Assembly (NCBI RefSeq): GCF_900105835.1
Contig: NZ_LT629783.1
Span: 1,178,001-1,242,000 of the forward strand
Direction: 5' to 3'
DNA length: 64,000 nucleotides
Source of the DNA: Pseudomonas fragi
GTDB lineage: Bacteria > Pseudomonadota > Gammaproteobacteria > Pseudomonadales > Pseudomonadaceae
Part shown: positions 1 through 64,000 of the stretch, piece after piece
How the letters are laid out: every line of letters begins with the position of its first letter
Numbering within the stretch: position 1 is the stretch's first letter
The notes under the pieces: model-generated
What the model saw: only the letters and a program-made list of their open reading frames with translations
What the model was told of the DNA's origin: nothing
The model's database searches: none
Made by a program: the position numbers and the translations under genes

Positions 1-229
1 GGTCTTTGCGGCCTTCGTATTTGGTTTGAGCGGCCGTTGGGCCCCAGATTTCCTTGACGTATTTGAGCTGGCCAGACTCATGGCCAATCTGCGCGATAAA
101 CGCGGCTACGCGCTTGGGGCCAATGATCTGGTAATGCCCCATCGCGGCGTTGAGTACCGGAACAAAAACGCCGGCAACTGGGCCAGCGTTGGGGAGAATC
201 TGCAGGAGTTGTTGCTGGGTAATCGACAT
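1..229 (-). CDS. GH19 chitinase-like endolysin, N-terminal part (cut by window edge)
   Basis: Peptidoglycan-degrading lysis enzyme of prophage A; only the first 76 residues lie in the window. They match the start of the complete endolysin at 47037-47570 almost residue for residue, including the start MSITQQQLLQ, the AFIAQIGHESGQ segment that carries the GH19 catalytic-type glutamate, and KYVKEIWGPT. The ATG lies at 229. It sits downstream of the tail gene gpD and follows a terminator hairpin, the same order as in prophage B. GH19 endolysins cut the MurNAc-GlcNAc backbone. The partner spanin genes should lie to the left of the window. Confidence 0.85.
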   Translation of the reverse strand, partial: MSITQQQLLQILPNAGPVAGVFVPVLNAAMGHYQIIGPKRVAAFIAQIGHESGQLKYVKEIWGPTAAQTKYEGRKD

Positions 230-241
230 AAGTTGCCCTTA

Positions 242-268
242 CGAAAAAGCCCGCGCAAGGCGGGCTGG
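242..268 (-). terminator. Rho-independent terminator after gpD
   Basis: Read on the minus strand there is a GC-rich stem (AGCCCGCC...GCGGGCT) followed by a T run. It lies between the gpD stop and the endolysin start, and an equivalent hairpin sits at the same place in prophage B (47583-47607). Confidence 0.6.
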
Positions 269-285
269 GAGTGGGGGTTTTCGGG

Positions 286-1323
286 TTAGAGTTGAACGAT
301 TTTCAGGGTCTTCTGAGGCTTCTTGCCTTTGACCTTGGCCTTGCCCTTCTTGCCGGCATTGCACTCGATCGTCGTCGACCAGCCGGATTGGGTGAAAACT
401 TGTTCCTGGGAGTCCACCAGATACTCGCCATCGAGCCCGTCCTTGAACCCCTGCGCGTTGATCATCCGCTCTGCGAACAGATCAGAACGCCCGGGCATTT
501 CCAGCCGCACACCGGCCGTGGAACGATTGAACGCGGCCAAGCGCGCCTTGGCGGCCTGCTCTGCGGCCGTCTTGTTCGGGTGGATATGCCGATCGGTATG
601 CACCGGCGGAAGGCCGTCCGGAGCGTCGTCGTTGTTCAGATTCACCACCGCCAGTTTGCCGGTGGCTTTGTCCTGGTACTTGGTGCTCACAGCCTTGTGG
701 GTCGAGCGATCGCCCAGCCGAAAGCTGTAGCGGCTGACGTCCGTTTTGTTGATGGTCACGACGCCCAGCGTCTTGCCGCTGGCCGTGACACCGCCCTGAC
801 GCGGCATAACGATCAACTTGCCGTCAGCGATCTTGGCCGTGCAGTCATGCAGCCGGGCCAAGCGGGTAATAAAGTTAAAGTCCGACTCACCCAACTGGTC
901 AGCCCGGGGCACGATAGTGGCCACCGTACAGGCCGGCTCCCAGCCGTTACGCCGCGCCACGGCACTGACGATGGTGGCCAAGCTATCGCCCTCCCAACTG
1001 CCGCTGCGCGTGGTCTTGCCGCTGCCGCGCATATCACTGGCTTTGCCGCGTATCACCAAGGTATCCGGCGGGCCTGACACCTCGACCTCATCGACAACGT
1101 AGCGACCCTCCCGGGACAAGGTCGACCCGGCATAGCCCAGATAGATTTCGATACTGGCACCCCGCGACGGCAACGTCACAGCGCTGTCACGGTCATCAAT
1201 GCGCAACTCAAACTCGTCCGACTCCATCCCCGGCTTGTCCGAGGTACGCAACAGCAACAGCCGGTCGTTGATCATGCGGGTGATATCGCTTCCATCGGCG
1301 ACGATGCGGAAAACGGGCGTCAT
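286..1323 (-). CDS. D: Phage late control / tail protein gpD (P2 D family)
   Basis: About 345 residues, as expected for P2 gpD, a baseplate-hub protein (gp27-like fold) that sits on top of the gpV spike. The ATG at 1323 (MTPVFRIVADG) is preferred over the in-frame codon at 1350 because GGAG lies just upstream and a terminator hairpin occupies 1335-1362. It is last in the tail gene order U-X-D, as in P2. The C-terminus is lysine-rich (GKKGKAKVKGKK). A nearly identical copy lies at 47627-48664. In P2 relatives this protein was called late control because of its original genetic designation; the structural role is the likely one. Confidence 0.9.
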   Translation of the reverse strand: MTPVFRIVADGSDITRMINDRLLLLRTSDKPGMESDEFELRIDDRDSAVTLPSRGASIEIYLGYAGSTLSREGRYVVDEVEVSGPPDTLVIRGKASDMRGSGKTTRSGSWEGDSLATIVSAVARRNGWEPACTVATIVPRADQLGESDFNFITRLARLHDCTAKIADGKLIVMPRQGGVTASGKTLGVVTINKTDVSRYSFRLGDRSTHKAVSTKYQDKATGKLAVVNLNNDDAPDGLPPVHTDRHIHPNKTAAEQAAKARLAAFNRSTAGVRLEMPGRSDLFAERMINAQGFKDGLDGEYLVDSQEQVFTQSGWSTTIECNAGKKGKAKVKGKKPQKTLKIVQL

Positions 1324-1334
1324 ATCCAGCTCCA

Positions 1335-1362
1335 ACAAAAAGCCCCGCACAAAGGCGGGGCT
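1335..1362 (-). terminator. Terminator-like hairpin between gpX and gpD
   Basis: The minus-strand RNA would form GCCCCGCC/GGCGGGGC-type pairing followed by TTTTT. It lies inside the tail operon, so it probably attenuates or stabilises 3' ends rather than ending the operon. It is conserved at 48677-48705. Confidence 0.5.
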
Positions 1363-1376
1363 CAGGTTTTAAGGTG

Positions 1377-1390
1377 CGTTACGCGTAACG
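1377..1390. repeat. Perfect 14-bp palindrome CGTTACGCGTAACG
   Basis: The core GTTACGCGTAAC recurs at 5079-5090, 14120-14131 and 48719-48730. One-mismatch or decayed versions lie at 61812-61823 and around 52418. This copy is intergenic between gpX and gpD. Its function is not known. Confidence 0.6.
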
Positions 1391-1391
1391 A

Positions 1392-1601
1392 TCAGCTCCA
1401 GAGCTGGACGGCCTGCTCATCGCTGGCCAGCGCCAAGTCCGGCAACACGATCAGCACACCACCACGATACGGCTCCGGCTCGGCGGCCAGCCCGGGGTTG
1501 GCTTCCAGCACCGCCTCCACGCTGCCGTTGAGGTGCCCATAGGCGTTGTGGCAAATGGTGTAGAGTTTGTCGCCGTCAAGCGTTCTGCAGGTCTTCGCCA
1601 T
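1392..1601 (-). CDS. X: Tail protein X (P2 gpX family, LysM-like)
   Basis: This 69-residue protein has a LysM-like pattern (GDKLYTICHNAYG, VLEANPGLA, LPDL), typical of P2 gpX, a small baseplate/tail-tip protein. Its start overlaps the end of the preceding U-like gene by 26 bases, which suggests translational coupling. The prophage B copy at 48733-48942 differs at only a few residues. Confidence 0.88.
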   Translation of the reverse strand: MAKTCRTLDGDKLYTICHNAYGHLNGSVEAVLEANPGLAAEPEPYRGGVLIVLPDLALASDEQAVQLWS

Positions 1602-2421
1602 AACGGACGAACTCCAAACTAAAGCCCTGCTTGCGGGGAATTCCGCCCTGCAGGAACGCGCTTTGGTCCTCAGTGATCGAGGTCAGGCACCAATCCCCCA
1701 GGACGTAGCCATAGCCCGTGGTCAGGCCCAAAGGCACCAACAACCCACCAATACTGCGCAGGGTGTCCAGTTGCTTGAGGCCACCCCGGTGCCCGGGAAA
1801 GATCGAACCCTTGAGGGTGATTTTGTCGTCACCCATGCCCACCGCCTGCTGTGCCGGCCGCCGCATCAGGCGCTCTTGCGAGGCCCAGCGAAAGCCGCTC
1901 TGGCGGTTCAGTTCTTCAAAGGCCGCCGTGTCCAGGTTGAAGTAGTACGTTGGCGCTTCGTGCTTGTGCGGCTGCAGGATCAGCAAGTGAGGGAACGGCT
2001 TCACCGCTTCCACCGCCGGCGTGGTGTCCGTCGCAAAAATGCTGGTCGGCAGGATGTTGCCCAGTGCGGGATTGATCTTGCCGGCAATCTGGTTGATCGC
2101 GTTTTTTGCCCGGGTTGCCTGCTCTCCCAGTACCTCCAGCCGCTGCTCGATCTGCGAGGCGGCGCGGGTGGCTTGGTTGTAGACCGCGACCACCGACCCC
2201 ACTTTGGCCTGCGCCGCGCTGATACTGCGCATGACCCGCTGCAGCTTTTCTCCGACCATCGGCCCAATGACCGGCAGGGTCTCCAGCTCAGAGGCCGCGC
2301 CGGTCATTTCACTGATTGCGCCGTTTACCGGCCCCATCATGCCGTCAAGGTTGCGCCGTCCTGCCTCCCCGGCCGTGGCCAAGTAACTGACCGTGCTTTG
2401 CATCTGCTCCATATAAGCCAT
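1576..2421 (-). CDS. U: Tail protein gpU-like, with long N-terminal helical extension
   Basis: This 281-residue protein has two parts. Residues about 1-130 are helical and rich in Ala/Gln and resemble a tape-measure tail segment. Residues about 135-281 match the P2 gpU tail protein (HKHEAPTYYFNLDTAAFEELNRQ; GLTTGYGYVLGDWCLTSITEDQSAFLQGGIPRKQGFSLEF). P2 gpU itself is only about 160 residues, so this is the extended form. A strong Shine-Dalgarno (AAGGAGGTGAT) abuts the ATG. It lies between the tape measure gene and gpX, as expected. Confidence 0.82.
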   Translation of the reverse strand: MAYMEQMQSTVSYLATAGEAGRRNLDGMMGPVNGAISEMTGAASELETLPVIGPMVGEKLQRVMRSISAAQAKVGSVVAVYNQATRAASQIEQRLEVLGEQATRAKNAINQIAGKINPALGNILPTSIFATDTTPAVEAVKPFPHLLILQPHKHEAPTYYFNLDTAAFEELNRQSGFRWASQERLMRRPAQQAVGMGDDKITLKGSIFPGHRGGLKQLDTLRSIGGLLVPLGLTTGYGYVLGDWCLTSITEDQSAFLQGGIPRKQGFSLEFVRYGEDLQNA

Positions 2422-2430
2422 ATCACCTCC

Positions 2431-5067
2431 TTACCCGGTATGTGGGGCGTCGTATAACTTGCGGTCATTGGCCCGGCGGGCGTTGTCTTCCATCTGCCGG
2501 GCGAAGTCATTCAAATGGCCCTGCATCATGGGTTGCAGCTTGCGCATCAGCTCGTCGGGGTCTTTCACATCACCCTGAACCGTAATCGGCATATGCGGGG
2601 CAAAAGTGAACTTCTGATCGATCGGCGCCGGCTTGGATTCAGACTTGAGCACCAAAGGCGACGGGGCTTGTGACCGACCGGACTGCGCGCTCATCGAGCG
2701 CACCACATCACCCGGCTCTGCATCGCTGCCAAACAGCGACTTGGCAAACGACGTTTTACCGAACATACCGCCCACGGTGTCGCCACCCATACCCCCCAGG
2801 AACGCGCCGACCAGCCCGCCCATCGCCGTGCCAATGATCGGAACCACGGAGCCGATCGCCGCACCGGCAGCAGCACCGGCCATAGTGCCCGCCAGTCCGC
2901 CTGCAGCTCCACCGTAACCCTCGGCCTTCTCTTCGGCCGTTTTTGCCGTGGTGTAGGTATCAAATGCCTTGATGCCCGCCTCAAATAGCGAGCCGGCAGG
3001 GATGGCTTTCCCCGCCTTGCTGATAGTGCCCACGGCGTTCATCAATCGAGCGCCCAAACGCGGCGGTACGGGTGGCGGTGCCGGCGGGCGTGGCGGCCCT
3101 CGGCGCCGCGATCGACGCCCACCGCGACCTCCACCACCCGGGCCACCGCCGCCGATTTCCCGGGCGTTGACCACAAAGACCTTCTGCGTATGGTCAGGCC
3201 CGGCCTCATCGTCTCCGCCCTTCGCCTCCCGGATCACATCGAGCAGCTTCAGCCCAGTTTCGACCGGGTCCAGCTTGGTATCAGCAGCGCCCTCACCCTC
3301 GGCCGCCTCATCCTTGCGGCCCATCAGCGCATTGAGGCCTGCCGAGACCAGCGACTTGACCGCGTCCCCCTTGCCGTCCCCGTCATCATCACCACCGCCC
3401 AGTGCGTCCTTGGTGTTGGTGACAAAGACCGACTGCACGCCGGCACGACCTGCACCGCCACCACCGCCCAATCCGCCCCGGGCCAGATTGACCAGCCCCC
3501 GGCCAATCTTGAGCGCGCCCAGCAGACTGGTCACGACGCTGGCACCGGTGGCCAGAGCCGTCAGCCCCATCACCAGCTTGGGCGACTCGTCCGACAGCTT
3601 GGTGATGCCCTTGACCACCGTGGTCAGCCCAGTGGCGACCGCATCCGTAACGGGCCGAATGGCATCGCCCACGCTGCGCATGGCATCGTTGCCCGCCTGA
3701 ATCGTCTCGGCCCATTTTTGCGATGAGGTATCGCGCCGTTCCGACAGGTTTTTGTCGAGGATGCCCGAGGCGCCTGCCGCCTCATTTTTAAGCTGCTCGT
3801 ACAGCGCCTTGTTCTGCACATAGGCAGTCAGCGCCGACTTGACCTGCATGTCCGCAAAGATATCGCCGGTGCGCAGGGCCTGCTCCAGACTGCTGAGCAT
3901 GGCCTTGGCTTTTTCCGGGTTCGCCTCTTTACTGATCTGGGCCGTGGCCTCGGCCATCTTGGCCGCTTTCTTCGGGTCGGTGGCCTCGATGTACCGCTTG
4001 GCCAACCCAAAACTGGCCTCCAGCGTGGACATGCCTCCCTGAATGCCGGTGTTTAGCGAGCCCTGATAATCAATACCGGCCTTCTTGTAGGCATCCACTA
4101 CTTCGCCGGAACCGATTTTCTCCATCCAGTTTTTCAGGTTGTTGGCCGCCTCGTCGGAGGTGCCGGCGGTTTTCATCTGCACTTGAAGCATCGCACCCAG
4201 TTGCGTCACGGCGTCCATGCCAGTGATGCCCTGTTTCTGCATACTTGCGAGCAGTTGCGGGAACCAACGCGCCATGTCGCTGGCTTCAAAGCTGCCCGCC
4301 TGCCCTTGGAATGCCACCGCCTCCAGCGCCTTTTCCAGCACCTTGGGGTCGGTGATATTGGCGTTACTCTGCAGTGCTTGGATCATCTTGGCGGTATCGA
4401 CACCAGACGAGCCCTGCCCGACGACGAACTTGGCCGCCACCGGCGCAAACTCCATCGCCTGCTTAAGGTCCATCCCCGCGCCGACCAACTGGTTAACCAC
4501 ATCAGCCACTTCGTTGCGGCCCATGCCGATATCGTTCGACGTCGCGATGATGCTGCGCGACATGTCGGCCTCTTGCGCCGAACGGGCCACCCCGGCCTTG
4601 ATCGCAATGTCCCGGATAATCGCCTGATAATCGGCGCTGACCTTGGCGGTTACGGCCACCATACCGGTGGCCACGACCCCCTGCGCTACTCCTGCGCGCA
4701 CCTGCTGCTTGCCCTGATCGATCTGGCCAAAGCCTTTGGCCTTCAGCTCAGCGCTACGGCCGGCGCGGCCAAGGCGCTCGTACTCCCGAGACAACCGGCC
4801 GACTTCCACGCCTTCCTTGCGCAGCACCCCCAGGTTCCGCTCCAGTCGGTTCTTGAGTGCTTGCGCGCCCTTCTCGCCTTCAGCGTGGGCCTTTTTCCAC
4901 TCATCGCGCAGGCGCATGGTTTCGCCGATCGTGCTCTGCAGAACCCGGGCTTTCTTGCCTTGCTCACTGAGCTTTTTGACGCGGCTTTCAACGTCTTTAA
5001 AAGCAGCGCCCACGGTCGAGCTTACGGCCCCGCCGATCACCAGACCGAGCTGCATTTTATTTGCCAT
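2431..5067 (-). CDS. T: Phage tail tape measure protein
   Basis: This 878-residue protein is by far the longest of the tail operon and sits directly after the E/E' chaperone genes, the canonical tape-measure position. Residues 1-130 are charged and helical (coiled coil), residues about 130-450 carry the TP901-type core (AQEADMSRSIIATSNDIGMGRNEVADVVNQL region), and residues about 740-800 are a Gly/Ala-rich hydrophobic membrane-active segment. A basic proline-rich linker (GRRSRRRGPPRPPAPPP) lies near residue 655. It sets tail length and is likely ejected with the DNA. The paralogue at 49772-52405 is one residue shorter. Confidence 0.9.
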   Translation of the reverse strand: MANKMQLGLVIGGAVSSTVGAAFKDVESRVKKLSEQGKKARVLQSTIGETMRLRDEWKKAHAEGEKGAQALKNRLERNLGVLRKEGVEVGRLSREYERLGRAGRSAELKAKGFGQIDQGKQQVRAGVAQGVVATGMVAVTAKVSADYQAIIRDIAIKAGVARSAQEADMSRSIIATSNDIGMGRNEVADVVNQLVGAGMDLKQAMEFAPVAAKFVVGQGSSGVDTAKMIQALQSNANITDPKVLEKALEAVAFQGQAGSFEASDMARWFPQLLASMQKQGITGMDAVTQLGAMLQVQMKTAGTSDEAANNLKNWMEKIGSGEVVDAYKKAGIDYQGSLNTGIQGGMSTLEASFGLAKRYIEATDPKKAAKMAEATAQISKEANPEKAKAMLSSLEQALRTGDIFADMQVKSALTAYVQNKALYEQLKNEAAGASGILDKNLSERRDTSSQKWAETIQAGNDAMRSVGDAIRPVTDAVATGLTTVVKGITKLSDESPKLVMGLTALATGASVVTSLLGALKIGRGLVNLARGGLGGGGGAGRAGVQSVFVTNTKDALGGGDDDGDGKGDAVKSLVSAGLNALMGRKDEAAEGEGAADTKLDPVETGLKLLDVIREAKGGDDEAGPDHTQKVFVVNAREIGGGGPGGGGRGGRRSRRRGPPRPPAPPPVPPRLGARLMNAVGTISKAGKAIPAGSLFEAGIKAFDTYTTAKTAEEKAEGYGGAAGGLAGTMAGAAAGAAIGSVVPIIGTAMGGLVGAFLGGMGGDTVGGMFGKTSFAKSLFGSDAEPGDVVRSMSAQSGRSQAPSPLVLKSESKPAPIDQKFTFAPHMPITVQGDVKDPDELMRKLQPMMQGHLNDFARQMEDNARRANDRKLYDAPHTG

Positions 5068-5078
5068 AGGAATGCCCT

Positions 5079-5090
5079 GTTACGCGTAAC
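5079..5090. repeat. 12-bp palindrome GTTACGCGTAAC
   Basis: Second copy of the dispersed palindrome, in the short gap upstream of the tape measure start. The homologous place in prophage B (about 52418-52429) has a decayed version. Confidence 0.55.
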
Positions 5091-5102
5091 GGAAGGGGTG
5101 GC

Positions 5103-5228
5103 TCAATCCGTGAGCCACCACAGCATGCGGTTAAACGGCATGGTCTCGATCTCACTGGCCGAGAAATGAAACTCCCGGGCCAGATGCTTGGCCGCCGCTT
5201 TAATCGTTGTAGGGGTAAGGTTCATCAT
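5103..5228 (-). CDS. Small tail protein, GpE family (E' part of the tail assembly chaperone)
   Basis: A 40-41 residue reading frame too short for a 60-codon cut-off: MMNLTPTTIKAAAKHLAREF... ending in MLWWLTD, the signature of the P2 GpE family. It overlaps the end of the 111-residue chaperone by 29 bases in the +1 (equivalently -2) frame, so it may be made by re-initiation at the tandem ATGATG or as a frameshift extension. The arrangement is repeated at 52441-52566. Confidence 0.75.
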   Translation of the reverse strand: MMNLTPTTIKAAAKHLAREFHFSASEIETMPFNRMLWWLTD

Positions 5229-5535
5229 CTTCGACCAAGCGAAAATAGCCGGCCTGCAAGCGGTTGTAGTCCACCACCGTCATGCCGGCGATATCCTTGT
5301 CCCCGGCCTGAGTCAGGGAGGCAAACAGGATCAGCTCGCGTTTCTCGGCGTCACCGCCGGACTGGACAGTGGCTTGCTGCACGTCCTTGACGGTTGGGGC
5401 TCGCAGGCTTACTCGGTTGACCTTGATCTGGTTGATTTCGACTGCATTGCGCAAGGTGATGGTGGCACCTTCCTCGGTCAGTTCCAGCCAGCTCGGCAGC
5501 TTCTTGGTAGCGGTTTCAGTAGTGCTCATGTTCAT
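5200..5535 (-). CDS. E: Tail assembly chaperone gpE-like
   Basis: This 111-residue protein lies between the tail tube gene and the tape measure, the position of the tail assembly chaperone in P2 and Mu relatives. It has the features of that family: LPSWLELTEEGATITL, then VSLRAPTVKDVQQA and an acidic C-terminus (VEDDEPYPYND). Together with the overlapping GpE ORF it should bind the tape measure protein during tail assembly. The prophage B copy is 107 residues, lacking four residues near the N-terminus. Confidence 0.82.
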   Translation of the reverse strand: MNMSTTETATKKLPSWLELTEEGATITLRNAVEINQIKVNRVSLRAPTVKDVQQATVQSGGDAEKRELILFASLTQAGDKDIAGMTVVDYNRLQAGYFRLVEDDEPYPYND

Positions 5536-5541
5536 AGTTCC

Positions 5542-6045
5542 TTAGAGGCCCAGGACGTTGCGAACGTCCGCCAGTTGGTCCACGCCATCAATGACGCGTA
5601 CAGCGTTGATCGGGTCGATTTCAAACATGACGCGTCCGTCGATTTCGAGCTTGTAGTAGGTGACGTCCACGGCGTACTTGAACTCGGCTTTGGAGCCGGC
5701 CGACCATTCGCCCGGGTCGACTTCGCGCAGGCCGCCACGCAAGGTGGCCACCACGCCGGTGATTGCGCCTTTCTGACCCTTGAAGGCACCGCGAAACGAC
5801 GCATCAAAACCGGTCTGGTCAAAGGCGCCGAAGTACTTCAGAACCTCACGGCGCACACCGTTGGTGGCAAAGCTGGCCTCCAGCTTTTCCAACCCCATGT
5901 CCATCGCCACCGGGGCATCCATGCCGCCGCCGCGATATTCCTCGGTTTTCACCGTGACCTTGGGCAGGCTCAGGCTTGGCACGTCGCCCTGCAGGCTTTG
6001 GCCGGCGATAAACATGTTGGTGTTAAACAGGGTTTGCGGAATCAT
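5542..6045 (-). CDS. FII: Major tail tube protein (P2 FII family)
   Basis: This 167-residue protein starts at MIPQTLFNTNMF. The longer frame to 6084 is rejected because the paralogue at 52868-53371 begins at the same residue, and because the upstream segment overlaps the sheath gene terminus. Typical FII features are KVTVKTEEYRGGGMDAPV and DPGEWSAGSKAEFKYAVDVTYYKLEIDG. It forms the inner tube of the contractile tail and is co-transcribed 11 bases after the sheath gene. Confidence 0.9.
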   Translation of the reverse strand: MIPQTLFNTNMFIAGQSLQGDVPSLSLPKVTVKTEEYRGGGMDAPVAMDMGLEKLEASFATNGVRREVLKYFGAFDQTGFDASFRGAFKGQKGAITGVVATLRGGLREVDPGEWSAGSKAEFKYAVDVTYYKLEIDGRVMFEIDPINAVRVIDGVDQLADVRNVLGL

Positions 6046-6056
6046 TGAACGCCTCC

Positions 6057-7220
6057 TTAGGCTTCCAGAACTTCGGTCAGCCACTGGTTAGTAACTTCAA
6101 CTTGAAAAATCGGGTTTTCCGCCGGCGGAACATCGGTAAAGCGGATGGTCCAATAAACTTTGCCCTGCTCGATCTGTGTGGCCGTGGTCTTCTCAAGGTC
6201 GGGGTAGACCTCAAAGTTGATAACCGCGCCTTGTGCCTTCAGGTCTCGCATAAAGGCGTTGATCGTCTCGGTGACGTCCTTGACGTAAGTCTTGGTGATG
6301 CCCCGATCGACCGCCCATTTCATGCCCGCTTGAATGGCATCCATGACCATGTCGGTGGTACGCACACGGGTGACAAACGCCCACTTCACATCCGAGGACA
6401 GGGTGCGGTTGCCCCACAAGCGATAGCCGCCGTCACGGATGATGGTGGTGATATTGGCGCCGTTGAGCAGGTTGGCGCGGCAGGTCTTGTCGCCATCCAG
6501 ATACTCGACCGGACGCACCGTGCCGGTGATACCGACAATTTCTTTGTTCGACGGCGACGACCAGAAACCAAAGCGCGAATCGGTCTGCGCGAACAGGCCT
6601 GCAGCGATCGCAGAACCTGGCACCGACACGTCGCCGTTGAGCGCTGTGCTCCACTGCTTGACCGCCGGATCAACCATAAACAGGCGCTTGGAACCGAAGT
6701 TTTCGGCGTAGGCAATCGCCGCCTCGTCGGTAGTGTTCGGGCCGTCAATGATGCCGATCGCCTTCAACTTGCCGGCCAGCACATCCATCGCGGTGGCCAC
6801 CGCTTCCGTGGCGCTGTGCTTGGGCGCAATGACCAGCCGCGGCTGCAGGTTAAACAGGCTCTTGCCGTCCAGCAGCGCCTGCAGGCCGGTACGCGTGCCA
6901 TCGGCTGACACGCCACCAATCACGGCACTGGTCAGCACGGCCGCCTCGGTATCTGCCGGCACACCCACAGCCACGATCGCGGCAGCCGACTGGTTAAAAA
7001 TCGCCTTGCACGCCCGGGTAATGGCCGAGTCAGCACCGAACGCGGCCACCGCTTCGCTCTCACGGGTCAACAGGGTGGGCACGTTGGACTCCACCAGACC
7101 CAGCCCCGGGCTAAAGGTATCGACAATGCCAATGATCGAAGACGAGGGCAGCGCGATGGTGCGGGCGCCGGTCTCGACCAGCGACACGGTAATGCCGTGA
7201 AAGAAGTCGGTAAGACTCAT
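6057..7220 (-). CDS. FI: Contractile tail sheath protein (P2 FI family)
   Basis: This 387-residue protein has the tail sheath signature: N-terminal TDFFHGITVSLVETG, then GTVRPVEYLDG, LWGNRTLSSD, FVTRVRTTDMVMDAIQAGMKWAVDRG, and C-terminal TATQIEQGKVYWTIRFTDVPPAENP. The ATG at 7220 is chosen because the upstream in-frame ATG overlaps the ribosome binding site (GGAG). It is first of the tube/sheath pair, as in P2. The paralogue at 53383-54546 has the same length. Confidence 0.93.
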   Translation of the reverse strand: MSLTDFFHGITVSLVETGARTIALPSSSIIGIVDTFSPGLGLVESNVPTLLTRESEAVAAFGADSAITRACKAIFNQSAAAIVAVGVPADTEAAVLTSAVIGGVSADGTRTGLQALLDGKSLFNLQPRLVIAPKHSATEAVATAMDVLAGKLKAIGIIDGPNTTDEAAIAYAENFGSKRLFMVDPAVKQWSTALNGDVSVPGSAIAAGLFAQTDSRFGFWSSPSNKEIVGITGTVRPVEYLDGDKTCRANLLNGANITTIIRDGGYRLWGNRTLSSDVKWAFVTRVRTTDMVMDAIQAGMKWAVDRGITKTYVKDVTETINAFMRDLKAQGAVINFEVYPDLEKTTATQIEQGKVYWTIRFTDVPPAENPIFQVEVTNQWLTEVLEA

Positions 7221-7231
7221 AATTTTCTCCA

Positions 7232-7262
7232 TAGAAACGAAAAAACCGCCCTATTGGCGGTT
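7232..7262 (-). terminator. Terminator between tail fibre and sheath genes
   Basis: The minus-strand RNA has stem AACCGCC/GGCGGTT followed by TTTTTT. It separates the fibre block from the sheath block; a comparable hairpin lies at 54563-54587 in prophage B. Confidence 0.6.
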
Positions 7263-7286
7263 GCGGTACTGCGTTGAAACCTGTGT

Positions 7287-8597
7287 TTACATCGGTGTGA
7301 CGCGATACCCGACCGCGATCCAGCGAAAGCCGAATTGCTGAACCAGAGGGGTATATTCTGTGAAGCTCAGCAGGCAGTCCGTGGCTGTTATGTTTTGTTC
7401 GTTCAACGTACACGTCACCGACGCGGCCGAAACAACACCGCCGGGATACTGCGTAACCACCGGAATAACGATAAAAGGCTTGGTATCGAACGGATAAGTA
7501 AAAACAACCTTTGCGTTGAGCATGCCACCGGGCAAGTCCCCCATCCACCGGCTGCCCCACTGCACAAAAAAACCGGTGTCCTTATCCCACCAGTAACCCG
7601 CCGGGTCGTGATACAAGCTCGAAGGCACACCGGCCCCTAGGGCGGTGCGGGCTGCAGCCGGCGTATCACCACCAGTGCCTCCCCGCACGATCGGCAAAAT
7701 GCCGCTGCTCAACTTGCCGGTGTCCAGCGCGGCCAGAGCCAACTGGATGTTGACGTCGCCACTGCCGTCGAACCACCCCATGCCCGTGGCAGCGCCGCCA
7801 AAGGTCAGCGCCCGACCGGTCTGCAACTTGGTCGCCGTACCGGCGTTGGCCGAGGTCGGGCGGCTCAAGGTACCGGTGGTAATCTTGCTGGCATCCAGCG
7901 CCGGAATATCCCCCTGAATCAGCGACTGGGCGCCAGTCACCAGCCCCTTGGCGTTTACCGTGACCTTGCTGTAAGTCCCGGCCGCCACACCCGAATCGGC
8001 AAGGGTCATCGGGATATCAATGTCGCCACTGCCGTCGAAAAAACCCTGCCCCGTCACCGCACCTTTGTAGGTCAGAAACCGGCCGGCATACAGCTTGCTT
8101 GCCGAGCTTGCATTGCCCTTGGTGATTTCTTCACGCACGGTCGACAGGGTCGCCGTGACCAGCGTCGGATCGTCCTGAATCGTGATATTGGCCGTGCTGC
8201 TGACGAGGATCTGCAGGCGGATGCCTTGGGTACGGCCGGTGCCCTGAGCCAGTGTCGGCTTGTAGGTCGGCGGGTAGCTGGCCACTGCCACCAGTGCGCC
8301 GGTCGAGTCATACAAGCCGACCTCACGCACCCACCAACCGCCGATATCGGACGGCAGGATCAACTCGGCGCTGATCACCGGCCGATCGGCCCGCACCGTC
8401 AAACGGTTGAGCTTGAGTCGCACGTTCTCGTGGATCAGCTTTTTCTGCAGCTTGGATGGGATCGGTGTTACGCCATTACCATCGCCGACGCCCATATGGG
8501 TGATGTTCCAGGGCGTACCGCTTGCGATCGCCTTGGCCTGCTGCGCCGCGCCAACATCCGTTAGCATGGCGATATACAACGTGTTTTGCTCTGCCAT
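7287..8597 (-). CDS. Tail fibre protein (gpH-like, DUF3751-type N-terminus)
   Basis: This 436-residue protein has an N-terminal phage tail-collar type domain (NITHMGVGDGNGVTPIPS, GGWWVREVGLYDSTGALVAVA), a central stretch of imperfect repeats ending in FDGSGD (around residues 180-300), and a C-terminal domain with WGSRWMGDLPGG and GFRWIAVGYRVTPM. These are the usual parts of a P2-type fibre that attaches to the baseplate by its N-terminus and binds receptor with its C-terminus. No dedicated fibre-assembly chaperone follows it, unlike in prophage B. Confidence 0.8.
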   Translation of the reverse strand: MAEQNTLYIAMLTDVGAAQQAKAIASGTPWNITHMGVGDGNGVTPIPSKLQKKLIHENVRLKLNRLTVRADRPVISAELILPSDIGGWWVREVGLYDSTGALVAVASYPPTYKPTLAQGTGRTQGIRLQILVSSTANITIQDDPTLVTATLSTVREEITKGNASSASKLYAGRFLTYKGAVTGQGFFDGSGDIDIPMTLADSGVAAGTYSKVTVNAKGLVTGAQSLIQGDIPALDASKITTGTLSRPTSANAGTATKLQTGRALTFGGAATGMGWFDGSGDVNIQLALAALDTGKLSSGILPIVRGGTGGDTPAAARTALGAGVPSSLYHDPAGYWWDKDTGFFVQWGSRWMGDLPGGMLNAKVVFTYPFDTKPFIVIPVVTQYPGGVVSAASVTCTLNEQNITATDCLLSFTEYTPLVQQFGFRWIAVGYRVTPM

Positions 8598-8618
8598 GAA
8601 TGTGCCTAATTGAGTGAG

Positions 8619-11456
8619 TTACAGCGGCATGGGAGCGCCGTAGATATTCGCCCCGGGGCCAAGGTTGCGGTACAGGATGTACAGGCCCAGGCCGCGCAGA
8701 ATCTCCCCGGCCCAAAAGCCGAAGAACATGCCGTTATCCGTGCCCAGCCGCACCGCCGGCGACCAACAGCCGTTCATGGGTTGGCCCGGTACCGGCGTGA
8801 CCACATAGTGGGTTTGCAGCTCGGTCACACAGGCCTCGATCAAACCGTCCAACCCCGCCACCTGACTGCCCGCCAACCCCGCCAGACAGGCACCGGCCAG
8901 CCACAGCCCGGTCATATGGCCGGTGAAGTCCTCCGCCATCGGCTTGGCCGTGCTGGTCATGGGAAAGTCCGTGGGCAGAATGCCGCCCGAGGCTTTAACA
9001 AACTGGACCAGCCAACTCAGCCAGTTTTCCGCGTAGGCCTTGAGCTTTGCCGGCACCGCTTTGCCTTGGCTGGCCAGCTCGTACCACGCCCGGCACGCGC
9101 CCATCATTGCTCGGGGCTGGTAGCCGCTCCACGCCGTGCCGTTGCCCCAGTGGTACATCGTCCAGGTATCCGGCTTGCCGTACTTGTAGTTATCCCAACG
9201 GTTCCACACATAGGCCGATGCGCCCGGGCCCAACTGGCCGAACTTCTGCGCGTACCACTGCTGCGAGTCGTACAGAAACTCGACCATCTGATTGAGCCGG
9301 GGCCCGTATTCATTGAGCGGGTCGATGCAGTAAATCAGCGGGTACTGATAACCCGGGTACGGCATGCCGTGCCATGCGCCGATCTGGTCGGTGCCCTCGG
9401 CGTAGATATTGGAAAACGGGATTACCCCGGGGCAGTACGCCAACGAATCGTCACGGTATTGCAGGATGGTGCAATCCCCCACCAGCGCCCGGAACTTGGC
9501 CTGCCCCTTGACCGTCAGCCGATAGTTCAGCGTGTAGCCATCCTCGGCCGCAAAGGCCGGGGGGACGTCATTGATGCAGTAATACGAGAACGTCAGATTG
9601 GTGTCTGAGCTGTCATCCATCAGGATTGAAAAGCCGTCTACCTCGGTGTACTTCGGCGCGCTCGGCTCGGGACGATCCTCGGCCCCGGGCTGGTAGCCCG
9701 ACAGCGTGGCGTCCTCGGGCCGGATCACCAGCGTGACCCAGGCACCCGCCGTTGCCGGCAACATCCACCACCACCGCCACCCGTCAGCATCGACAATGCG
9801 CAGATTGAAATTGCCGTCAGCGCGGTAGGTGATGCTCTGCAGCGGCGCCTTTTCGGTTGGCAGCAGCCAGTGCCCGACGCTGTACCAGCCATCATCGGTG
9901 GGGAAAATCGAGCTGACCACGTTGCCGCCGCGCCCTTCAAAAATCCCCGGCTCGTAGCCTTCCTCAGACACGATATCGTCCGAGTGCGAGACGGCACGCA
10001 GGTCGGCCATGATGTACTCAGAGCCGTCATCCTTGCTCAGCCGGGTAAAGCTGCTCAGCGGGATATCGTGGGCGACCACTTCGATGTTGGACACCGACTT
10101 GGGCAGCGCACAGCTGTACTTGATCCCGCTGCCCTCGACCTTGCTGGGCGACACCACCAGCTCGACCTTGGCATTGAGCGGCGCATTGAAGGTGTCCACG
10201 CCGCCGTAACAGGTGCGTACCAGTGAGTCCTTGCTGATCCTGAACCACACCGCCTGCTGCTCCAGGGACACTTGCGCCGCATCGGCGCAATCCACGGTGA
10301 TGTAACCCATTGAGTCGCGGTTGATCACCGGCTCTGCATCGCTCGGGTAACTGAACTGGTAGGCAATGCCGTCCGTGTAGGGCGTCAGCTCGGTGCGGCT
10401 TTGCCGGAAAAAGCGGTCGCTGGAGTCAATCTGCGTGTACTCATGGGCGGTAAAGCGGCACGCATCCATCGCCTTCTTGTAGCGGCTCTCGCCGGTGATC
10501 CGCCAGAGCATGTAACAGGCGTCCATGTACCACTGTTCACCATCGGCCGCGTTGCCCATCTGGTTGACGCTGCCCAGCAACGGCACATGCAACGGCCGGT
10601 TGTGCTGTACCGCGTTACGCGGGATCAGGTAGCCGCCGTGCTCCACCGGCTGACGGGTGGCGTAGTTCAGCTTGTGCTCCCCGTTCACCGCCGTACTTTT
10701 GAGCTGGACCTGCCCGCGCTCTTCCAGCGGGTGGCCTTCGGAAAGCACGTCACCATCGGCGTTAATCTTTTGCCCGGTCCACGCGATGATCCAGTCCACA
10801 TCGAACTGGCTGCCCGTCTTGTCCCAGTCAATCGAGCCGTCTTCTTTGACTGCCTGCACCGTGGCGTTGATCGCCTCCCAGGCCAATGCGCCGTCAAAGG
10901 CAAAGGTCGCCTTGTCCAGATATTCGCCCCAGTGCGGCGCACCGTGGGGAATCGACAACGCGCCGTTGGCGAACTCAAAGGGAACACCCTTGAACCCGCT
11001 GTGGGTGGGCTCGGCAGCATCAATCGGCCAGTTGGCCAGCACCGGTTCCTTGGAATTGACGATCCAGTTGGCAATGCGCCGCTGTGGCGTGTCAGGGATT
11101 GGCTGGCCCGCGTAGAAATACGCCTCGTAAGCCTCCCAGTGCCACACCGCCGCGTCCAGATAGCGCTGATCCTTGGTCGCCAGATAGGCATGCGCGTAAC
11201 CGAGGATATGCAGCGCCTGCCCCTCGGTGGTGCCGTCGCCGTTGGGCTGGTACTCCATTTGCGAGTGCGCGATAAAGTGCCGGTTGTTGGCCAGCACGCC
11301 CTGCAGGTTCTGCGCGTAGTGCTGCAGCGTGGCGTCGTTGGTGTCGCCGGTGTTGTGCTTGAGAAAACGGTGATGGCCTTCGATCATGCTCAGCGCATTG
11401 TTCAGGCCGGTTTTCTGGCTGGCCGGGCGACGGCTGTTAAGCGGGGACAGATGCAT
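8619..11456 (-). CDS. Large tail-associated protein with alpha/alpha-toroid glycosidase-like fold (candidate depolymerase)
   Basis: This 945-residue protein is encoded between the baseplate gene I block and the tail fibre, so it is probably a virion tail component. The N-terminal part (about residues 30-380) reads as helical hairpins with aromatic/acidic motifs (HFIAHSQMEYQPNGDGTTEGQALHIL; VDWIIAWTG). The middle (about 380-650) looks beta-rich, and the C-terminus (650-945) is again hairpin-like (WYAQKFGQLGPGASAYVWNRWDNYKYG). Six-hairpin glycoside hydrolases and lyases have this layout, so a surface-polysaccharide depolymerase is a fair inference, but no catalytic pair can be assigned. The ATG at 11456 is preceded by GGGAG. 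Prophage B has no counterpart. Confidence 0.5.
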   Translation of the reverse strand: MHLSPLNSRRPASQKTGLNNALSMIEGHHRFLKHNTGDTNDATLQHYAQNLQGVLANNRHFIAHSQMEYQPNGDGTTEGQALHILGYAHAYLATKDQRYLDAAVWHWEAYEAYFYAGQPIPDTPQRRIANWIVNSKEPVLANWPIDAAEPTHSGFKGVPFEFANGALSIPHGAPHWGEYLDKATFAFDGALAWEAINATVQAVKEDGSIDWDKTGSQFDVDWIIAWTGQKINADGDVLSEGHPLEERGQVQLKSTAVNGEHKLNYATRQPVEHGGYLIPRNAVQHNRPLHVPLLGSVNQMGNAADGEQWYMDACYMLWRITGESRYKKAMDACRFTAHEYTQIDSSDRFFRQSRTELTPYTDGIAYQFSYPSDAEPVINRDSMGYITVDCADAAQVSLEQQAVWFRISKDSLVRTCYGGVDTFNAPLNAKVELVVSPSKVEGSGIKYSCALPKSVSNIEVVAHDIPLSSFTRLSKDDGSEYIMADLRAVSHSDDIVSEEGYEPGIFEGRGGNVVSSIFPTDDGWYSVGHWLLPTEKAPLQSITYRADGNFNLRIVDADGWRWWWMLPATAGAWVTLVIRPEDATLSGYQPGAEDRPEPSAPKYTEVDGFSILMDDSSDTNLTFSYYCINDVPPAFAAEDGYTLNYRLTVKGQAKFRALVGDCTILQYRDDSLAYCPGVIPFSNIYAEGTDQIGAWHGMPYPGYQYPLIYCIDPLNEYGPRLNQMVEFLYDSQQWYAQKFGQLGPGASAYVWNRWDNYKYGKPDTWTMYHWGNGTAWSGYQPRAMMGACRAWYELASQGKAVPAKLKAYAENWLSWLVQFVKASGGILPTDFPMTSTAKPMAEDFTGHMTGLWLAGACLAGLAGSQVAGLDGLIEACVTELQTHYVVTPVPGQPMNGCWSPAVRLGTDNGMFFGFWAGEILRGLGLYILYRNLGPGANIYGAPMPL

Positions 11457-11964
11457 CGAACCAACTCCCATCAAAAAAGCCCAACCAACCGCCACCGTCT
11501 GACATGAATGTCAGCACGTCCGCCGCGCCCGCCTCGTAGGCCAGCACCGGCGGGCGCTTGCTTGACCAGTGAACGCTGGCCGGAAACGTGACCTTATTCG
11601 CCCCGGTGCCCTGACGCAGGCGCACCGTGAATGACCAGGTGTAACCCGCTGGCACATCGGTATTGAGAAACGTGAGCAAGCATTGCGGCTTGTCCAGCGT
11701 CACGTCGAAGAACGACACGCCGTTGGTGTAGGCCACGTCCAGAGCCAACGCGGCGCCGGCAGACGGGATCGCCCGCTTGCGCGGCAGCAACAGGCCGCCG
11801 GTCAAGTCGGTGATCATCTTGGCCAGTGCCAGGAGCGTGGGCGAAGGCCCGGAAGCGGTCTCGACAACCACGTCCGCCGGCAGGTGAACAATGTCATGGG
11901 CCGTTTGCGCTGCTGTTTCCATCAGCTCGATAGCCGCCCGTTGGCGGTCAGACATTTCGCTCAT
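11437..11964 (-). CDS. Hypothetical tail-fibre-module protein
   Basis: This 175-residue protein lies directly after tail protein I (ATGA overlap at 11961-11964) and overlaps the next gene by 20 bases. The N-terminal 45 residues are helical (RQRAAIELMETAAQTAHDIVHLPADVVV), the rest looks beta-rich (AYTNGVSFFDVTLDKPQCLL; TFPASVHWSS) and ends in a Gly/Trp-rich tail. I do not recognise a family. Position and tight coupling suggest a fibre-attachment or baseplate-collar protein working with the large 945-residue protein. Confidence 0.55.
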   Translation of the reverse strand: MSEMSDRQRAAIELMETAAQTAHDIVHLPADVVVETASGPSPTLLALAKMITDLTGGLLLPRKRAIPSAGAALALDVAYTNGVSFFDVTLDKPQCLLTFLNTDVPAGYTWSFTVRLRQGTGANKVTFPASVHWSSKRPPVLAYEAGAADVLTFMSDGGGWLGFFDGSWFDASVPA

Positions 11965-12599
11965 GTAACCCTCATCAGGCCCGGTAAGGCGAAGTTGGAG
12001 AAGTAATAGAGGTCGTTGGCCGACAGCTCCAGATTGATCAGGTCGAGGTCGTCCGACCACAGCTCAGGTGATGAAATAGTGACCTCGTCACCCGAAGAAA
12101 TACCGGCGCCGATGTAGTAGGTGCCGTCCGGGCTAAAGGTGATGCTCAGCCCCACCAGATGCCGGCTGACCGGCTTGGTGTCGTTGATCATCCGTTCCAG
12201 CTCGGCAATGGCCGTGTCGCTCAGGCCGCTGTCGAACAGGGCCAGACTCATGGTGAACGTGCCCGGTTCGCCCATCGGCTCCAGTTCGTGCCACTCGGTG
12301 ATATCCAAAATGTCCGCGAACGGTTCGACCACCCGGCGCAGCGCGCCCACGGTGCCCTTGCGCTTGTGGACTTCAAACGCATCCTTGACCACCTTGCGCT
12401 TGATCGTCTCGGACCATTCCGGGTCCCAGCGATCGACACTGCGCTGGATGGCCAGCCACGGCAGCAGTGCCGCCGGGCAGTTCTCGACCGAGTGGACTTG
12501 ACGCAGCACGTTGGCCAGCTCGACGTCACCCGTCGAAAGCTGGGCAAGCGCCTCTTCCAGCGACACGCGATTGCTCGGCAACAGGCTGGAATCACTCAT
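11961..12599 (-). CDS. I: Baseplate/tail protein I (P2 gpI)
   Basis: This 212-residue protein belongs to the P2 gpI family: LPSNRVSLEEALAQ, then CPAALLPWLAIQRSVDRWDPEW, FEVHKRKGTVGALRRVVEPF and DTKPVSRHLVGLSI. It overlaps the end of gpJ by 8 bases. Its C-terminal 40 residues (after SPDGTYYIGAG) are unrelated to those of the prophage B copy, which carries a tandem repeat there. gpI and gpJ together complete the baseplate and attach fibres. Confidence 0.88.
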   Translation of the reverse strand: MSDSSLLPSNRVSLEEALAQLSTGDVELANVLRQVHSVENCPAALLPWLAIQRSVDRWDPEWSETIKRKVVKDAFEVHKRKGTVGALRRVVEPFADILDITEWHELEPMGEPGTFTMSLALFDSGLSDTAIAELERMINDTKPVSRHLVGLSITFSPDGTYYIGAGISSGDEVTISSPELWSDDLDLINLELSANDLYYFSNFALPGLMRVT

Positions 12600-13482
12600 C
12601 AGTGCCACCGATTACCACGCTGGCCTTGATGCAGTTGGCCGCTTGCGTATCCAGCACCACCACATCCGCCGCCGGGTGTATCAGCTCGACCCGCTGCACC
12701 CGGGACACATGCAGCGCGGCATGGATGGCCGATTTGCGGATATCCCGCCCCAGACGGCGCTGCGTGTTCACATAGCGCTCCAGCGAGGCGTTGGCCTCGG
12801 CCAGACTCAGCTCCATTTCCGGGCCCGGGTACAGGTACAGCACCGCCTCAATCTTGTAGTCGACCAGCTCGGCCGACCGCACCAGAAGGCGATCACCCAC
12901 GGGGCGCACGTCCTCATCACTGAGCGCGACCCGCACCTTTTCCAGCAGATCGGCCGACGCCTTACCGTCGCCAAGACGGCTCAGAATGCTGACCAGCACC
13001 GTGGCCGGGCTCGGGCTGCTGGCCCGGGCATCCGCCACCCGACCATCCGCCGACAGCGCATGAAACACATAAGCATCCCGGGGGCCCGCGATCGACATGC
13101 CCTCAAAGGCCAGCAACGTGCGCTCGACCAGAGAATCGTCCGACTCGTATTGCGCCTCGATCGGCGACACTGCAGCGGGGTCAGCCTCGACCACGGTCAG
13201 GCGCTTGACGTTGTAGTTAGCCGCCAAATGGTCCACGTCGCTGCCCCGAGCAAACGCCAACAGCAGCGCCTTGGCCGCGTCGTTGATCCGCGCCCTTTCC
13301 ATCATCTTGTCGTAAGCGCGCTTTTCCAGCAGCTTGACCACCGGCTCAGACTCCAGCGGAGCCGACCAGTTCTTGCCCATCAAGGCGCGAAAGTCGGTCA
13401 GCGCCTCCTGATACAGCGTCTCAAAATCCAGCGGCTCCAGCACAATCGGCGCCGGCAAGCGGGACAGGTCCAGAGTACTCAT
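12592..13482 (-). CDS. J: Baseplate assembly protein J (P2 gpJ)
   Basis: This 296-residue protein shows the gpJ family pattern: LEPLDFETLYQEALTDFR, AFARGSDVDHLAANYNVKRL, SPSPATVLVSILSR and C-terminal RRLGRDIRKSAIHAALHVSRVQRVEL. It forms the wedge of the contractile-tail baseplate. It overlaps gpW by 4 bases upstream and gpI by 8 bases downstream. The paralogue at 58924-59814 has the same length. Confidence 0.92.
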   Translation of the reverse strand: MSTLDLSRLPAPIVLEPLDFETLYQEALTDFRALMGKNWSAPLESEPVVKLLEKRAYDKMMERARINDAAKALLLAFARGSDVDHLAANYNVKRLTVVEADPAAVSPIEAQYESDDSLVERTLLAFEGMSIAGPRDAYVFHALSADGRVADARASSPSPATVLVSILSRLGDGKASADLLEKVRVALSDEDVRPVGDRLLVRSAELVDYKIEAVLYLYPGPEMELSLAEANASLERYVNTQRRLGRDIRKSAIHAALHVSRVQRVELIHPAADVVVLDTQAANCIKASVVIGGTDE

Positions 13483-13805
13483 ACAGTCACATCCAATAGC
13501 TTGCTATCGCCCAGAAAGGTGCCCGACAGGCGAAAGGTGATACGCCCGCTCAGCACGGACACGACTTGAACCCGGGTCAGCTCCAGACGCGGCTCCCAGC
13601 GATTCAGGGCGCGGGCAGCTTCGGCCTGCACGGCGCTTTTCCAGCCCTCAGAAACGGGCAAGTCAACAAAGCGGCGGATCGTGCTGCCGTACTCGGGACG
13701 CATCAGCCGCGACCCCATAGGCGTGGTCAAAATGTCTTCAATGGACTGCAGCAGGTGATCGAGGCCCGAGATAGGCTGCCCGGTGTGGCGGTCCATTCCG
13801 ATCAT
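13479..13805 (-). CDS. W: Baseplate protein W (GPW/gp25 family)
   Basis: This 108-residue protein is of the GPW/gp25 family and resembles T4 gp25: GLDHLLQSIEDILTTPMGSRLMRPEYGSTI near the N-terminus, then RALNRWEPRLELTRVQV. It connects the baseplate wedge to the sheath. It lies in the conserved order V-(small ORF)-W-J-I. The paralogue is at 59811-60137. Confidence 0.92.
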   Translation of the reverse strand: MIGMDRHTGQPISGLDHLLQSIEDILTTPMGSRLMRPEYGSTIRRFVDLPVSEGWKSAVQAEAARALNRWEPRLELTRVQVVSVLSGRITFRLSGTFLGDSKLLDVTV

Positions 13806-13809
13806 GGGG

Positions 13810-14007
13810 CTACTCCGGCAGACGCTCTAGGTCGGGGTGTTTATCGAGAAAGGTCTGCGCTTCAGCGTCCGACACCTCGACGCGGTGTTTTCTGACCTCC
13901 AGCGTTCGGCCGTTACGCATCACCAGCGTGCGGGAGATAAAAGCAGTGTCGCGATAGGCCACCGGGGCGCTGGGCGCCTCATCAATCGGGGTTGGTTTGC
14001 TCGCCAT
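13810..14007 (-). CDS. Small conserved phage protein between gpV and gpW
   Basis: This 65-residue protein has an N-terminal beta-like part (YRDTAFISRTLVMRNGRTLEVRKHRVEV) and a C-terminal DAEAQTFLDKHPDLERLPE. The ATG at 14007 follows AGGAG closely. The extension to 14037 is rejected because it runs into the terminator. A homologue of 64 residues lies at 60142-60336. I do not recognise a named family; its fixed place suggests a baseplate accessory role. Confidence 0.65.
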   Translation of the reverse strand: MASKPTPIDEAPSAPVAYRDTAFISRTLVMRNGRTLEVRKHRVEVSDAEAQTFLDKHPDLERLPE

Positions 14008-14025
14008 TGTTTTCTCCTGGCATGA

Positions 14026-14047
14026 AAAAACCCGCACTGGGCGGGTC
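14026..14047 (-). terminator. Terminator-like hairpin between gpV and the small ORF
   Basis: The minus RNA has ACCCGCCCAGTGCGGGT followed by TTTTTT. In prophage B a similar hairpin (60349-60377) marks the border of the sdhC/tetR insertion. Confidence 0.55.
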
Positions 14048-14052
14048 TTGGT

Positions 14053-14634
14053 TTAATGCTTGTGGTTGGGTGTATTGCCGCTGGTGTCGATAATTGCCCC
14101 GCCACCATTGATATCGCCCGTTACGCGTAACGCGCCATTTATCAGCACTTCGCCATAGATCGTCACATCACCATCCAGCGCGATCGCCCCGGACGTGACG
14201 ACCACGGCGTTATCCGTAACGGTGGCCGAAGAACTACCAACCTTGATATCCACCGAGCCTGACGGCAGCTCAATGATGTAGCTGTGGGCCTGCCAGTCGT
14301 AGGTCAGCGAACCACCATCATCAAACAGCCAGCGCTCGACGTGATCGCGGTTATCCGGGGCTGGCCCGGCATCGCCAAACAACCCCGGCACAAAGGTGCC
14401 TTGTGACACGTCACCGCTCGGGCTGAGCAACGCGCCCTGCTCACCCATACTGGGCACCCGCCAGTGCCGCGCCTTGCCCGCTGCCTGACTGTGCCAACGC
14501 ACCCAGGCACTGATCCATTCCCCGTCAGACACTCGACACACGGGCGGCCTGACAGTCAGGTCAAGGGCGACCACATAGCACTCCTTGACCACCCCGGCGA
14601 TCATGCGGTCGTGCTCGGCAAGGGCATGGCTCAC
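14053..14634 (-). CDS. V: Baseplate assembly protein V (tail spike, P2 gpV)
   Basis: This 193-residue protein belongs to the P2 gpV family of membrane-piercing spikes: an OB-like N-terminal domain (CRVSDGEWISAWVRW; GEQGALLSPSGDVSQGTFVPGLF) and a C-terminal beta-helix (VDIKVGSSSATVTDNAVVVTSGAIALDGDVTIYG) ending in NTPNHKH, whose histidines may bind a metal as in the P2 spike tip. It uses a GTG start at 14634 overlapping the upstream stop codon, with GAGG upstream. The palindrome GTTACGCGTAAC lies within this gene at 14120-14131. Confidence 0.9.
   Translation of the reverse strand: MSHALAEHDRMIAGVVKECYVVALDLTVRPPVCRVSDGEWISAWVRWHSQAAGKARHWRVPSMGEQGALLSPSGDVSQGTFVPGLFGDAGPAPDNRDHVERWLFDDGGSLTYDWQAHSYIIELPSGSVDIKVGSSSATVTDNAVVVTSGAIALDGDVTIYGEVLINGALRVTGDINGGGAIIDTSGNTPNHKH
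14120..14131. repeat. 12-bp palindrome GTTACGCGTAAC inside gpV
   Basis: Third perfect copy of the dispersed palindrome, here inside a coding region (ALRVTG). The homologous site in prophage B (61812-61823) differs by one base. Confidence 0.55.
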
Positions 14635-15143
14635 GGGTCAACCTCATCGCCCACGCTGAACATCAGCGAGCCGGGCGTTTCGTCGGGCCACGGCCATTCA
14701 AATTCGCCAAAGTGAACAACCTGCATCCACTCAACGACCCACACGCAGAACTGAGCAAGCTCAGGCGTGGAGCCATCTGGCTGTACCTGTATGTTTTTAG
14801 GCGCGTCGACAAAGTCGAGGTCCCAATACTGATTGTGCAGCACGGTCGCAACCCGCCCCGCCAAAATGGAAGCCTGCAGCGGCGCCCGCTTGCGCGTGGC
14901 ATCGACCAATACCACTGCCTGAAAGCGACAGGTCAACGAGGTTTTACCCGTGCCAGTGTCCGAGGCGTCGCCCATGCCAGTCATGGCGAAGACCAAAGCC
15001 GGCTCCCCCATTTCCTTGTTCAGCTCGGGGTATGGCTCGACATGCTTAAAGGCGGGGATGCGCTCACGAAAGATCGCCTCAATGGCATCGTGCAGCATCG
15101 TCAGCTCACTGACGGCCTCACTTGATATCGTCGGATCGTTCAC
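14631..15143 (-). CDS. Tail terminator/completion-like protein
   Basis: This 170-residue protein lies between the head-tail joining gene and gpV, the place of the tail terminator. A core segment (KTSLTCRFQAVVLVDATRKRAPLQASILAGRVATVLHNQYW) resembles minor tail U/terminator proteins. Its last 20 or so residues (WPWPDETPGSLMFSV..EVDP) match the end of the 163-residue protein at 62323-62814 while the N-terminal part differs, marking a recombination border between head and tail modules. Confidence 0.55.
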   Translation of the reverse strand: MNDPTISSEAVSELTMLHDAIEAIFRERIPAFKHVEPYPELNKEMGEPALVFAMTGMGDASDTGTGKTSLTCRFQAVVLVDATRKRAPLQASILAGRVATVLHNQYWDLDFVDAPKNIQVQPDGSTPELAQFCVWVVEWMQVVHFGEFEWPWPDETPGSLMFSVGDEVDP

Positions 15144-15498
15144 TGTCTGCCCCCAAAATCAGATCAACCATGCCCGCACCGTCCGGCTCAGGCCTGACCA
15201 TCTTGTAACGACCGCCGCCATCGACAGCCGGCAGGTCAATGGTGATGAATGCCCCACGCTTCACATTGGCGGCATCGACTGAGCGCACGGTAAACGTGGG
15301 CTCCTTGATCTGGTCGGTATTGATCGCCGCGCCAAGGCGAAAGCCGCTCGCCTTGGCGCCGATCTGCGCACCGAGAAATGGCGACACAAACGCACCGCGA
15401 ATCGTTGTGCCATCTTCCAGCGTGGCCTGATCGCCAAGGCGATCGATCAGAACGCGGTCCATCCGCGCCGCTCGCTCGCGAAAGCGATCAGCCGCCAT
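15118..15498 (-). CDS. Head-tail joining protein, lambda FII-like
   Basis: This 126-residue protein resembles the lambda gpFII / prophage head-tail joining family: DGTTIRGAFVSPFLGAQIG, FTVRSVDAANVKRGAFITIDLPAVDGGGRYKMV, VDLILGAD. A divergent counterpart occupies 63469-63789 in prophage B. It overlaps its neighbours at both ends (1 base with the decoration gene, 26 with the terminator gene). Confidence 0.65.
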   Translation of the reverse strand: MAADRFRERAARMDRVLIDRLGDQATLEDGTTIRGAFVSPFLGAQIGAKASGFRLGAAINTDQIKEPTFTVRSVDAANVKRGAFITIDLPAVDGGGRYKMVRPEPDGAGMVDLILGADSERSDDIK

Positions 15499-15812
15499 CA
15501 GGGGATCAACAACGCGGTGGCCACGTTACTGACCATATCGCTGCTCAGCTTGCCGAACGGCACTGAATCAGCCGTGGCAGGGGCCACCAGAACGCCCGCT
15601 TTGACGCTGACTTTCTGGCCCTTTTTAAGGGCACCATCAGCCTTTACACGCCACTCGCCACGGGTATGGCCCACCAGCTTGTCGCCTTCCAGACCACCAC
15701 TGAGCGGGATCAGTACCAGATCATTGATGGCCACCGGCACACCAGCAACGGCGCCGCCGGCCGGGGCGATAAATTCTTGGGTTTCGCCACTGCTTACAAA
15801 ATTCTTGGCCAT
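15498..15812 (-). CDS. Capsid cement/decoration-like protein (DUF2190)
   Basis: This 104-residue protein has the DUF2190 pattern: MAKNFVSSGETQEFIAPAGGAVAGVPVAINDLVLIPL, GEWRVKADGALKKGQKVSV and a short C-terminal GKLSSDMVSNVATALLIP. It follows the capsid gene, where such decoration proteins are found, and probably stabilises the expanded head. The ATG at 15812 is nine bases after AGGAG. Confidence 0.75.
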   Translation of the reverse strand: MAKNFVSSGETQEFIAPAGGAVAGVPVAINDLVLIPLSGGLEGDKLVGHTRGEWRVKADGALKKGQKVSVKAGVLVAPATADSVPFGKLSSDMVSNVATALLIP

Positions 15813-15838
15813 AGCCAATTTCTCCTGCTTTAAGAAAC

Positions 15839-15868
15839 AACAAGCCCCGCACAGGGCGGGGCTCAGGG
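15839..15868 (-). terminator. Terminator after capsid gene region
   Basis: The minus RNA has GCCCCGCCCTGTGCGGGGC followed by a short T-containing stretch (TTGTTG), a weak poly-U tail. It lies between the capsid fusion and the DUF2190 gene and may balance expression of the two. Confidence 0.5.
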
Positions 15869-15881
15869 GTTACAGCGCGGC

Positions 15882-17921
15882 TTAGGCGCCGTTCGACTTG
15901 TTCAGACCGCGAGAGTCCAGCGGCGCAACACCTGCATCGATACGCACCTTGGAGATAACACCGTCATTGGTGAAACCTTGTTGCTGCTCCAGGTACGGCA
16001 ACTCAACACCGTCAAGGTAGGCCACCTCAATGGTGTCGCTGCCCTTCTTGGCCGCCAGATACCACGCGGTAGACGAATTATCATCAAGACGCGGCTCGGC
16101 GATCACTTCGGCAAAGTTGCGGATCGGGTTGTCGATACCGGCATTGGTTTCGGCACCGGGCACCGAGGCCGAGCGGATCAATTGCTTGGCCTTGTCTTCC
16201 AGTGCCACGGGCACCAGTACGAAACCCGGACGGATGTTGAGGGTTCGAGCCTTGCCGCCTTCGGTCTGGTTCTTCTGCAGTGCCATCGCGGTCTTGGCTT
16301 TGCTTAGCGACTCGATCGACAACGCCGAGCCGGCTCCGGTGAACAGGTTCTTGCGCGAATCAGCAAACAGCTTCTTGTCATCGCTCAGATTCTGGTTATT
16401 GATTAGGGTGTCATACACCAGATCGCCAATGGTGCCGCGTGCCGCCTCACCCATGCGTTTCGGGATGGTGGTCAGTTGGTCCAGGTCATCGTTGAGGATC
16501 GCCTGACGGGTGATCGAGAACAATTCACCGTAGGTGGCCAAACGGATGGTTTCGCCACGGTCGCCGGTGGTGATGTACTTGTACTCGGCACCCGGGCGTA
16601 CTTCACGCAGAGTCGGGAATTCGCCCATGCCCACACGCTTGGCGGTTTTAAAGTCGCTCAGGCGGCCGGTCTTGGTCCAGAGGTGGAAGGTTTCTTCCGC
16701 TTCATTCCAGCCCTGCAGCACCGACGCGGCGGCAATGTCGACGAGGATGTTGCCGAAGTCGCTGGTGTCATGGGTAAACGCCATGCCCACCATCTGCATC
16801 GGGGCCAGGGTCGCCACCAGAATGCCGCGATCCTGCAGCGAAGCACGGGCCAGCTCGCGCAGGCTCATGTAGTTGTAAGCGTTATCCTTCTGGATTTCGC
16901 CCTGCCCCGTTCGACTTACCAACGACGCACGCACCGAGTCGCCGACCAGATTGCCGTTGGTGAGGTGCCCGGGGTGACGCGGCGCTGGCCCACCCGTAGG
17001 GGTGGTGTCTTTGCCCAAAGCCACCAGTAGCTGCTCACGGGCGTTTTCGACGCTGCATTCCATGTCGGTCAGGCAGGTATTGAACAGTTCGGCATGGGCC
17101 ACGTTGAAACCACCGAACGCGGCTGTAATCGCGGTACGGCGCTCGGTCTCGGCCTGCACCACCTGAGCGCGAATTTGCTCAGGGGTCGGAACCGATCCCG
17201 CTGGAGCAGGCGCAGGGGTTGGAGTAGGCGCTGGGGGAGTGGTCGAGCCACGCGGCTCCCACAGTTTTTTAAATGCTTCGGGCATGTTGGTGAACTCCTG
17301 CATGCGATTAGATTTGATATGGGCGGCGGCCTTGATTGGTTCAATGACGGTGTCTGCGAACCCGGCCACCACCGCTTCAGTTCCGTTCATCCACGTCTCA
17401 TCCTTCAACAAGGCGTGAATTTCATCGGCGGTTTTCCCGGTCTTGGCCACATAGGCCATGACCAGTGAGTCTTCGACCTTGTCCAGCAGGTCGGCATAAC
17501 GGCGCAGGTCCTCGGCATCGCCACCCTGAATGCCCCACGGCTTGTGGACCATGATCATGGCGTTTTCGGGCATGCTGATCGTGTCGCAGGCCATCAGGAT
17601 CACGCTGCCCATCGACGCGGCCAGACCATCCACAAACCCCTCGATACGCGCCGGATGCGCCTTGAGCAGGTTGTACATGGCCATGCCTTCAAACACGTCA
17701 CCGCCGGGCGAGTGGATGTGCAGGTTGATCTGTGACACGTCACCGAGGGCTTTCAAGTCGCGGGCAAACTGGTTGGCCGTGATGCCCCAGGCACCAATGT
17801 CGCCGTAAAGCATCAGGTCAACCACGCCCCGGGCCTTGGCGCGCAGCGTGTACCAGCTCTCACCCGCGCTACTTGTTGACCCCCTCGGGGTCATCGTCAT
17901 CTGGTTTTTTTTCCGCTTCAT
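15882..17921 (-). CDS. ClpP-like prohead protease fused to major capsid protein
   Basis: This protein of about 679 residues has two functional parts. The N-terminal 200 residues form a ClpP-like serine protease (peptidase S14): SPGGDVFEGMAMYNLL, the nucleophile serine in DGLAASMGSVI, and the histidine in MIMVHKPWG. A Pro/Ala linker (PPAPTPTPAPAPAG) leads to a C-terminal major capsid domain (SLRELARASLQDRGI; AEYKYITTGDRGETIRLATYGELFSITRQAILNDD). Fusions of this kind self-process during prohead maturation. The start is uncertain: 17921 (MKRKKNQ) overlaps the portal gene by 53 bases, and 17900 is also possible. Prophage B lacks this fusion at the corresponding place. Confidence 0.88.
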   Translation of the reverse strand: MKRKKNQMTMTPRGSTSSAGESWYTLRAKARGVVDLMLYGDIGAWGITANQFARDLKALGDVSQINLHIHSPGGDVFEGMAMYNLLKAHPARIEGFVDGLAASMGSVILMACDTISMPENAMIMVHKPWGIQGGDAEDLRRYADLLDKVEDSLVMAYVAKTGKTADEIHALLKDETWMNGTEAVVAGFADTVIEPIKAAAHIKSNRMQEFTNMPEAFKKLWEPRGSTTPPAPTPTPAPAPAGSVPTPEQIRAQVVQAETERRTAITAAFGGFNVAHAELFNTCLTDMECSVENAREQLLVALGKDTTPTGGPAPRHPGHLTNGNLVGDSVRASLVSRTGQGEIQKDNAYNYMSLRELARASLQDRGILVATLAPMQMVGMAFTHDTSDFGNILVDIAAASVLQGWNEAEETFHLWTKTGRLSDFKTAKRVGMGEFPTLREVRPGAEYKYITTGDRGETIRLATYGELFSITRQAILNDDLDQLTTIPKRMGEAARGTIGDLVYDTLINNQNLSDDKKLFADSRKNLFTGAGSALSIESLSKAKTAMALQKNQTEGGKARTLNIRPGFVLVPVALEDKAKQLIRSASVPGAETNAGIDNPIRNFAEVIAEPRLDDNSSTAWYLAAKKGSDTIEVAYLDGVELPYLEQQQGFTNDGVISKVRIDAGVAPLDSRGLNKSNGA

Positions 17922-19392
17922 TCGCTTTGTTTTTCCCGTAGTACAGGTGATAGGCGTCCGAGCTGAACACCAGCCCTTGCGCCCGGTTGGTTTCAATCTC
18001 TGACTTGCGGGTGCGCTTCAATTCCTGCGGGTTGCGCTGACGCGCCCGGGCCACTTCGGCCTCATCGGCAAAGCCCGCCTCAACAAGGATTTTCCAGGCA
18101 TTGGCCTCATGCACCGGGTTGATCCAAGGCATGACCGGCCCCTGATAGATCGCGCCATAAATCGTGCTGGGGTCGACGGTCTTGGGCACCACCAGCACCC
18201 CGCTGGCGATCGCAATGCGCAACCACGCCCGGAACACTGGCCGGCACCAGTAGTCGATAAATTCGTGCTGCAGCAGGTCATAACCCAACTGCCCTTCCAC
18301 CAGCTCCTGACGCTGCGCCGAGTAGGTGCCGTCATAGCTGCGGGCCACGCTGGAGTAAGTGCCCCGGGTGCCCGCTGCCACCGCCTTGAGCTGACCATTG
18401 CGGAACCCCTCAAGAAACGGGTTAGGTCGGTTGCTTTCGATCATGCCCACGTCTTCGCCGGGCAACAGGGTGTCGACCACGACCCCGGGGGCCAGCGGAA
18501 AAGTCCGCTCGGGCGCCTTGGTCTGGCTGGGCACAAAGTCGTCTGGCGTGCCCTTCTTGATGTACATCGCCAGTGCCGCGCTGATTCGTGCGGCCACCCG
18601 CTCGCTTTCTTCGTAATCCTTGATATCCGCCAACCGGATAATCACGGCATGCAGCAGGGGCTGACCACGGTTCTGGCCAATCCGTTTGCGGTGCGCGATA
18701 TGGATCATGCGATCGGCCGGGACGCTCTTGGTGTCGAGGGTCATGCCATAACCCAGACCATCGCCCGGGTGCTGCTTGAGCAGGTGATAGGCCTTTACCC
18801 GCCGCCAACCGTTACGCTCAATGCCTTGGGAAATACCCTTGGCCAAGTCCGTGTAACTCCACGGCAGGTAGTCCGGCTCCAGCAGCTCCAGGGCAAACGG
18901 CACGTCATGCAGATGGTCATAATTGGCCACCCTACCGATCAGCATCTGGGCCAGCCCCTCACCGTCTCGCAACCAAGTGCGACACATCAGGCGCTCCATT
19001 TGCGGCCGCGATAACTCGCCAGAAGTCTCCGGCGACAACGACCACTCGGACCACTGCGCCTTGATCGCGGCGGCAAATTCCAGATCAACGTCACCGGCAT
19101 AGGTGAGCGGGATCGGCTCTACCGATATACCCGTACCACCCACCACCCGCTCTTCCAGCCGGTCAAACAGGCCGGTGACAATGTCGTGATCTTCGTCCAG
19201 CTTGCGGCACTGTTCACGCAGGGATACGGCCGACTTCTGCAGGGACTTGTCAGCACTTTTTGACTGCTTTTTCGCCTTGTGCGTACGGGTAATATCCGAC
19301 GCCTCAAACGCCTGAATCACGTTACGGGCTCGCAGACGCTCGGCCACGACTCCGGGAAATACCGGGGCCAACATACGGTCGAACAGGTTCAT
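17869..19392 (-). CDS. Phage portal protein (lambda gpB family)
   Basis: This 507-residue protein is a lambda-type portal: LFDRMLAPVFPGVVAERLRARNV at the start, then CRKLDEDHDIVTGLFDRLEERVVG, VDLEFAAAIKAQWSEWS, MIHIAHRKRIGQNRGQP and SYDGTYSAQRQELVEGQLGYD. It forms the dodecameric ring for DNA entry. The ATG at 19392 is preferred over a GTG at 19401. The C-terminal end overlaps the start of the protease/capsid gene. Confidence 0.92.
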   Translation of the reverse strand: MNLFDRMLAPVFPGVVAERLRARNVIQAFEASDITRTHKAKKQSKSADKSLQKSAVSLREQCRKLDEDHDIVTGLFDRLEERVVGGTGISVEPIPLTYAGDVDLEFAAAIKAQWSEWSLSPETSGELSRPQMERLMCRTWLRDGEGLAQMLIGRVANYDHLHDVPFALELLEPDYLPWSYTDLAKGISQGIERNGWRRVKAYHLLKQHPGDGLGYGMTLDTKSVPADRMIHIAHRKRIGQNRGQPLLHAVIIRLADIKDYEESERVAARISAALAMYIKKGTPDDFVPSQTKAPERTFPLAPGVVVDTLLPGEDVGMIESNRPNPFLEGFRNGQLKAVAAGTRGTYSSVARSYDGTYSAQRQELVEGQLGYDLLQHEFIDYWCRPVFRAWLRIAIASGVLVVPKTVDPSTIYGAIYQGPVMPWINPVHEANAWKILVEAGFADEAEVARARQRNPQELKRTRKSEIETNRAQGLVFSSDAYHLYYGKNKANEAEKKPDDDDPEGVNK

Positions 19393-19397
19393 GCGAC

Positions 19398-19613
19398 TCA
19401 CTCAAACACCGCGAGGGAATACCCCGGGCGGCCCCCTGCAAGTGCTCTTTGCTGCGAGGCCAGACGGCGCTCCCACTCAAGTCTGCCCGCACGGATTTGG
19501 GGCAAGTCGGCCATCACCTGCTTGCGGCCGTTGAAAGTGATTTCCTTGCCGTCCAGCACGGCCAGCTCGGCCTCCAGATAGCGGTCAATCATGGTTTGCG
19601 GGTCTACAGCCAT
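19398..19613 (-). CDS. Head-tail joining protein gpW-like (lambda W)
   Basis: This 71-residue protein matches lambda gpW in size, position (between terminase and portal) and pattern: an N-terminal helix (RYLEAELAVLDGK), a beta hairpin (ITFNGRKQVMAD) and a second helix (LPQIRAGRLEWERRLASQQ). In lambda this protein stabilises the filled head before tail joining. It overlaps the terminase stop by 10 bases and ends a few bases before the portal start. Confidence 0.8.
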   Translation of the reverse strand: MAVDPQTMIDRYLEAELAVLDGKEITFNGRKQVMADLPQIRAGRLEWERRLASQQRALAGGRPGYSLAVFE

Positions 19614-21616
19614 GCGCCTTGTCCTGTGTCGACCCAGCCGCCAACAGATATCGGCTCAGCTGGGGGTTGGTGGGCCGCCGGTTCCGGCTCGGCGGCCGGG
19701 GCGGATAGTTCGGCCGGCTCGTCTTGCGGCCGCTCAATGACTTGAGGCAGCCCCCTTGAAAGCTCGTCCAGATCCAGACCAAAACGCTGCTGGCTGATCC
19801 GTAGCGCCGCGATGGCGTACACGTAACAGTCCAGCGCCTCGTTACGCCGCTTGCTGGCATCCCAACGGAACACCCGGCGCCCCCTGACCACGACCCACTT
19901 TTTGCTTTCCGAGGTGAGCTGCTTCAGCTCGGCCTCATCGCAGATGTTGTCGTCGGCAGGGAAATGCACGCAGCCAGGTACCGGCTGATCGCCGTCTGGC
20001 TGGATTTTGAGACGGTTGTAAATAATCTCTTTGGCGTTGTCGGTGCCCACCTCGGTGAGGTAGGTCTTGCTCTTCTTTTCTTTCTTGCGCGGGAAGTTGG
20101 CAATGGGCTTGCCGTAGACGCTTGCACCGAAAATCGGAATGACCCAATGCACGCCATGTTTGCGGCTTTCCAGCCGCACCTCGTCCGAGTAGTGGCCGCC
20201 GGAGTCCCAGCACCATCGCTCGACGCCCATCACCTGACCATCGGCCCGGGTGAACTGGCGGTGCAGCTCCACGCCCACCTTTTTGCGCAGCACCTGACTG
20301 GCCGGGTCGCCGTACAGAATGAATCGGTAAACCAGCCAACTTTCCTCACCGGCGCCGAACGCCCAGACACGGCCCTCGTAACGGTCGTCCTGCGTGTCGA
20401 TGGAACCGAACAGCGCCACGGCGCGGCCCGGTACTTGTGCGCCGTAGTTCTCGCGACGGTCGCGCAACTGCTCCCAGTCGACCTTTTCCGTCTGGTCTTC
20501 TTCCCAGACTTCGCCCAGCGTCGTGTTTACAAAGGTCTTGAGCTTGCCCAAGTCCTTGCCGACCTCGATCCGCTCGGCCGCAATATCCACCCAAGTGGTG
20601 AACGTCGAATAAATCGTCCAGATATGAAACGTGACCGAGCGCGGCGTGGGGATCGGCTGGTCATCCGCGCCGAACCACTCCATGCCGTTGCGCGTCCATA
20701 TGCCCGTGCGTTCGCAGATGTAACGCCCGAACTGGGCCGCCTCGACCATTTCGTGATATTCAAAAGTACCGCCCTGACAGTGCTCGCACAGATACCAAGC
20801 GTTCTCGACTTCGCCCAGCTCGTTGGTGCACCACTTGAGCCCGTAAGGCTCATCCTTGCCGCCCCACTTCAGGTGCTGTTCACCTTCACAGCACGGCGGT
20901 TTGATATGGAATCGCAGGTAGTGCGGCGACTTCTCGGCCGCCCGGCTGATCTGGCATTGGCCGGCGATACCCAGCGTTGAGCCGCGTATGGATTTCTTGT
21001 AGGTTGCACCCTCAAGGCGCTTGTCCCCCAAAGAGGTGGGCGAGCCCTCCCCCTCAATGTCGTGGTCGAACTTCGACAGCTCGTCGTAGATCACCTCGTC
21101 CGGGCTTTTCTCCCGGTAGTTGCGCGCTGCCTTGCCGCCCAGGCACCACAGCATCTTCTGGTTATCGAAACGCTTGGCGTCTTGCGTGTTGTCGCTGTGC
21201 TTGCGGCCGAACCACGGTGCCAGGGCCAGCAGCACCGGAACGTCACGGATCATCGTGTCGACGTGCCGTTTCATCAGCTCGTCAGCGTCGGGATCGGTCG
21301 GGCAGTAGCTCAGCACGTTGCGTTTTTTGTGCTGAATCTTGTAGCCGATGTTGGCCATCAGCATCTTGGTGTAACCCACGCGAGCCGACTTGTGCAGGTT
21401 GAACACCCGAATCAGGTCATTGCCCATAGCGTTGAGGATCGCCACCTGAAACGCGGCCGTCACCCAGCGGCCTTGCTGATAAGAGGACTCCGACGACAGA
21501 TAAAAATGCGTGTCGGCCCACTCCACCGCCGTCAGCGGCGGCTCTTTGTACAGTGCATTGAGTCCCCGTCGAACGGCGTCAGCCAGCGCCCTCATCCAGG
21601 GTGGCGATGTAGTCAT
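19604..21616 (-). CDS. Terminase large subunit (lambda GpA family)
   Basis: This 670-residue protein is of the lambda gpA terminase family. The N-terminal packaging ATPase has a deviant Walker A region (LHKSARVGYTK) and a Walker B (DEVIYDELSKF). A cysteine cluster follows (CCEGEQ; CTNELGEVENAWYLCEHC), and the C-terminal nuclease begins near FGSIDTQDDRYEG with VMGVERWCWDSGGHYSDEV. It cuts cos DNA and drives packaging. It overlaps the small subunit gene by 38 bases. Confidence 0.95.
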   Translation of the reverse strand: MTTSPPWMRALADAVRRGLNALYKEPPLTAVEWADTHFYLSSESSYQQGRWVTAAFQVAILNAMGNDLIRVFNLHKSARVGYTKMLMANIGYKIQHKKRNVLSYCPTDPDADELMKRHVDTMIRDVPVLLALAPWFGRKHSDNTQDAKRFDNQKMLWCLGGKAARNYREKSPDEVIYDELSKFDHDIEGEGSPTSLGDKRLEGATYKKSIRGSTLGIAGQCQISRAAEKSPHYLRFHIKPPCCEGEQHLKWGGKDEPYGLKWCTNELGEVENAWYLCEHCQGGTFEYHEMVEAAQFGRYICERTGIWTRNGMEWFGADDQPIPTPRSVTFHIWTIYSTFTTWVDIAAERIEVGKDLGKLKTFVNTTLGEVWEEDQTEKVDWEQLRDRRENYGAQVPGRAVALFGSIDTQDDRYEGRVWAFGAGEESWLVYRFILYGDPASQVLRKKVGVELHRQFTRADGQVMGVERWCWDSGGHYSDEVRLESRKHGVHWVIPIFGASVYGKPIANFPRKKEKKSKTYLTEVGTDNAKEIIYNRLKIQPDGDQPVPGCVHFPADDNICDEAELKQLTSESKKWVVVRGRRVFRWDASKRRNEALDCYVYAIAALRISQQRFGLDLDELSRGLPQVIERPQDEPAELSAPAAEPEPAAHQPPAEPISVGGWVDTGQGAWL

Positions 21617-22133
21617 CCAAAATCTCCGGTATGGCTTCGGACAACCCAGCAGCCTCGTTACGGGTTACGGCAATCTCGCGCTCAAGCGCCTCCAAATGCC
21701 GAATGGCAATGTCGGGGTGCTTGCGCTTCAAACTCTTGGGAATGGTGTCCAGGGTGGAGCCCAACATGGCGGCCAGACGGCCAAGGGCAAACACCATGAA
21801 ATCGACCGGGACCAGCTCTTTTTCAGTGACAAGGTTTTTGCGTTCTTGAGCTGTCGCCTGACCGGCAGTCAGACGCAAACGCTCTTGCAACAAGCGGTAC
21901 TCAATGAACGGGTCGATGGTTTCGCCATCGGGGCCGGCAGGTTGGTGTTTTACGCCCTGATGCTTGAGCCGGTTATCGAGAATAGAACGGACGTCGTAGA
22001 ACGACTCGCGACCTACTTTCGCGATGGCCTCAACGCCCCATTTGTCGAAGGCTTGAACAGAAATCCCGAGACTTTCTGCCATGCGTTTTTTGTTCAGCCA
22101 GAACGGCTGTCGTGCGATTGATGTATTGGCCAT
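21579..22133 (-). CDS. Terminase small subunit (Nu1-like)
   Basis: This 184-residue protein has a Nu1-like winged HTH at its N-terminus (FWLNKKRMAESLGISVQAFDKWGVEAI), then a helical oligomerisation region (LLQERLRLTAGQATAQERKNLV). It recognises the packaging site. The ATG at 22133 (MANTSIARQPFW) is chosen because the upstream extension in the same frame has no binding site. The intergenic region directly upstream is the expected cos location. Confidence 0.85.
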   Translation of the reverse strand: MANTSIARQPFWLNKKRMAESLGISVQAFDKWGVEAIAKVGRESFYDVRSILDNRLKHQGVKHQPAGPDGETIDPFIEYRLLQERLRLTAGQATAQERKNLVTEKELVPVDFMVFALGRLAAMLGSTLDTIPKSLKRKHPDIAIRHLEALEREIAVTRNEAAGLSEAIPEILDDYIATLDEGAG

Positions 22134-22369
22134 AACTAAACAACAACCAACCTCTGAAAATTCTCGTACATAGCGTAAGAGCGGGGCCCGAATTACCCCC
22201 ATCCCCCCACCCCCTCAGGAGTACCTTTTCAAAAATAAAAAGAGGGGGGAATTAAAAAATCAATAAAAATATGCAAAAATACACAAAAATGAAAAAAACA
22301 AGCAATTTTATGTATTTATTGCTCTTTTTAATTATTTTCGATGATTATCACTGCATTTAGCGACAATCT
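22134..22369. other. Intergenic region, candidate cos packaging site
   Basis: This 236-base gap has no ORF. Left of about 22220 it is C-rich (runs of C at 22197-22215); from 22230 to 22350 it is strongly AT-rich with A and T tracts. In lambda-type phages cos lies just upstream of the small terminase gene, and AT-rich bent DNA is typical of cosB/IHF regions. This is inference from position and composition only. Confidence 0.35.
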
Positions 22370-23110
22370 TTAGCGGGGGAGTGCAGTAGACATGGCAAAG
22401 TCCAGCGCATCAGCAAAAACCCGATCTTTATGGGCCGTGACAATGTTCTCAGCGATCTTGAAGAACGGGAAAATGGTCCGATACACAGGCGCGCTATCAC
22501 TGAAGATGAACACAGGGCGGACTGCTGCACCCCACTTCGTGTTCATGCGCTCCCACACCCCCGACTCATCACCTACAACACCGCCAAAGTAGCGCCTGTT
22601 ACCCTTGGCCATACTGCGCTTACTGCCTGTGGCGTTCGCCTTGAAACCGCTACTGGTTTCGGCAGCGCCCATACCAGACAGCACCTTGGTCATCAGCCCC
22701 CGGGACACGTTGCCGTATTGATTGAGGAAAGACACTGAGGGCAGCGCGTACTGGCCTGACTTCATAATCCCCCGGGCTATCAACGCTTTCTCAAATCGCT
22801 TATGTGGCCGCACACCCCCAAAGACCGCCTGCTGCAGGTATGCGTCCGCCGGTATCCCAGTGGTCCAGGAGTCCTTGAACCAGACCTGCGCCGGCTTGCC
22901 CTTAGTGGCGGGCCTTACAAACAGGCTATTGAGCGTGGTCGGGGTGGGCCGATCGAGGCGCTTGCGCATCACCGAAAGCTCACCCTTTTTGACCAGCTGG
23001 GCCAAATTTGTCGCAGTTTTGAGCAACACAAAGGGAATGTGACGGCGCTGCAGCTCCATTGCCGACTTGGTCAGCGGGGCGCTATCGACGTCAATATCAA
23101 GCTTGAACAT
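22370..23110 (-). CDS. Hypothetical phage protein between holin and terminase
   Basis: This 246-residue protein starts MFKLDIDVDSAPL with a basic helical region (MRKRLDRPTPTTLNSLFVRPATKG) and ends VTAHKDRVFADALDFAMSTALPR. Hints such as WFKDSW, HKRFEKALIARG and SDSAPVYRTIFPFF recall minor tail/head-tail completion proteins of the gpZ/gp10 type. Prophage A has no gpZ at the usual place between FII and the terminator gene, where prophage B has one (62807-63472). It may be the functional replacement, but I cannot assign a family with certainty. Confidence 0.5.
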   Translation of the reverse strand: MFKLDIDVDSAPLTKSAMELQRRHIPFVLLKTATNLAQLVKKGELSVMRKRLDRPTPTTLNSLFVRPATKGKPAQVWFKDSWTTGIPADAYLQQAVFGGVRPHKRFEKALIARGIMKSGQYALPSVSFLNQYGNVSRGLMTKVLSGMGAAETSSGFKANATGSKRSMAKGNRRYFGGVVGDESGVWERMNTKWGAAVRPVFIFSDSAPVYRTIFPFFKIAENIVTAHKDRVFADALDFAMSTALPR

Positions 23111-23125
23111 TTGGCCGTCTTCCCA

Positions 23126-23449
23126 CTATGAATTACGAGAGTCGATTCCGGCTTTCTTCGCCAAGAACTGGGTATAGAGACCACCAGCCACATCGGCACC
23201 AATCACGGCAATGACAATGCCCAAGCCTGCGGCCAGGTACAGATTGCTCCATACCGCCAGCGCGAGTAGCAGTGTTGCCATGCCCAGCAGACCCGATGCC
23301 AGAAAACGAAGGGCAACACGTTGCAGAATCTACCGAAGCCTCAGGTCAGTGCCTGAAGCTCGCAACATTTCCCCGGACAAACCGGCCATGCTCAACAAAA
23401 CCAATAGCCATAGGGGCACATCGGCGAGAGCCTGCTGCTCAGTGTTCAT
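23126..23449 (-). pseudogene. Holin gene interrupted by an amber codon
   Basis: A continuous frame of 107 sense codons is interrupted by TAG at 23330-23332 (codon 40), so it falls below the usual ORF length cut-off. The start ATG at 23449 has GAGG upstream. The product reads MNTEQQALADVPLWLLVLLS..., with MAGLSGEMLRASGTDLRLR before the stop, then ILQRVALRFLASGLLGMATLL, a second hydrophobic region and GADVAGGLYTQFLAKKAGI. This is the layout of the Pseudomonas phage/pyocin holin type. One change (CAG to TAG) would account for the stop. Truncation at residue 39 should remove holin function unless suppressed. Confidence 0.75.
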
Positions 23450-23530
23450 CTGCGGTCCTCAATAAATCCGGCCTCCATGACTCAGTCATCCGCTTGGAGC
23501 AAAGAGACTGGCATCGGGCCGAAAACGAAA

Positions 23531-23556
23531 AAGCCCCGGCAAATGCCGAGGCTTAT
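23531..23556 (-). terminator. Rho-independent terminator
   Basis: The minus RNA has AAGCCTCGGCATTTGCCGGGGCTT followed by TTTC. It lies in the gap (23450-23718) between the membrane-protein gene and the holin; with the next hairpin it makes a double terminator. Confidence 0.6.
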
Positions 23557-23567
23557 AGATAGGGAAC

Positions 23568-23597
23568 AAAAAACCCGGCTCAGTGGCCGGGTTTTGG
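23568..23597 (-). terminator. Second Rho-independent terminator
   Basis: The minus RNA has AACCCGGCCACTGAGCCGGGTT followed by TTTT. It would end transcripts of the accessory gene at 23719-24768. The late operon must read through it under Q antitermination or start downstream. Confidence 0.65.
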
Positions 23598-23718
23598 AAG
23601 CGTCTCGCTGCGTTCACAGCAATTCACGCTGCTATGAAAACAAATCTATTCCGCGTGGAAAAGCTTTTTAATGTGATTACTCAATTGCTTCTCGATTCCC
23701 GCTAGAGATTCAGCTTAT

Positions 23719-24768
23719 CTATTGCTTACGCTCAAATAAATTTGGAATTATTTTTATGAGATCTTTGCTGAGCTGAGACTCGGCCTTCGCCCTTTCCAAC
23801 TCTACCGTAGTCTGGCCTTTTTCCAACACAAAATTCCGCTCCGTCTTTGAAAGAGACTCGATGGAGAATTTTAAGGCGTCCTCATTTTTAGTCACGTAAG
23901 CAAACTCAGCAGCAGTTAACTTAGATTCGATATTGGTAAGTTCATTTTGAAAATATTTTATTTCCGACAGCCCATTACGATAAAGCCGTAAGAAAAAGTA
24001 AGCAAAAACTTCTACAAAGACCACCAGCATCACCCTAGGAATAACGGGCAATACTAAGTTCTTGTAAAACTTAACATTCGACTCCTCCCCTTCAGACGCT
24101 AAAGCCTTCAACAAGGTTGAAGTATCTAACATAGACACCGTAGACCAAAGGAGCCATAGGCCTCCTGCGGTTATTAACATGCCTATCAGGAGGTTGATAT
24201 TTGAGCGCAAACGTAAATCAGAGATCTCACGCTTCAACCGTTCTACACTACTTCTAGAAAAAGAAGTTAGCCGCTCCAAACCTAAACCGTCAACCAGCTC
24301 TGCCTTTAGTCGACTCACCTCACTTTCAAAAATCCCCTTGATAGCCTCCGCTCCAGAATGTTTTATTATATCCTCGATAACGGCGCATCTTTCAGCCTCT
24401 GACAATCCTTTGAGCGCATCAAGCTCGTCAATCTTCTTGTTTAAAATTTCAATTTTTTTTGCCGCTTCTTGACGATGCAAATTCAGCTCATCAAACATAC
24501 CCCTAACGTCTTTAGTATCTATATGCGCCCTACTACTTTTCGCATCTACCCTTGCACCTCCAGATTGCAGATATAAAAAAGCAAACATAAAAACCGAAAG
24601 AAAAAGAGTAACTATTGGTATAACCCGACCATAAGAAAAATTTTCCAGCATAAAAGAAAATGGACTTGAGAAAAACGACAGCATCGTAAACGTAGCTAAA
24701 ATTACAGCAGTTACAAAAATCAACTTGAACGGGTCAGTACTTCTTGTCACTTGATTGCTGGCCTTCAC
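23719..24768 (-). CDS. AT-rich accessory gene: membrane protein with coiled coil
   Basis: This 349-residue protein has four predicted membrane segments in two hairpins: LIFVTAVILATFTMLSFF, VIPIVTLFLSVFMFAFLYL, INLLIGMLITAGGLWLLW and VMLVVFVEVFAYFFL. A charged helical region (about residues 85-185) lies between the pairs, and a C-terminal coiled coil (KTERNFVLEKGQTTVELERAKAES) follows. Base composition is much richer in AT than the phage genes around it. It sits between Q and holin with its own terminators, a usual place for lysogenic-conversion genes. A role in superinfection exclusion or abortive infection is possible but not shown. Confidence 0.6.
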   Translation of the reverse strand: MKASNQVTRSTDPFKLIFVTAVILATFTMLSFFSSPFSFMLENFSYGRVIPIVTLFLSVFMFAFLYLQSGGARVDAKSSRAHIDTKDVRGMFDELNLHRQEAAKKIEILNKKIDELDALKGLSEAERCAVIEDIIKHSGAEAIKGIFESEVSRLKAELVDGLGLERLTSFSRSSVERLKREISDLRLRSNINLLIGMLITAGGLWLLWSTVSMLDTSTLLKALASEGEESNVKFYKNLVLPVIPRVMLVVFVEVFAYFFLRLYRNGLSEIKYFQNELTNIESKLTAAEFAYVTKNEDALKFSIESLSKTERNFVLEKGQTTVELERAKAESQLSKDLIKIIPNLFERKQ

Positions 24769-24887
24769 GCGCTACCCCTTCCTTTTGATGGAAAACCCCG
24801 AAAAACACAAAAAAAACAAAGACACCGCAAGGAAATCGCTTTTACGGTGCGCTCTGTTTTTCATTCGCAAAAAATGATCAGCAAACT

Positions 24888-25277
24888 CTAAGCGGCTTGA
24901 CGCACTTCATCAATAGCGCAGTCTATCCAAGCGGTTCCGGCCCTCGCTAACTCCCTAGCCTTCCCCTCACTAATTCCGTAATGCTTGCCCACTCGCATCA
25001 TGGGCCATTTGGCACCGTAATATAGCCAGATAATATCACCCATCTGCTGGTCGCGGTGCGCGAGCTTGGCCACCGCATTGTCGATGGCAATAGCCCAGTC
25101 ATCAGTAATACAGTAGTTCTTGCTTGCTGCCGGCTGTGCCACCGCTTGACGCATCAACGCTAAAGTCGGAGATGTGTAGCCAGGCACCACCATTCCATCC
25201 ATCCTCCACCAGCCCCACTGCTCAAGTAGGTACTCGGTGTCTCCCAATGGTCGACCTGCAGGCTTACGAATCATCAT
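24888..25277 (-). CDS. Antitermination protein Q-like
   Basis: This protein of about 129 residues is the last gene of the early rightward-type operon, just before the late genes. It resembles Q antiterminators of the phage 82 type: LEQWGWWRMDGM, CITDDWAIAIDNAVAKLAHRD, then an HTH-like segment (MRVGKHYGISEGKARELARAGTAWID). The start at the tandem ATG (25277) has AGGAG nine bases upstream; the GTG at 25307 is rejected. It should let RNA polymerase read through into the lysis, head and tail genes. Confidence 0.7.
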   Translation of the reverse strand: MMIRKPAGRPLGDTEYLLEQWGWWRMDGMVVPGYTSPTLALMRQAVAQPAASKNYCITDDWAIAIDNAVAKLAHRDQQMGDIIWLYYGAKWPMMRVGKHYGISEGKARELARAGTAWIDCAIDEVRQAA

Positions 25278-25281
25278 GTTC

Positions 25282-25602
25282 TCAATCTCCTGTGTAATTT
25301 GTGCCACCCGATCCCAAGCGATTCGCTTGTTCGTACTGGCTGTGCGGCCCTGCCATAGTTTGCGAACAGTTCAGCGCCAAAATTTCACGCTGAGCCTGCT
25401 GCAATTTGATACTTAATTGGGTGACTAACTCGCCCGAAGAAAGCACCAACTTTCTACCCCTAACAACCCAACCCGAGCTGTTGCAATCAGTAAAAACGGG
25501 TTCATAAAACAGCCCTTTCACCACCGCCTTCCCCTTGCAGATCGAGCAAGACTCCAGCTCGATCCGCTCTCGCCTAAAGCCACGCCCCTGCCCTTTCTGC
25601 AT
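25282..25602 (-). CDS. Small hypothetical phage protein with Cys pair
   Basis: This 106-residue protein begins with a basic segment (MQKGQGRGFRRERIE) and a CSICKGKAVVKG motif with a later Cys (FTDCNSSGWVVRG), resembling half of a zinc ribbon, then a helical region (ELVTQLSIKLQQAQREIL). It overlaps the recombinase gene by 29 bases and ends just before Q. Small zinc-ribbon proteins are common in nin-type regions of lambdoid phages. The specific function is unknown. Confidence 0.55.
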   Translation of the reverse strand: MQKGQGRGFRRERIELESCSICKGKAVVKGLFYEPVFTDCNSSGWVVRGRKLVLSSGELVTQLSIKLQQAQREILALNCSQTMAGPHSQYEQANRLGSGGTNYTGD

Positions 25603-26902
25603 GTTTTGAAACCTCGCCTATGGTTGTTTTCTGAATAGCGCTGCAAGCCTCACCGTTAGCGGCTTCCAGCGTATTACCGGATTCTCCGAATCTAACGCCT
25701 GTCTGCCCGTGGATCAGGCTGAAACCCTTCTCGTCTAGATGGGCATGCCACTTCTCCAGCGCGTCACGCTTGCGGTTCATCACGTCCGATTGGATGTACA
25801 CCTTCACGTTGTGGCCCATCGCGTGGTTGATCAGCAGCTCACCGATCAGGTGGTCGATGCCGAGGACTGCCCAGCCAGTACGAGCCAACTTGCGCAAGTC
25901 ATGGCTGGTCCACTCGCCCTTGCCCAACCGGGTGAACACGGCACTGGCCTGCCCTTCGCTCAACGCCTTGCCATTGCGCGCAGGGAACAGGTACTGGCCG
26001 TCATAGCCGCGGGCGGTTTGGGTGTCGCGGTACTGGATCAACAGAGCCCGTACCTGGTCGGTCAGTGGCAGGTGATGCTCCACGCCGGTCTTAGTGTGCT
26101 CGGCCGGAATGAACCACTCGCGTTCGGCCAGACTGATATGCGGCCAGCGCGCTTGCCGGGTCTCCCCTATTCGCGTGCCGTGACAAAGCATCATCAGGGC
26201 CAGCATGGCGTCAGCCGGTTCGCTGTCCATGACCTGCTCCAGCTCGGCCAGCAGATCCTGCAGTTGCACACCACGCAGCCGAGACGGCTTGATCCCGACC
26301 TTGGCTTTGGAGAAGTCGCTGAACTTGATGGCAGTCATCGGGTTGGACGTGATCAGCCCCAGCTTCAACGCCTGCCGGAATGCCAGGGCCAGTAACTGGA
26401 ACGCCAGACGCACGTAGTCGATGGAAAGTGCTTCCTGCAGGGGCCACATGAACAGGGTATCGAGAGTGGCCTTGTTGACCTCCACCAGTGGCAAGTCACC
26501 CAGGCGCGGCAGCAGGTGGCACTTCATGGCCGAGGCGCCGGTGTTCTTGCGCTTGGCCGACAGGCTGCGATCACGGGCCATGCGATCGGCGTACCAGGTG
26601 AGCAATTCTCCCGTGGTGACCCACTGGGAAATGGTCGAGCCCGCATCAGCCGACACACGCAGCCGAACGGCCGGCAGTTCAGCCAACACCTGCTTGGCGC
26701 TCAAATCCGGGAACGCGCCGATGCGATGCCAACGGCGTTTGTTGAGCAAGTACCATGAGCCACGGGTGCGATTTTTGGAGAAGCGAAAGTGCAACGCCGG
26801 GTGACCGGCATCGCGCAGGTCGCGCACATGCTCAAGCTTTGCATTGCGGCCAATCTCGGCGTCGGACAGCTTCACGGTCAGGGTTTTGATTTTGGTGTTC
26901 AT
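25574..26902 (-). CDS. Second tyrosine recombinase, inside the replication/nin region
   Basis: This 442-residue protein has all catalytic elements of a tyrosine recombinase: Arg in LCHGTRIGETRQARW, Lys in HTKTGVEHHLPL, His-x-x-Arg in SHDLRKLART, His in INHAMGHNVKVY and the Tyr following (KVYIQSD). The N-terminal part has an arm-type DUF4102-like stretch (HFRFSKNRTRGSWYLLNKRRWHRIGAFPDLSAKQV). It lies in the early operon between the P gene and Q, far from the attachment site, and is separate from the integrase at 36093-37277. It may act in replication-dimer resolution or be a captured integrase kept for another purpose. Confidence 0.85.
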   Translation of the reverse strand: MNTKIKTLTVKLSDAEIGRNAKLEHVRDLRDAGHPALHFRFSKNRTRGSWYLLNKRRWHRIGAFPDLSAKQVLAELPAVRLRVSADAGSTISQWVTTGELLTWYADRMARDRSLSAKRKNTGASAMKCHLLPRLGDLPLVEVNKATLDTLFMWPLQEALSIDYVRLAFQLLALAFRQALKLGLITSNPMTAIKFSDFSKAKVGIKPSRLRGVQLQDLLAELEQVMDSEPADAMLALMMLCHGTRIGETRQARWPHISLAEREWFIPAEHTKTGVEHHLPLTDQVRALLIQYRDTQTARGYDGQYLFPARNGKALSEGQASAVFTRLGKGEWTSHDLRKLARTGWAVLGIDHLIGELLINHAMGHNVKVYIQSDVMNRKRDALEKWHAHLDEKGFSLIHGQTGVRFGESGNTLEAANGEACSAIQKTTIGEVSKHAERAGAWL

Positions 26903-27108
26903 CGCCCCGCTCCCACAGGTGATTGCAGGTCCACCACTTCAAAGGTACTGGGCCACATCAGCCCGCCAAAGTGCTTTGCCGCGCTTTCGTGCTCAAAAAG
27001 GGCCACGGCCCGGTCGGGTTTGTGGCTCAAGTCGAGCTTGTACGAACAGCAATGAACGGCCCAGCGATAGGCGCTCGGTTCAACCGGGGCCAGATGAGGG
27101 TTAGGCAT
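26899..27108 (-). CDS. Small conserved phage protein downstream of P
   Basis: This 69-residue protein starts MPNPHLAPVEPSAYRW and has DLSHKPDRAVALFEHESAAKHFGGLMWP. It overlaps the end of the P-like gene by 8 bases and the recombinase start by 4 (ATGA), so it belongs to the same coupled operon. The longer frame up to 27270 is a shadow of the P gene. No function can be named. Confidence 0.55.
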   Translation of the reverse strand: MPNPHLAPVEPSAYRWAVHCCSYKLDLSHKPDRAVALFEHESAAKHFGGLMWPSTFEVVDLQSPVGAGR

Positions 27109-27796
27109 GTGCAGCACCTCCCGAACGCATGGCCCGCAGCGCCGCCAGCGCCTTGTTGCCCACTTCAGGCGCGCTGCGTTCAATGGCCCGTGGCGGCAAT
27201 GCCAGCGGCATTTTCTGCAACGGCAGGCCCGCCAGAATGCGGCGCACCGTGATCGTGTAATTGCGCTCAAACAGCTTGATGCTCAGGTCATGGGACAGCC
27301 GGTTGAGGTTTTCAAAACCGCACTCTTTGGCCGTATGCCACACCGCATCGTGAGACCACTTAGCCTGGCCGGCCATCGACGGATGCGCGTTACGGCAAGC
27401 CTCGCGGTGTGCCGTAGCCAACCTCGGCAGGCCAAGCATTTCCGCTGTAGGCGTACACCAACCGATAAACACGCCCACGTTCGGCACAAAGTCCTTGGCG
27501 GCTTGGCGCGCCTGCATCAGGCCGAAGCGCAGTTGCTCAGTGCTGCAGATCCCTGCTTCGAGAAAACCGCGCATCCACTGCTGCTTGGCGGCTTTGTAGG
27601 TCGCCATATCCGGCCAAGCCTGCTTCCATGCCGGGAAGATCGATCGCAGTTCGCGGAATAGCCCGTTGATGACCTTGGCCGTGGCCTGGGACAGCTCGGC
27701 GGCGGGCTGGATGTTTTCGCTTTCACCGGCAGCGATAAATTGGCCGGTCTGCACCTTGGCCCACAGGCCGGTGGCGATTACTGAAACTTGGTTCAC
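27101..27796 (-). CDS. P: Replication protein P-like (helicase loader)
   Basis: This 231-residue protein resembles lambda P: FRELRSIFPAWKQAWP, QQWMRGFLEAGI, EQLRFGLMQARQAAKDFVPNVGVFIGWC. In lambda this protein brings host DnaB to the O-bound origin. It uses a GTG start at 27796 with a strong GGAGG six bases upstream, overlapping the stop of the initiator gene (GTGA). The preceding gene contains the origin. Confidence 0.82.
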   Translation of the reverse strand: MNQVSVIATGLWAKVQTGQFIAAGESENIQPAAELSQATAKVINGLFRELRSIFPAWKQAWPDMATYKAAKQQWMRGFLEAGICSTEQLRFGLMQARQAAKDFVPNVGVFIGWCTPTAEMLGLPRLATAHREACRNAHPSMAGQAKWSHDAVWHTAKECGFENLNRLSHDLSIKLFERNYTITVRRILAGLPLQKMPLALPPRAIERSAPEVGNKALAALRAMRSGGAAHA

Positions 27797-28590
27797 TTGG
27801 CACCTCCATTGATCCAACTGGTGTCTTCATCGTCATACCCGGGCGCCCCGGTCTGAACCACAGCACCGGCGGTCTTCACCCGCTCACGCTTGATCCAGGT
27901 AACCAGCCGGAAACACCAGCCCGCCGCGCTATCGACAGTTGAAGGCTTGGCAACGTGAAAGCCCTTGAAGCCTGAAATGACTTCATCGGTCAGCGAGTCA
28001 GATGGCAGACCAGCGATGGCAAGCTGATCGGCTAATGCCTTCGTCGCAGGCTCCCACTGAGCGAACATGGCAAAGCGTTGGCGATCATCGGCAGCGAGTG
28101 TTTGCTGATCCTGCTCGGCTATCACAGCATCCAAGTCGCGCTGCTGCTCTTTGGTTACTTGATGGTTAAGTGGTGGTTTGGGTGCAGAATCTGCACCCCG
28201 CTCTGTCGAAATCTGCACCCCGTTGTGTTGTAGGTTGCACCCCGGTACGTCGAAATCTGCACCCCGCTTTAAGCGGGGTGCAGCATTTGCACCCCGTAAA
28301 AGCTGAAGGTCGTACACAACCGGACGGCGGTCGTGCTGATCGATATAAACCGCAGCAAGTGCCTGGTTCCCGCGAACGATCCAACCGGCCTCACGCAAGA
28401 GGTCGAGTTTGTAACGAACAGTTCGCTCGGAAAGACCGGTGTCTTCGCTCAGGCGGTTTACAGAAGGGAATGTGCCGCGACCATCTGCACTTGCGTAGTT
28501 GGCCAAACACAGCAGGACGTGACGCGCACTTGAATCGGACAGTTCCGTTTTGGCGATTTGAAGCGCCCAGGACATTGCTTGAACGCTCAC
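27793..28590 (-). CDS. O: Replication initiator O-like (winged HTH) carrying the origin iterons
   Basis: This 265-residue protein has an N-terminal HTH domain: DSSARHVLLCLANYASADGRGTFPSVNRLSEDTGLSERTVRYKLDLLREAGWI. The middle (residues about 100-135) is encoded by iteron DNA, and the C-terminus is probably for P/helicase contact. The layout matches lambda O, whose gene also contains the origin. The GTG at 28590 with GGAG upstream is preferred over the ATG at 28605. It is followed immediately by the P gene. Confidence 0.82.
   Translation of the reverse strand: MSVQAMSWALQIAKTELSDSSARHVLLCLANYASADGRGTFPSVNRLSEDTGLSERTVRYKLDLLREAGWIVRGNQALAAVYIDQHDRRPVVYDLQLLRGANAAPRLKRGADFDVPGCNLQHNGVQISTERGADSAPKPPLNHQVTKEQQRDLDAVIAEQDQQTLAADDRQRFAMFAQWEPATKALADQLAIAGLPSDSLTDEVISGFKGFHVAKPSTVDSAAGWCFRLVTWIKRERVKTAGAVVQTGAPGYDDEDTSWINGGAK
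28192..28296. other. ori: Candidate phage replication origin: iterons with 22-bp period
   Basis: The 9-mer TGCACCCCG occurs in direct orientation at 28192, 28214, 28236, 28258 and 28288, and inverted at 28274-28282. The first four copies are spaced exactly 22 bp, about two helical turns. Since 22 is not a multiple of three, the repeat is read in three different frames (RGADF, PGCNL, NGVQIS), which shows selection on the DNA and not on protein. The inverted copy forms a CCCCGCTTTAAGCGGGG palindrome with its neighbour. Position inside the initiator gene matches lambda ori. Confidence 0.8.
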
Positions 28591-28700
28591 TGAATAACTC
28601 CACATGGCTTTTCAGACGAGGCATGAGCCTCCTCGTTTGATACCTCCACTGAACGCATGCGAACGTCAGCGGCATTGCGCGAAAACCGGATAATGCTCAT
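28587..28700 (-). CDS. Small ORF (37 aa) before the O-like gene
   Basis: The reading frame MSIIRFSRNAADVRMRSVEV... ends VIQ, with its TGA overlapping the GTG start of the initiator gene. Such coupled small ORFs are seen at this place in Pseudomonas lambdoid phages. A weak GAG lies before the ATG at 28700. Possible leader or regulatory peptide; no family recognised. Confidence 0.45.
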   Translation of the reverse strand: MSIIRFSRNAADVRMRSVEVSNEEAHASSEKPCGVIQ

Positions 28701-28723
28701 AATCAATCTCGTAAATTGTTGTG

Positions 28724-28752
28724 AAGAAGCCGGTCTAGCCACCGGCTTTTTT
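28724..28752 (+). terminator. Hairpin with T run, plus-strand orientation
   Basis: AAGCCGGTCTAGCCACCGGCTT followed by TTTTTT on the plus strand, lying between the small ORF and cro. It would stop transcription running rightwards toward the immunity region, protecting it from antisense reading. Confidence 0.55.
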
Positions 28753-28829
28753 TTGCCTGAAATCTGGTAACTGGATGGATTAACAGCTAATCCGAGGTGC
28801 TATTTCCGGGCTGGAAACAAGCGGATAAT

Positions 28830-29066
28830 TCACTCACTCGATGCTTCAAGTGCTTCCAGGGGATAGAGGTCTGGCCGCAACTGGTGTCGAGTCACTTCCC
28901 CCTTCACGGCCTTCTCAAATGGGATGACGAGGTCAGCAGGAACCCGCTGGTTACGGTTGATGCACTGCCAGATACGCGGCTGACTCGTGTTGCAGCGGCG
29001 AGCCAACTCAGCCTGCCCTCCTGCGAGTCGAACCACCTGGTCTATGGGTCTTTCTTTGCCTGGCAT
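28830..29066 (-). CDS. Cro-like repressor (YdaS-type HTH)
   Basis: This 78-residue protein is divergent from cI: VVRLAGGQAELARRCNTSQPRIWQCINRNQRVP is a YdaS/Cro-type helix-turn-helix. The ATG at 29066 follows GAGG by nine bases; the longer frame to 29393 is a shadow over cI. The promoter for this gene (29097-29125) is overlapped by CI operators, so Cro and CI should compete for it. It is the first gene of the lytic early operon. Confidence 0.8.
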   Translation of the reverse strand: MPGKERPIDQVVRLAGGQAELARRCNTSQPRIWQCINRNQRVPADLVIPFEKAVKGEVTRHQLRPDLYPLEALEASSE

Positions 29067-29096
29067 GAATAAGTGCCTCAATGAATCGTGGCAAAA

Positions 29097-29164
29097 ATGA
29101 TAACTCAAGTTATAAAAACAACCAACACATGTTATTTGAATGCCGATAACGTGTGTTTTAACCT
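29097..29164. promoter_or_regulatory. CI/Cro operator region with divergent promoters
   Basis: Three operator-like palindromes are centred at about 29106.5, 29128.5 and 29152.5: ATAACTCAAGTTAT (29100-29113), CCAACACATGTTAT (29122-29135) and ATAACGTGTGTTTT (29146-29159). The minus-strand promoter for cro has -35 TTGGTT (29120-29125) and -10 TATCAT (29097-29102) with 17-bp spacing. On the plus strand TTGAAT (29136-29141) and TAACCT (29159-29164) form a candidate cI promoter. Confidence 0.7.
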
Positions 29165-29171
29165 TCAGAAC

Positions 29172-29840
29172 ATGCGAACAAACAACGAAAGCCTTAAAGA
29201 CCGTATTCACGCCAAGCGCGTTGAGCTCAATTTGAGCCAGCAGCAGCTCGCGGAAAGGGCGCATGTCAGCCAGGTAACGATCCAGCACTTGGAGAGCGGG
29301 CGTAATGCCACGTCCAAGCGACTGGTCGATATTGCCAAAGCATTGGGGGTGAGCGCCGAATGGCTCACATCGGGAAAGGAAGCACCTCAACAATCTGATA
29401 GCGACTCCAGCAACCTGCGGATGATCGCTCAGCCAAACCAGATTTTTCGCTATCCAGTCATAAGCTGGGTCGCCGCAGGCGCCTGGGCTGAAGCCGTGGA
29501 AGCCTATCCGCCCGGCTTTGCAGACCGCTATGAAATGTCAGATTACGACTCGAAAGGTCCAGCCTTCTGGCTGGAGGTCAAGGGCGACTCCATGACCTCC
29601 CCGGTAGGAGTTAGCGTGCCTGAAGGCATGCTGATTTTGGTTGATACCGAAGCCGAGGTTCGGTCAGGAAAACTGGTTGTTGCCAAGCTGGCTGACAGCA
29701 ATGAAGCAACATTCAAAAAGCTTGTTGAGGATGGTGGCAAGACCTATTTGAAGCCTCTAAACCCAGCCTATCCAATTGCAGTGTGCGCAGATGACTGCCG
29801 AATCATCGGAGTAGCAGTTCGCATGATGGGCAAGCTGTAA
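29172..29840 (+). CDS. cI: CI-type repressor (HTH_XRE plus S24 LexA-like peptidase)
   Basis: This 222-residue protein has an N-terminal XRE HTH (LKDRIHAKRVELNLSQQQLAERAHVSQVTIQHLESGR) and a C-terminal S24 self-cleavage domain with an Ala-Gly cleavage site (WVAAGAWAEA), the catalytic Ser in GDSMTSP and Lys in VRSGKLVVAKL. RecA-stimulated self-cleavage would induce the prophage. The ATG at 29172 lies only about 8 bases from a TAACCT -10 box and has no Shine-Dalgarno, so the message may be leaderless, as for lambda cI from PRM. The upstream in-frame ATG at 29088 lies inside the operators and is rejected. Confidence 0.92.
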   Translation: MRTNNESLKDRIHAKRVELNLSQQQLAERAHVSQVTIQHLESGRNATSKRLVDIAKALGVSAEWLTSGKEAPQQSDSDSSNLRMIAQPNQIFRYPVISWVAAGAWAEAVEAYPPGFADRYEMSDYDSKGPAFWLEVKGDSMTSPVGVSVPEGMLILVDTEAEVRSGKLVVAKLADSNEATFKKLVEDGGKTYLKPLNPAYPIAVCADDCRIIGVAVRMMGKL

Positions 29841-29878
29841 CCTCCCCCAACACAGCCCTGAGATTTTCTAAATCTTCA

Positions 29879-29907
29879 AAAAGCCGGCCCAGCGCCGGCT
29901 TTTTCAT
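29879..29907 (+). terminator. Terminator after cI
   Basis: AAAAAGCCGGCCCAGCGCCGGCTTTTT: symmetric stem with A and T runs, active in either direction. It isolates cI from the SOS-boxed gene that follows. Confidence 0.7.
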
Positions 29908-29996
29908 GCCCGCCAAAACACTGACAAGCCTTCTACTTTGGCCTTTTGGGCAATCTGCCATTGCTCGAACGGGGAGATTTCCTTAGAATCCGAAAG

Positions 29997-30012
29997 CTGT
30001 ATATATATACAG
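29997..30012. promoter_or_regulatory. Perfect LexA (SOS) box
   Basis: CTGTATATATATACAG is a perfect 16-bp palindrome identical to the LexA consensus CTGT-N8-ACAG with the favoured alternating AT core. It lies 18 bases before the ATG of the DUF1654 gene, so it overlaps or abuts that gene's promoter. Confidence 0.8.
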
Positions 30013-30030
30013 CTATTCAAGGAGATAGTT

Positions 30031-30279
30031 ATGGCTGCAAGCAGTTCCGTTACAGCAAAAACCATTGGTACTTACGAACTGATGGGGCTACGAATACAGA
30101 AAATAGTGAACTCCCACGCAGCGCAGAAAACACGTTGCGCAATCGTATCTAAAGGGGTGAATGAGCTGGACGAAGACTGGAGCCAGCTTCTCAGTGATCT
30201 TGAAGAAACAGACGGAGTGAAGGTTGCGCTGACCGAGACTGGCGCCGCGAAAATTACCTGGCAATCTCCCGACGAATAA
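30031..30279 (+). CDS. DUF1654 protein under a LexA box
   Basis: This 82-residue protein has the DUF1654 pattern found in Pseudomonas: TYELMGLRIQKIVNSHAAQKTRCAIV, WSQLLSDLEETDGVKVALTETGAAKITW. The ATG at 30031 has AAGGAG nine bases before it; the upstream frame from 29938 crosses the LexA box and is rejected. It is monocistronic, bounded by terminators on both sides and placed between cI and the second operator set. Position and SOS control suggest a part in induction, such as an antirepressor, but no activity is known to me. Confidence 0.75.
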   Translation: MAASSSVTAKTIGTYELMGLRIQKIVNSHAAQKTRCAIVSKGVNELDEDWSQLLSDLEETDGVKVALTETGAAKITWQSPDE

Positions 30280-30292
30280 TCCTCCCCCTGCA

Positions 30293-30320
30293 AAGAGCCC
30301 GCTAGCTGCGGGTTTTTTTG
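30293..30320 (+). terminator. Terminator after DUF1654 gene
   Basis: GAGCCCGCTAGCTGCGGGTTTTTTTG: stem CCCGC/GCGGG with a T run. It insulates the SOS unit from the early operon promoter beginning at about 30351. Confidence 0.65.
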
Positions 30321-30337
30321 TGCCCCTCACAAAAAAT

Positions 30338-30399
30338 ATAACCTAGGTTATTGACACAATTAAAACTCAGGTTATCATTCGGCCCATAACTTGAGTTAT
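30338..30399. promoter_or_regulatory. PL-like promoter with three CI operators
   Basis: ATAACCTAGGTTAT (30338-30351), AAAACTCAGGTTAT (30362-30375) and ATAACTTGAGTTAT (30386-30399) are centred exactly 24 bp apart. TTGACA (30351-30356) and TATCAT (30373-30378), spaced 16 bp, form a strong plus-strand promoter covered by these operators. The third operator is the reverse complement of the first one at 29100-29113, so the same repressor should bind both sets. Confidence 0.75.
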
Positions 30400-30445
30400 A
30401 AGCCAGTACCGAACAGCTCAAGCGAAACCTCAGGGGCAACCTTGG

Positions 30446-30500
30446 CGCTCTTTAAAAATCTGCAGACACTCCCTGACGCCATACGGCTTCGAGCTCAGGG
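30446..30500 (+). promoter_or_regulatory. Leader with boxA-like element and hairpin
   Basis: CGCTCTTTAA (30446-30455) resembles boxA of antitermination leaders. Sixteen bases later CCCTGA (30471-30476) and TCAGGG (30495-30500) can pair to form a hairpin with an inner GCC/GGC stem. It lies in the untranslated leader of the PL-like transcript, before the LuxR-type gene. An antitermination (nut-like) role is inferred from motif and position only. Confidence 0.4.
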
Positions 30501-30621
30501 ACCAACACCTGACAAGGCATCGCTTACGCCACAGTTATTCGGCGTTCAAGCTTGCCAACGGACACTTTCACTGCTGCACCTGGCTTGCCGGGTGCATCGG
30601 GAAAACAACCGGGAAGACATC

Positions 30622-31005
30622 ATGGAATCGACAATCGTAGACGGTGCATGGAAAGGCCACCTCGGCCGAGGCCTTGCGCCGCGGGAACTGCAATTCGTGC
30701 TTTCAGTTGCACAAGGACTGACCGCCAAAGAGATCGCCAGAGCGTTCGGTATTGCACCGGGAACAGTAGTCAAACGACTGGCCTGCGCCATGTACAAGCT
30801 CGGCGTTCACCGTCAGGGTGCAATGGTTGCCGAAGCGATGCGCCGGCAGATCATCACCCCGCTCTGCTTGTTACTGGCTGGCCTGATAGCAATGCATGCA
30901 GCTACGGATAGTCAAATGTCACGCCGCGACCGCCGCCCCTCAGAACGCCGCTTTGCGGAAATGCGTCTGGTACGACGCGCCGAAGCGCTTGAGCTGACCG
31001 TATAA
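30622..31005 (+). CDS. LuxR-type HTH regulator (small, with hydrophobic tail)
   Basis: This 127-residue protein has a LuxR/GerE HTH: LAPRELQFVLSVAQGLTAKEIARAFGIAPGTVVKRLACAMYKLG. A hydrophobic segment (IITPLCLLLAGLIAMHAA) follows, then a strongly basic tail (MSRRDRRPSERRFAEMRLVRRAE). There is no sensor domain. The ATG at 30622 (MESTIVDG) has GGGAAG upstream; the longer frame from 30391 runs through the operator and leader. It is the first gene of the PL-like operon. A regulator of early or host genes is likely. Confidence 0.75.
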   Translation: MESTIVDGAWKGHLGRGLAPRELQFVLSVAQGLTAKEIARAFGIAPGTVVKRLACAMYKLGVHRQGAMVAEAMRRQIITPLCLLLAGLIAMHAATDSQMSRRDRRPSERRFAEMRLVRRAEALELTV

Positions 31006-31309
31006 CCCGAATCAACCAGCGCCACGACAGCCTGTCGCTAACTGCCCGAGCCCCTGGTACACCCCAGCATCAGGTCGTATCGGTCTGATCTTCGGCATTA
31101 TCCCGCCTGAGTACAGACCAATGCGGACGCCAACCCAGCAGACGCTGGACACCTGCATTACCCCTGCCCTGCTGACCATTAACACGGAGGACTCCGCCAT
31201 GCACAAGTAAACAAAGACGGGCACGCCCGCACAGCCAGGCTCTTACATACGGTGGCGTTTTAAGAGTGCAGCACAGCCCGGTTTCGACTGGGCTTTTTAA
31301 TACCTGCGT
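31006..31309. other. Intergenic stretch after the LuxR-type gene
   Basis: No gene over 60 codons. A possible 29-residue ORF lies at 31121-31210 (MRTPTQQTLDTCITPALL..., ending MHK) with no good ribosome binding site; it may be a leader peptide. A terminator (AGCCCGGTTTCGACTGGGCTTTTT) lies at 31275-31299. Confidence 0.4.
31275..31299 (+). terminator. Terminator upstream of the 115-aa gene pair
   Basis: Stem AGCCCGG/CTGGGCT with TTTTT after it on the plus strand. Genes further on in the PL-like operon require read-through (consistent with an antitermination leader) or a new promoter. Confidence 0.6.
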
Positions 31310-31375
31310 TTATTCGTCAGCACTCCATTGCGCGCCCATCAGCAAACAGCGCGATGGTTGAGTGCTGACGAATAA
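31310..31375. repeat. Long inverted repeat / hairpin
   Basis: Arms TTATTCGTCAGCACTC (31310-31325) and GAGTGCTGACGAATAA (31360-31375) are perfect 16-bp inverted repeats. The loop adds a second paired section (CATTGCGC with GCGCGATG) after a small bulge, making about 24 bp of stem in all. It lies just before the gene at 31400, without a T run, so it is not a simple terminator. It could be an RNA structure or a binding site. Confidence 0.65.
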
Positions 31376-31399
31376 CCGTAACCCTGTCGAGGATCGACC

Positions 31400-31747
31400 A
31401 TGCACCAATCAATCGCCCAGCGCATCACCGTTCTCGACGGGTTGCGCGCACGTGCCCACCAGGCCACGGCCGAGTTCTACCAAAAGCCCGGTGTACAACC
31501 TCCGCCACTCGCACCGCTGATCATCGTGCGCCCAAGCGGCAACAACACCTTCTCGCTGATCAATCGGGCTACTGGCGTGGTCGTAGCCGAGCGCTTCGGC
31601 CACAACAATGCAACTGCTCATGCTCATGAGCTGGAGGCAAAAGAAGCGCAGTTCAACGTTAAGCAGTTCGGAAAATTTCTGAGCAGTTGGACTTTGCGCT
31701 TTGGCATCACGCTGACCGTGTTCGCCTTCTTCGGTAGTCACATGTGA
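31400..31747 (+). CDS. Hypothetical phage early protein
   Basis: This 115-residue protein starts MHQSIAQRITVLDGLRARAHQATAEFY, with a central beta-like part (LIIVRPSGNNTFSLINRATGVVVAERFGHNNATAHAHELEA) and a hydrophobic C-terminal end (WTLRFGITLTVFAFFGSHM), perhaps a membrane tail. It follows the long hairpin. No function is known to me; it is the first of several small genes in this part of the early operon. Confidence 0.6.
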   Translation: MHQSIAQRITVLDGLRARAHQATAEFYQKPGVQPPPLAPLIIVRPSGNNTFSLINRATGVVVAERFGHNNATAHAHELEAKEAQFNVKQFGKFLSSWTLRFGITLTVFAFFGSHM

Positions 31748-31838
31748 AACGCGTCAACGCATCCGCACAACGACGCCTTCGCCAGTCCCAACACCACTTG
31801 CCGCCAAGCGGACTCCAAGCCAGACCGGAGCAACAGCC

Positions 31839-32186
31839 ATGTCCAAACCTACCGATACCGCGCAGTTTCTCGAAGACCTCAATGGCGGTGCTTTCATCAG
31901 CCAAATCGGCCATGCACTCTCAGAAGTAGCTGCGGGCGTAGTGGACCACGGTAAAGCCGGGAAGCTGGTGATTACCCTCGACTTCACCCAGATCGGCGAG
32001 TCCAGCCAGGTAAAGATCAATCACAAGTTGGATTACAAGGTTCCCACAAAGCGTGGAACTCGCAGCGAAAACACCCGCCTCGATACCCCTATGCATGTCG
32101 GTACCGGCGGCAGCATCACCATGTTTCCTGAAAAGCACGACCAGCTTTTCAGCCGAGAAGAAGCCCCAATCACCCCGCGCACTTAA
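31839..32186 (+). CDS. Hypothetical phage protein upstream of DUF2303
   Basis: This 115-residue protein starts MSKPTDTAQFLEDLNGGAFISQIGHALSEVAAGVVDHGKAGKLVITLDFTQI and then DYKVPTKRGTRSENTRLDTPMHVG. It is found with DUF2303 in many proteobacterial prophages, where the pair lies in the recombination/early region. The ATG at 31839 follows GGAGCAACAGCC. Function unknown; the shared operon suggests work with the DUF2303 protein. Confidence 0.65.
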   Translation: MSKPTDTAQFLEDLNGGAFISQIGHALSEVAAGVVDHGKAGKLVITLDFTQIGESSQVKINHKLDYKVPTKRGTRSENTRLDTPMHVGTGGSITMFPEKHDQLFSREEAPITPRT

Positions 32187-32211
32187 ACCCGCTCTCACAG
32201 GTACTTGAACC

Positions 32212-33024
32212 ATGTCCCTAAGCCAAGAAGCAATTCAACTAATCACCGACACAGCCCTTTTGGCTGCTGGCAAAACTCTATCGACCTATTCGCCAACGGC
32301 CGTCCTGCCTGAAGGCGTGAAAGTGGTTGATCTGGAAAAGTACCACATGGGCCGCAGCCGCTTCCGTGGTGTGCTTTCCACTAACTCCCTGATTGATTTC
32401 AGTACCTACGTCAAAGAACGCGCTATTGAAGGCTCGCGCGGCTTTATCGATCAGGACGACATGACCTGCACACTGATCTTCAACCTGGGCACCAACATTG
32501 CGCCCGGGCATGCAGATGATCGCGCAGTTCTGCGTCTCAAGCCGTCAGCAGGTTACAAGGCTGTCCAAGGCATCCCCGGGCGCGCGCTGTCGCAGAAAGA
32601 CCTAAGCGATTGGATCGAAGACTGGAATGCCTCGTTGAACGCCACTGACGAAGCCGGCCAGACGATGAGCATCGCCAAGGCCATTGCAGCGGTGCGAACC
32701 ATCACCATCAAAGCCTCATCGGAAAGCGATCACGCTGTCAGCGAAACCCGTACCAGTCGCAGCGCCATGGACCAGATCGAAGCCACCAGCAAAGAGACCC
32801 TGCCCGCATCATTGGTGTTCTCGGTAGTGCCTTACGAAGGCTTGAGCGTGCGCAACATCACTTTGCGCTTATCCGTCATCACCAGCGGCGCCCAGCCAAT
32901 GCTGAAACTGCGCTGGATCGGCGAAGAAGTTCAGCGAGAAGAAATCGCTCAAGAATTCAAGTCAGTGCTCGATGCGCAGATTGGGGCAGCGACTCCGCTT
33001 ACGCTCGGCACTTTCGCCGCCTAA
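32212..33024 (+). CDS. DUF2303 (YfdQ-like) phage protein
   Basis: This 270-residue protein has the DUF2303 pattern: LPEGVKVVDLEKYHMGRSRFRGVLSTNSLIDFSTYV, MTCTLIFNLGTNIAPGHADDRAVLRLKPSAGY, FSVVPYEGLSVRNITLRLSVI, RWIGEEVQREEIAQEF. It resembles E. coli prophage YfdQ. Biochemical role not known; early expression is expected from its place downstream of the PL-like promoter. Confidence 0.8.
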   Translation: MSLSQEAIQLITDTALLAAGKTLSTYSPTAVLPEGVKVVDLEKYHMGRSRFRGVLSTNSLIDFSTYVKERAIEGSRGFIDQDDMTCTLIFNLGTNIAPGHADDRAVLRLKPSAGYKAVQGIPGRALSQKDLSDWIEDWNASLNATDEAGQTMSIAKAIAAVRTITIKASSESDHAVSETRTSRSAMDQIEATSKETLPASLVFSVVPYEGLSVRNITLRLSVITSGAQPMLKLRWIGEEVQREEIAQEFKSVLDAQIGAATPLTLGTFAA

Positions 33025-33051
33025 ATAACCAGATTCATAGAGGTATTCCGA

Positions 33052-33360
33052 AATGAATCCCGAAGTGATCACTCTCAGAGCAAAGACACGATAATCAAGA
33101 TCCCCGCGCCTTGCAGGAAATGCTTAGCGTGGCAAGCGTTCGCCCAAGTGATGCCACCCGCGGTCAATGTGAGATTGACCTCTTCGAACTCGGGCTCAAG
33201 TAGGGCTCTAGTTGGCTGGGTCAATACAGATTCAACGACTGCCGGGAAGAAGCGCACACCGATGCTCATCCCATAGCCAAAAAAATCCGGACTTCCTTCA
33301 GCAACCAGTACAAGCAACCGGTGATTGGCTAAGAGGTGCTGCACTTCAGCGGTGGGGAGC
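33052..33360 (+). pseudogene. Possible frameshifted small phage gene
   Basis: After GAGG, the ATG at 33052 opens MNPEVITLRAK and stops at codon 14. The neighbouring frame continues from the same point as DTIIKIPAPCRKCLAWQAFAQVM..., with a CxxC pair, for about 60 codons. A single-base indel near 33083 would join them. I do not know the parent gene, so this is weak. The rest of the 33025-33430 gap shows nothing convincing; an 89-codon minus-strand frame here has no ribosome binding site. Confidence 0.3.
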
Positions 33361-33430
33361 TAGTTAGCGGAAACCGTGCGCAGACTGATAACGGGGCGTG
33401 CGCCCGCATGTACTTCGCAATGACACAGAT

Positions 33431-34468
33431 CTAATCCTGATCAGGGCCGGACGCAGGAGGAAGGGGGGCTCCTGGTCTCCACATCCTGCTGCGCGGCTCC
33501 CCCACTTTTGTTGAGAGCTCAACGAAATATTTAGCTACGCGCATATCATCTTCATCAGAGCCTGGCCATAACATTGGTATCGACGAATTACTTGAGCGTT
33601 CGCAAAAAGCAATATGAGAAAGAAGTAAAAATACTCTTATAAAATTGGCGGGCGATGCAAAATCATTTTTTAACAGGTGAAGAATCAGATGCCTATTAAA
33701 ACCATCTGACGCATCACGGCTACGACGATACAATACCTTTTTAAAAAAAATTCTGAATGCATTCATTACATCGCATTGGGGATTTGCATGCGTTAAGAAA
33801 TCTAAACGAACCTCATTAGAGCCAAATGACCCAGGATAAATTGAAATGTCACTTGCTTCACGCTCACCATGCTTAACAATCATATCGCCTAGCCTGGCAA
33901 CAAAATCTTCACTCTTGATATTTGCGTCAGTGTGACTCAGTACGATTTCTTGGACATTCCTTAATCCACCCTCTACAACCGGCAATAAAGCCATTACAGC
34001 CACATGATCGAGCTCCATATAATAAGCTTCAAGACTTTCATAGATAATCTGAATATAAGGACGCAAGGACTGGCTATTTTCGAAATATTTTAGTACGTAA
34101 GTAGATGCCACTGCCGGGGTAAAAAGATCTATCAACCATTTGTCAGCATCCTTGTTATCCGAACTAGAGACCTCATGTATTTGATTGATGAGATCGCCAA
34201 GCCCCAAAAACAAAGGAATCGGTATATTTTTCTGGATAGCCCTTTCTTGACAAGTAGTAACTCGCACACGCCGAGAGTTCATGTAAGAAACGCTGCGCTC
34301 GGAAAGAAAAGCTTTTGCCCCCAAGCTGTCGACAACAAAACCGTCAACTTGGCCATATGAGAATGGGCTGAGCTGAAAGTCCAGCCCTTTCCGCAACAGA
34401 CTGGATTCTATTATCTCTTCATTTAAATATTCTTGCTTATAAAGCCAACTCAACACGTCCTTTAGCAT
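33431..34468 (-). CDS. Accessory protein with HEPN-like motif
   Basis: This protein of about 345 residues lies against the direction of the surrounding early operon and is AT-rich, as expected for an acquired gene. Near the C-terminus it has RRSRDASDGFNRHLILHLLKND, which contains Arg-x4-His (NRHLILH), the HEPN ribonuclease pattern. Preceding helices (LLPVVEGGLRNVQEIVL; NAFRIFFKKVLYRR) fit a helical HEPN-type fold. The ATG at 34468 has GGAG seven bases before it. It is transcribed behind the HEPN-like gene at 34520-35095. A defence or abortive-infection function is inferred. Confidence 0.6.
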   Translation of the reverse strand: MLKDVLSWLYKQEYLNEEIIESSLLRKGLDFQLSPFSYGQVDGFVVDSLGAKAFLSERSVSYMNSRRVRVTTCQERAIQKNIPIPLFLGLGDLINQIHEVSSSDNKDADKWLIDLFTPAVASTYVLKYFENSQSLRPYIQIIYESLEAYYMELDHVAVMALLPVVEGGLRNVQEIVLSHTDANIKSEDFVARLGDMIVKHGEREASDISIYPGSFGSNEVRLDFLTHANPQCDVMNAFRIFFKKVLYRRSRDASDGFNRHLILHLLKNDFASPANFIRVFLLLSHIAFCERSSNSSIPMLWPGSDEDDMRVAKYFVELSTKVGEPRSRMWRPGAPLPPASGPDQD

Positions 34469-34519
34469 GCCCAATCTCCACGTTATGGCCAGTAAACCTA
34501 CATTACCAATACCCTACAC

Positions 34520-35095
34520 CTAAGCATCTGGCTCAAGATTCCTTATAACCCATAATACTCGAAGACAACTTAGTAAATGGGTGACTTCCAAGCCCTGCCG
34601 CCTATGTAGCTCATAGATCAAATCTCGACAGGAATCAAAGCAAGCTCGGACTTTAGAATTTGTGAGTTGGGTTTGCCAACCCACGCTGGTCTGTTCACGG
34701 TGAGGAAATTCCATTCCCTCCACCTCCCTGGAAAAAAAGTGAGTTTCTGTTCGGCCATGGGCCATCGTATTTCTAAACTCTATAGTGTCTTTGACCAGTG
34801 GATAGACGACATCCAAGCTGGAGTCTGCCAAGCCGACCTTAGATCTAAGAAGCTTGTACTTCGTCCAGATGCTGGTTCTCTTATCAATTCCAGTATTCCA
34901 TTCCGGATAGCCGAGTTCATCACCGAGGTGATTAAAGTAAGCTTCGACAAAAAAGCTACTTAGGACCATTGCATTGAGCAGATTGTAACTTCTACCTTCC
35001 TCTGCCTCCTCTGCACTAGTTAGCGCAGCCCTTGCACCTATATGAAAAAAAGCATAGGTGATAAGTTTTGTTTCACCACGCAACATCCCTGCCAT
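34520..35095 (-). CDS. HEPN-like accessory protein
   Basis: This 191-residue helical protein has VYPLVKDTIEFRNTMAHGRTE, a clear HEPN Arg-x4-His motif (RNTMAH), after helices such as LLNAMVLSSFFVEAYFNHLG. The ATG at 35095 has AGGAG seven bases upstream; the frame from 35155 is rejected. It is the first gene of a two-gene minus-strand unit, AT-richer than its neighbours. HEPN proteins of this size are often RNases in toxin-antitoxin or abortive-infection systems; here no separate antitoxin is evident. Confidence 0.65.
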   Translation of the reverse strand: MAGMLRGETKLITYAFFHIGARAALTSAEEAEEGRSYNLLNAMVLSSFFVEAYFNHLGDELGYPEWNTGIDKRTSIWTKYKLLRSKVGLADSSLDVVYPLVKDTIEFRNTMAHGRTETHFFSREVEGMEFPHREQTSVGWQTQLTNSKVRACFDSCRDLIYELHRRQGLEVTHLLSCLRVLWVIRNLEPDA

Positions 35096-35222
35096 TCCGT
35101 CTCTCCTATAAATCACATACCGGACAGTGACTATACCACTCCGCCGCTCGGGCATAGCCCGGCTTAGGAACCCCCATCCCTTTATTGAATGCCTGCCAGT
35201 GATCGGCGGGCGAGGTATCCCT

Positions 35223-35765
35223 ATGCCTGCAATCCTTCAGCGATTCCATCAGGTAGCAAACGACGCGCTCGTAAAGATCAGTTCTCACTGCCTACCCGGC
35301 GCCAAGATAGCACTGGTGATTTACACCCCAGGCAAGCCCGAGGAAGACATCATCCTCAAGGATCAAGGCCTCGATGACAACGAAGTGGTCAGCTCCCTGC
35401 GCCGCCGCGGCCTAAGCATTGACGGCGACAATGCCTACAAGCGCGACCTCTGCGACGCGATTGTCGGAACCCTGATCATGGGCGCACAGAACACCAACCC
35501 GCCACCACCGGATCACTGGGGACAGCGTTTCTGGGATATTGGCCGCGAGGAGCGTTCCAGTAACGAGAGCCTTCTGAAAGCCCTAGTGGCACTGACCCAG
35601 ATCGCGGGTGAATGCGAGCAGATCGCTAGCAATTACAGCGGCACCATTGACGGAATTTTTGAACACGGCGGCGGCGACCACGAAGACCCGAGCTGCGCAA
35701 TTTTCCACAGACTGTATTACGCCATGTTCGATGCACGCACCGCCATCGCCAAAGCCACCCGTTAA
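35223..35765 (+). CDS. Hypothetical phage early protein
   Basis: This 180-residue protein starts MPAILQRFHQVANDALVKISSHCLPGAKIALVIYTPGKPEEDIILKDQGLDDNEVV, with a later helical region (SLLKALVALTQIAGECEQIASNY) and C-terminal IFHRLYYAMFDARTAIAKATR. GAGG lies eight bases before the ATG. GC content and strand match the phage operon, so it belongs to the original phage and not to the HEPN insert beside it. Function unknown. Confidence 0.6.
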   Translation: MPAILQRFHQVANDALVKISSHCLPGAKIALVIYTPGKPEEDIILKDQGLDDNEVVSSLRRRGLSIDGDNAYKRDLCDAIVGTLIMGAQNTNPPPPDHWGQRFWDIGREERSSNESLLKALVALTQIAGECEQIASNYSGTIDGIFEHGGGDHEDPSCAIFHRLYYAMFDARTAIAKATR

Positions 35766-35808
35766 CCCGCCCTTTGCCGCCCAACGCGGCGGTTTGGAGT
35801 TTTGCACC

Positions 35809-36225
35809 ATGGCAAACGCAACAGCAGCAAAGGTCGGACAGCACCTGCCGCGCATTCTTCGCGCTGGCGAAGCACCGGGTTACCTCGGCATGTGCCGCGG
35901 CGAATTCGACAAAACAGTAAGGCCCCACGTCCGGGAATTCCGCATCGGTACCCAGGGTGTCGGCTTTGATCGGATCGAGCTCGATGAGTGGGTAGATGCG
36001 TACATCGCAAGCAGGCTGATTGAAAAAGCAGTCAATCAGGACAACAATCGGCCTCGCAGCGAGCGCCAAGGCAAAGATAACGGAGCTACGCCATGGCCCA
36101 AAAAGCAATCACCGGCCTCCAGAAAATGCCGAGCGGCATCTGGAAAATCGACAAAAAGTACAGAGGAGAACGAATTCAAGAGAGTACTGGCACTTGTGAC
36201 CGCCAAGAAGCCGAGCAGTACCTGA
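35809..36225 (+). CDS. Excisionase/AlpA-like DNA-binding protein
   Basis: This 138-residue protein has an AlpA-type small HTH: LPRILRAGEAPGYLGMCRGEFDKTVRPHVREFRIGTQGVGFDRIELDEWVDAYI. A long basic tail (RPRSERQGKDNGATPWPKKQSPASRKCRAASGKS) overlaps the integrase gene by 133 bases in another frame. Its place directly before int suggests a recombination-directionality factor (Xis). GGAG lies nine bases before the ATG. Confidence 0.65.
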   Translation: MANATAAKVGQHLPRILRAGEAPGYLGMCRGEFDKTVRPHVREFRIGTQGVGFDRIELDEWVDAYIASRLIEKAVNQDNNRPRSERQGKDNGATPWPKKQSPASRKCRAASGKSTKSTEENEFKRVLALVTAKKPSST

Positions 36226-37277
36226 TCCACTTGCTGGAAAAGCTTCGACAGGAAAAGGTCTACGGTGTCAAAAAGGTCAGGACCTGGCGAGAGGCGGCTA
36301 CCCGCTTCTTGCTGGAGGTGAGGGATCAGGCATCAATCCATATATCTGCAACCTATATGGCCCAGCTTGATCCGTTCATTGGGGACATGCCGATCACGCA
36401 CATCGATGACGACTCCCTGGCACCGTACATTCATTCCAAGCTGCACCCTGTCGAGGGCAAGCCTGTAACGAATCGCACGGTCAATATTGCCCTTCAACGG
36501 GCAATCAGGGTTCTCAATCTATGCGCGCGCAAATGGCGTGATGATGAGCGCAGACCATGGCTCGATGTTGTGCCGATGATCTCGCTCCTGGATGAGAAGA
36601 CGAACTGCCGCAAGCCTTACCCGCTTTCTTGGGAAGAGCAGTCGATCTTGTTCGCTGAGCTGCCGCCACACCTGCAGACCATGGCCATGTTCAAGGTCAA
36701 TACGGGGTGTCGGGAGCAAGAGGTTTGCAAGCTTCAATGGGATTGGGAAATCGCGGTACCGGAGTTGGATACCACGGTGTTTTTGATTCCGGCCGGGTTC
36801 GGCGGACGAAGTGCAAGGTCTGGTGTGAAGAACCGGGACGAGCGCCTGGTGATTCTCAACACCGTGGCCAAGTCGGTCATTGAGAAGCAGCGAGGCCAGC
36901 ACAAGCTGTACGTCTTTCCTTTCGGCAAGCCAGACAGCGAAGGGGATGAAACGATGGTTCACCGTATGAATGACTCAGCCTGGAAGAAGGCCAGGGTCAG
37001 GGCGGCGAAGAAATGGCAGGAGAAGTATTTGCGGCCGGCACATGATGGTTTCGCCCGGATCCGCATTCACGACCTGAAGCACACCTTTGGCAGAAGGCTG
37101 CGTGCAGCAGGCGTGACTGAGGAGGATCGCAAAGCATTGCTCGGCCATAAGAACGGCAGCATCACCAGTCACTACTCATCGGCAGAGCTGGACCAACTGA
37201 TTGAGGCTGCAAACAAGGTATCAGTAACCGACTCGCGCGCACCAGCGCTGACGATCCTGAAGAGGAGGCAGGGATAG
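36093..37277 (+). CDS. int: Phage integrase, tyrosine recombinase
   Basis: This 394-residue site-specific recombinase has an N-terminal arm/core-binding part (MAQKAITGLQKMPSGIWKIDKKYRGERIQESTGT) and the catalytic residues Arg in VNTGCREQEVCKLQW, His in IHDLKHTFGRRLRAAG (with Lys in place of the usual Arg after HxxR), His in LLGHKNGSITSHY and its Tyr. The Lys substitution occurs in a subgroup of Proteobacterial integrases. It ends 82 bases before the tRNA-Pro fragment, so that is its attachment site. Confidence 0.92.
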   Translation: MAQKAITGLQKMPSGIWKIDKKYRGERIQESTGTCDRQEAEQYLIHLLEKLRQEKVYGVKKVRTWREAATRFLLEVRDQASIHISATYMAQLDPFIGDMPITHIDDDSLAPYIHSKLHPVEGKPVTNRTVNIALQRAIRVLNLCARKWRDDERRPWLDVVPMISLLDEKTNCRKPYPLSWEEQSILFAELPPHLQTMAMFKVNTGCREQEVCKLQWDWEIAVPELDTTVFLIPAGFGGRSARSGVKNRDERLVILNTVAKSVIEKQRGQHKLYVFPFGKPDSEGDETMVHRMNDSAWKKARVRAAKKWQEKYLRPAHDGFARIRIHDLKHTFGRRLRAAGVTEEDRKALLGHKNGSITSHYSSAELDQLIEAANKVSVTDSRAPALTILKRRQG

Positions 37278-37320
37278 CAGGAAACCCAAGGTCACTCGAA
37301 AAGTCACTAGGGTAGAAATG

Positions 37321-37344
37321 AAAAAGCCACCGTAAAGGTGGCTA
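37321..37344 (-). terminator. Terminator at the prophage junction
   Basis: The minus RNA has AGCCACCTTTACGGTGGCT followed by TTTT. It lies between int and the att site and blocks transcription entering prophage A from the right. Confidence 0.55.
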
Positions 37345-37359
37345 AGTCATTGAAAAATA

Positions 37360-37404
37360 TGGTCGGGACGGAGTGATTCGAACACTCGACCCCTAGCACC
37401 CCAT
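37360..37404 (-). other. att: Attachment site: 3' half of tRNA-Pro(GGG)
   Basis: Read on the minus strand this is TGGGGTGCTAG (anticodon loop and 3' anticodon stem), GGGTCGAGTGTTCGAATCACTC as D-side/T-arm sequence with a perfect T stem (GAGTG/CACTC), acceptor CGTCCCG, discriminator A and CCA. The 5' half of the tRNA is absent; the bases beyond 37405 do not pair with the acceptor. It is therefore the duplicated 3' end made by integration into tRNA-Pro. By its orientation the intact tRNA should lie to the right of the element that begins here. Confidence 0.75.
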
Positions 37405-37833
37405 GTTCCCTCGTAAAATATCGTAACTCGTTGTAAGTAAAAGAAAAATACAATTATGGATGATGGCAAAATGTACTGCTATTCGTGCTTAGGCAAACGG
37501 TAAACCGGGGCCTGTGGGGTAGGTTTTGCGCAGCTTTGGTGCAGTCTGTCTCACCTTCAGCTTTTTGATTACAGCCATTCTCAGACCAGTAACGCTGAGC
37601 TGAAGGCCAAAAGCTGCCCTTCGCGAAAAGCGGCTCAGAGCTTCAACCAGAGAACGATTTGTGCTAGCCGCTCATGAGTTTCCAGTCTCCAAAAAAATGA
37701 TAGCAAACATTCGATTCTATTCATCCAATACGCTATCTTTTACATAGGAGTTCAGCTGCTCACATATATAAAGCCGTTGAAGGTGCAGTAAGCCACTAAA
37801 AAACAATAGTAAATAGGTAACCCATAGGGAAGA
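37405..37833. other. Non-coding left end of prophage B
   Basis: About 430 bases without a convincing ORF. It becomes AT-rich toward 37833 and probably holds the promoter of the next operon, but I cannot point to clear -35/-10 boxes or repeats. Confidence 0.4.
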
Positions 37834-38376
37834 GTGGCAGCTTTGGAACAGAGTGAAAAGATCTACAGAGCAACAGTTAAGACAAGTCGAAAATATCCGA
37901 AAAGGCTTACGGACTATATTGATGCGTTAGTTAAGCATGGACGATTATTGGAGGCCAAGCACTTTTTCTTAGATCTGTGCCAATTGGGCCCCAATCATCC
38001 AAAAACCATACGACTCGGTTATACGATAGCAATTGCAACTTTTGACAACGATTGGATTTATAAATACGACCAGCTTTTAACCAACTCTACAAAAGACAGC
38101 AGTGAAGTGTACTGGTACCGCTTGCGCTATTATCATTCACAAAACAACATCACGGCCTGCGAAACCACAAGCTGTGAGTTGCTTAAGGTTAAATTGAACA
38201 CTGACCGCCTATCAACAATTATTGAGGTTTGTATGGCGCGAAGAAGCTACTTAATAGCTCAGTCGCTAGCAGAGTACTTATCAATAAACCACGTAACACT
38301 AACCCCTCAATACAACAAACTGCTTAAGCAAATAGTCATAACTAGGCTCACACATTCTATTCAGAGGTACCTATGA
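37834..38376 (+). CDS. TPR-like helical protein, partner of HEPN gene
   Basis: This 180-residue protein is composed of helix pairs resembling tetratricopeptide repeats (YIDALVKHGRLLEAKHFFLDLCQLGPNHPKTIRLGYTIAIA; VYWYRLRYYHSQNNITACETTSCELLKV). It starts with GTG at 37834 (a TTG at 37843 is an alternative). Its stop overlaps the next start by 4 bases, so the two form one translational unit. Strong AT bias sets it apart from the phage. A sensor or antitoxin-like partner is one possibility. Confidence 0.5.
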   Translation: MAALEQSEKIYRATVKTSRKYPKRLTDYIDALVKHGRLLEAKHFFLDLCQLGPNHPKTIRLGYTIAIATFDNDWIYKYDQLLTNSTKDSSEVYWYRLRYYHSQNNITACETTSCELLKVKLNTDRLSTIIEVCMARRSYLIAQSLAEYLSINHVTLTPQYNKLLKQIVITRLTHSIQRYL

Positions 38377-39359
38377 CCAGCTATTTGGTTGTAAAAATTT
38401 TGGATGACAGAAGCTTTAGTCTTCCTTCCACTTTAAACTTTGGCCCTGTTGAGCTTCGATCTTATTCGGCCGATACCAAATATGAAGTTAGCGCACTTGA
38501 AAAATCCGCATCTGAAAACGGGCTTGACTACGAAAAACATAAAGTATGCGCAAGAATTGCCACAATAGTTGAATGCGAAAATCATAGCGAAGCTGTGCAT
38601 ACCGCTGACACCAGATTCCTTGAGGTTCTTGACTTCAAGTCTACAGAATATTCGACATCTACAATAAAGACCTCCCAAATTGGGCTGATAAAGGACCTGT
38701 CATCCGGCGAAATCACATCCATTACAAGAACAGGATTTCAACCATCTCTCGCGTTTGTAATGCATAATGGAAGCATACAATATGTTGATACTACAGTTTA
38801 CTTACTTTCGCTCAAAAACGAGCTTTGCGACCGATACAGACGGTCTTTACACTGGGCAAGAAATAGCAAGAACGAGACAAATCCTCAGCTGAGAATCATA
38901 TTTTTATGGTTTGCCTTAGAAGCACTATTAAAAGCAGATGAACACGATAACTGCGTAGAAAGCTACATTAGATTATTTATAGGATTCCCAAACGGACAAC
39001 AGCAATGGGTAATATCGCCATTAACCAAAGAAAAGTTAGAGAACCACCCTAGATATCAACACTGGAAAAAACAGCTTATTGAAATAGTCAAGGAGATTCG
39101 AGATTTTCGGAACGACTCTGTCCACTCAGGGTTTCGAAGCATGGACTTCACAAAAGAAAAACTTGAATTATTTAGCACAATTATGATTTATGCCGTAAGC
39201 AGGTGCCAAGCTGGTGTAATGCAGGGCTTATTAAACAACTTAGAAACCTTAGTCGAATTCAAAGAGTATGCAGTACCATTATTCGAGAACAACAAAAATC
39301 TCATCAATGACATCCATAACAATATCATCTACTCTTTAGATCACCCCATCACTTACTAA
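38373..39359 (+). CDS. HEPN (Apea-like) protein
   Basis: This 328-residue protein has a beta-rich N-terminal half and a helical C-terminal half. The latter has QLRIIFLWFALEALLKADEHDN and IVKEIRDFRNDSVHSGFRS, with the HEPN Arg-x4-His motif (RNDSVH). This arrangement resembles Apea-like HEPN proteins linked to anti-phage functions. It is the second gene of a two-gene unit at the left edge of prophage B. Ribonuclease activity is inferred from the motif only. Confidence 0.6.
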   Translation: MTSYLVVKILDDRSFSLPSTLNFGPVELRSYSADTKYEVSALEKSASENGLDYEKHKVCARIATIVECENHSEAVHTADTRFLEVLDFKSTEYSTSTIKTSQIGLIKDLSSGEITSITRTGFQPSLAFVMHNGSIQYVDTTVYLLSLKNELCDRYRRSLHWARNSKNETNPQLRIIFLWFALEALLKADEHDNCVESYIRLFIGFPNGQQQWVISPLTKEKLENHPRYQHWKKQLIEIVKEIRDFRNDSVHSGFRSMDFTKEKLELFSTIMIYAVSRCQAGVMQGLLNNLETLVEFKEYAVPLFENNKNLINDIHNNIIYSLDHPITY

Positions 39360-39471
39360 ACACTCTTCAGTTAAATTACGCACTGATGACACAGATCGTT
39401 TTTTTGCCAATCGCAGTCGGTCGCGAGTGGCTCGCTAATGACCCAGGCTGCGTTAAAACGCATGCACCATT

Positions 39472-40005
39472 TTGAAATCCGCGCAGGTACTTAAAATCTG
39501 CCAGCGTTTGGTTATCGCCCTGAATCTGATTAACAAGCTGTACGGTATCGAGCGAGATTTAAAAGAAGTCGGCGATGAACATCGTCACGAATGCCGACAG
39601 CAAAACAGTCTGCCGGTGTTGGCGCAGTTGCAAACATGGCTGGAGAAAACCCAGCCACAAGTGACGGCGCAAAATGCACTGGGCAAAGCCATCAGCTACT
39701 TGGCTAGCAACTGGATCAAGCTGGTGCGCTTCACCGAAGCCGGTTACTTGCCAATCGACAACAATGCGGCAGAGCGTGCGATCAGGCCCTTCGTTATCGG
39801 GCGCAAGAACTGGCTGTTCAGCGACACACCCAAAGGCGCGATGGCCAGCGCTCAGCTTTACAGTTTGATCGAGACGGCTAAAGCCAACGGCCAAGAGCCC
39901 TATGCGTGGCTGCGCTACGTACTTGAGCGCCTGCCACAAGCCTCGTCAGTCGACGCTTACGAAGCGCTGCTGCCGTGGAACTGCTCGCCAGAGATGCCAC
40001 GGTAA
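39472..40005 (+). pseudogene. IS66 transposase, C-terminal remnant
   Basis: This 177-codon frame is the C-terminal third of an IS66 TnpC transposase (normally about 500 residues): [97 protein letters not shown]. It lacks the catalytic N-terminal and middle parts and the tnpA/tnpB partner genes. GC content is higher than around it. It marks past IS insertion and deletion between two defence-gene units; no full inverted repeats are seen. Confidence 0.85.
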
Positions 40006-40225
40006 ACCGTTAACCCACTGTTAGGTAGGTAGGGTTTATGGATCGCATACCTACAATCGATCAGTCAGTCCTTCTTCACTGCTTGCTTTAGGTTTCAACA
40101 CGTCTTGATATAAAACGCAGTGCCTGATTAGTGACTGCACTGGACAAGGTATCCACGGCCCTATAGCGTGAACTTAATGGCCTAACGCCATAATGTTCTT
40201 CAATGTCTCATAAGGATTTGAAATC

Positions 40226-41887
40226 GTGCACATAGAATCGATACGTCTGATCAACTTCAAAAAATTCAAGGATCAGACTTTTGACTTCAACGAAGACGTG
40301 AATATTTTCGTAGGTGATAACAATTCTGGCAAAAGCACGATCCTGGAAGCTTTGGAGATCGTACTCAATTTTCAGTATCGCGGTCGGCCATTCAATAGCG
40401 AATTTTCCCCTGATCTATTCAACGCAGAGACAGTCGCTGCGTTCAGAGCCTCGCCAAAAACGCCTGCAGACTTACCTACCCTCGTGATCGAGGCGTACAT
40501 GAAGAACCTGCCCGACTACCGCGGTGCGAACAACAGTTTGAAGAAAGATGCTCAGGGGGTTCAGATCAAAGCCAGCTTTGATCCAGATTTTACTGATGCC
40601 TATGACGCTTACCTAGCCTCCGGTGCCGCGATAACCAGCATCCCAGTGGAATTCTACCAAGTTGAATGGATGGATTTTGCCTGGAATGTTATCAAACCGA
40701 TGACCAAGCAATTTAGAGCGCTCTACATCGACCCCACTCGCATTCATCCCACCTTCGGCAAAAATCAGTACATCTCGAATGTGCTGAGCACCGCACTCAG
40801 AAAGGACGAAGAATACCGTTTGAGCCTGAACTACCGTGAGACCCTCCAATCCTTTAACAATACAGATGAGGTTACCACCGTCAACAAGGGTTTGGATTCC
40901 GATAACAGGATCACGGAAAAGAAGCTGACCATCGCCGCCAACACCATGCCCGCAGGCGCTCTCCAGAACGCTCTGCAACTTGAAGTAAATGCAGTGCCGT
41001 TCCACATGATCGGTAAGGGTGAGCAGAGCAAGGTACAAATCAAGCTGGCCCTGCACAACAAGTCAAAAGACATCGACCTAGTGATGATGGAGGAGCCGGA
41101 AAATCACCTCTCGCATGTCGAACTGAGCAAGTTGGTGCAAGACATCGAGGATCAGCGAGACGGCAAGCAGCTTTTCCTGACCACCCACAGTTCCTATGTT
41201 CTGAACAAACTGAGCCTCAATAAAATCTGCTTGCTGCATGACGGATACAAGAGACTTCACCTCTTGGACAAAGTGGTGGTCAAGACGCTGAAGCGGTTAC
41301 CAGGCTACGACACGCTCCGTGTCGCGCTCTCGAAGAAGGTGGTGCTGGTCGAAGGCCCCTCTGATGAGTTGATACTCAAAAAGCTCTACAGAGACACTCA
41401 CAAGGGGCGACTGCCAGAGCAGGACGGGATCGATATCATTGTGGTACGTGGCGTCGGGTTCAAGACGTTCATTGCGATCGGCAAAGAAATTGGTACCGCA
41501 ATTAATGTCCTGCGGGATAACGATGGCAATTACGAAAGGAACATCGTTGAAGCGGGTAAGGAATACATTGCTTTCCCAAACATAAAGCTGGTCTCTTCAA
41601 AAAACGACAATGAGTTTTCGCTGGAGCCAGCGATGATTTTAGCCAATGCCACATCTGAAAAAGAGTTGCAGGCATTTGCAGAAATTGTCCTATCCACCCA
41701 AACCTTTAAACGGCTCGCTGCCAAACCTACCTTTGCTGAAAAGCTCGAGTTTATCGTGGAGTGGTTTAGAAGCAGTGACGGCGACGGGAAAGGTAAAAAG
41801 AAAGTCGATTCTGCCATCAGCCTTTTCGAGACTGAGAAGCCGTTCAAATATCCAGTATTCCTCACTGAGGTACTGAATTTTGCCTAA
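40226..41887 (+). CDS. OLD-family ATPase/TOPRIM nuclease (Gabija GajA-like)
   Basis: This 553-residue protein has an ABC-type ATPase N-terminus with Walker A (FVGDNNSGKSTILEAL), Walker B (LVMMEEPENHLSHVEL) and H-loop (LTTHSSYVLNKLSL). A C-terminal TOPRIM domain follows, with the Glu in VLVEGPSDEL and the DxD in VLRDNDGN. This order is that of class 2 OLD nucleases, which are paired with a UvrD-type helicase as here, the Gabija arrangement. It uses a GTG start at 40226 and overlaps the helicase gene by 8 bases. Confidence 0.85.
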   Translation: MHIESIRLINFKKFKDQTFDFNEDVNIFVGDNNSGKSTILEALEIVLNFQYRGRPFNSEFSPDLFNAETVAAFRASPKTPADLPTLVIEAYMKNLPDYRGANNSLKKDAQGVQIKASFDPDFTDAYDAYLASGAAITSIPVEFYQVEWMDFAWNVIKPMTKQFRALYIDPTRIHPTFGKNQYISNVLSTALRKDEEYRLSLNYRETLQSFNNTDEVTTVNKGLDSDNRITEKKLTIAANTMPAGALQNALQLEVNAVPFHMIGKGEQSKVQIKLALHNKSKDIDLVMMEEPENHLSHVELSKLVQDIEDQRDGKQLFLTTHSSYVLNKLSLNKICLLHDGYKRLHLLDKVVVKTLKRLPGYDTLRVALSKKVVLVEGPSDELILKKLYRDTHKGRLPEQDGIDIIVVRGVGFKTFIAIGKEIGTAINVLRDNDGNYERNIVEAGKEYIAFPNIKLVSSKNDNEFSLEPAMILANATSEKELQAFAEIVLSTQTFKRLAAKPTFAEKLEFIVEWFRSSDGDGKGKKKVDSAISLFETEKPFKYPVFLTEVLNFA

Positions 41888-43052
41888 TAAACTCTGCATG
41901 GCGGGTGCCGGCTCAGGCAAGACTCACAAGGTAATTGTCGAATCAATCGCCGAAATCGAGCGCGGGGGAAAGGTTCTGGTGGTGACCTACACGACAAGTA
42001 ATCAGCAGGAACTGAGACGTCGATTTCTGGAGGTTTTTGGTACGCACAGTGATCGGTTCGTGGTCAAAGGTCTGTTCTCTTTTTACTTGGAAGACATGGT
42101 GAGGCCGTATCAGCAGGCATTGTTCTCGCGGCGGATCGATGGCATCTGCTTCAACCAGCGCAATCCTCATATGAAGCCAAATTCAACGTTTATGCTCCCG
42201 GGGCGTGCGGAGCAACTGGACGACAAAAGCTACAACCCAAAACATTTTCTGACCTCATGCAAGACTAAGGCTCACACCGGCTTTCTCGCAAAACTGGCGA
42301 GCCGGATCATGAAGGCCACGAAAAACTCTGCTGCAGTACGACTAGGGGAGATTTACACCCAGGTGTTCTTTGATGAGGTCCAAGATCTGGTTGGGTGGGA
42401 CTATGAGGTGCTAAAGGGATTGAACAAAACGATGCCGACACCTATCACGTGCGTGGGAGATTTCCGGCAGACGGTGTACGAAACAACGTTTGGCCAAAAA
42501 GCGCCTAAAACAGCCGCTGAGAAAATCGCTGCTTTCAAGTCCATGGACTTTGTGGAGGAGGCATTAGTCCTCAACCGGCGGTGCATTCAGCCGATTTGTG
42601 ACGTCGCGGACGCAGTACACAAGGGCGCTTATGAAGCTACGAAATCAGCGGTTAAAGAGACCCCACCTGAATTTGCCCATCACCTCGGCACCTTCATCGT
42701 CAAGGAGTCGGACGTTGCCGAATACATCAAAGTGTTTGACCCTATGGTTCTGCGCTGGAGTGTAACATCCGGGGCAAAGCTTCTTCCTGCCCAGGCGCGA
42801 TGCTACAACTTTGGAGGGAGTAAGGGGCTAGGTTTTGAACGGGTGTTGGTGCTTCCCGCGGAAAGCCAACTGCACTTCGTGCTTGACGGCCAAAAACCGT
42901 TTCCAGCGAAGGACGAAACAGCTCAGAACAAGATGTACGTCGCCATCACACGCGCGCGATTCAGTCTTGGATTCATTGTGCCGGACAAGAAGGCCGAAGG
43001 CTTGCGCTTCCCAGTTTGGGCAGCTGAACCTCAAAAAAGAGATCAACTATGA
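41880..43052 (+). CDS. UvrD-like SF1 helicase (Gabija GajB-like)
   Basis: This 390-residue protein starts with TTG at 41880 (GAGG eight bases before) and goes at once into Walker A (MAGAGSGKTHKVI). Further helicase motifs are Ia (VVTYTTSNQQELRRR), II (VFFDEVQDLVGWDYEVL), III (CVGDFRQTVYE), IV (LVLNRRCIQPI), V (FGGSKGLGFERVLVL) and VI (NKMYVAITRARFSLGF). It is shorter than GajB (about 490 residues) but complete in motifs. It is translationally coupled to the OLD nuclease gene. Together they should form an anti-phage nuclease complex. Confidence 0.8.
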   Translation: MPNKLCMAGAGSGKTHKVIVESIAEIERGGKVLVVTYTTSNQQELRRRFLEVFGTHSDRFVVKGLFSFYLEDMVRPYQQALFSRRIDGICFNQRNPHMKPNSTFMLPGRAEQLDDKSYNPKHFLTSCKTKAHTGFLAKLASRIMKATKNSAAVRLGEIYTQVFFDEVQDLVGWDYEVLKGLNKTMPTPITCVGDFRQTVYETTFGQKAPKTAAEKIAAFKSMDFVEEALVLNRRCIQPICDVADAVHKGAYEATKSAVKETPPEFAHHLGTFIVKESDVAEYIKVFDPMVLRWSVTSGAKLLPAQARCYNFGGSKGLGFERVLVLPAESQLHFVLDGQKPFPAKDETAQNKMYVAITRARFSLGFIVPDKKAEGLRFPVWAAEPQKRDQL

Positions 43053-43741
43053 GGTCTATGCAGGCGCCTCACACTCCGGCGATGAGAAACTTGCAAAGGA
43101 TCTGGAATCGACTGCGAGCCATTCCCCTTGAGTCCAGCAATTGTGAAGGAAAAGGGCCTGCAAGGCCGCGCTGATGATATCGGCATACGCATAAGTGGAA
43201 TGCCCAAAACGGGCGACAAGTATGCCTTTGTTGCCAGCTCGGGCGGCAGCTTTAGATCGAAATCGGACCGAGTACAACGTCCGCGTCTGGCCAATTGCAA
43301 CCAATCACGATGCATCGCTATCGACACATGGCTGACGCTGACCAAATGCACCAATCGCTCCTAAGCTGCCGCTCAATAGCCAACTACAAAGCTTGGGGCA
43401 GCTAAAGTTATGTTTTCTCGCCTCTCGAATATTTACCATGTTCTACAAAGGATGAGGAGAAGGCATAGCTGATGCTTTCTCCTGAAAGGCGAGGATTTAT
43501 CTGGGGAGCATAATTTGAGCGCTGTACTTTCATAACTCTCAGAATCTGCCTCCTAACCTCTGAAAGCTAGTGGACGTTAACGGATGACCAGGGACTTGTA
43601 AGTCACGTAGCATCCTGTATTAAATGGGGTTTTCGGTCACTTTCGAAAAGTACTTTAAAGCTATCCGTCCCCCAAGTTTCCGTTTAATACCGATTAAGCA
43701 CTCCTCCTGACGTGCTACCTGATAGGAAAGACTAATCTGCC
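43053..43741. other. Intergenic stretch after the Gabija-like pair
   Basis: About 690 bases with only short frames lacking ribosome binding sites or family resemblance (for example 43128-43364). It may hold a decayed gene and the promoter of the following membrane protein; nothing can be claimed firmly. Confidence 0.4.
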
Positions 43742-44464
43742 ATGCTCAAAATTGCACTGAATTGCATCATGTACCTATGCGCAATCTATTGCATAGGAGA
43801 TAACATCCGTCGCAACCCAAAAATCGACGCATTTTTAGCGGCCCTTGAGGGTGGCTATACTCGAATCAATCAGCACCTTGAAAATGCTACAGTGCGCTCA
43901 GGACTCGCTGTGATGCGCAAAATTTACGGATGGACCAGCCTGGTCATGTTCTGTGTCTTTGCCGTCTTGACGTATTCTCTGCCGAGCTGGAAGGGGGCGA
44001 TGGATGCAACCTCTCAGCTATTCATGCTGACTTTCATGTTCTGGATGTCGATCAAGTGGGCGGTTGACCACAAAGTAACTCTAATCGAGCACTGGAAAAC
44101 CTATTCACTCTTGATATCTGCCCCACTTCTCATGGGGCTTTGCGACACCTTACTCGACTCAGGTTTTACGCGGGCGCTAGTAATTCCGTTGGCGCAGTTC
44201 CCGTTAAATCTGCACATCGATATCACTGCACTTCCGCCCTTGTTCATTGGTGGCTTCTACTCGGCACTATTTCTGGTTTTTTTTGTGAGCTACTACCTGA
44301 TGACTTGGGTCATTACCACCCCGGTGCTAATCATTTCGGTACTGACGATTGCCATTCCTATCATTTTTTGCCGGCTGCTAGCAGCCATTGATCGAGAGAA
44401 GACATTCTTGTGGTTTGCTGTCTTCACGGGTGGGGCTTGCATGCTCTGGCTGACGCAGCTTTAA
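43742..44464 (+). CDS. Polytopic membrane protein of unknown function
   Basis: This 240-residue protein has about six hydrophobic segments, e.g. LVMFCVFAVLTYSLP, LFMLTFMFWMSIKWAV, YSLLISAPLLMGLCDTLL, GGFYSALFLVFFVSYYLMTWVI, TTPVLIISVLTIAIPIIFC and FLWFAVFTGGACMLWL. The N-terminus (NCIMYLCAIYCIGDNIRRNPKIDAFLAALE) may hold another. There is no known domain. Single gene on the plus strand between defence cassettes. Superinfection exclusion is a guess from type and context. Confidence 0.55.
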   Translation: MLKIALNCIMYLCAIYCIGDNIRRNPKIDAFLAALEGGYTRINQHLENATVRSGLAVMRKIYGWTSLVMFCVFAVLTYSLPSWKGAMDATSQLFMLTFMFWMSIKWAVDHKVTLIEHWKTYSLLISAPLLMGLCDTLLDSGFTRALVIPLAQFPLNLHIDITALPPLFIGGFYSALFLVFFVSYYLMTWVITTPVLIISVLTIAIPIIFCRLLAAIDREKTFLWFAVFTGGACMLWLTQL

Positions 44465-44699
44465 AATTTTTCACACCCTGCGCATACGCAAGATCGTAAT
44501 GATTAGGGGTGAATCGCCCCGGATTCTCGAGACAGCCTGAACCCACCCACTACGGGTTATCCTCTTGGCGTACCTCTGAGCTATGCTCCACCGGTGAGTA
44601 GTTTTTTTTACTCCACAGTCAGGCATAATGCCATGAAGGGCTCTGGCGTAACCGGCCAATGGCGCTAAACCAACTGAATATGGGAAAAGTAGAGTAAAT

Positions 44700-44939
44700 A
44701 TGAGCGAGTCGAAAACTGCCGAAATTGTCAAAAGAAAAGTAAGCTCATCTAAAGAAGAAAGGGAATCTTGTAACATTTTCCCAAACAGAATCAGATGTTA
44801 TACAGTCGACGGCGTTATAAATATTGACTTCGGATTTGTCACCACGGGCAACACAATAAAAATCCAAAATGGTGTCGCCCTAGGTAAAGGTATGGCTGAG
44901 AGCCTAATCGAGCAACTTAAAAAAGCACTAGAGCAGTGA
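44700..44939 (+). CDS. First gene of AT-rich three-gene cassette
   Basis: This 79-residue protein has a charged start (MSESKTAEIVKRKVSSSKEERE), a beta-like middle (IRCYTVDGVINIDFGFVTTGNTIKIQNGVAL) and a C-terminal helix (GMAESLIEQLKKALEQ). The pattern is slightly like small DUF3467-type proteins but too weak to claim. Its stop lies one base before the next ATG, so the three genes are one operon. It could act as an antitoxin-sized partner. Confidence 0.5.
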   Translation: MSESKTAEIVKRKVSSSKEERESCNIFPNRIRCYTVDGVINIDFGFVTTGNTIKIQNGVALGKGMAESLIEQLKKALEQ

Positions 44940-44940
44940 C

Positions 44941-45567
44941 ATGACTAAAGCAGACTGCAAAAAACCTGACTTCTTATCAGCCGATAATTTTTTGGAGTCA
45001 TCTTTTGTCGAGATATCGAGCAAAAACCTTGTAAACCTTAAATTCGAGGCTTTCGAAAATTGCTGGATAACAGAAGTCTCATACAAACCAAAGAAAGTTA
45101 GCAGAAAAAATCTCAGGCTTGACTGGAGAGGAAACTACGCAAAATACCTAGAGTGCATTTCAGAAAGCCCACAGAAAGAAAGTGTCGACTATCTATTTTT
45201 TGTAAAAATAATACATGACTTAGGCGAAGACCTAGACATAAAAGGCCCTTTTATTTTCAGGAATGAATTATCCGTACATAAAAAGTCCTTAATTAACTTT
45301 TTGAGACACGCACCAGATCTATCTGAATATCTCTCATCCGAAAGCATTCTTATAGATGGTGACACCAACTGTATTTCCGTACAAATAAAGCGCAATCACA
45401 CCGCCCTAAACATGTTTTTCAAGAAAGATGGAGGCATTGTTTTCAATACATTTGACGACGATCAAGATGACAACTCCTTCAGAATATTTGGCGACTTACT
45501 TACGAGTAGCAAAAGCTATTTAAAATCAGCAAAAATAAAAAGACTACTCTCAATTCTAGGTGAGTGA
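44941..45567 (+). CDS. Second gene of AT-rich cassette, unknown
   Basis: This 208-residue protein starts MTKADCKKPDFLSADNFLESSFVEIS, with ENCWITEVSYKPKKVSRKNLRLDW, a part reading ESVDYLFFVKIIHDLGEDLDIKGPFIFRNEL, and C-terminal SYLKSAKIKRLLSILGE. Its mixture of beta-type strands resembles SecB-like chaperones only vaguely. No membrane segment or catalytic motif is seen. It lies between a 79-residue gene and a 249-residue gene, tightly packed. Confidence 0.5.
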   Translation: MTKADCKKPDFLSADNFLESSFVEISSKNLVNLKFEAFENCWITEVSYKPKKVSRKNLRLDWRGNYAKYLECISESPQKESVDYLFFVKIIHDLGEDLDIKGPFIFRNELSVHKKSLINFLRHAPDLSEYLSSESILIDGDTNCISVQIKRNHTALNMFFKKDGGIVFNTFDDDQDDNSFRIFGDLLTSSKSYLKSAKIKRLLSILGE

Positions 45568-45569
45568 AC

Positions 45570-46319
45570 ATGCCGTCCAACATTCAAAGGAGTGAATCCT
45601 CAAACCTTAACAGCGCTGTTTTAATGGAAATTAAAACGGTAGAAAACGGCTATCAATTCTGCGATGACGAAGCTGACATCCTCTGCGATTTTGACACCCT
45701 TCCAACAAATAATCTTTCTGAAATCAGTCACTTATGGAGAAATGCCAAAACGTCATCTATTAATAAAAATGATGAGGTACTCTCCACGGCCTACGACTTG
45801 AGGGACAACGAACTTGAAAGTCGGCAAATTAGTTTATACGAGGCTATTTCTAACTTAAAAGTTCCCGAAGACTTAAATCTCGAAGCCTATAACGTAAATT
45901 TCTTCTTGGCAACTCAAGCCCCCATAGATATTTCAAAAAGCACCATTATCAAGCTAGATATCAACCGCCTCAAAGTCGCCGCAGAAACAAGCAGCCTAGT
46001 TAACGAATTCATAGAATCCATTACAATATCTGATTCCCAGAACGAGAATCACATAAACGCATATCATTGGGATATGACTTTTTCAACGAGCGACCAAGAC
46101 AAACTCGTACACATTAAAAGCTTGCTTTGCAGATGCTCTATAACTTTCCCCCAAGCAAAAACCATGAGCCAAGTTGATTTCTCCAAGCAAATGGACAAAA
46201 TTAGAAAAGCACGAAGAAAGGGGAACACAGCCTTAACACTTACACACCAAAACCCCATTAACAACGCCACTCAGGACTCATCGCACAGCTTGAGTTCTGA
46301 GACCCCAGCACAAACATAA
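45570..46319 (+). CDS. Third gene of AT-rich cassette, unknown
   Basis: This protein of about 249 residues has KTVENGYQFCDDEADILCDFDTLP near its start, YNVNFFLATQAPIDISKSTIIKLDINRLKVAAETSSLVNEFIESI in the middle, and a basic, low-complexity end (QMDKIRKARRKGNTALTLTHQ...). The ATG at 45570 is chosen since AGGTGAG precedes it; a GTG at 45564 overlaps the previous stop. No family is recognised. The cassette ends just before the phage lysis genes. Confidence 0.5.
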   Translation: MPSNIQRSESSNLNSAVLMEIKTVENGYQFCDDEADILCDFDTLPTNNLSEISHLWRNAKTSSINKNDEVLSTAYDLRDNELESRQISLYEAISNLKVPEDLNLEAYNVNFFLATQAPIDISKSTIIKLDINRLKVAAETSSLVNEFIESITISDSQNENHINAYHWDMTFSTSDQDKLVHIKSLLCRCSITFPQAKTMSQVDFSKQMDKIRKARRKGNTALTLTHQNPINNATQDSSHSLSSETPAQT

Positions 46320-46515
46320 AATTCCGCACTATATTAGTTTAGCCTTCCACCACCATAGGCAGAAGGCATAACTTCAAGCGCCAGAACTAACCACTTATAA
46401 AATACGTGACAATATTCACACCACAGAGTAAAAAAACACACTTAATTCGAGGCCAACTTTTCAAACCTAACACATTGAATTACATGCTGACCCAGCAGAT
46501 TTAATCATTAACTAC
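46320..46515. other. Gap between accessory cassette and lysis genes
   Basis: AT-rich, convergent intergenic region between the plus-strand cassette and the minus-strand spanin gene. No clear hairpin terminator is seen. The change of composition here marks the border of the accessory block. Confidence 0.4.
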
Positions 46516-47040
46516 TCATTCTACGTTCGAAACTTCTTTAGCATAGGCCTGACAGGCCTGCAGCGCGATCAGTCCTTGATCGCCGTCGCCGGTGATTCCG
46601 ATAATTCGTTGAGCATGCGCTGGGTCAAGTCGGGCTCTATGGGCGCCATAAACCACGCCGCCGGTGCGGGTGGTGGTTTGCATTGGGTCACAACCAGTTG
46701 CGGCGGCGTCGAGTTGGACTGACAGCCGCAGGTCAGCAGTAGCAAGACGATCACGCAGACGTGCCTGTTTCGTTTTCTCATCGGTAAGGGCTCTGTAATG
46801 GGCTTGGTCACTGGCGGCCAGCCACTGCTCCAGGGCGAGGCGCTTGCCCTGCTCTTCCAGAATTTGCGCTGAGTTTGCATTTGCCACATAGGTGCGTTCG
46901 GTTTGGTGGGCGACTTCCTTGGCGGCCAGTTGCTGGCCGTAGGCGTTGGCCTGCCACTCCCATGCAGCCCAAGCGCTGCCCGCCATCAGGGCCAGGATGA
47001 TCAGCAGCACCCCACCCCGCTTCACCGCATCGACCTTCAC
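46516..47040 (-). CDS. Rz: Inner-membrane spanin (Rz-like)
   Basis: This 174-residue protein has an N-terminal membrane anchor (GGVLLIILALMAGSAWAAW), then a periplasmic coiled coil (QQLAAKEVAHQTERTYVANANSAQILEEQGKRLALEQWLAAS...) and a C-terminal region with two Cys (TGCDPM, LQACQAY). This is the Rz i-spanin type. The outer-membrane partner (Rz1) is encoded inside it in another frame (46569-46781). It overlaps the end of the endolysin gene by 4 bases. Confidence 0.85.
   Translation of the reverse strand: MKVDAVKRGGVLLIILALMAGSAWAAWEWQANAYGQQLAAKEVAHQTERTYVANANSAQILEEQGKRLALEQWLAASDQAHYRALTDEKTKQARLRDRLATADLRLSVQLDAAATGCDPMQTTTRTGGVVYGAHRARLDPAHAQRIIGITGDGDQGLIALQACQAYAKEVSNVE
46569..46781 (-). 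CDS. Rz1: Outer-membrane spanin lipoprotein (Rz1-like), nested in Rz
   Basis: This 70-residue protein starts MRKRNRHVCVIVLLLLTCGCQSNSTPPQ: a lipoprotein signal with lipobox LTCG-C. A proline-rich short periplasmic part (CKPPPAPAAWFMAPIEPD) follows, as in Rz1. It is wholly embedded in the Rz gene in a different frame, the classical layout. With Rz it should fuse inner and outer membranes at the end of lysis. Confidence 0.82.
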   Translation of the reverse strand: MRKRNRHVCVIVLLLLTCGCQSNSTPPQLVVTQCKPPPAPAAWFMAPIEPDLTQRMLNELSESPATAIKD

Positions 47041-47570
47041 GCCAACACCTTAAGCGCCCGGGCGTACAGCGCCTGTCGATCGGCCGCGCCGTTCTGGCCA
47101 CCGTTGATGCGCTGGGTGATCTTGTCGAACTGGCCCGCGTCGGCCAGTGTGCTCAGGCCCTTGGTCGCCCAGAACCATGCCGCTGACATGCAGGCGTGCT
47201 GTGGTTTCTCCAGCAGTTCGGGCTGCTTGATCAGGTCAAGGCCCAGCCCTTCACCACACGCCATGTAGTTGGCCCGGCCGGTGATCTGGATCAGGCCACG
47301 GCCCCGGTACTTGGAGCCGTCGCCGGCCACGGTGTTACCAAGGTCTTTGCGGCCTTCGTATTTGGCTTGGGCAGCCGTTGGGCCCCAGATTTCCTTAACG
47401 TATTTGAGCTGGCCGGACTCGTGTCCAATCTGCGCGATAAACGCGGCTACGCGCTTCGTCCCGACGATCTGGTAATGCCCCATCGCGGCGTTGAGTGCCG
47501 GCACAAAAACGCCGGCAACTGGGCCGGCGTTGGGGAGGATCTGCAGCAGTTGTTGCTGGGTGATAGACAT
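47037..47570 (-). CDS. GH19 chitinase-like endolysin
   Basis: This 177-residue enzyme has glycoside hydrolase family 19 motifs: AFIAQIGHESGQLKYVKEIWGPT, EGRKDLGNTVAGDGSKYRGRGLIQITGRANY and a C-terminal CMSAAWFWATKGLSTLADAGQFDKITQRINGGQNG. The glutamate in GHESG is the likely acid catalyst. It has no signal peptide, so it needs a holin. It is the lysozyme of prophage B; a nearly identical start is seen at 1-229 for prophage A. Confidence 0.93.
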   Translation of the reverse strand: MSITQQQLLQILPNAGPVAGVFVPALNAAMGHYQIVGTKRVAAFIAQIGHESGQLKYVKEIWGPTAAQAKYEGRKDLGNTVAGDGSKYRGRGLIQITGRANYMACGEGLGLDLIKQPELLEKPQHACMSAAWFWATKGLSTLADAGQFDKITQRINGGQNGAADRQALYARALKVLA

Positions 47571-47582
47571 AAGTTGCCCTTA

Positions 47583-47607
47583 CGAAAAAGCCCGCACAAG
47601 GCGGGCC
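47583..47607 (-). terminator. Terminator between gpD and endolysin
   Basis: The minus RNA has GGCCCGCCTTGTGCGGGCT followed by TTTT, matching the hairpin at 242-268. Confidence 0.55.
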
Positions 47608-47626
47608 GGGGGTGGGTTTGTGCGGG

Positions 47627-48664
47627 TTAAAGCTGGACGATTTTCAGGGTCTTTTCAGGCTTCTTGCCTTTGACCTTGGCCTTGCCCTTTTTGCCAGCGT
47701 TGCACTCGATCGTCGTAGACCAGCCGGACTGGGTGAATACCTGTTCCCGGGAGTCCACCAGATACTCGCCATCGAGCCCGTCCTTGAATCCTTGGGCATT
47801 GATCATCCGTTCTGCGAACAGATCAGAGCGCCCGGGCATTTCCAGTCGCACACCTGCAGTCGAGCGGTTGAATGCGGCCAAGCGCGCCTTGGCGGCCTGC
47901 TCGGCGGCGGTTTTGTTGGGGTGGATATGCCGATCGGTATGCACCGGTGGCAGTCCTTCCGGGGCGTCGTCGTTGTTCAGATTGACCACTGAAAGTTTGC
48001 CGGTGGCTTTGTCCTGGTACTTGGTGCTGACGGCCTTGTGGGTCGAGCGATCGCCCAGCCGAAAGCTGTAGCGGCTGACGTCCGTTTTGTTAATAGTCAC
48101 GACGCCCAGCGTCTTGCCGCTGGCCGTGACACCGCCCTGACGCGGCATAACGATCAACTTGCCGTCAGCGACCTTGGCCGTGCAGTCGTGCTGCCGGGCC
48201 AAGCGGGTAATAAAGTTAAAGTCCGATTCACCCAACTGGTCAGCCCGGGGCACGATCGTGGCCACCGTACAGGCCGGCTCCCAGCCGTTACGCCGCGCCA
48301 CGGCACTGACGATGGTGGCCAAGGTGCCGCCCTCCCAACTGCCGCTACGGGTGGTCTTGCCGCTGCCGCGCATATCGCTGGCCTTGCCGTGTATCACCAG
48401 CGTGTCCGGCGGGCCGGAGATTTCGACCTCATCAACCACATAGCGGCCCTCTCGGGACAAGGTCGACCCGGCATAGCCCAGATAGATTTCGATGCTGGCT
48501 CCCCGAGACGGCAACGTCACTGCGCTGTCACGGTCATCAATGCGCAACTCAAACTCGTCCGACTCCATCCCGGGCTTGTCAGAGGTGCGCAACAGCAGCA
48601 GCCGGTCATTGATCATTCGGGTAATATCGCTGCCATCGGCGACGATGCGAAAAACGGGCGTCAT
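47627..48664 (-). CDS. D: Phage late control / tail protein gpD (prophage B copy)
   Basis: This 345-residue paralogue of 286-1323 is identical over most of its length. Differences are scattered substitutions such as KKPEKTLKIVQL for KKPQKTLKIVQL at the C-terminus. The start at MTPVFRIVADG is chosen for the same reason as in A. Role: baseplate hub above the spike. Confidence 0.9.
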   Translation of the reverse strand: MTPVFRIVADGSDITRMINDRLLLLRTSDKPGMESDEFELRIDDRDSAVTLPSRGASIEIYLGYAGSTLSREGRYVVDEVEISGPPDTLVIHGKASDMRGSGKTTRSGSWEGGTLATIVSAVARRNGWEPACTVATIVPRADQLGESDFNFITRLARQHDCTAKVADGKLIVMPRQGGVTASGKTLGVVTINKTDVSRYSFRLGDRSTHKAVSTKYQDKATGKLSVVNLNNDDAPEGLPPVHTDRHIHPNKTAAEQAAKARLAAFNRSTAGVRLEMPGRSDLFAERMINAQGFKDGLDGEYLVDSREQVFTQSGWSTTIECNAGKKGKAKVKGKKPEKTLKIVQL

Positions 48665-48676
48665 ATCCAGCTCCAA

Positions 48677-48705
48677 TAAAAAACCCCGCACAAAGGCGGG
48701 GCTCA
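48677..48705 (-). terminator. Terminator-like hairpin between gpX and gpD (B copy)
   Basis: The minus RNA has GCCCCGCCTTTGTGCGGGGT followed by TTTTTT, the counterpart of 1335-1362. The palindrome GTTACGCGTAAC follows at 48719-48730. Confidence 0.5.
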
Positions 48706-48718
48706 GGTTTTAAGGCGC

Positions 48719-48730
48719 GTTACGCGTAAC
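48719..48730. repeat. 12-bp palindrome GTTACGCGTAAC
   Basis: Fourth perfect copy of the dispersed palindrome, homologous to the one at 1378-1389 but with the outer C...G pair lost on one side. Confidence 0.55.
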
Positions 48731-48732
48731 TA

Positions 48733-48942
48733 TCAGCTCCAGAGCTGGACGGCCTGCTCATCGCTGGCCAGCGCCAAGTCCGGCAACACGATCAGTACAC
48801 CACCACGATACGGCTCCGGTTCGGCGGCCAGCCCGGGGTTGGCTTCCAGCACCGCATCCACGCTGCCATTGAGGTGGCCATAGGCGTTGTGGCAAATGGT
48901 GTAAAGCTTGTCGCCATCAAGTGTTCTGCAGGTCCTCGCCAT
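48733..48942 (-). CDS. X: Tail protein X (prophage B copy)
   Basis: This 69-residue LysM-like tail protein differs from the prophage A copy at only a couple of positions (MARTCRTLD, NGSVDAVLEANPG). Its start overlaps the U-like gene by 26 bases, as in A. Confidence 0.88.
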   Translation of the reverse strand: MARTCRTLDGDKLYTICHNAYGHLNGSVDAVLEANPGLAAEPEPYRGGVLIVLPDLALASDEQAVQLWS

Positions 48943-49762
48943 ATCGGACGAACTCCAAACTAAAGCCCTGCTTGCGGGGAATTCCGCCCTGCAGGAACGC
49001 GCTCTGATCCTCGGTGATCGAGGTCAAACACCAATCCCCCAGGACAAAGCCATAGCCCGTGGTGAGCCCCAGAGGCACCAACAACCCGCCAATGCTGCGC
49101 AGGGTGTCCAGTTGCTTGAGACCGCCCCGGTGGCCGGGAAAGATCGAACCTTTGAGGGTGATTTTGTCGTCACCCATGCCCACTGCCTGCTGTGCCGGCC
49201 GACGCATAAGGCGCTCTTGCGAGGCCCAACGAAAACCACTCTGCCGGTTCAGTTCCTCAAAAGCCGCCGTGTCCAGGTTGAAGTAGTACGGCGGCGCCTC
49301 ATGCTTGTGCGGCTGCAGGATCAGCAAGTGGGGGAACGGCTTCACCGCCTCCACGGCCGGGGTGGTATCAGTCGCAAACACGCTGGTGGGCAGGATGTTT
49401 CCCAACGCGGGATTGATCTTGCCGGCGATCTGGTTGATCGCATTTTTGGCCCGAGTGGCCTGCTCGCTGAACACCCCCAGGCGCTGCTCGATCTGCGAGG
49501 CGGCACGGGTGGCTTGGTTATAGACCGCGACCACCGAGCCCACCTTGGACTGTGCCGCGCTGATACTGCGCATGACCCGCTGCAGCTTTTCACCGACCAT
49601 CGGGCCAATGATCGGCAGGGTCTCCAGCTCCGAAGCGGCGCCGCTGATTTCACTGATAGCACCGTTTACCGGCCCCATCATCCCGTCCAGACTTCGCCGC
49701 CCCGCCTCCCCTGCAGTGGCCAAGTAACTGACGGTGCTTTGCATCTGCTCCATGTAGGCCAT
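48917..49762 (-). CDS. U: Tail protein gpU-like, extended (prophage B copy)
   Basis: This 281-residue copy has the same two-part layout as at 1576-2421: helical N-terminus (residues 1-130) and gpU core (HKHEAPPYYFNLDTAAFEELNRQ; GGIPRKQGFSLEFVRYG). Differences are mostly in the N-terminal segment (RLGVFSEQATR versus RLEVLGEQATR). GGAGGTGAT lies directly before the ATG. Confidence 0.82.
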   Translation of the reverse strand: MAYMEQMQSTVSYLATAGEAGRRSLDGMMGPVNGAISEISGAASELETLPIIGPMVGEKLQRVMRSISAAQSKVGSVVAVYNQATRAASQIEQRLGVFSEQATRAKNAINQIAGKINPALGNILPTSVFATDTTPAVEAVKPFPHLLILQPHKHEAPPYYFNLDTAAFEELNRQSGFRWASQERLMRRPAQQAVGMGDDKITLKGSIFPGHRGGLKQLDTLRSIGGLLVPLGLTTGYGFVLGDWCLTSITEDQSAFLQGGIPRKQGFSLEFVRYGEDLQNT

Positions 49763-49771
49763 ATCACCTCC

Positions 49772-52405
49772 TTACCCGATATGCGGGGCGTCGTATAACT
49801 TGCGGTCATTGGCGCGGCGGGCGTCGTCTTCCATCCGCCGGGTAAAGTCCTGGAACTGGCCCTGCATCATTGGCTGCAGCTTGCGCATGAACTCGTCCGG
49901 ATCTTTGACATCGCCCTGAACGGTGATGGGCATATGCGGAGCAAAGGTGATTTTCTGATCCACCACTGCTGGCTTGGACTCAGGCTTTAGCATCAGCGGC
50001 GACGGGGCTTGCGTCCGACCGGACTGCGCCGACATCGAGCGCACCACATCGCCCGGCTCCGCATCACTACCAAACAGCGATTTGGCAAACGACGTCTTGC
50101 CGAACATTCCGCCGACGGCATCTCCGCCCATCCCCCCCAGAAACGCGCCGACCAGACCGCCCACCGCCGTGCCAATGATTGGCACCACGGAGCCGATCGC
50201 CGCGCCGGCAGCTGCACCGGCCATCGTGCCCGCCAGTCCGCCTGCAGCACCACCGTAACCCGCAGCCTTCTCTTCGGCCGTTTTGGCCGTGGTGTAGGTG
50301 TCAAAGGCCTTGATGCCCGCCTCAAATAGCGAGCCGGCCGGGATGGCTTTCCCCGCGTTGCTGATAGTGCCTACAGCGTTCATCAACCGAGCGCCCAAGC
50401 GCGGCGGCACGGGTGGCGGTGCCGGCGGGCGCGGTGGCCCCCGGCGCCGCGATCGACGGCCACCACGACCACCGCCACCAGGGCCACCCCCGCCGAGTTC
50501 CCGAGCATTGACCACAAATACCTTCTGCGTATGGTCAGGCCCGGCCTCATCCTCTCCGCCCTTGGCCTCCCGAATCACATCGAGCAGCTTCAGACCGGTT
50601 TCGACCGGGTCCAGTTTGGTATCCGGGGCGTCCTCACCCTCCTTGTCTTCATCCTTGCGGCCCAGCAACGCATTGAGTCCCGACGAGACCAGCGACTTGA
50701 CCGCGTCCCCCTTGCCGTCCCCGTCATCGTCACCGCCGCCCAGTGCGTCCTTGGCGTTGGTGACAAAGACCGACTGCACACCGGCGCGACCTGCACCGCC
50801 GCCACCCAGTCCGCCCCGGGCCAGATTGACCAGCCCCCGGCCGATCTTGAACGCACCCAGCAGACTGGTGACAACGCTGGCCCCGGTGGCCAGCGCCGTC
50901 AGCCCCATCACCAGCTTGGGCGACTCGTCCGACAGTTTGGTGATGCCCTTGACCACCGTGGTCAGCCCAGAGGCCACCGCATCCGTGACCGGGCGAATGG
51001 CATCGCCCACACTGCGCATGGCGTCATTGCCTGCCTGAATCGTCTCGGCCCATTTTTGCGATGAGGTGTCGCGCCGTTCCGACAGGTTTTTGTCCAAGAT
51101 CCCAGAGGCCCCGGACGCCTCGTTTTTAAGCTGCTCGTACAGCGCCTTGTTCTGCACATAGGCGGTCAGAGCTGACTTGACCTGCATGTCCGCGAAAATA
51201 TCGCCGGTGCGCAACGCCTGCTCCAGACTGCTGAGCATGGCCTTGGCCTTTTCCGGGTTCGCCTCCTTGCTGATCTGGGCGGTGGCCTCGGCCATCTTGG
51301 CGGCTTTCTTCGGGTCGGTAGCTTCGATGTACCGCTTGGCCAACCCAAAACTGGCCTCCAGCGTGGACATACCACCCTGAATACCAGTGTTCAGCGAGCC
51401 CTGATAATCAATGCCGGCCTTCTTGTAGGCATCCACTACTTCGCCGGAACCAATTTTCTCCATCCAGTTTTTCAGGTTGTTGGCCGCCTCGTCGGAGGTG
51501 CCAGCGGTTTTCATCTGCACCTGGAGCATCGCCCCCAGCTGCGTCACGGCGTCCATGCCGGTGATGCCCTGTTTCTGCATGCTTGCGAGCAGTTGCGGGA
51601 ACCAACGCGCCATGTCGCTGGCCTCAAAACTGCCCGCCTGCCCTTGGAACGCCACCGCCTCCAGCGCCTTTTCCAACACCTTGGGGTCGGTGATGTTGGC
51701 GTTACTCTGCAGCGCCTGAATCATCTTTGCCGTGTCGACACCAGATGAACCCTGCCCCACGACGAACTTGGCCGCCACCGGCGCAAACTCCATCGCCTGC
51801 TTTAGATCCATCCCCGCGCCGACCAACTGGTTGACCACATCGGCCACTTCGTTGCGGCCCATGCCGATATCATTCGACGTCGAGATGATGCTGCGCGACA
51901 TGTCGGCCTCTTGCGCCGAACGGGCCACCCCGGCCTTGATCGCAATATCACGGATGATCGCCTGATAATCGGCGCTGACCTTGGCCGTCACGGCTACCAT
52001 GCCGGTCGCCACAACACCCTGCGCCACACCGGCGCGCACCTGCTGCTTGCCCTGATCGATCTGGCCAAAGCCTTTGGCCTTCAGTTCAGCGCTACGCCCA
52101 GCGCGGCCCAGGCGATCGTATTCCTTCGCCAGTCGGCCGACCTCCACGCCTTCCTTGCGCAGTACGCCAAGGTTTCGCTCCAGCCGGTTCAGCAACGCTT
52201 GCGCACCCTTCTCGCCGGCGGCGTGAGCCTTGCGCCATTCATCACGCAGGCGCATGGTTTCGCCAATTGTGCTCTGCAGTACGCGGGCTTTTTTGCCTTG
52301 CTCACTGAGCTTTTTGACGCGGCTTTCCACATCCTTAAATGCAGCGCCCACGGTCGAGCTGACCGCCCCGCCGATGACAAGGCCGAGCGCCATTTTGTTA
52401 GCCAT
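49772..52405 (-). CDS. T: Tail tape measure protein (prophage B copy)
   Basis: This 877-residue paralogue of 2431-5067 has the same order of coiled coil, TP901-type core, basic proline-rich linker (GRRSRRRGPPRPPAPPP) and hydrophobic Gly/Ala segment. Substitutions concentrate in the linker between residues about 540 and 600 (GRKDEDKEGEDAPDTKL). The matching length implies that the two phages have tails of nearly equal length. Confidence 0.9.
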   Translation of the reverse strand: MANKMALGLVIGGAVSSTVGAAFKDVESRVKKLSEQGKKARVLQSTIGETMRLRDEWRKAHAAGEKGAQALLNRLERNLGVLRKEGVEVGRLAKEYDRLGRAGRSAELKAKGFGQIDQGKQQVRAGVAQGVVATGMVAVTAKVSADYQAIIRDIAIKAGVARSAQEADMSRSIISTSNDIGMGRNEVADVVNQLVGAGMDLKQAMEFAPVAAKFVVGQGSSGVDTAKMIQALQSNANITDPKVLEKALEAVAFQGQAGSFEASDMARWFPQLLASMQKQGITGMDAVTQLGAMLQVQMKTAGTSDEAANNLKNWMEKIGSGEVVDAYKKAGIDYQGSLNTGIQGGMSTLEASFGLAKRYIEATDPKKAAKMAEATAQISKEANPEKAKAMLSSLEQALRTGDIFADMQVKSALTAYVQNKALYEQLKNEASGASGILDKNLSERRDTSSQKWAETIQAGNDAMRSVGDAIRPVTDAVASGLTTVVKGITKLSDESPKLVMGLTALATGASVVTSLLGAFKIGRGLVNLARGGLGGGGAGRAGVQSVFVTNAKDALGGGDDDGDGKGDAVKSLVSSGLNALLGRKDEDKEGEDAPDTKLDPVETGLKLLDVIREAKGGEDEAGPDHTQKVFVVNARELGGGGPGGGGRGGRRSRRRGPPRPPAPPPVPPRLGARLMNAVGTISNAGKAIPAGSLFEAGIKAFDTYTTAKTAEEKAAGYGGAAGGLAGTMAGAAAGAAIGSVVPIIGTAVGGLVGAFLGGMGGDAVGGMFGKTSFAKSLFGSDAEPGDVVRSMSAQSGRTQAPSPLMLKPESKPAVVDQKITFAPHMPITVQGDVKDPDEFMRKLQPMMQGQFQDFTRRMEDDARRANDRKLYDAPHIG

Positions 52406-52440
52406 AGGATTGCCCTGTTACGTGTAGCGGAGGGAGCAGC

Positions 52441-52566
52441 TCAATCCGTGAGCCACCACAGCATGCGGTTAAACGGCATGGCCTCGATCTCGCTGGCCGA
52501 GAAATGAAATTCCCGGGCCAGGTACTTGGCCGCCGCTTTAATCGTGGTAGGCGTAAGGTTCATCAT
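52441..52566 (-). CDS. Small tail protein, GpE family (prophage B copy)
   Basis: A 40-41 residue ORF starting at the tandem ATGATG (52561-52566) and ending MLWWLTD. It overlaps the 107-residue chaperone by 29 bases with the same frame relation as in prophage A. The proline codon pair in the overlap of A (CCC TAC) is GCC TAC here, so a proline-slip frameshift is not conserved, while the ATGATG is. Confidence 0.72.
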   Translation of the reverse strand: MMNLTPTTIKAAAKYLAREFHFSASEIEAMPFNRMLWWLTD

Positions 52567-52861
52567 CTTCGACCAGGCGAAAATAGCCGACCTGCAGGCG
52601 GTTGTAGTCGACGATGGTCATGGCGCTAATATCCTTGTCCCCCGACCCTGTGAGGGACGCGAACAAGATCAGCTCGCGCTTCTCCGCATCACCGCCGGAC
52701 TGGACGGTGGCTTGCTGTACATCCTTGACCGTCGGGGCGCGCAGGCTGATCCGATCAACTTGGATTTGGTTGATCTCGGTCGGTTTGCGCAAGGTGATGG
52801 TGGCACCTTCGGCCGTCAGTTCCAGCCAGCTTGGGAGTTTCTTGGTGGTGCTCATGTTCAT
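52538..52861 (-). CDS. E: Tail assembly chaperone gpE-like (prophage B copy)
   Basis: This 107-residue copy lacks a four-residue stretch (TETA) near the N-terminus but otherwise follows the A copy: LPSWLELTAEGATITLR, ISLRAPTVKDVQQATVQSGGDAEKRELILFASL, VEDDEPYAYHD. It lies six bases after the tail tube gene. Confidence 0.82.
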   Translation of the reverse strand: MNMSTTKKLPSWLELTAEGATITLRKPTEINQIQVDRISLRAPTVKDVQQATVQSGGDAEKRELILFASLTGSGDKDISAMTIVDYNRLQVGYFRLVEDDEPYAYHD

Positions 52862-52867
52862 TGCTCC

Positions 52868-53371
52868 TTAAAGGCCCAGGGCGTTACGCACGTCAGCCAG
52901 TTGGTCCACGCCATCGATGACGCGCACGCAGTTGATCGGATCGATTTCAAACATCACGCGCCCGTCGATTTCGAGCTTGTAGTAGGTGACGTCCACGGCG
53001 TACTTGAACTCAGCCTTGGAACCGGCCGACCACTCGCCCGGGTCGACTTCGCGCAGGCCGCCACGCAAGGTGGCCACCACACCGGTAGTCGCACCCTTCA
53101 AGCCCTTGAAGGCCCCGCGAAACGACGCGTTGAAACCGGTCTGATCAAAAGACCCGAAGTACTTCAGCACTTCTTTTCGCACGCCGTTGGTAGTGAAGCT
53201 GCACTCCAGCTTTTCAAGCCCCATGTCCATGCCCACCGGCGCATCCATGCCACCACCGCGATACTCCTCGGTTTTGACGGTCAGCTTGGGCAGGCTCAGG
53301 CTCGGCACGTCGCCTTGAAGGCTCATCCCGTCCACGAACATATTGGTGTTAAACAGGGTTTGCGGAATCAT
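52868..53371 (-). CDS. FII: Major tail tube protein (prophage B copy)
   Basis: This 167-residue paralogue of 5542-6045 starts MIPQTLFNTNMFVDGMSLQ and carries the same signature (LTVKTEEYRGGGMDAPVG; DPGEWSAGSKAEFKYAVDVTYYK). Inner tube of the contractile tail. Confidence 0.9.
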   Translation of the reverse strand: MIPQTLFNTNMFVDGMSLQGDVPSLSLPKLTVKTEEYRGGGMDAPVGMDMGLEKLECSFTTNGVRKEVLKYFGSFDQTGFNASFRGAFKGLKGATTGVVATLRGGLREVDPGEWSAGSKAEFKYAVDVTYYKLEIDGRVMFEIDPINCVRVIDGVDQLADVRNALGL

Positions 53372-53382
53372 TGAACGCCTCC

Positions 53383-54546
53383 TTAGGCTTCCAGAACTTC
53401 AGTCAGCCACTGGTTCGTGACCTCGATTTGGAAAATCGGGTTTTCCGCCGGCGGCACATCGGTAAAGCGGATGGTCCAGTACACCTTGCCCTGCTCGATC
53501 TGCGTGGCCGTGGTTTTCTCCAGGTCGGGGTAGACCTCAAAGTTGATCACCGCGCCCTGCGCTTTCAGGTCACGCATAAAGGCGTTAACCGTCTCGGTCA
53601 CGTCCTTGACGTAGGTCTTGGTGATGCCCCGGTCGACGGCCCATTTCATGCCCGCCTGAATAGCCTCCATCACCATGTCGGTGGTGCGCACGCGGGTGAC
53701 AAAGGCCCACTTGGAATCGCTCGACAGGGTGCGGTTGCCCCACAGGCGATAGCCGCCGTCACGGATGATGGTGGTGATATTGGCGCCGTTGAGCAGGTTG
53801 GCCCGGCAGGTCTTGTCGCCGTCCAGGTACTCGATCGGGCGCACGGTGCCGGTGATACCGGCAATCTCTTTGTTCGACGGCGACGACCAAAAACCAAAGC
53901 GCGAATCGGTCTGTGCAAACAGGCCTGCAGCGATCGCAGAACCCGGCACCGAGACATCGCCGTTAAGCGTTGTGCTCCACTGCTTGACCGCCGGATCGAC
54001 CATAAACAGGCGTTTAGAGCCGAAGTTTTCGGCGTAGGCGATCGCGGCCTCGTCGGTGGTGTTTGGCCCGTCGATGATGCCGATGGCCTTTAGCTTGCCG
54101 GCCAGAACATCCATCGCAGTGGCCACCGCTTGCGTGGCGCTGTGCTTGGGCGCAATCACCAGTCGCGGCTGCAGGTTGAACAGGCTTTTGCCATCGAGCA
54201 GCGCCTGCATGCCGGTGCGCTTGCCGTCCGCCGCCACACCGCCAATGATCGAGCTGGTGAGTGCCGCCGCCTCGGTGCCGACCGGCACACCTACTGCGAC
54301 AATCGCGGCAGCCGACTGGTTGAAGATGGCCTTACAGGCTCGGGTCAGCGCCGAGTCAGCACCGAATGCGGCCACCGCTTCACTCTCACGGGTCAGCAGG
54401 GTGGGCACGTTCGCCGCCACCAGACCCAGTCCCGGGTTGAAGGTGTCGACCAGGCCAATGATCGAAGACGAGGGCAGCGCGATGATGCGGGCACCGGTCT
54501 CGACCAGGGCCACGGTGATGCCGTGAAAGAAGTCGGTAGAACTCAT
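53383..54546 (-). CDS. FI: Contractile tail sheath protein (prophage B copy)
   Basis: This 387-residue sheath protein starts MSSTDFFHGITVALVETG; the longer frame to 54636 is rejected by comparison with prophage A and by the terminator hairpin in its path. The C-terminal domain (TATQIEQGKVYWTIRFTDVPPAENPIFQIEV) is nearly identical to A. Sheath and tube genes are 11 bases apart. Confidence 0.93.
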   Translation of the reverse strand: MSSTDFFHGITVALVETGARIIALPSSSIIGLVDTFNPGLGLVAANVPTLLTRESEAVAAFGADSALTRACKAIFNQSAAAIVAVGVPVGTEAAALTSSIIGGVAADGKRTGMQALLDGKSLFNLQPRLVIAPKHSATQAVATAMDVLAGKLKAIGIIDGPNTTDEAAIAYAENFGSKRLFMVDPAVKQWSTTLNGDVSVPGSAIAAGLFAQTDSRFGFWSSPSNKEIAGITGTVRPIEYLDGDKTCRANLLNGANITTIIRDGGYRLWGNRTLSSDSKWAFVTRVRTTDMVMEAIQAGMKWAVDRGITKTYVKDVTETVNAFMRDLKAQGAVINFEVYPDLEKTTATQIEQGKVYWTIRFTDVPPAENPIFQIEVTNQWLTEVLEA

Positions 54547-54562
54547 GGGTATCTCCACAGAA

Positions 54563-54587
54563 ACAAAAAAACCGCTTTCGCGGCTTG
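54563..54587 (-). terminator. Terminator between fibre module and sheath
   Basis: The minus RNA has AAGCCGCGAAAGCGGTTT followed by TTTT, equivalent to 7232-7262. Confidence 0.55.
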
Positions 54588-54613
54588 TAGTGACTCCAAC
54601 GCGGAACGCTGGC

Positions 54614-55081
54614 TTAGATGGCGTCCAGCTCGGCAATCACCAATTCGCCGGCAGCGACCACCGCCTCGACAGTGGCCTGCCCAGCGAGCGAAGCCTTGCC
54701 ACCGATGCGAGCCGCCTCGATGCGGGCCGCCACCGATAACCAGGAGTCACGGGCGGCAATCACCCGCGCCGCCTGTTCTTGAGGTGTGAGCTGCAAAGCC
54801 TCGGCCTCGGCCTTAAGCAACACAAAGTCGCTGGCATCCATCGGCGACCCAGCCGCGATGTAACGCTCAGCTTCGTTCGCCTTGAGCAAATACATCGAGT
54901 CCTGACCATCGATCCGCGTGGCATTGCGTGCGCGGGCACGCGCCACAGCAGCATCGATCCCTTGCTGGAAGTGCTCAGCAGCAGCCCCCGCCAGTACCAG
55001 TACTGGAACCTCGGCCGCTAGCGCATCTTCCAAGGAGAATGACGAATAGAACTGCCCATCATATGTAAAGTTAAGCCGCAT
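54614..55081 (-). CDS. Tail fibre assembly/chaperone-like protein
   Basis: This 155-residue protein is last of the fibre module, a usual place for fibre assembly chaperones. It starts MRLNFTYDGQFYSSFSLEDALAAEV, then carries a helical stretch (FQQGIDAAVARARARNATRIDGQDSMYLLKANEAERYIAAG) and an Ala-rich end (ARIEAARIGGKASLAGQATVEAV). The family name is uncertain. It has no counterpart in prophage A. Confidence 0.5.
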   Translation of the reverse strand: MRLNFTYDGQFYSSFSLEDALAAEVPVLVLAGAAAEHFQQGIDAAVARARARNATRIDGQDSMYLLKANEAERYIAAGSPMDASDFVLLKAEAEALQLTPQEQAARVIAARDSWLSVAARIEAARIGGKASLAGQATVEAVVAAGELVIAELDAI

Positions 55082-55095
55082 TTTTGACCGCCTAA

Positions 55096-55908
55096 TTAAG
55101 CAAGAATAAGGTTGCTAATGACACTTCGAATTGCGCCGTTCGAGTCTTGAATAACGCCAGTCAAATAATCACCTAGCCATTTACCACCAGCGGGCAAAGT
55201 ATTGCCATTAGCGGCAAAAATCATTGGGGTTCCCGCAAACTCGACTAACGGAGTATTAAGAACTACAGGGCCGACTCGGCTGATCTTGTTCAAGTAAAAA
55301 GAGGAAACACCGATTTGGCTGTTAATGGTGTGGCGTGCAAGCGGTGTATCGCCCAGCTCAATCTCGCAATTGGTCAGGTGATACATACCCATAGGGCGAT
55401 CATTGCGACGAAAAAGGCCTACGTACACGTTGTTCACAGTTGCGCCAGGAACAACGTAATCAGCCGTGCGAACGCGAAGGCCTGCTAGAACAATGGTGGC
55501 GCTATCCATCAGAAAGCCGGTGGTGCTGTTGTCCATAGCCCCATTCGTTCCGACAAGACAATAATTGCGCAAGGTCGGCTTAACAGTCTCTCCTGGAGCC
55601 ACTCCAATCGTAATGTTTTTAAATGAAACATTGATGCTACCGATCAGATGCTCATGGCCAAACAATCGAATGTAGCCACCACCGCCATAAGGGATAACAA
55701 GAATAGCCTTGGCAATTGTTTTAAACGGCTTCGAAAATGAACCTGTACCAGTGACATCATCGCCGCTGATAGCGTTCACATAAAGGTCTTTACTCATCGC
55801 AGGCACTGCAGCTATTGCAGCAGCTACGGACGCGTTAATACCCTTCTCTTTATCCTGAAACATTGTTAGAAGGCGAGTAGTCTCAGCCAGCAGTGCCGAC
55901 ATGCCCAT
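55096..55908 (-). CDS. Putative tail spike / beta-helix protein
   Basis: This 270-residue protein has a short N-terminal helical part (ETTRLLTMFQDKEKGINASVAAAI), then LYVNAISGDDVTGTGSFSKPFKTIAKAIL, a typical start of pectate-lyase-like right-handed beta-helices in phage spikes, and repeated short strands (VSFKNITIGVAPGETVKP; MDSATIVLAGLRVRTADYVV). A receptor-binding or polysaccharide-binding role is probable; catalytic residues are not identified. It is AT-richer than the tail genes, in keeping with exchange of fibre genes. Confidence 0.6.
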   Translation of the reverse strand: MGMSALLAETTRLLTMFQDKEKGINASVAAAIAAVPAMSKDLYVNAISGDDVTGTGSFSKPFKTIAKAILVIPYGGGGYIRLFGHEHLIGSINVSFKNITIGVAPGETVKPTLRNYCLVGTNGAMDNSTTGFLMDSATIVLAGLRVRTADYVVPGATVNNVYVGLFRRNDRPMGMYHLTNCEIELGDTPLARHTINSQIGVSSFYLNKISRVGPVVLNTPLVEFAGTPMIFAANGNTLPAGGKWLGDYLTGVIQDSNGAIRSVISNLILA

Positions 55909-55923
55909 AATAATTCCCCTGAT

Positions 55924-58128
55924 TTATTTGCGCTTAAGCTGCGTAATTTCGTTCTTAAGAATCTCGATTGACTTACTCATTTCAGTCATCGAGTCTTTTT
56001 GCGTCAGGTGGCCGCGCATTAACCCGGCCATGCTGGTCGCACAGTCACCCGCCAAGGCATCGACCGCTGCCGCCGCCCAACCCCCTTCATGGAACATCGG
56101 ATAGACCGGGTAGCGCAGAACCAAACCGCCCGCGTCCTCGATCTTGGGCAGAACTGCGTAAATGCCCGAGGCCCGGACCAACTGCGGCTTACCCGCGCTA
56201 TCCAGCATCCAACGCGGGCTAGCCCCTGTATCCGCTGGGTCGGGGTCTTTTACCGTGTCAGAGAACATCTCGGCCGGCGTAATGTAGTGGCGAGCACTGT
56301 CATTGCGGCCGGCCCAAGCGGTTTGTGCTGTAGCACCGTCGCCTGTCGTGGTGGCCACAGTCGCAATGCCATAGGGGTTCCAGCCCTCCAGCGGCGTGCG
56401 CAAAATCAACTCCAACGGAATCGCATAGCTGTTGCGATAGGTTTGGCCATCCGCCACAAACGACGCCACCTCAGGGCGGGTATTGGACGCGACAAACAGC
56501 GTCGGGTCGTTGTAACTACGCAAGCCCTTGGTGCGGCCGCTGGCATTGCGCTCATGCCCATAGCGGCGGTTGTAGTAGGCCGCGTTCAGCAGCTCGGTAC
56601 TGCCCCATTTGGTCAGTTTGGTCACTAAGCCGCTGTCGGTGTATTGCTCGACCAAGTTGGCCCCGGTGCCGTTCAGCCCAGGCACCTTGGCCATCAACTC
56701 ATCCAGTAGGTCGATGGTCGGGGCTTCGTTATACGCGCCCCAAGTCGGATCGGCCGACAGCTCACGATTGATACGCCAGCGCTGCCGGCGAGTGTTAGCA
56801 ATCTGCGGCCCCGTCAGGTTCGCATTCCAACGCTGCAACGGCAGGTCGAGCGGTGTAATGAGTTTATCCACGGGGTAATCCCCCACGCTCCCCACGTCCG
56901 CGACCGAGATACGATAACGCCAGGCCACGTACTGCGGCCGCCCGTTCTTGGAAACTTGCTGCAACGAGCTTGGGATAAACGACCCGTTTTCATTGCGACC
57001 GCTGTAGCCGGTGGCGCCAACTAACTGGGTACGCAACAACAGGTCGCGATAGCCGTTAATTTCCTCCAGATGGCGGAAGCTTTCAAAGGTGTCGTTAACA
57101 TCATCGGTCAACAGCTCCGGCCAAATCTCCAGAACCGACAGGTTCCAACGAAAATGCGGCTGATAATCGCGAATGCTGGTATCGCGAACCGCAAAGGCGC
57201 GAAAGTACTCTTTCATTTCGGCGACCTTCGCCGGAATGCCAACCGCCGCATTCACCGACGCCGGGGCTTCGGGCGGCGCAATATCGCTCATTGCCAAGTA
57301 CTTACCCGGCGCGGCGCTGCGCAAGCGATAGTCGTTGTGGCGGGTCCTGACCATACGGCCGTTGATCATGGCCGCGATTTCACCCAGCCCTGAAGTCGCC
57401 AGCAGGTTCGGGTGGTTATGCAGGTTGATGGCCGCATATGCACCGTCGAACGTGCGGTTAAATGACTCAGTACCGGCAGCGCCGTATTGACGACTACCCA
57501 ACACCCCCGACTGACCAAAGCTCCGAAGAATTTCAGCCATGTATTCCGACTGACTCGACTCCGACACCCAGTCGGTTTCGATGAAATTGGACAGCGGGTA
57601 CTTGTGGGTTTTGCCTGCCTCATGCTCGGCCGACAAGACGCTGGCCAACTCGGTATCGACAAAATCTTTCACCCAGGCCCGGGTAGCCTGAATGACTGTG
57701 CCGTCGAGGAGCAACGTCACATTGTCAGCATTACTGGTGGTGAAAATGGTGCGGATGTTGACTTCGCGGCCAGCACCGGAGGCAATCAGCGGCTTGAACG
57801 ATTCAGGGTATTTGCCGATGGCGTACAGCACACCCGTGTCTGTCCAGACAGCAACCTCACGAATCCAGAATCCCCCCACGCTTTGCGGGATGATCGCTTC
57901 GACCACCAGCCAGGCCGTGTTCGTTTTGTCTTGATACAGGTTGCTGAAGTTGCCTTCCCAGACCTTTCGCTTCAAGGCAACTTGCGTATCGACTGGGTTG
58001 TAGGTGGCTCCATTGCCGTCACCCACGCTCATTTTTACCAGTTTGATCGGCTTGCCTGAGGCCTTGCAGGCGGCTTCATATTGCATGCCGGCCTTGGTCA
58101 AAATCGTATAGAACTCTTGCGCTGCCAT
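55924..58128 (-). CDS. H: Large tail fibre protein (gpH-like)
   Basis: This 734-residue protein has the DUF3751-type N-terminal baseplate-attachment domain (KPIKLVKMSVGDGNGATYNPVDTQVALKRKVWEGNFSNLYQD; SVGGFWIREVAVWTDTGVLYAIGKYPESFKP), a long central region with many Tyr/Trp/Arg (SSQSEYMAEILRSFGQSGVLGSRQYGAAGT...), and a C-terminal coiled coil (TEMSKSIEILKNEITQLKRK) which may trimerise. GGAGG is four bases before the ATG, which overlaps the gpI stop. Only the N-terminal domain resembles the fibre of prophage A, so host range probably differs. Confidence 0.8.
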   Translation of the reverse strand: MAAQEFYTILTKAGMQYEAACKASGKPIKLVKMSVGDGNGATYNPVDTQVALKRKVWEGNFSNLYQDKTNTAWLVVEAIIPQSVGGFWIREVAVWTDTGVLYAIGKYPESFKPLIASGAGREVNIRTIFTTSNADNVTLLLDGTVIQATRAWVKDFVDTELASVLSAEHEAGKTHKYPLSNFIETDWVSESSQSEYMAEILRSFGQSGVLGSRQYGAAGTESFNRTFDGAYAAINLHNHPNLLATSGLGEIAAMINGRMVRTRHNDYRLRSAAPGKYLAMSDIAPPEAPASVNAAVGIPAKVAEMKEYFRAFAVRDTSIRDYQPHFRWNLSVLEIWPELLTDDVNDTFESFRHLEEINGYRDLLLRTQLVGATGYSGRNENGSFIPSSLQQVSKNGRPQYVAWRYRISVADVGSVGDYPVDKLITPLDLPLQRWNANLTGPQIANTRRQRWRINRELSADPTWGAYNEAPTIDLLDELMAKVPGLNGTGANLVEQYTDSGLVTKLTKWGSTELLNAAYYNRRYGHERNASGRTKGLRSYNDPTLFVASNTRPEVASFVADGQTYRNSYAIPLELILRTPLEGWNPYGIATVATTTGDGATAQTAWAGRNDSARHYITPAEMFSDTVKDPDPADTGASPRWMLDSAGKPQLVRASGIYAVLPKIEDAGGLVLRYPVYPMFHEGGWAAAAVDALAGDCATSMAGLMRGHLTQKDSMTEMSKSIEILKNEITQLKRK

Positions 58129-58931
58129 CACGCCTCCAACGGGTAAATAGTGGTTAACTCCCCCGCGTCTACGGTGATGGACTGACAGGCCGGTTCGGCC
58201 TGTTGCTCCAGCTCAGTGACCTGCAAGGGGTGGATTGTTGTTTGCTCGCTGTAAGCACTGCCAGCCGCCTCTTTGGCGGGGTAGGCGTGTTGTTCCAGCA
58301 ATGTGGGTTGAAGCGGGTAAAGCGTGGTGTCTTCGGCGGTCATGGCAATGTTCGCCGCCTCTCGAACTGCACAGGTGAGGTCCATCAACGTGACTTGTAA
58401 CGGGTAAATCGTGGTGACTTCACCCTCTACAACACAGGCACCGAACCGCAGGGTGCTGGTTGTTTCCAGGCTGATACGCAGGAGATTCATGTGCCGACTG
58501 ACCGGCTTAGTGTCCTCAATAAGCCGGATCAGCTCCTGGCACACTTTCTCGGTGAAGCCGCCATCCCGAACCTCGACCTTCAGCGCATAGGTGCCCGGCT
58601 CGCGTTCAGGTAGGGTCTGCCACCACTCTTCCACGTCAATGACGTAGCCCAGGGACTCGGCCACCCGTTTCAACGCGCCCACGGTGCCCTTACGCTTGTG
58701 GATCTCGAAAGAGTCTTTAATCACCTTGCGCTTGATCGCTTCCGTCCAGTCAGGGTCCCAGCGATCGACACTGCGCTGAATGGCCAGCCAAGGCAGCAAC
58801 TCAACCGGACAGGTGTCCGGTGAGTTCATGCGGCGAAGGACGTTTGGCAGATCAGGGTTTTCCATCGACACTAGGGCCAGCGCCTGCTCCAGCGTCGTGC
58901 GATTCGACGGCAACAGGCTGGCATCACTCAT
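58128..58931 (-). CDS. I: Baseplate/tail protein I with C-terminal 29-residue tandem repeats
   Basis: This 267-residue protein has the gpI core over residues 1-165 (LPSNRTTLEQALALV; LPWLAIQRSVDRWDPDW; DTKPVSRHMNLLRISL) like the A copy, but its C-terminus is a tandem repeat: three units of exactly 29 residues beginning TTIYPLQVT, TTLYPLQPT and TTIHPLQVT (58329-58415, 58242-58328, 58155-58241) and a final partial TTIYPLEA. The repeats follow the part next to the fibre gene and may form the fibre docking site. Confidence 0.88.
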   Translation of the reverse strand: MSDASLLPSNRTTLEQALALVSMENPDLPNVLRRMNSPDTCPVELLPWLAIQRSVDRWDPDWTEAIKRKVIKDSFEIHKRKGTVGALKRVAESLGYVIDVEEWWQTLPEREPGTYALKVEVRDGGFTEKVCQELIRLIEDTKPVSRHMNLLRISLETTSTLRFGACVVEGEVTTIYPLQVTLMDLTCAVREAANIAMTAEDTTLYPLQPTLLEQHAYPAKEAAGSAYSEQTTIHPLQVTELEQQAEPACQSITVDAGELTTIYPLEA

Positions 58932-59814
58932 CGGTGCCACCGAACACCACGCTAAAGCCCGTGCAATTGGCGGCCTGATGGTCCAGCACCACCACATCCT
59001 CAACCGGGTGGACCAGCTCCACGCGCTGCACCAGCGAAACATGCAAGGCGGCATGGATAGCTGATCGACGGATATCCCGCCCCAAGCGGCGCTGGGTGTT
59101 GATATAGCGATCCAGGGACGACCGGGCTTCAGCCAGGATCAGCTCAATCTCCGGGCCCGGGTAGAGGTACAAAACAGCCTCAATCCGGTAGTCGATCAGA
59201 CCGGCGGACTGGACGATCACGCGGTCGCCTAACGGCCGCACATCCTCATCACTGAGGGCCACCCGAACCACCTCAAGCAAATCCTCAGAAGCCACGCCAT
59301 CGCCAACCCGGCTAAGAATACTGACCTCAACCATGGCGGGGCTTGGACTGACGACCCGGGCATCCGCCACCCGACCATCGGCCGACATGGCGTGAAATAC
59401 GTAAGCATCCCGAGGGCCAGCAATCGACAGGCCCTCAAATGCAAACAGCGTGCGCTCCACCAGGGAGTCGTCCGACTCGTATTGCGCCTCGATCGGCGGT
59501 ACTGCACCAGGATCAGCGGCGACCACGGTCAGACGTTTTACGTTGTAGTTGGCCGCTAGGTGATCCACATCGCTGCCCCGGGCAAAGGCCAACAGCAGCG
59601 CCTTGGCCGCATCGTTGATCCGCGCCCGGCTCATCATCTTGTCGTAAGCGGCCTTTTCCAGCAGCTTGACCACCGGGTCGGACTCCAGCGCTGCCGACCA
59701 GTTGTCCCCCATCAAGCCGCGAAAGTCGGTCAGCGCCTCTTGGTACAACGACTCAAAATCCAGCGGCTCCAGCACAAGCGGGGCCGGTAAACGGGACAGG
59801 TCAAGGGTGCTCAT
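58924..59814 (-). CDS. J: Baseplate assembly protein J (prophage B copy)
   Basis: This 296-residue paralogue of 12592-13482 has the same motifs (LDFESLYQEALTDFRGLMGDNW; FARGSDVDHLAANYNVKRL; RRLGRDIRRSAIHAALHVSLVQRVEL). The coupling overlaps with W and I are the same. Confidence 0.92.
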   Translation of the reverse strand: MSTLDLSRLPAPLVLEPLDFESLYQEALTDFRGLMGDNWSAALESDPVVKLLEKAAYDKMMSRARINDAAKALLLAFARGSDVDHLAANYNVKRLTVVAADPGAVPPIEAQYESDDSLVERTLFAFEGLSIAGPRDAYVFHAMSADGRVADARVVSPSPAMVEVSILSRVGDGVASEDLLEVVRVALSDEDVRPLGDRVIVQSAGLIDYRIEAVLYLYPGPEIELILAEARSSLDRYINTQRRLGRDIRRSAIHAALHVSLVQRVELVHPVEDVVVLDHQAANCTGFSVVFGGTDE

Positions 59815-60137
59815 ACGTTCACTTCCAATAGCTGACTGTCGCCCTTGTAGATACCCGACAGGCGAAAAGTGATACGCCCATCAAGAACGGACAGGACTTG
59901 AACCTGCGTCAGTTCCAGACGCGGCTCCCAGCGTTTCAGGGCGCGGGCCGCCTCAGCCTGCACAGCGCTTTTCCAGCCCTCACTGACGGGCAGATCGACA
60001 AAGCGCCGGATGGTGCTGCCGTATTCCGGGCGCATTAGCCGGGACCCCAGCGGCGTGGTCAAAATGTCTTCAATGGACTGCCTCAGATGCTTAACGCCCG
60101 AGATAGGCAGCCCGGTACGGCGGTCCATTCCGATCAT
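59811..60137 (-). CDS. W: Baseplate protein W (prophage B copy)
   Basis: This 108-residue gp25-like protein reads HLRQSIEDILTTPLGSRLMRPEYGSTIRRFVDLPVSEGWKSAVQ. It matches the A copy apart from the last residues (YKGDSQLLEVNV). Confidence 0.92.
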   Translation of the reverse strand: MIGMDRRTGLPISGVKHLRQSIEDILTTPLGSRLMRPEYGSTIRRFVDLPVSEGWKSAVQAEAARALKRWEPRLELTQVQVLSVLDGRITFRLSGIYKGDSQLLEVNV

Positions 60138-60141
60138 GGGG

Positions 60142-60336
60142 CTACTCCGGCAGACGCTCTAAATCAGGGTGTTTATCGAGAAATGCCTGCGCTTCGGCGT
60201 CCGACGCCTCGACGTGGTGCTTGCTGACCTGCAGCAGGCGGTCGTCGCTCATCACCAGAGTGCGTGAGATAAAAGCCCGGTCGCGGTAAACCACCGGGCT
60301 GACAGGCTTGTCGATCGGGACGGCTTTGCTCGTCAT
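60142..60336 (-). CDS. Small conserved phage protein before W (prophage B copy)
   Basis: This 64-residue homologue of 13810-14007 reads YRDRAFISRTLVMSDDRLLQVSKHHVEASDAEAQAFLDKHPDLERLPE. The start at 60336 is chosen by comparison. It is the last phage gene before the sdhC/tetR insertion. Confidence 0.65.
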   Translation of the reverse strand: MTSKAVPIDKPVSPVVYRDRAFISRTLVMSDDRLLQVSKHHVEASDAEAQAFLDKHPDLERLPE

Positions 60337-60348
60337 CGTTTTCTCCAG

Positions 60349-60377
60349 GACAAAAAAAACCCGCAAAATGCGGGCTG
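60349..60377 (-). terminator. Terminator at the border of the sdhC insertion
   Basis: The minus RNA has CAGCCCGCATTTTGCGGGTT followed by TTTTTT. It matches the hairpin at 14026-14047, so the insertion point lies just to its right. Confidence 0.6.
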
Positions 60378-60500
60378 GGGGTACGGTCAAAAGGCTAGGG
60401 TTTAAGCATCAGAAACAAACACATTCAATACTGGCTGCTCAAAAGCTCAAAACTTGGCAATTCGACCGTGAATACTTTTCGATTTTCGATTAAGGAAAAC

Positions 60501-60878
60501 TCAAGTCCAAAGCCAAACACCAGCAACAGCGATCAAGACGATAGAAATCACGAGCACAATCATAGATCCGCGCTTACCGCCTTCCAGCGTCTCACCAACC
60601 CCCATATCCATGATGAGATGTCTTACACCTGCGACCAAGTGATAAGCCAGTGCTGACACCACCACCCAAACAACGATCTTCGCAAATGGCGTGGACAACA
60701 TGGCCTTCATTTCGTTGAAACCTTCCTCGGAGCTCAGCGATTTTCCCAGGGCGTACAACAGTAAGAACACGCAGGGAAAGAGAATCAGTCCTGAGATCCG
60801 GTGCAATATCGATGTGATAGCGGTAATCGGATACTTGAAGGTTCCAAGGTCAAGGTTCACGGGTCTTTTCTGGTTCAT
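60501..60878 (-). CDS. sdhC: Succinate dehydrogenase cytochrome b556 subunit (SdhC) encoded in prophage
   Basis: This 125-residue protein is a full-length SdhC: MNQKRPVNLDLGTFKYPITAITSILHRISGLILF with the quinone-site SxxHRxSG, three membrane segments (LILFPCVFLLLYALG; IVVWVVVSALAYHLVAGVRHLIM; MIVLVISIVLIAVAGVWLW) and the haem-ligand His in AYHLVAG with VRHLIMDMGVGETLEGG. AGGA lies six bases before the ATG. No sdhD, sdhA or sdhB is beside it, so it would have to join the host complex. It is inserted between phage genes V and W and faces the same way as late transcription; a divergent TetR gene controls it in all likelihood. Confidence 0.88.
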   Translation of the reverse strand: MNQKRPVNLDLGTFKYPITAITSILHRISGLILFPCVFLLLYALGKSLSSEEGFNEMKAMLSTPFAKIVVWVVVSALAYHLVAGVRHLIMDMGVGETLEGGKRGSMIVLVISIVLIAVAGVWLWT

Positions 60879-60884
60879 ATCCAA

Positions 60885-61101
60885 TCCTGATGTAGGAAAA
60901 AGGGCTTATCTATTTGGCCCCAGTTGCGTCTCGGTGCTACGACAAAACTCGGCGCAGCTATGTCTGTAGAGGGGCGAGGCTGCCATTCATCAATGGGTAC
61001 ATCGCAATCCTAAACTAAACCAACCGGTTCAGTTTACAGCTTAGACGCTGACCTAGCACAAGCTTTTTCGCTTACCATGCCCCTTTAATTGAGACCATCT
61101 G
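60885..61101. promoter_or_regulatory. sdhC-tetR divergent control region
   Basis: A 217-base region between divergent genes holds both promoters, the operator palindrome at 61011-61036 and no ORF. Clear -35/-10 pairs cannot be assigned with confidence. Confidence 0.5.
61011..61036. promoter_or_regulatory. TetR-type operator palindrome
   Basis: Arms TAAACTAAACC (61011-61021) and GGTTCAGTTTA (61026-61036) are inverted repeats matching at 10 of 11 positions, separated by AACC. They lie between sdhC and tetR, the expected site of a TetR-family repressor controlling both. Confidence 0.7.
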
Positions 61102-61725
61102 ATGAAGAAAAGAACCGAAGCTAGACGTCTAGCTATCCGCGATGCCGCAGGGCAAGCTTTCAAAGAACTCGGATTTGAGGGCACCTCAATGGCTCACCTG
61201 GCACAGCGGCTGGGCTATTCGAAAGCCACGCTTTACTCCTACTTTGATTCCAAAGAAGAACTGTTCTATGAAGTGTTGATGGCTTCAACAAGCTCTCAAA
61301 TGGATGCCATTTTTAAGATTTTAGAGAAGCCGCTATTTGAGTTACGCAAGGATTTGACATTGCTTGGCGAGAAAATTACCGAGCTCCTCTATTCAGAAGA
61401 AGTAATGGCCGTACGACGTCTGCTTTTGTCCGAGGCAGGTCGCAAGAACGAACTGGGTCTGAAGTGTTATGAGGCTGGTCCCGCTCAGTTTCTTGTTGTT
61501 ATATCCCAAAGCCTGCAATGCGCTATGAACCGTGGGTTGTTGCGACAATCCGACCCTGTCGTTGCGGCGCTTCATTGGCGGGCACTTCTGGAATCCGAAT
61601 GGATCGATCATTTCCTGTTCTCGACTTCAACACAGGACAGTGAGGCAAAGGTCCGGGCCACAACAGCGCGCGCCGTGGAAGCATTTCTACTGGCCTATGG
61701 TGCTTCCAGCTCGGACAAGAATTGA
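61102..61725 (+). CDS. TetR/AcrR-family transcriptional regulator
   Basis: This 207-residue regulator has an N-terminal TetR HTH: AIRDAAGQAFKELGFEGTSMAHLAQRLGYSKATLYSYFDSKEELFYEVL. A helical ligand-binding domain follows (LLLSEAGRKNELGLKCYEAGPAQFLVVISQSLQ; AALHWRALLESEWIDHFLF). It is divergent from sdhC and convergent with gpV, whose stop lies 20 bases away. It is opposite to the late operon. The ligand is unknown; an inhibitor of respiration or a quinone-like compound would fit an SdhC target. Confidence 0.88.
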   Translation: MKKRTEARRLAIRDAAGQAFKELGFEGTSMAHLAQRLGYSKATLYSYFDSKEELFYEVLMASTSSQMDAIFKILEKPLFELRKDLTLLGEKITELLYSEEVMAVRRLLLSEAGRKNELGLKCYEAGPAQFLVVISQSLQCAMNRGLLRQSDPVVAALHWRALLESEWIDHFLFSTSTQDSEAKVRATTARAVEAFLLAYGASSSDKN

Positions 61726-61744
61726 CGCAGTGGCAACCAACACC

Positions 61745-62326
61745 TCAATGCTTGTGATTGGGCGTGTTGCCGCTTGTGTCGATAATTGCCCCGCCACCGT
61801 TGATATTGCCCATTACGCGTAACCCGCCGTTGATCAACACTTCACCGTAGATCGTCAGGTCGCCATCGAGTGCAATTGCCCCGGACGTGACGACCACCGC
61901 GTTATCCGTAACGGTCGCCGATGAACCACCCACCTTGATATCCACCGAGCCGGTCGGCAGCACAATGCTGTAACTGTGGGCCTGCCAGTCATAAGTCAGC
62001 GACCCGCCATCATCGAACAGCCAGAGCTCGACGTGATCGCGGTTATCCGGGGCGGGGCCGGCATCGCCAAACAATCCCGGTACAAAGGTGCCTTGTGAAA
62101 CGTCACCACTTGGGCTGAGCAAAGCGCCCTGCTCGCCCATGCTGGGCACCCGCCAGTGCCGCGCCTTGCCCGCCGCCTGACTGTGCCAGCGCACCCAGGC
62201 ACTGACCCATTCGCCGTCCGACACCCGGCACACGGGCGGCATGGTCGCAAGGTCCAGGGCGACCACATAACAGCCCTTGACCACCCCGGCGATCATGCGG
62301 TCGTGTTCGGCAAGTGCGTGGCTCAT
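61745..62326 (-). CDS. V: Baseplate assembly protein V, spike (prophage B copy)
   Basis: This 193-residue gpV resembles 14053-14634: GEQGALLSPSGDVSQGTFVPGLFGDAG, the beta-helix part (VDIKVGGSSATVTDNAVVVTSGAIALDGDLTIYG) and the NTPNHKH end. It has an ATG start where A uses GTG. It is separated from the W-side genes by the sdhC/tetR insertion. A one-mismatch palindrome (ATTACGCGTAAC) lies at 61812-61823. Confidence 0.9.
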   Translation of the reverse strand: MSHALAEHDRMIAGVVKGCYVVALDLATMPPVCRVSDGEWVSAWVRWHSQAAGKARHWRVPSMGEQGALLSPSGDVSQGTFVPGLFGDAGPAPDNRDHVELWLFDDGGSLTYDWQAHSYSIVLPTGSVDIKVGGSSATVTDNAVVVTSGAIALDGDLTIYGEVLINGGLRVMGNINGGGAIIDTSGNTPNHKH

Positions 62327-62814
62327 GGGTCAACCTCAACATTCACGCTGAACACCAGCGAACCGGGCGGCTCATCCGGCCACGGCCATTCCGTTTCACC
62401 TAGGTAAATCGTCTGGGTCCACTCCACCAGCCACACGGTGTAGCCATCAAGCTCCGGGCGGGTCCAGTCCTGGGTTGAACGCTTGAACTCGGCAGGCTCA
62501 ACCGCCAGCCCCCACGTCTGAGCGCGCAACAACACCGCCAATTGCGTGGCAAGGTGAATGGCCTGCTGGTAATGCTGATCACGGATCACATCAACAATCA
62601 CCCGTGCTTCAAAGGTAACGTTCAGCGTGCTTTCGCCGGTGCCGATATCGGTACCCGGCTCGATCTCGGCGATGTCGAGAAATACGGCTGGCAGCGGGAT
62701 GTGCTGCTCGATGTCAGGCCAGAAGCGGACCAACTGAACACCTGACAGCTGCTCTTGCAGATGCTGTTCAATGGTTTGATACAACAGGTCGAGGCTAAAC
62801 GGCTGTTCAGACAC
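62323..62814 (-). CDS. Tail terminator/completion-like protein
   Basis: This 163-residue protein uses a GTG start and has LDIAEIEPGTDIGTGESTLNVTFEARVIVDVIRDQHYQQAIHLATQLAVLLRAQTWG and an end (WPWPDEPPGSLVFSVNVEVDP) shared with the A protein at 14631-15143; the N-terminal part is different. The shared end fits the preserved tail module, the rest goes with the B head. Confidence 0.55.
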   Translation of the reverse strand: MSEQPFSLDLLYQTIEQHLQEQLSGVQLVRFWPDIEQHIPLPAVFLDIAEIEPGTDIGTGESTLNVTFEARVIVDVIRDQHYQQAIHLATQLAVLLRAQTWGLAVEPAEFKRSTQDWTRPELDGYTVWLVEWTQTIYLGETEWPWPDEPPGSLVFSVNVEVDP

Positions 62815-63472
62815 GGCGCGTCCCCTTCAGGTATTTCTGCAGTTCAAAGTTCATTTCTTGCCGGAGAATCTGCAGCAGGCGCTCATCGGCCTTGCGGCTC
62901 CAGGTTTCAAAATGCGGCCGTACTGAATCCAGTGAAATCTTGGCCTTGGCCAACGGAAAGCGATCGCTGTTTTCCCCCACAAAACCGGAGCTGGCCCCGG
63001 TCTGCGAAGTGACTTCGCTGTCGGGGTAGTCGGCCCGGGCGAAGTGTTTACTGGCGGTACGAATCCAGATATCGGCCTGATTGCCGTACACCTTTTTGTA
63101 GAAGGCGCCGCGATAGCGCCGACTACCCACTGATACACCGGCCTTGGTCTGCCGTGGGCGCCCTGTCCGGCTGGCTTCCAGCGGGTTGATACCGAACCAG
63201 AGCTTGCCGCGCATCGCCCCGCCGGCGATCGGGTAGCTGCGCAAACGCTGCCGCACCGCCTTGACCGCGATTCGCTCCTGCTTGCCAACGGCCCGGGCTA
63301 TATGGGTGCTGAGCCAGCCCAAGGTTTTATTGATTGCGCGACGTTGCGCGTTGGCAGCAGCTTTGGGTATCAGGGCGGCCAGTTCCGCAAATGCTTTCAG
63401 GTCCTCGGACGAGACCTGAATATTGAACATTCCACTGCTGGCCCTGTTCTCACTAAAGCTGCCAATGCTCAT
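62807..63472 (-). CDS. Minor tail protein Z-like (lambda gpZ family)
   Basis: This 221-residue protein resembles prophage minor tail protein Z: VSSEDLKAFAELAALIPKAAANAQRRAINKTLGWLSTHIARAVGKQ, RQRLRSYPIAGGAMRGKLWFGINPLEASRTGRP, GSRRYRGAFYKKVYGNQADIWIRTAS. In lambda gpZ is needed for productive tail-head completion. It overlaps the flanking genes by 8 and 4 bases. It is absent at this position in prophage A. Confidence 0.75.
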   Translation of the reverse strand: MSIGSFSENRASSGMFNIQVSSEDLKAFAELAALIPKAAANAQRRAINKTLGWLSTHIARAVGKQERIAVKAVRQRLRSYPIAGGAMRGKLWFGINPLEASRTGRPRQTKAGVSVGSRRYRGAFYKKVYGNQADIWIRTASKHFARADYPDSEVTSQTGASSGFVGENSDRFPLAKAKISLDSVRPHFETWSRKADERLLQILRQEMNFELQKYLKGTRRV

Positions 63473-63789
63473 GGGCGTTTCCTCAAGATCAGCGATACCA
63501 GGCCGTCGCCGCTGGGCTCCAGTTGCAGCAGGTCATAATCGCCACCACCGTCCAGCGCAGGCAGGTCGATGGTGACAAGCAATCCTTTATTCAGCCCATC
63601 CGAGTCCGCAACCCGCACGACAAAGTGCGGCTCGCGAAGGCCGGTATTGAGACGGCCAATCTGCGGCTGTTTCCACGGTGCTGAGAACATCCCCAGCACC
63701 GGCTCGGCGCGACCCTCGATGTGGCCGGTATCGCCCAGCACGTCGAAAATCACGCTGTCGATATCGACCACCAGATCACGAATGCCCAC
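63469..63789 (-). CDS. Head-tail joining protein, lambda FII-like
   Basis: This 106-residue protein starts with GTG at 63789 (GGAG eight bases upstream). It has FDVLGDTGHIEG, HFVVRVADSDGLNKGLLVTIDLPALDGGGDYDLLQLEPSGDGLVSLIL, and resembles 15118-15498 in the DLPALDGGG region. It follows the capsid gene directly. Confidence 0.65.
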   Translation of the reverse strand: MGIRDLVVDIDSVIFDVLGDTGHIEGRAEPVLGMFSAPWKQPQIGRLNTGLREPHFVVRVADSDGLNKGLLVTIDLPALDGGGDYDLLQLEPSGDGLVSLILRKRP

Positions 63790-63791
63790 GG

Positions 63792-64000
63792 TTACAGCTC
63801 CAGCAGGATCTGGGCACGTGGCCGGGTGCAGATATGCAGCGGGTTGGATTGGGCTTCGCCGGCCATGCCTTTGTTGAACGGCATCGGCTCGATCTTGCTG
63901 TAGTACGGGATGCCCTGGGTGTTGACCGTTTCCATGTAATCGGCCGGAGCAAAGGCCGAGATATAGAGGTCAGGAACGCCTTCGGGGACCAGCAGGGCTT
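63792..64000 (-). CDS. Major capsid protein, lambda gpE family, C-terminal part (cut by window edge)
   Basis: The visible 69 or so C-terminal residues read LLVPEGVPDLYISAFAPADYMETVNTQGIPYYSKIEPMPFNKGMAGEAQSNPLHICTRPRAQILLEL. The PADYxExVNTxGxPYY and QSNPLxxCTRP motifs belong to lambda gpE-type capsid proteins. The rest lies beyond the window. This shows that prophage B uses a different capsid type from the ClpP-fusion capsid of A. Confidence 0.78.
   Translation of the reverse strand, partial: ALLVPEGVPDLYISAFAPADYMETVNTQGIPYYSKIEPMPFNKGMAGEAQSNPLHICTRPRAQILLEL

What the first reader, a model, noticed from the sequence alone, without database searches (positions are those of the whole stretch)
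60337..61744. sdhC plus TetR moron inserted in the late tail operon of prophage B
Between genes W (small ORF side) and V, prophage A has only 45 bases (14008-14052) while prophage B has about 1.4 kb with a full-length SdhC and a divergent TetR regulator. SdhC keeps the SxxHRxSG motif and haem His, but no other SDH subunit is present. A near-perfect operator palindrome lies between the two genes. This looks like a regulated phage-borne replacement of one respiratory-complex subunit, possibly giving resistance to SDH inhibitors or altering respiration of the lysogen.
Basis: partly seen in the sequence, partly recalled or inferred. Interest (0 to 1): 0.78.

Follow-up and report, generated by a model that had tools for sequence, protein, structure and literature searches.

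The report
Prophage-borne switchable respiratory enzyme subunit
A Pseudomonas prophage carries a spare gene for one membrane subunit of the respiratory enzyme succinate dehydrogenase, next to a drug-sensor type of repressor; it may let the bacterium swap that subunit when the normal enzyme is blocked, but this has not been tested.

Summary
Prophage B has an AT-rich insert (about 60381-61744) between baseplate gene V and the small ORF before W. It holds an intact 125-aa SdhC (60501-60878, -) and a divergent TetR (61102-61725, +). No sdhD, sdhA or sdhB was found in the window plus 33 kb; the host's complete sdhCDAB lies elsewhere, its SdhC 67% identical.

The pair also exists outside the phage: another Pseudomonas has it on its chromosome (SdhC 73%, TetR 60%) with the same operator, and seven SdhC/TetR cluster pairs share contig lengths. 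The SdhC groups with a stand-alone plasmid SdhC that is >=99% identical in 76 plasmid records of eight genera. Catalytic and haem residues are kept; the start of the quinone-site helix differs from the host's own subunit. The TetR's relatives without sdhC lie near drug-efflux genes in 6 of 7 cases examined.

Best reading: inducible target substitution. A small molecule releases TetR, and the alternative SdhC joins the host's SdhD/A/B to give an enzyme with an altered quinone pocket. Ligand, assembly and resistance are inferred. Fungal alt-SDHC is the nearest tested analogue; my searches of open-access papers showed no bacterial or phage case. Only one prophage lineage is known to carry it.

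The parts
60381..61744 (.). foreign insert (moron) between V and the phage hairpin; edges good to about 20 bases
   Evidence: alignment of prophage A with B; GC 48.8% against 57.0 and 60.3%
60501..60878 (-). sdhC, alternative succinate dehydrogenase cytochrome b556 subunit, 125 aa plus stop
61102..61725 (+). tetR, repressor with AefR-like C-terminal domain, 207 aa plus stop
61011..61036 (.). operator palindrome TAAACTAAACC-N4-GGTTCAGTTTA
   Evidence: also in G196
60358..60376 (-). hairpin and T tract after sdhC; phage backbone, shared with prophage A
61745..62326 (-). baseplate assembly gene V, upstream flank
   Evidence: PHROG 6142, 9992
60142..60336 (-). small conserved phage ORF, downstream flank
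   Evidence: PHROG 7077
59811..60137 (-). baseplate wedge gene W
   Evidence: PHROG 43
14008..14052 (.). matching site in prophage A, without the insert

Best explanation
A moron for inducible target substitution. TetR sits on the operator between the two genes and keeps them low in the lysogen (inferred). A small molecule, most likely a quinone-site inhibitor of succinate dehydrogenase or a related compound, binds the AefR-like domain and releases TetR (inferred). The phage SdhC then joins the host's SdhD, SdhA and SdhB in place of the host SdhC (inferred). The hybrid complex keeps the catalytic Ser/Arg and the haem ligand but has a differently shaped quinone pocket, so electron flow through SDH goes on while the host's own enzyme is blocked (inferred). 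Shown here: intact genes, their arrangement and insertion, the pair and operator in a second, non-phage locus, a clade of stand-alone SdhCs, and the residue differences.
For: Host SDH operon intact elsewhere, no other SDH subunit in the prophage. Same divergent pair in G196 on a 636-kb contig that also holds that genome's own sdhC; no phage genes seen by eye, no sdhD/A/B within 20 kb. Seven SdhC and TetR cluster pairs with equal longest-contig length. Operator block 22 of 26 conserved, shuffle maximum 18 in 200. Against G196, pN 0.166 and pS 0.80 for SdhC. Catalytic Ser27, Arg31 and haem His84 in 33 of 33 clade clusters; position 20 (E. coli numbers) is Tyr in 33 of 33 and Leu in 91 of 91 other listed SdhC clusters. 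Against its host the phage SdhC differs at 20, 24, 25 and 28. TetR relatives without sdhC near efflux genes in 6 of 7 examined. Fungal alt-SDHC works this way and its key residue matches position 28 by motif (PMC6941823).
Against: No ligand, expression or assembly data. Ile28 is the common residue in the genus and the host's Phe28 is the odd one (5 of 26 rows), so that part of the difference is the host's doing. The related plasmid SdhC has Leu at 20 and no TetR, so these two traits do not go with mobility in general. The phage case is single. That 20 and 25 line the pocket is recalled, not tested. 8 of 15 TetR clusters at 55% identity or more are not paired by the contig-length test.
Confidence: 0.5

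Rival explanations
1. Respiratory tuning: the alternative SdhC gives SDH a changed quinone affinity or less superoxide, switched on by a stress metabolite that TetR senses.
For: The plasmid relative sits among redox genes: glutaredoxin 3 in 4 of 4 loci read, ferredoxin reductase and a sulfite-oxidase-like protein in 3 of 4. The Zymoseptoria paper names metabolic adaptation as another role of SDHC paralogues.
Against: The TetR's relatives lie near drug-efflux genes in 6 of 7 cases, and the plasmid gene lacks the TetR.
Confidence: 0.22
2. Passenger cargo: an accessory chromosomal module caught by the phage and not yet useful or lost.
For: Only one prophage lineage has it; the V-W site also takes unrelated cargo (G061).
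Against: Both genes are intact, and three related clusters of the SdhC are 94-99% identical; constraint on the family is strong, although that was measured between phage and non-phage copies.
Confidence: 0.17
3. Lytic takeover: late-operon transcription makes SdhC during lysis to change or poison host SDH for the phage.
For: sdhC runs with the late genes, between V and W.
Against: It has its own regulator and operator, and the same unit exists without a phage; catalytic and haem residues are kept.
Confidence: 0.08

Closest known systems
Fungal alt-SDHC (ZtSDHC3, Zymoseptoria tritici; PMC6941823, abstract and passages seen)
   Same: a dispensable extra SDHC without other subunits; there shown to join the other three and to give inhibitor resistance through one quinone-site residue
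   Different: eukaryotic and chromosomal, not on a phage; no dedicated ligand-sensing repressor mentioned in what I saw; resistance is tested there and not here
Phage morons (lysogenic conversion genes; concept recalled)
   Same: low-GC cargo with its own control region placed between late genes, absent from the sister prophage
   Different: the cargo is one subunit of a central respiratory complex; apart from two doubtful records none was found in the phage sets searched
TetR-type repressors divergent from efflux genes (AefR-like C-terminal domain, PF14246)
   Same: family, divergent layout, palindromic operator
   Different: the regulated neighbour is sdhC and not an efflux part
Stand-alone sdhC of broad-host plasmids
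   Same: same clade in the free tree (100/99); no other SDH subunit in the three loci tested
   Different: no TetR, Leu at position 20, redox-gene surroundings; about 60% identical

Membership tests
SdhC (succinate dehydrogenase cytochrome b556 subunit) | matches TIGR02970 and Sdh_cyt above curated cut-offs | tested here: met
   134.7 bits against 52.3 and 109.3 against 25.8
SdhC (succinate dehydrogenase cytochrome b556 subunit) | catalytic Ser27/Arg31 and haem His84 kept | tested here: met
SdhC (succinate dehydrogenase cytochrome b556 subunit) | encoded with sdhD, sdhA, sdhB | tested here: not met
   no such gene in the window plus 33 kb; stand-alone. This is usual, not defining for the protein itself
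SdhC (succinate dehydrogenase cytochrome b556 subunit) | assembles into active complex II | not testable with these tools
   needs complementation
TetR family, AefR-like | TetR_N and TetR_C_7 above cut-offs | tested here: met
   54.1 against 24 and 78.2 against 22 bits
TetR family, AefR-like | binds the palindrome between the two genes | tested here: inconclusive
   site conserved in two loci; binding not tested
Phage moron | cargo present in one and absent from a related phage at the same site | tested here: met
   prophage A against B; 24 of 26 V loci have 379 bases or less at this site
Phage moron | own transcription unit | tested here: inconclusive
   operator and divergent layout present; the simple sigma-70 scan found no promoter (0 found, 1.5 expected); the hairpin is the phage's own
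Target-paralogue resistance (alt-SDHC kind) | extra target subunit with changed inhibitor site | tested here: inconclusive
   residues 20, 24, 25 and 28 differ from the host's SdhC; their place in the pocket is partly recalled
Target-paralogue resistance (alt-SDHC kind) | gives resistance to an SDH inhibitor | not testable with these tools
   needs an inhibitor assay

The most novel reading that the evidence does not exclude
Bacteria have a mobile class of stand-alone, swappable SdhC subunits, carried by a phage (with a ligand-sensing TetR) and by broad-host plasmids, that rebuilds the host's respiratory complex II around its quinone site in answer to natural SDH inhibitors: an inducible bacterial counterpart of fungal alt-SDHC.
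Probability: 0.4. Interest if true: 0.85.

Novelty: new variant of a known kind. Interest (0 to 1): 0.6.

Why it matters
If true, a temperate phage passes on an on-demand replacement for one subunit of an enzyme of the TCA cycle and the respiratory chain. It would become testable whether microbes fight over succinate dehydrogenase in nature (promysalin, siccanin, atpenins) and carry mobile countermeasures, and it would suggest a role for an sdhC gene that many plasmids carry without a known reason.

Tried and rejected
Misassembled host operon: rejected; the complete host sdhCDAB is elsewhere. Recent duplicate of the host gene: rejected; 67% identity and a separate clade. Terminator as part of the moron: rejected; prophage A has it. 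Common phage gene: not supported; three single-protein and two profile scans of viral contigs all returned one contig, the near-identical prophage (these reach only relatives that share short patterns). The insert's DNA has no match in the phage or plasmid sets. The only SdhC hits in 50,697 phage records are two 254-kb records named Acinetobacter phage, which look to me like bacterial DNA; not followed up. The place of the plasmid SdhC is unsure: the free tree joins it to the TetR-linked kind (100/99), but tests do not reject it with the chromosomal genes (p 0.10), nor the TetR-linked ones as a clade without it (p 0.43) or joined to the chromosomal ones without it (p 0.09). The 69 loci offered to that tree include the genus loci most like the window's SdhC, and identical sequences were dropped, so its 26 chromosomal rows are no random sample; one search repeats the residue count on all 124 SdhC clusters listed by two searches, which are also ranked by likeness. 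dN/dS could not be given because dS is saturated. A search for papers on SdhC residues near atpenin gave nothing of use, and the promysalin target paper is not held. No structure prediction was run. Literature searches without a bacterial mobile or phage-borne sdhC in their listings: (open-access library only, listings seen; one search shows 20 of 28 and 15 of 20).

Full report
What is there. The insert lies between baseplate gene V (61745-62326, -) and a small conserved phage ORF (60142-60336, -) followed by W (59811-60137, -). V, W and the next two genes match tail and baseplate PHROGs; terminase, portal and head protease of the same prophage lie beyond the window, and a gene with lambda-type integrase domains follows about 18 kb beyond the insert. 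SdhC (60501-60878, -) runs with the late genes, TetR (61102-61725, +) against them. Aligning prophage A with B puts the foreign DNA at about 60381-61744; the hairpin with its T tract at 60358-60376 is in both prophages. GC is 48.8% in the insert, 57.0 and 60.3% beside it. The simple promoter scan found no sigma-70-like site in 59800-62400 (0 found, 1.5 expected). The site takes other cargo too: of 26 V loci (in 22 of 115 genomes), 24 have 379 bases or less between V and the next gene found; this one has about 1.4 kb and G061 about 1.2 kb, holding a 182-aa ORF that looks like a lipoprotein, opposite to the late genes.

It is not the host's operon. The genome has one other SdhC match, 67% identical, at C1:4897062, followed by SdhD, SdhA and SdhB, each above an NCBIfam cut-off. 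The host's SdhD, SdhA and SdhB have no relative in the window plus the next 33 kb (best E 0.33).

The pair is a module that exists outside the phage. Among 398 genomes of the genus, TetR matches at E 1e-40 or better are in three: this one, G196 and G305; 1 of 194 and 1 of 57 in two further draws (the window's genome and G196 themselves) and 2 of 369 of the class at 1e-38. G196 has SdhC (73%) and TetR (60%) divergently on a contig that also holds its own sdhC; by eye I saw no phage genes in 20 kb, and tblastn found no sdhD/A/B there. G305's TetR (42%) stands instead beside a membrane-fusion protein and an AcrB-type pump. Seven TetR clusters pair with seven SdhC clusters by equal longest-contig length (4775887, 1949, 2398, 138860, 1417, 5735926, 29152), which I read as linkage; the other 8 of 15 TetR clusters at 55% identity or more do not pair by this measure. 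Between G196 and the window the intergenic DNA has diverged except for one block, CTAAACTAAACCAMCYGGTYYAGTTT: 22 of 26 matches, best of 200 shuffled pairs 18. The palindrome alone is weak evidence: 6 and 3 of 500 shuffles of the two regions do as well. The Ramlibacter relative has TAAACTGAACCAGTCAGTTCA before its tetR, divergent from an outer-membrane efflux gene.

The SdhC and mobile relatives. In one search, 396 of 398 genus genomes have an SdhC match and, by my reading of the table, eleven have more than one; one search searched these again. G000 and G196 have the TetR-linked kind, G090 three equal copies of the chromosomal kind, and eight a second SdhC 60% identical to the window's, with the same score in all eight. 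That gene is on plasmids: 76 of 72,556 PLSDB records at >=99% DNA identity (Acinetobacter 27, Pseudomonas 20, Klebsiella 15, Enterobacter 5, Citrobacter 4, Raoultella 3, Aeromonas 1, Escherichia 1) and 1 of 5,426 E. coli genomes. In the four plasmid loci I read, its neighbours include glutaredoxin 3, a heme-binding protein and an alcohol dehydrogenase, and in three of them ferredoxin reductase and a sulfite-oxidase-like protein (in the fourth the sdhC itself is in two pieces and not annotated). No TetR of this kind was found in five such loci. In a 68-row tree with few columns, 13 SdhCs of the TetR-linked type and the plasmid SdhC form one clade, 100/99, apart from 26 chromosomal-type rows. 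The plasmid branch is long, and the tests leave its place open (p 0.43, 0.10, 0.09).

What differs in the protein. Ser27, Arg31 and the haem ligand His84 (E. coli numbers) are kept in 33 of 33 clusters of the window's clade and in 91 of 91 other listed SdhC clusters. Position 20 is Tyr in 33 of 33 and Leu in 91 of 91; the plasmid SdhC has Leu. Position 25 is Ile, Leu or Val in the clade and Tyr in 84 of 91 others. Against its own host the phage SdhC differs at 20 (L to Y), 24 (G to A), 25 (V to I) and 28 (F to I). Phe28 is a peculiarity of this host's group (5 of 26 rows) and Ile28 the usual residue (87 of 91), so part of the difference comes from the host's side. By the motif SxLxR, position 28 matches A84 of Z. 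tritici SDHC (my alignment by eye). There a dispensable paralogue with Ile at that place joins the other subunits and gives resistance to a class of SDH inhibitors, and soybean rust became resistant by I86F at the matching place (PMC6941823, passages). That positions 20 and 25 line the pocket is recalled. Against G196, SdhC shows pN 0.166 and pS 0.80, TetR 0.287 and 0.86: protein changes are selected against.

How it most likely works. I examined seven relatives of the TetR that lack a neighbouring sdhC (33-51% identical: own genome, G305, G695, Ramlibacter, Variovorax, Rahnella, Novosphingobium). Six lie near efflux parts and one (Rahnella) near a FUSC transporter (five by Pfam, the Variovorax one by a predicted-resistance label, the Rahnella one by annotation). 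Seven weaker TetR hits of the host genome were not examined. This suggests a repressor that answers to foreign small molecules, here wired to an alternative drug target and not to a pump. Pseudomonas meets such molecules: promysalin from P. putida and the fungal siccanin inhibit Pseudomonas SDH (PMC10077553, passages). I hold inducible target substitution at 0.5, respiratory tuning at 0.22, passenger cargo at 0.17 and lytic takeover at 0.08.

Rarity and novelty. Phage-borne sdhC: one near-identical contig in viral contigs and two doubtful 254-kb records among 50,697 phage records. No bacterial mobile or phage-borne sdhC appeared in the listings, which cover open-access papers only. I rate it a new variant of known kinds (moron; target-paralogue resistance). 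Interest stays at 0.6 because the phage case is single and the function untested.

Noticed in passing
window 40226-43052 (+): GajA-GajB pair (Gabija-type defence; PADLOC E 1.8e-223 and 7.9e-140) between the integrase side of prophage A and the lysis end of prophage B.
   Followed up: partly
window 38373-39359 (+): ORF with weak CARF/HEPN-type matches (best E 1.5e-4), close to the Gabija pair.
   Followed up: no
L069 9967-10341 (-): Stand-alone sdhC at >=99% DNA identity in 76 plasmid records of eight genera, within a block of redox genes; I found no paper on it.
   Followed up: partly
L096 (G061), between V and W: A different cargo at the same phage site: a 182-aa ORF with a lipoprotein-like start.
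   Followed up: no
G000:C1:4897062-4897430; G196, G004, G090, G262: The chromosomal SdhC of this host's group has Val25 and Phe28 where 21 of 26 rows have Tyr and Ile: the host's own quinone site may be unusual.
   Followed up: no
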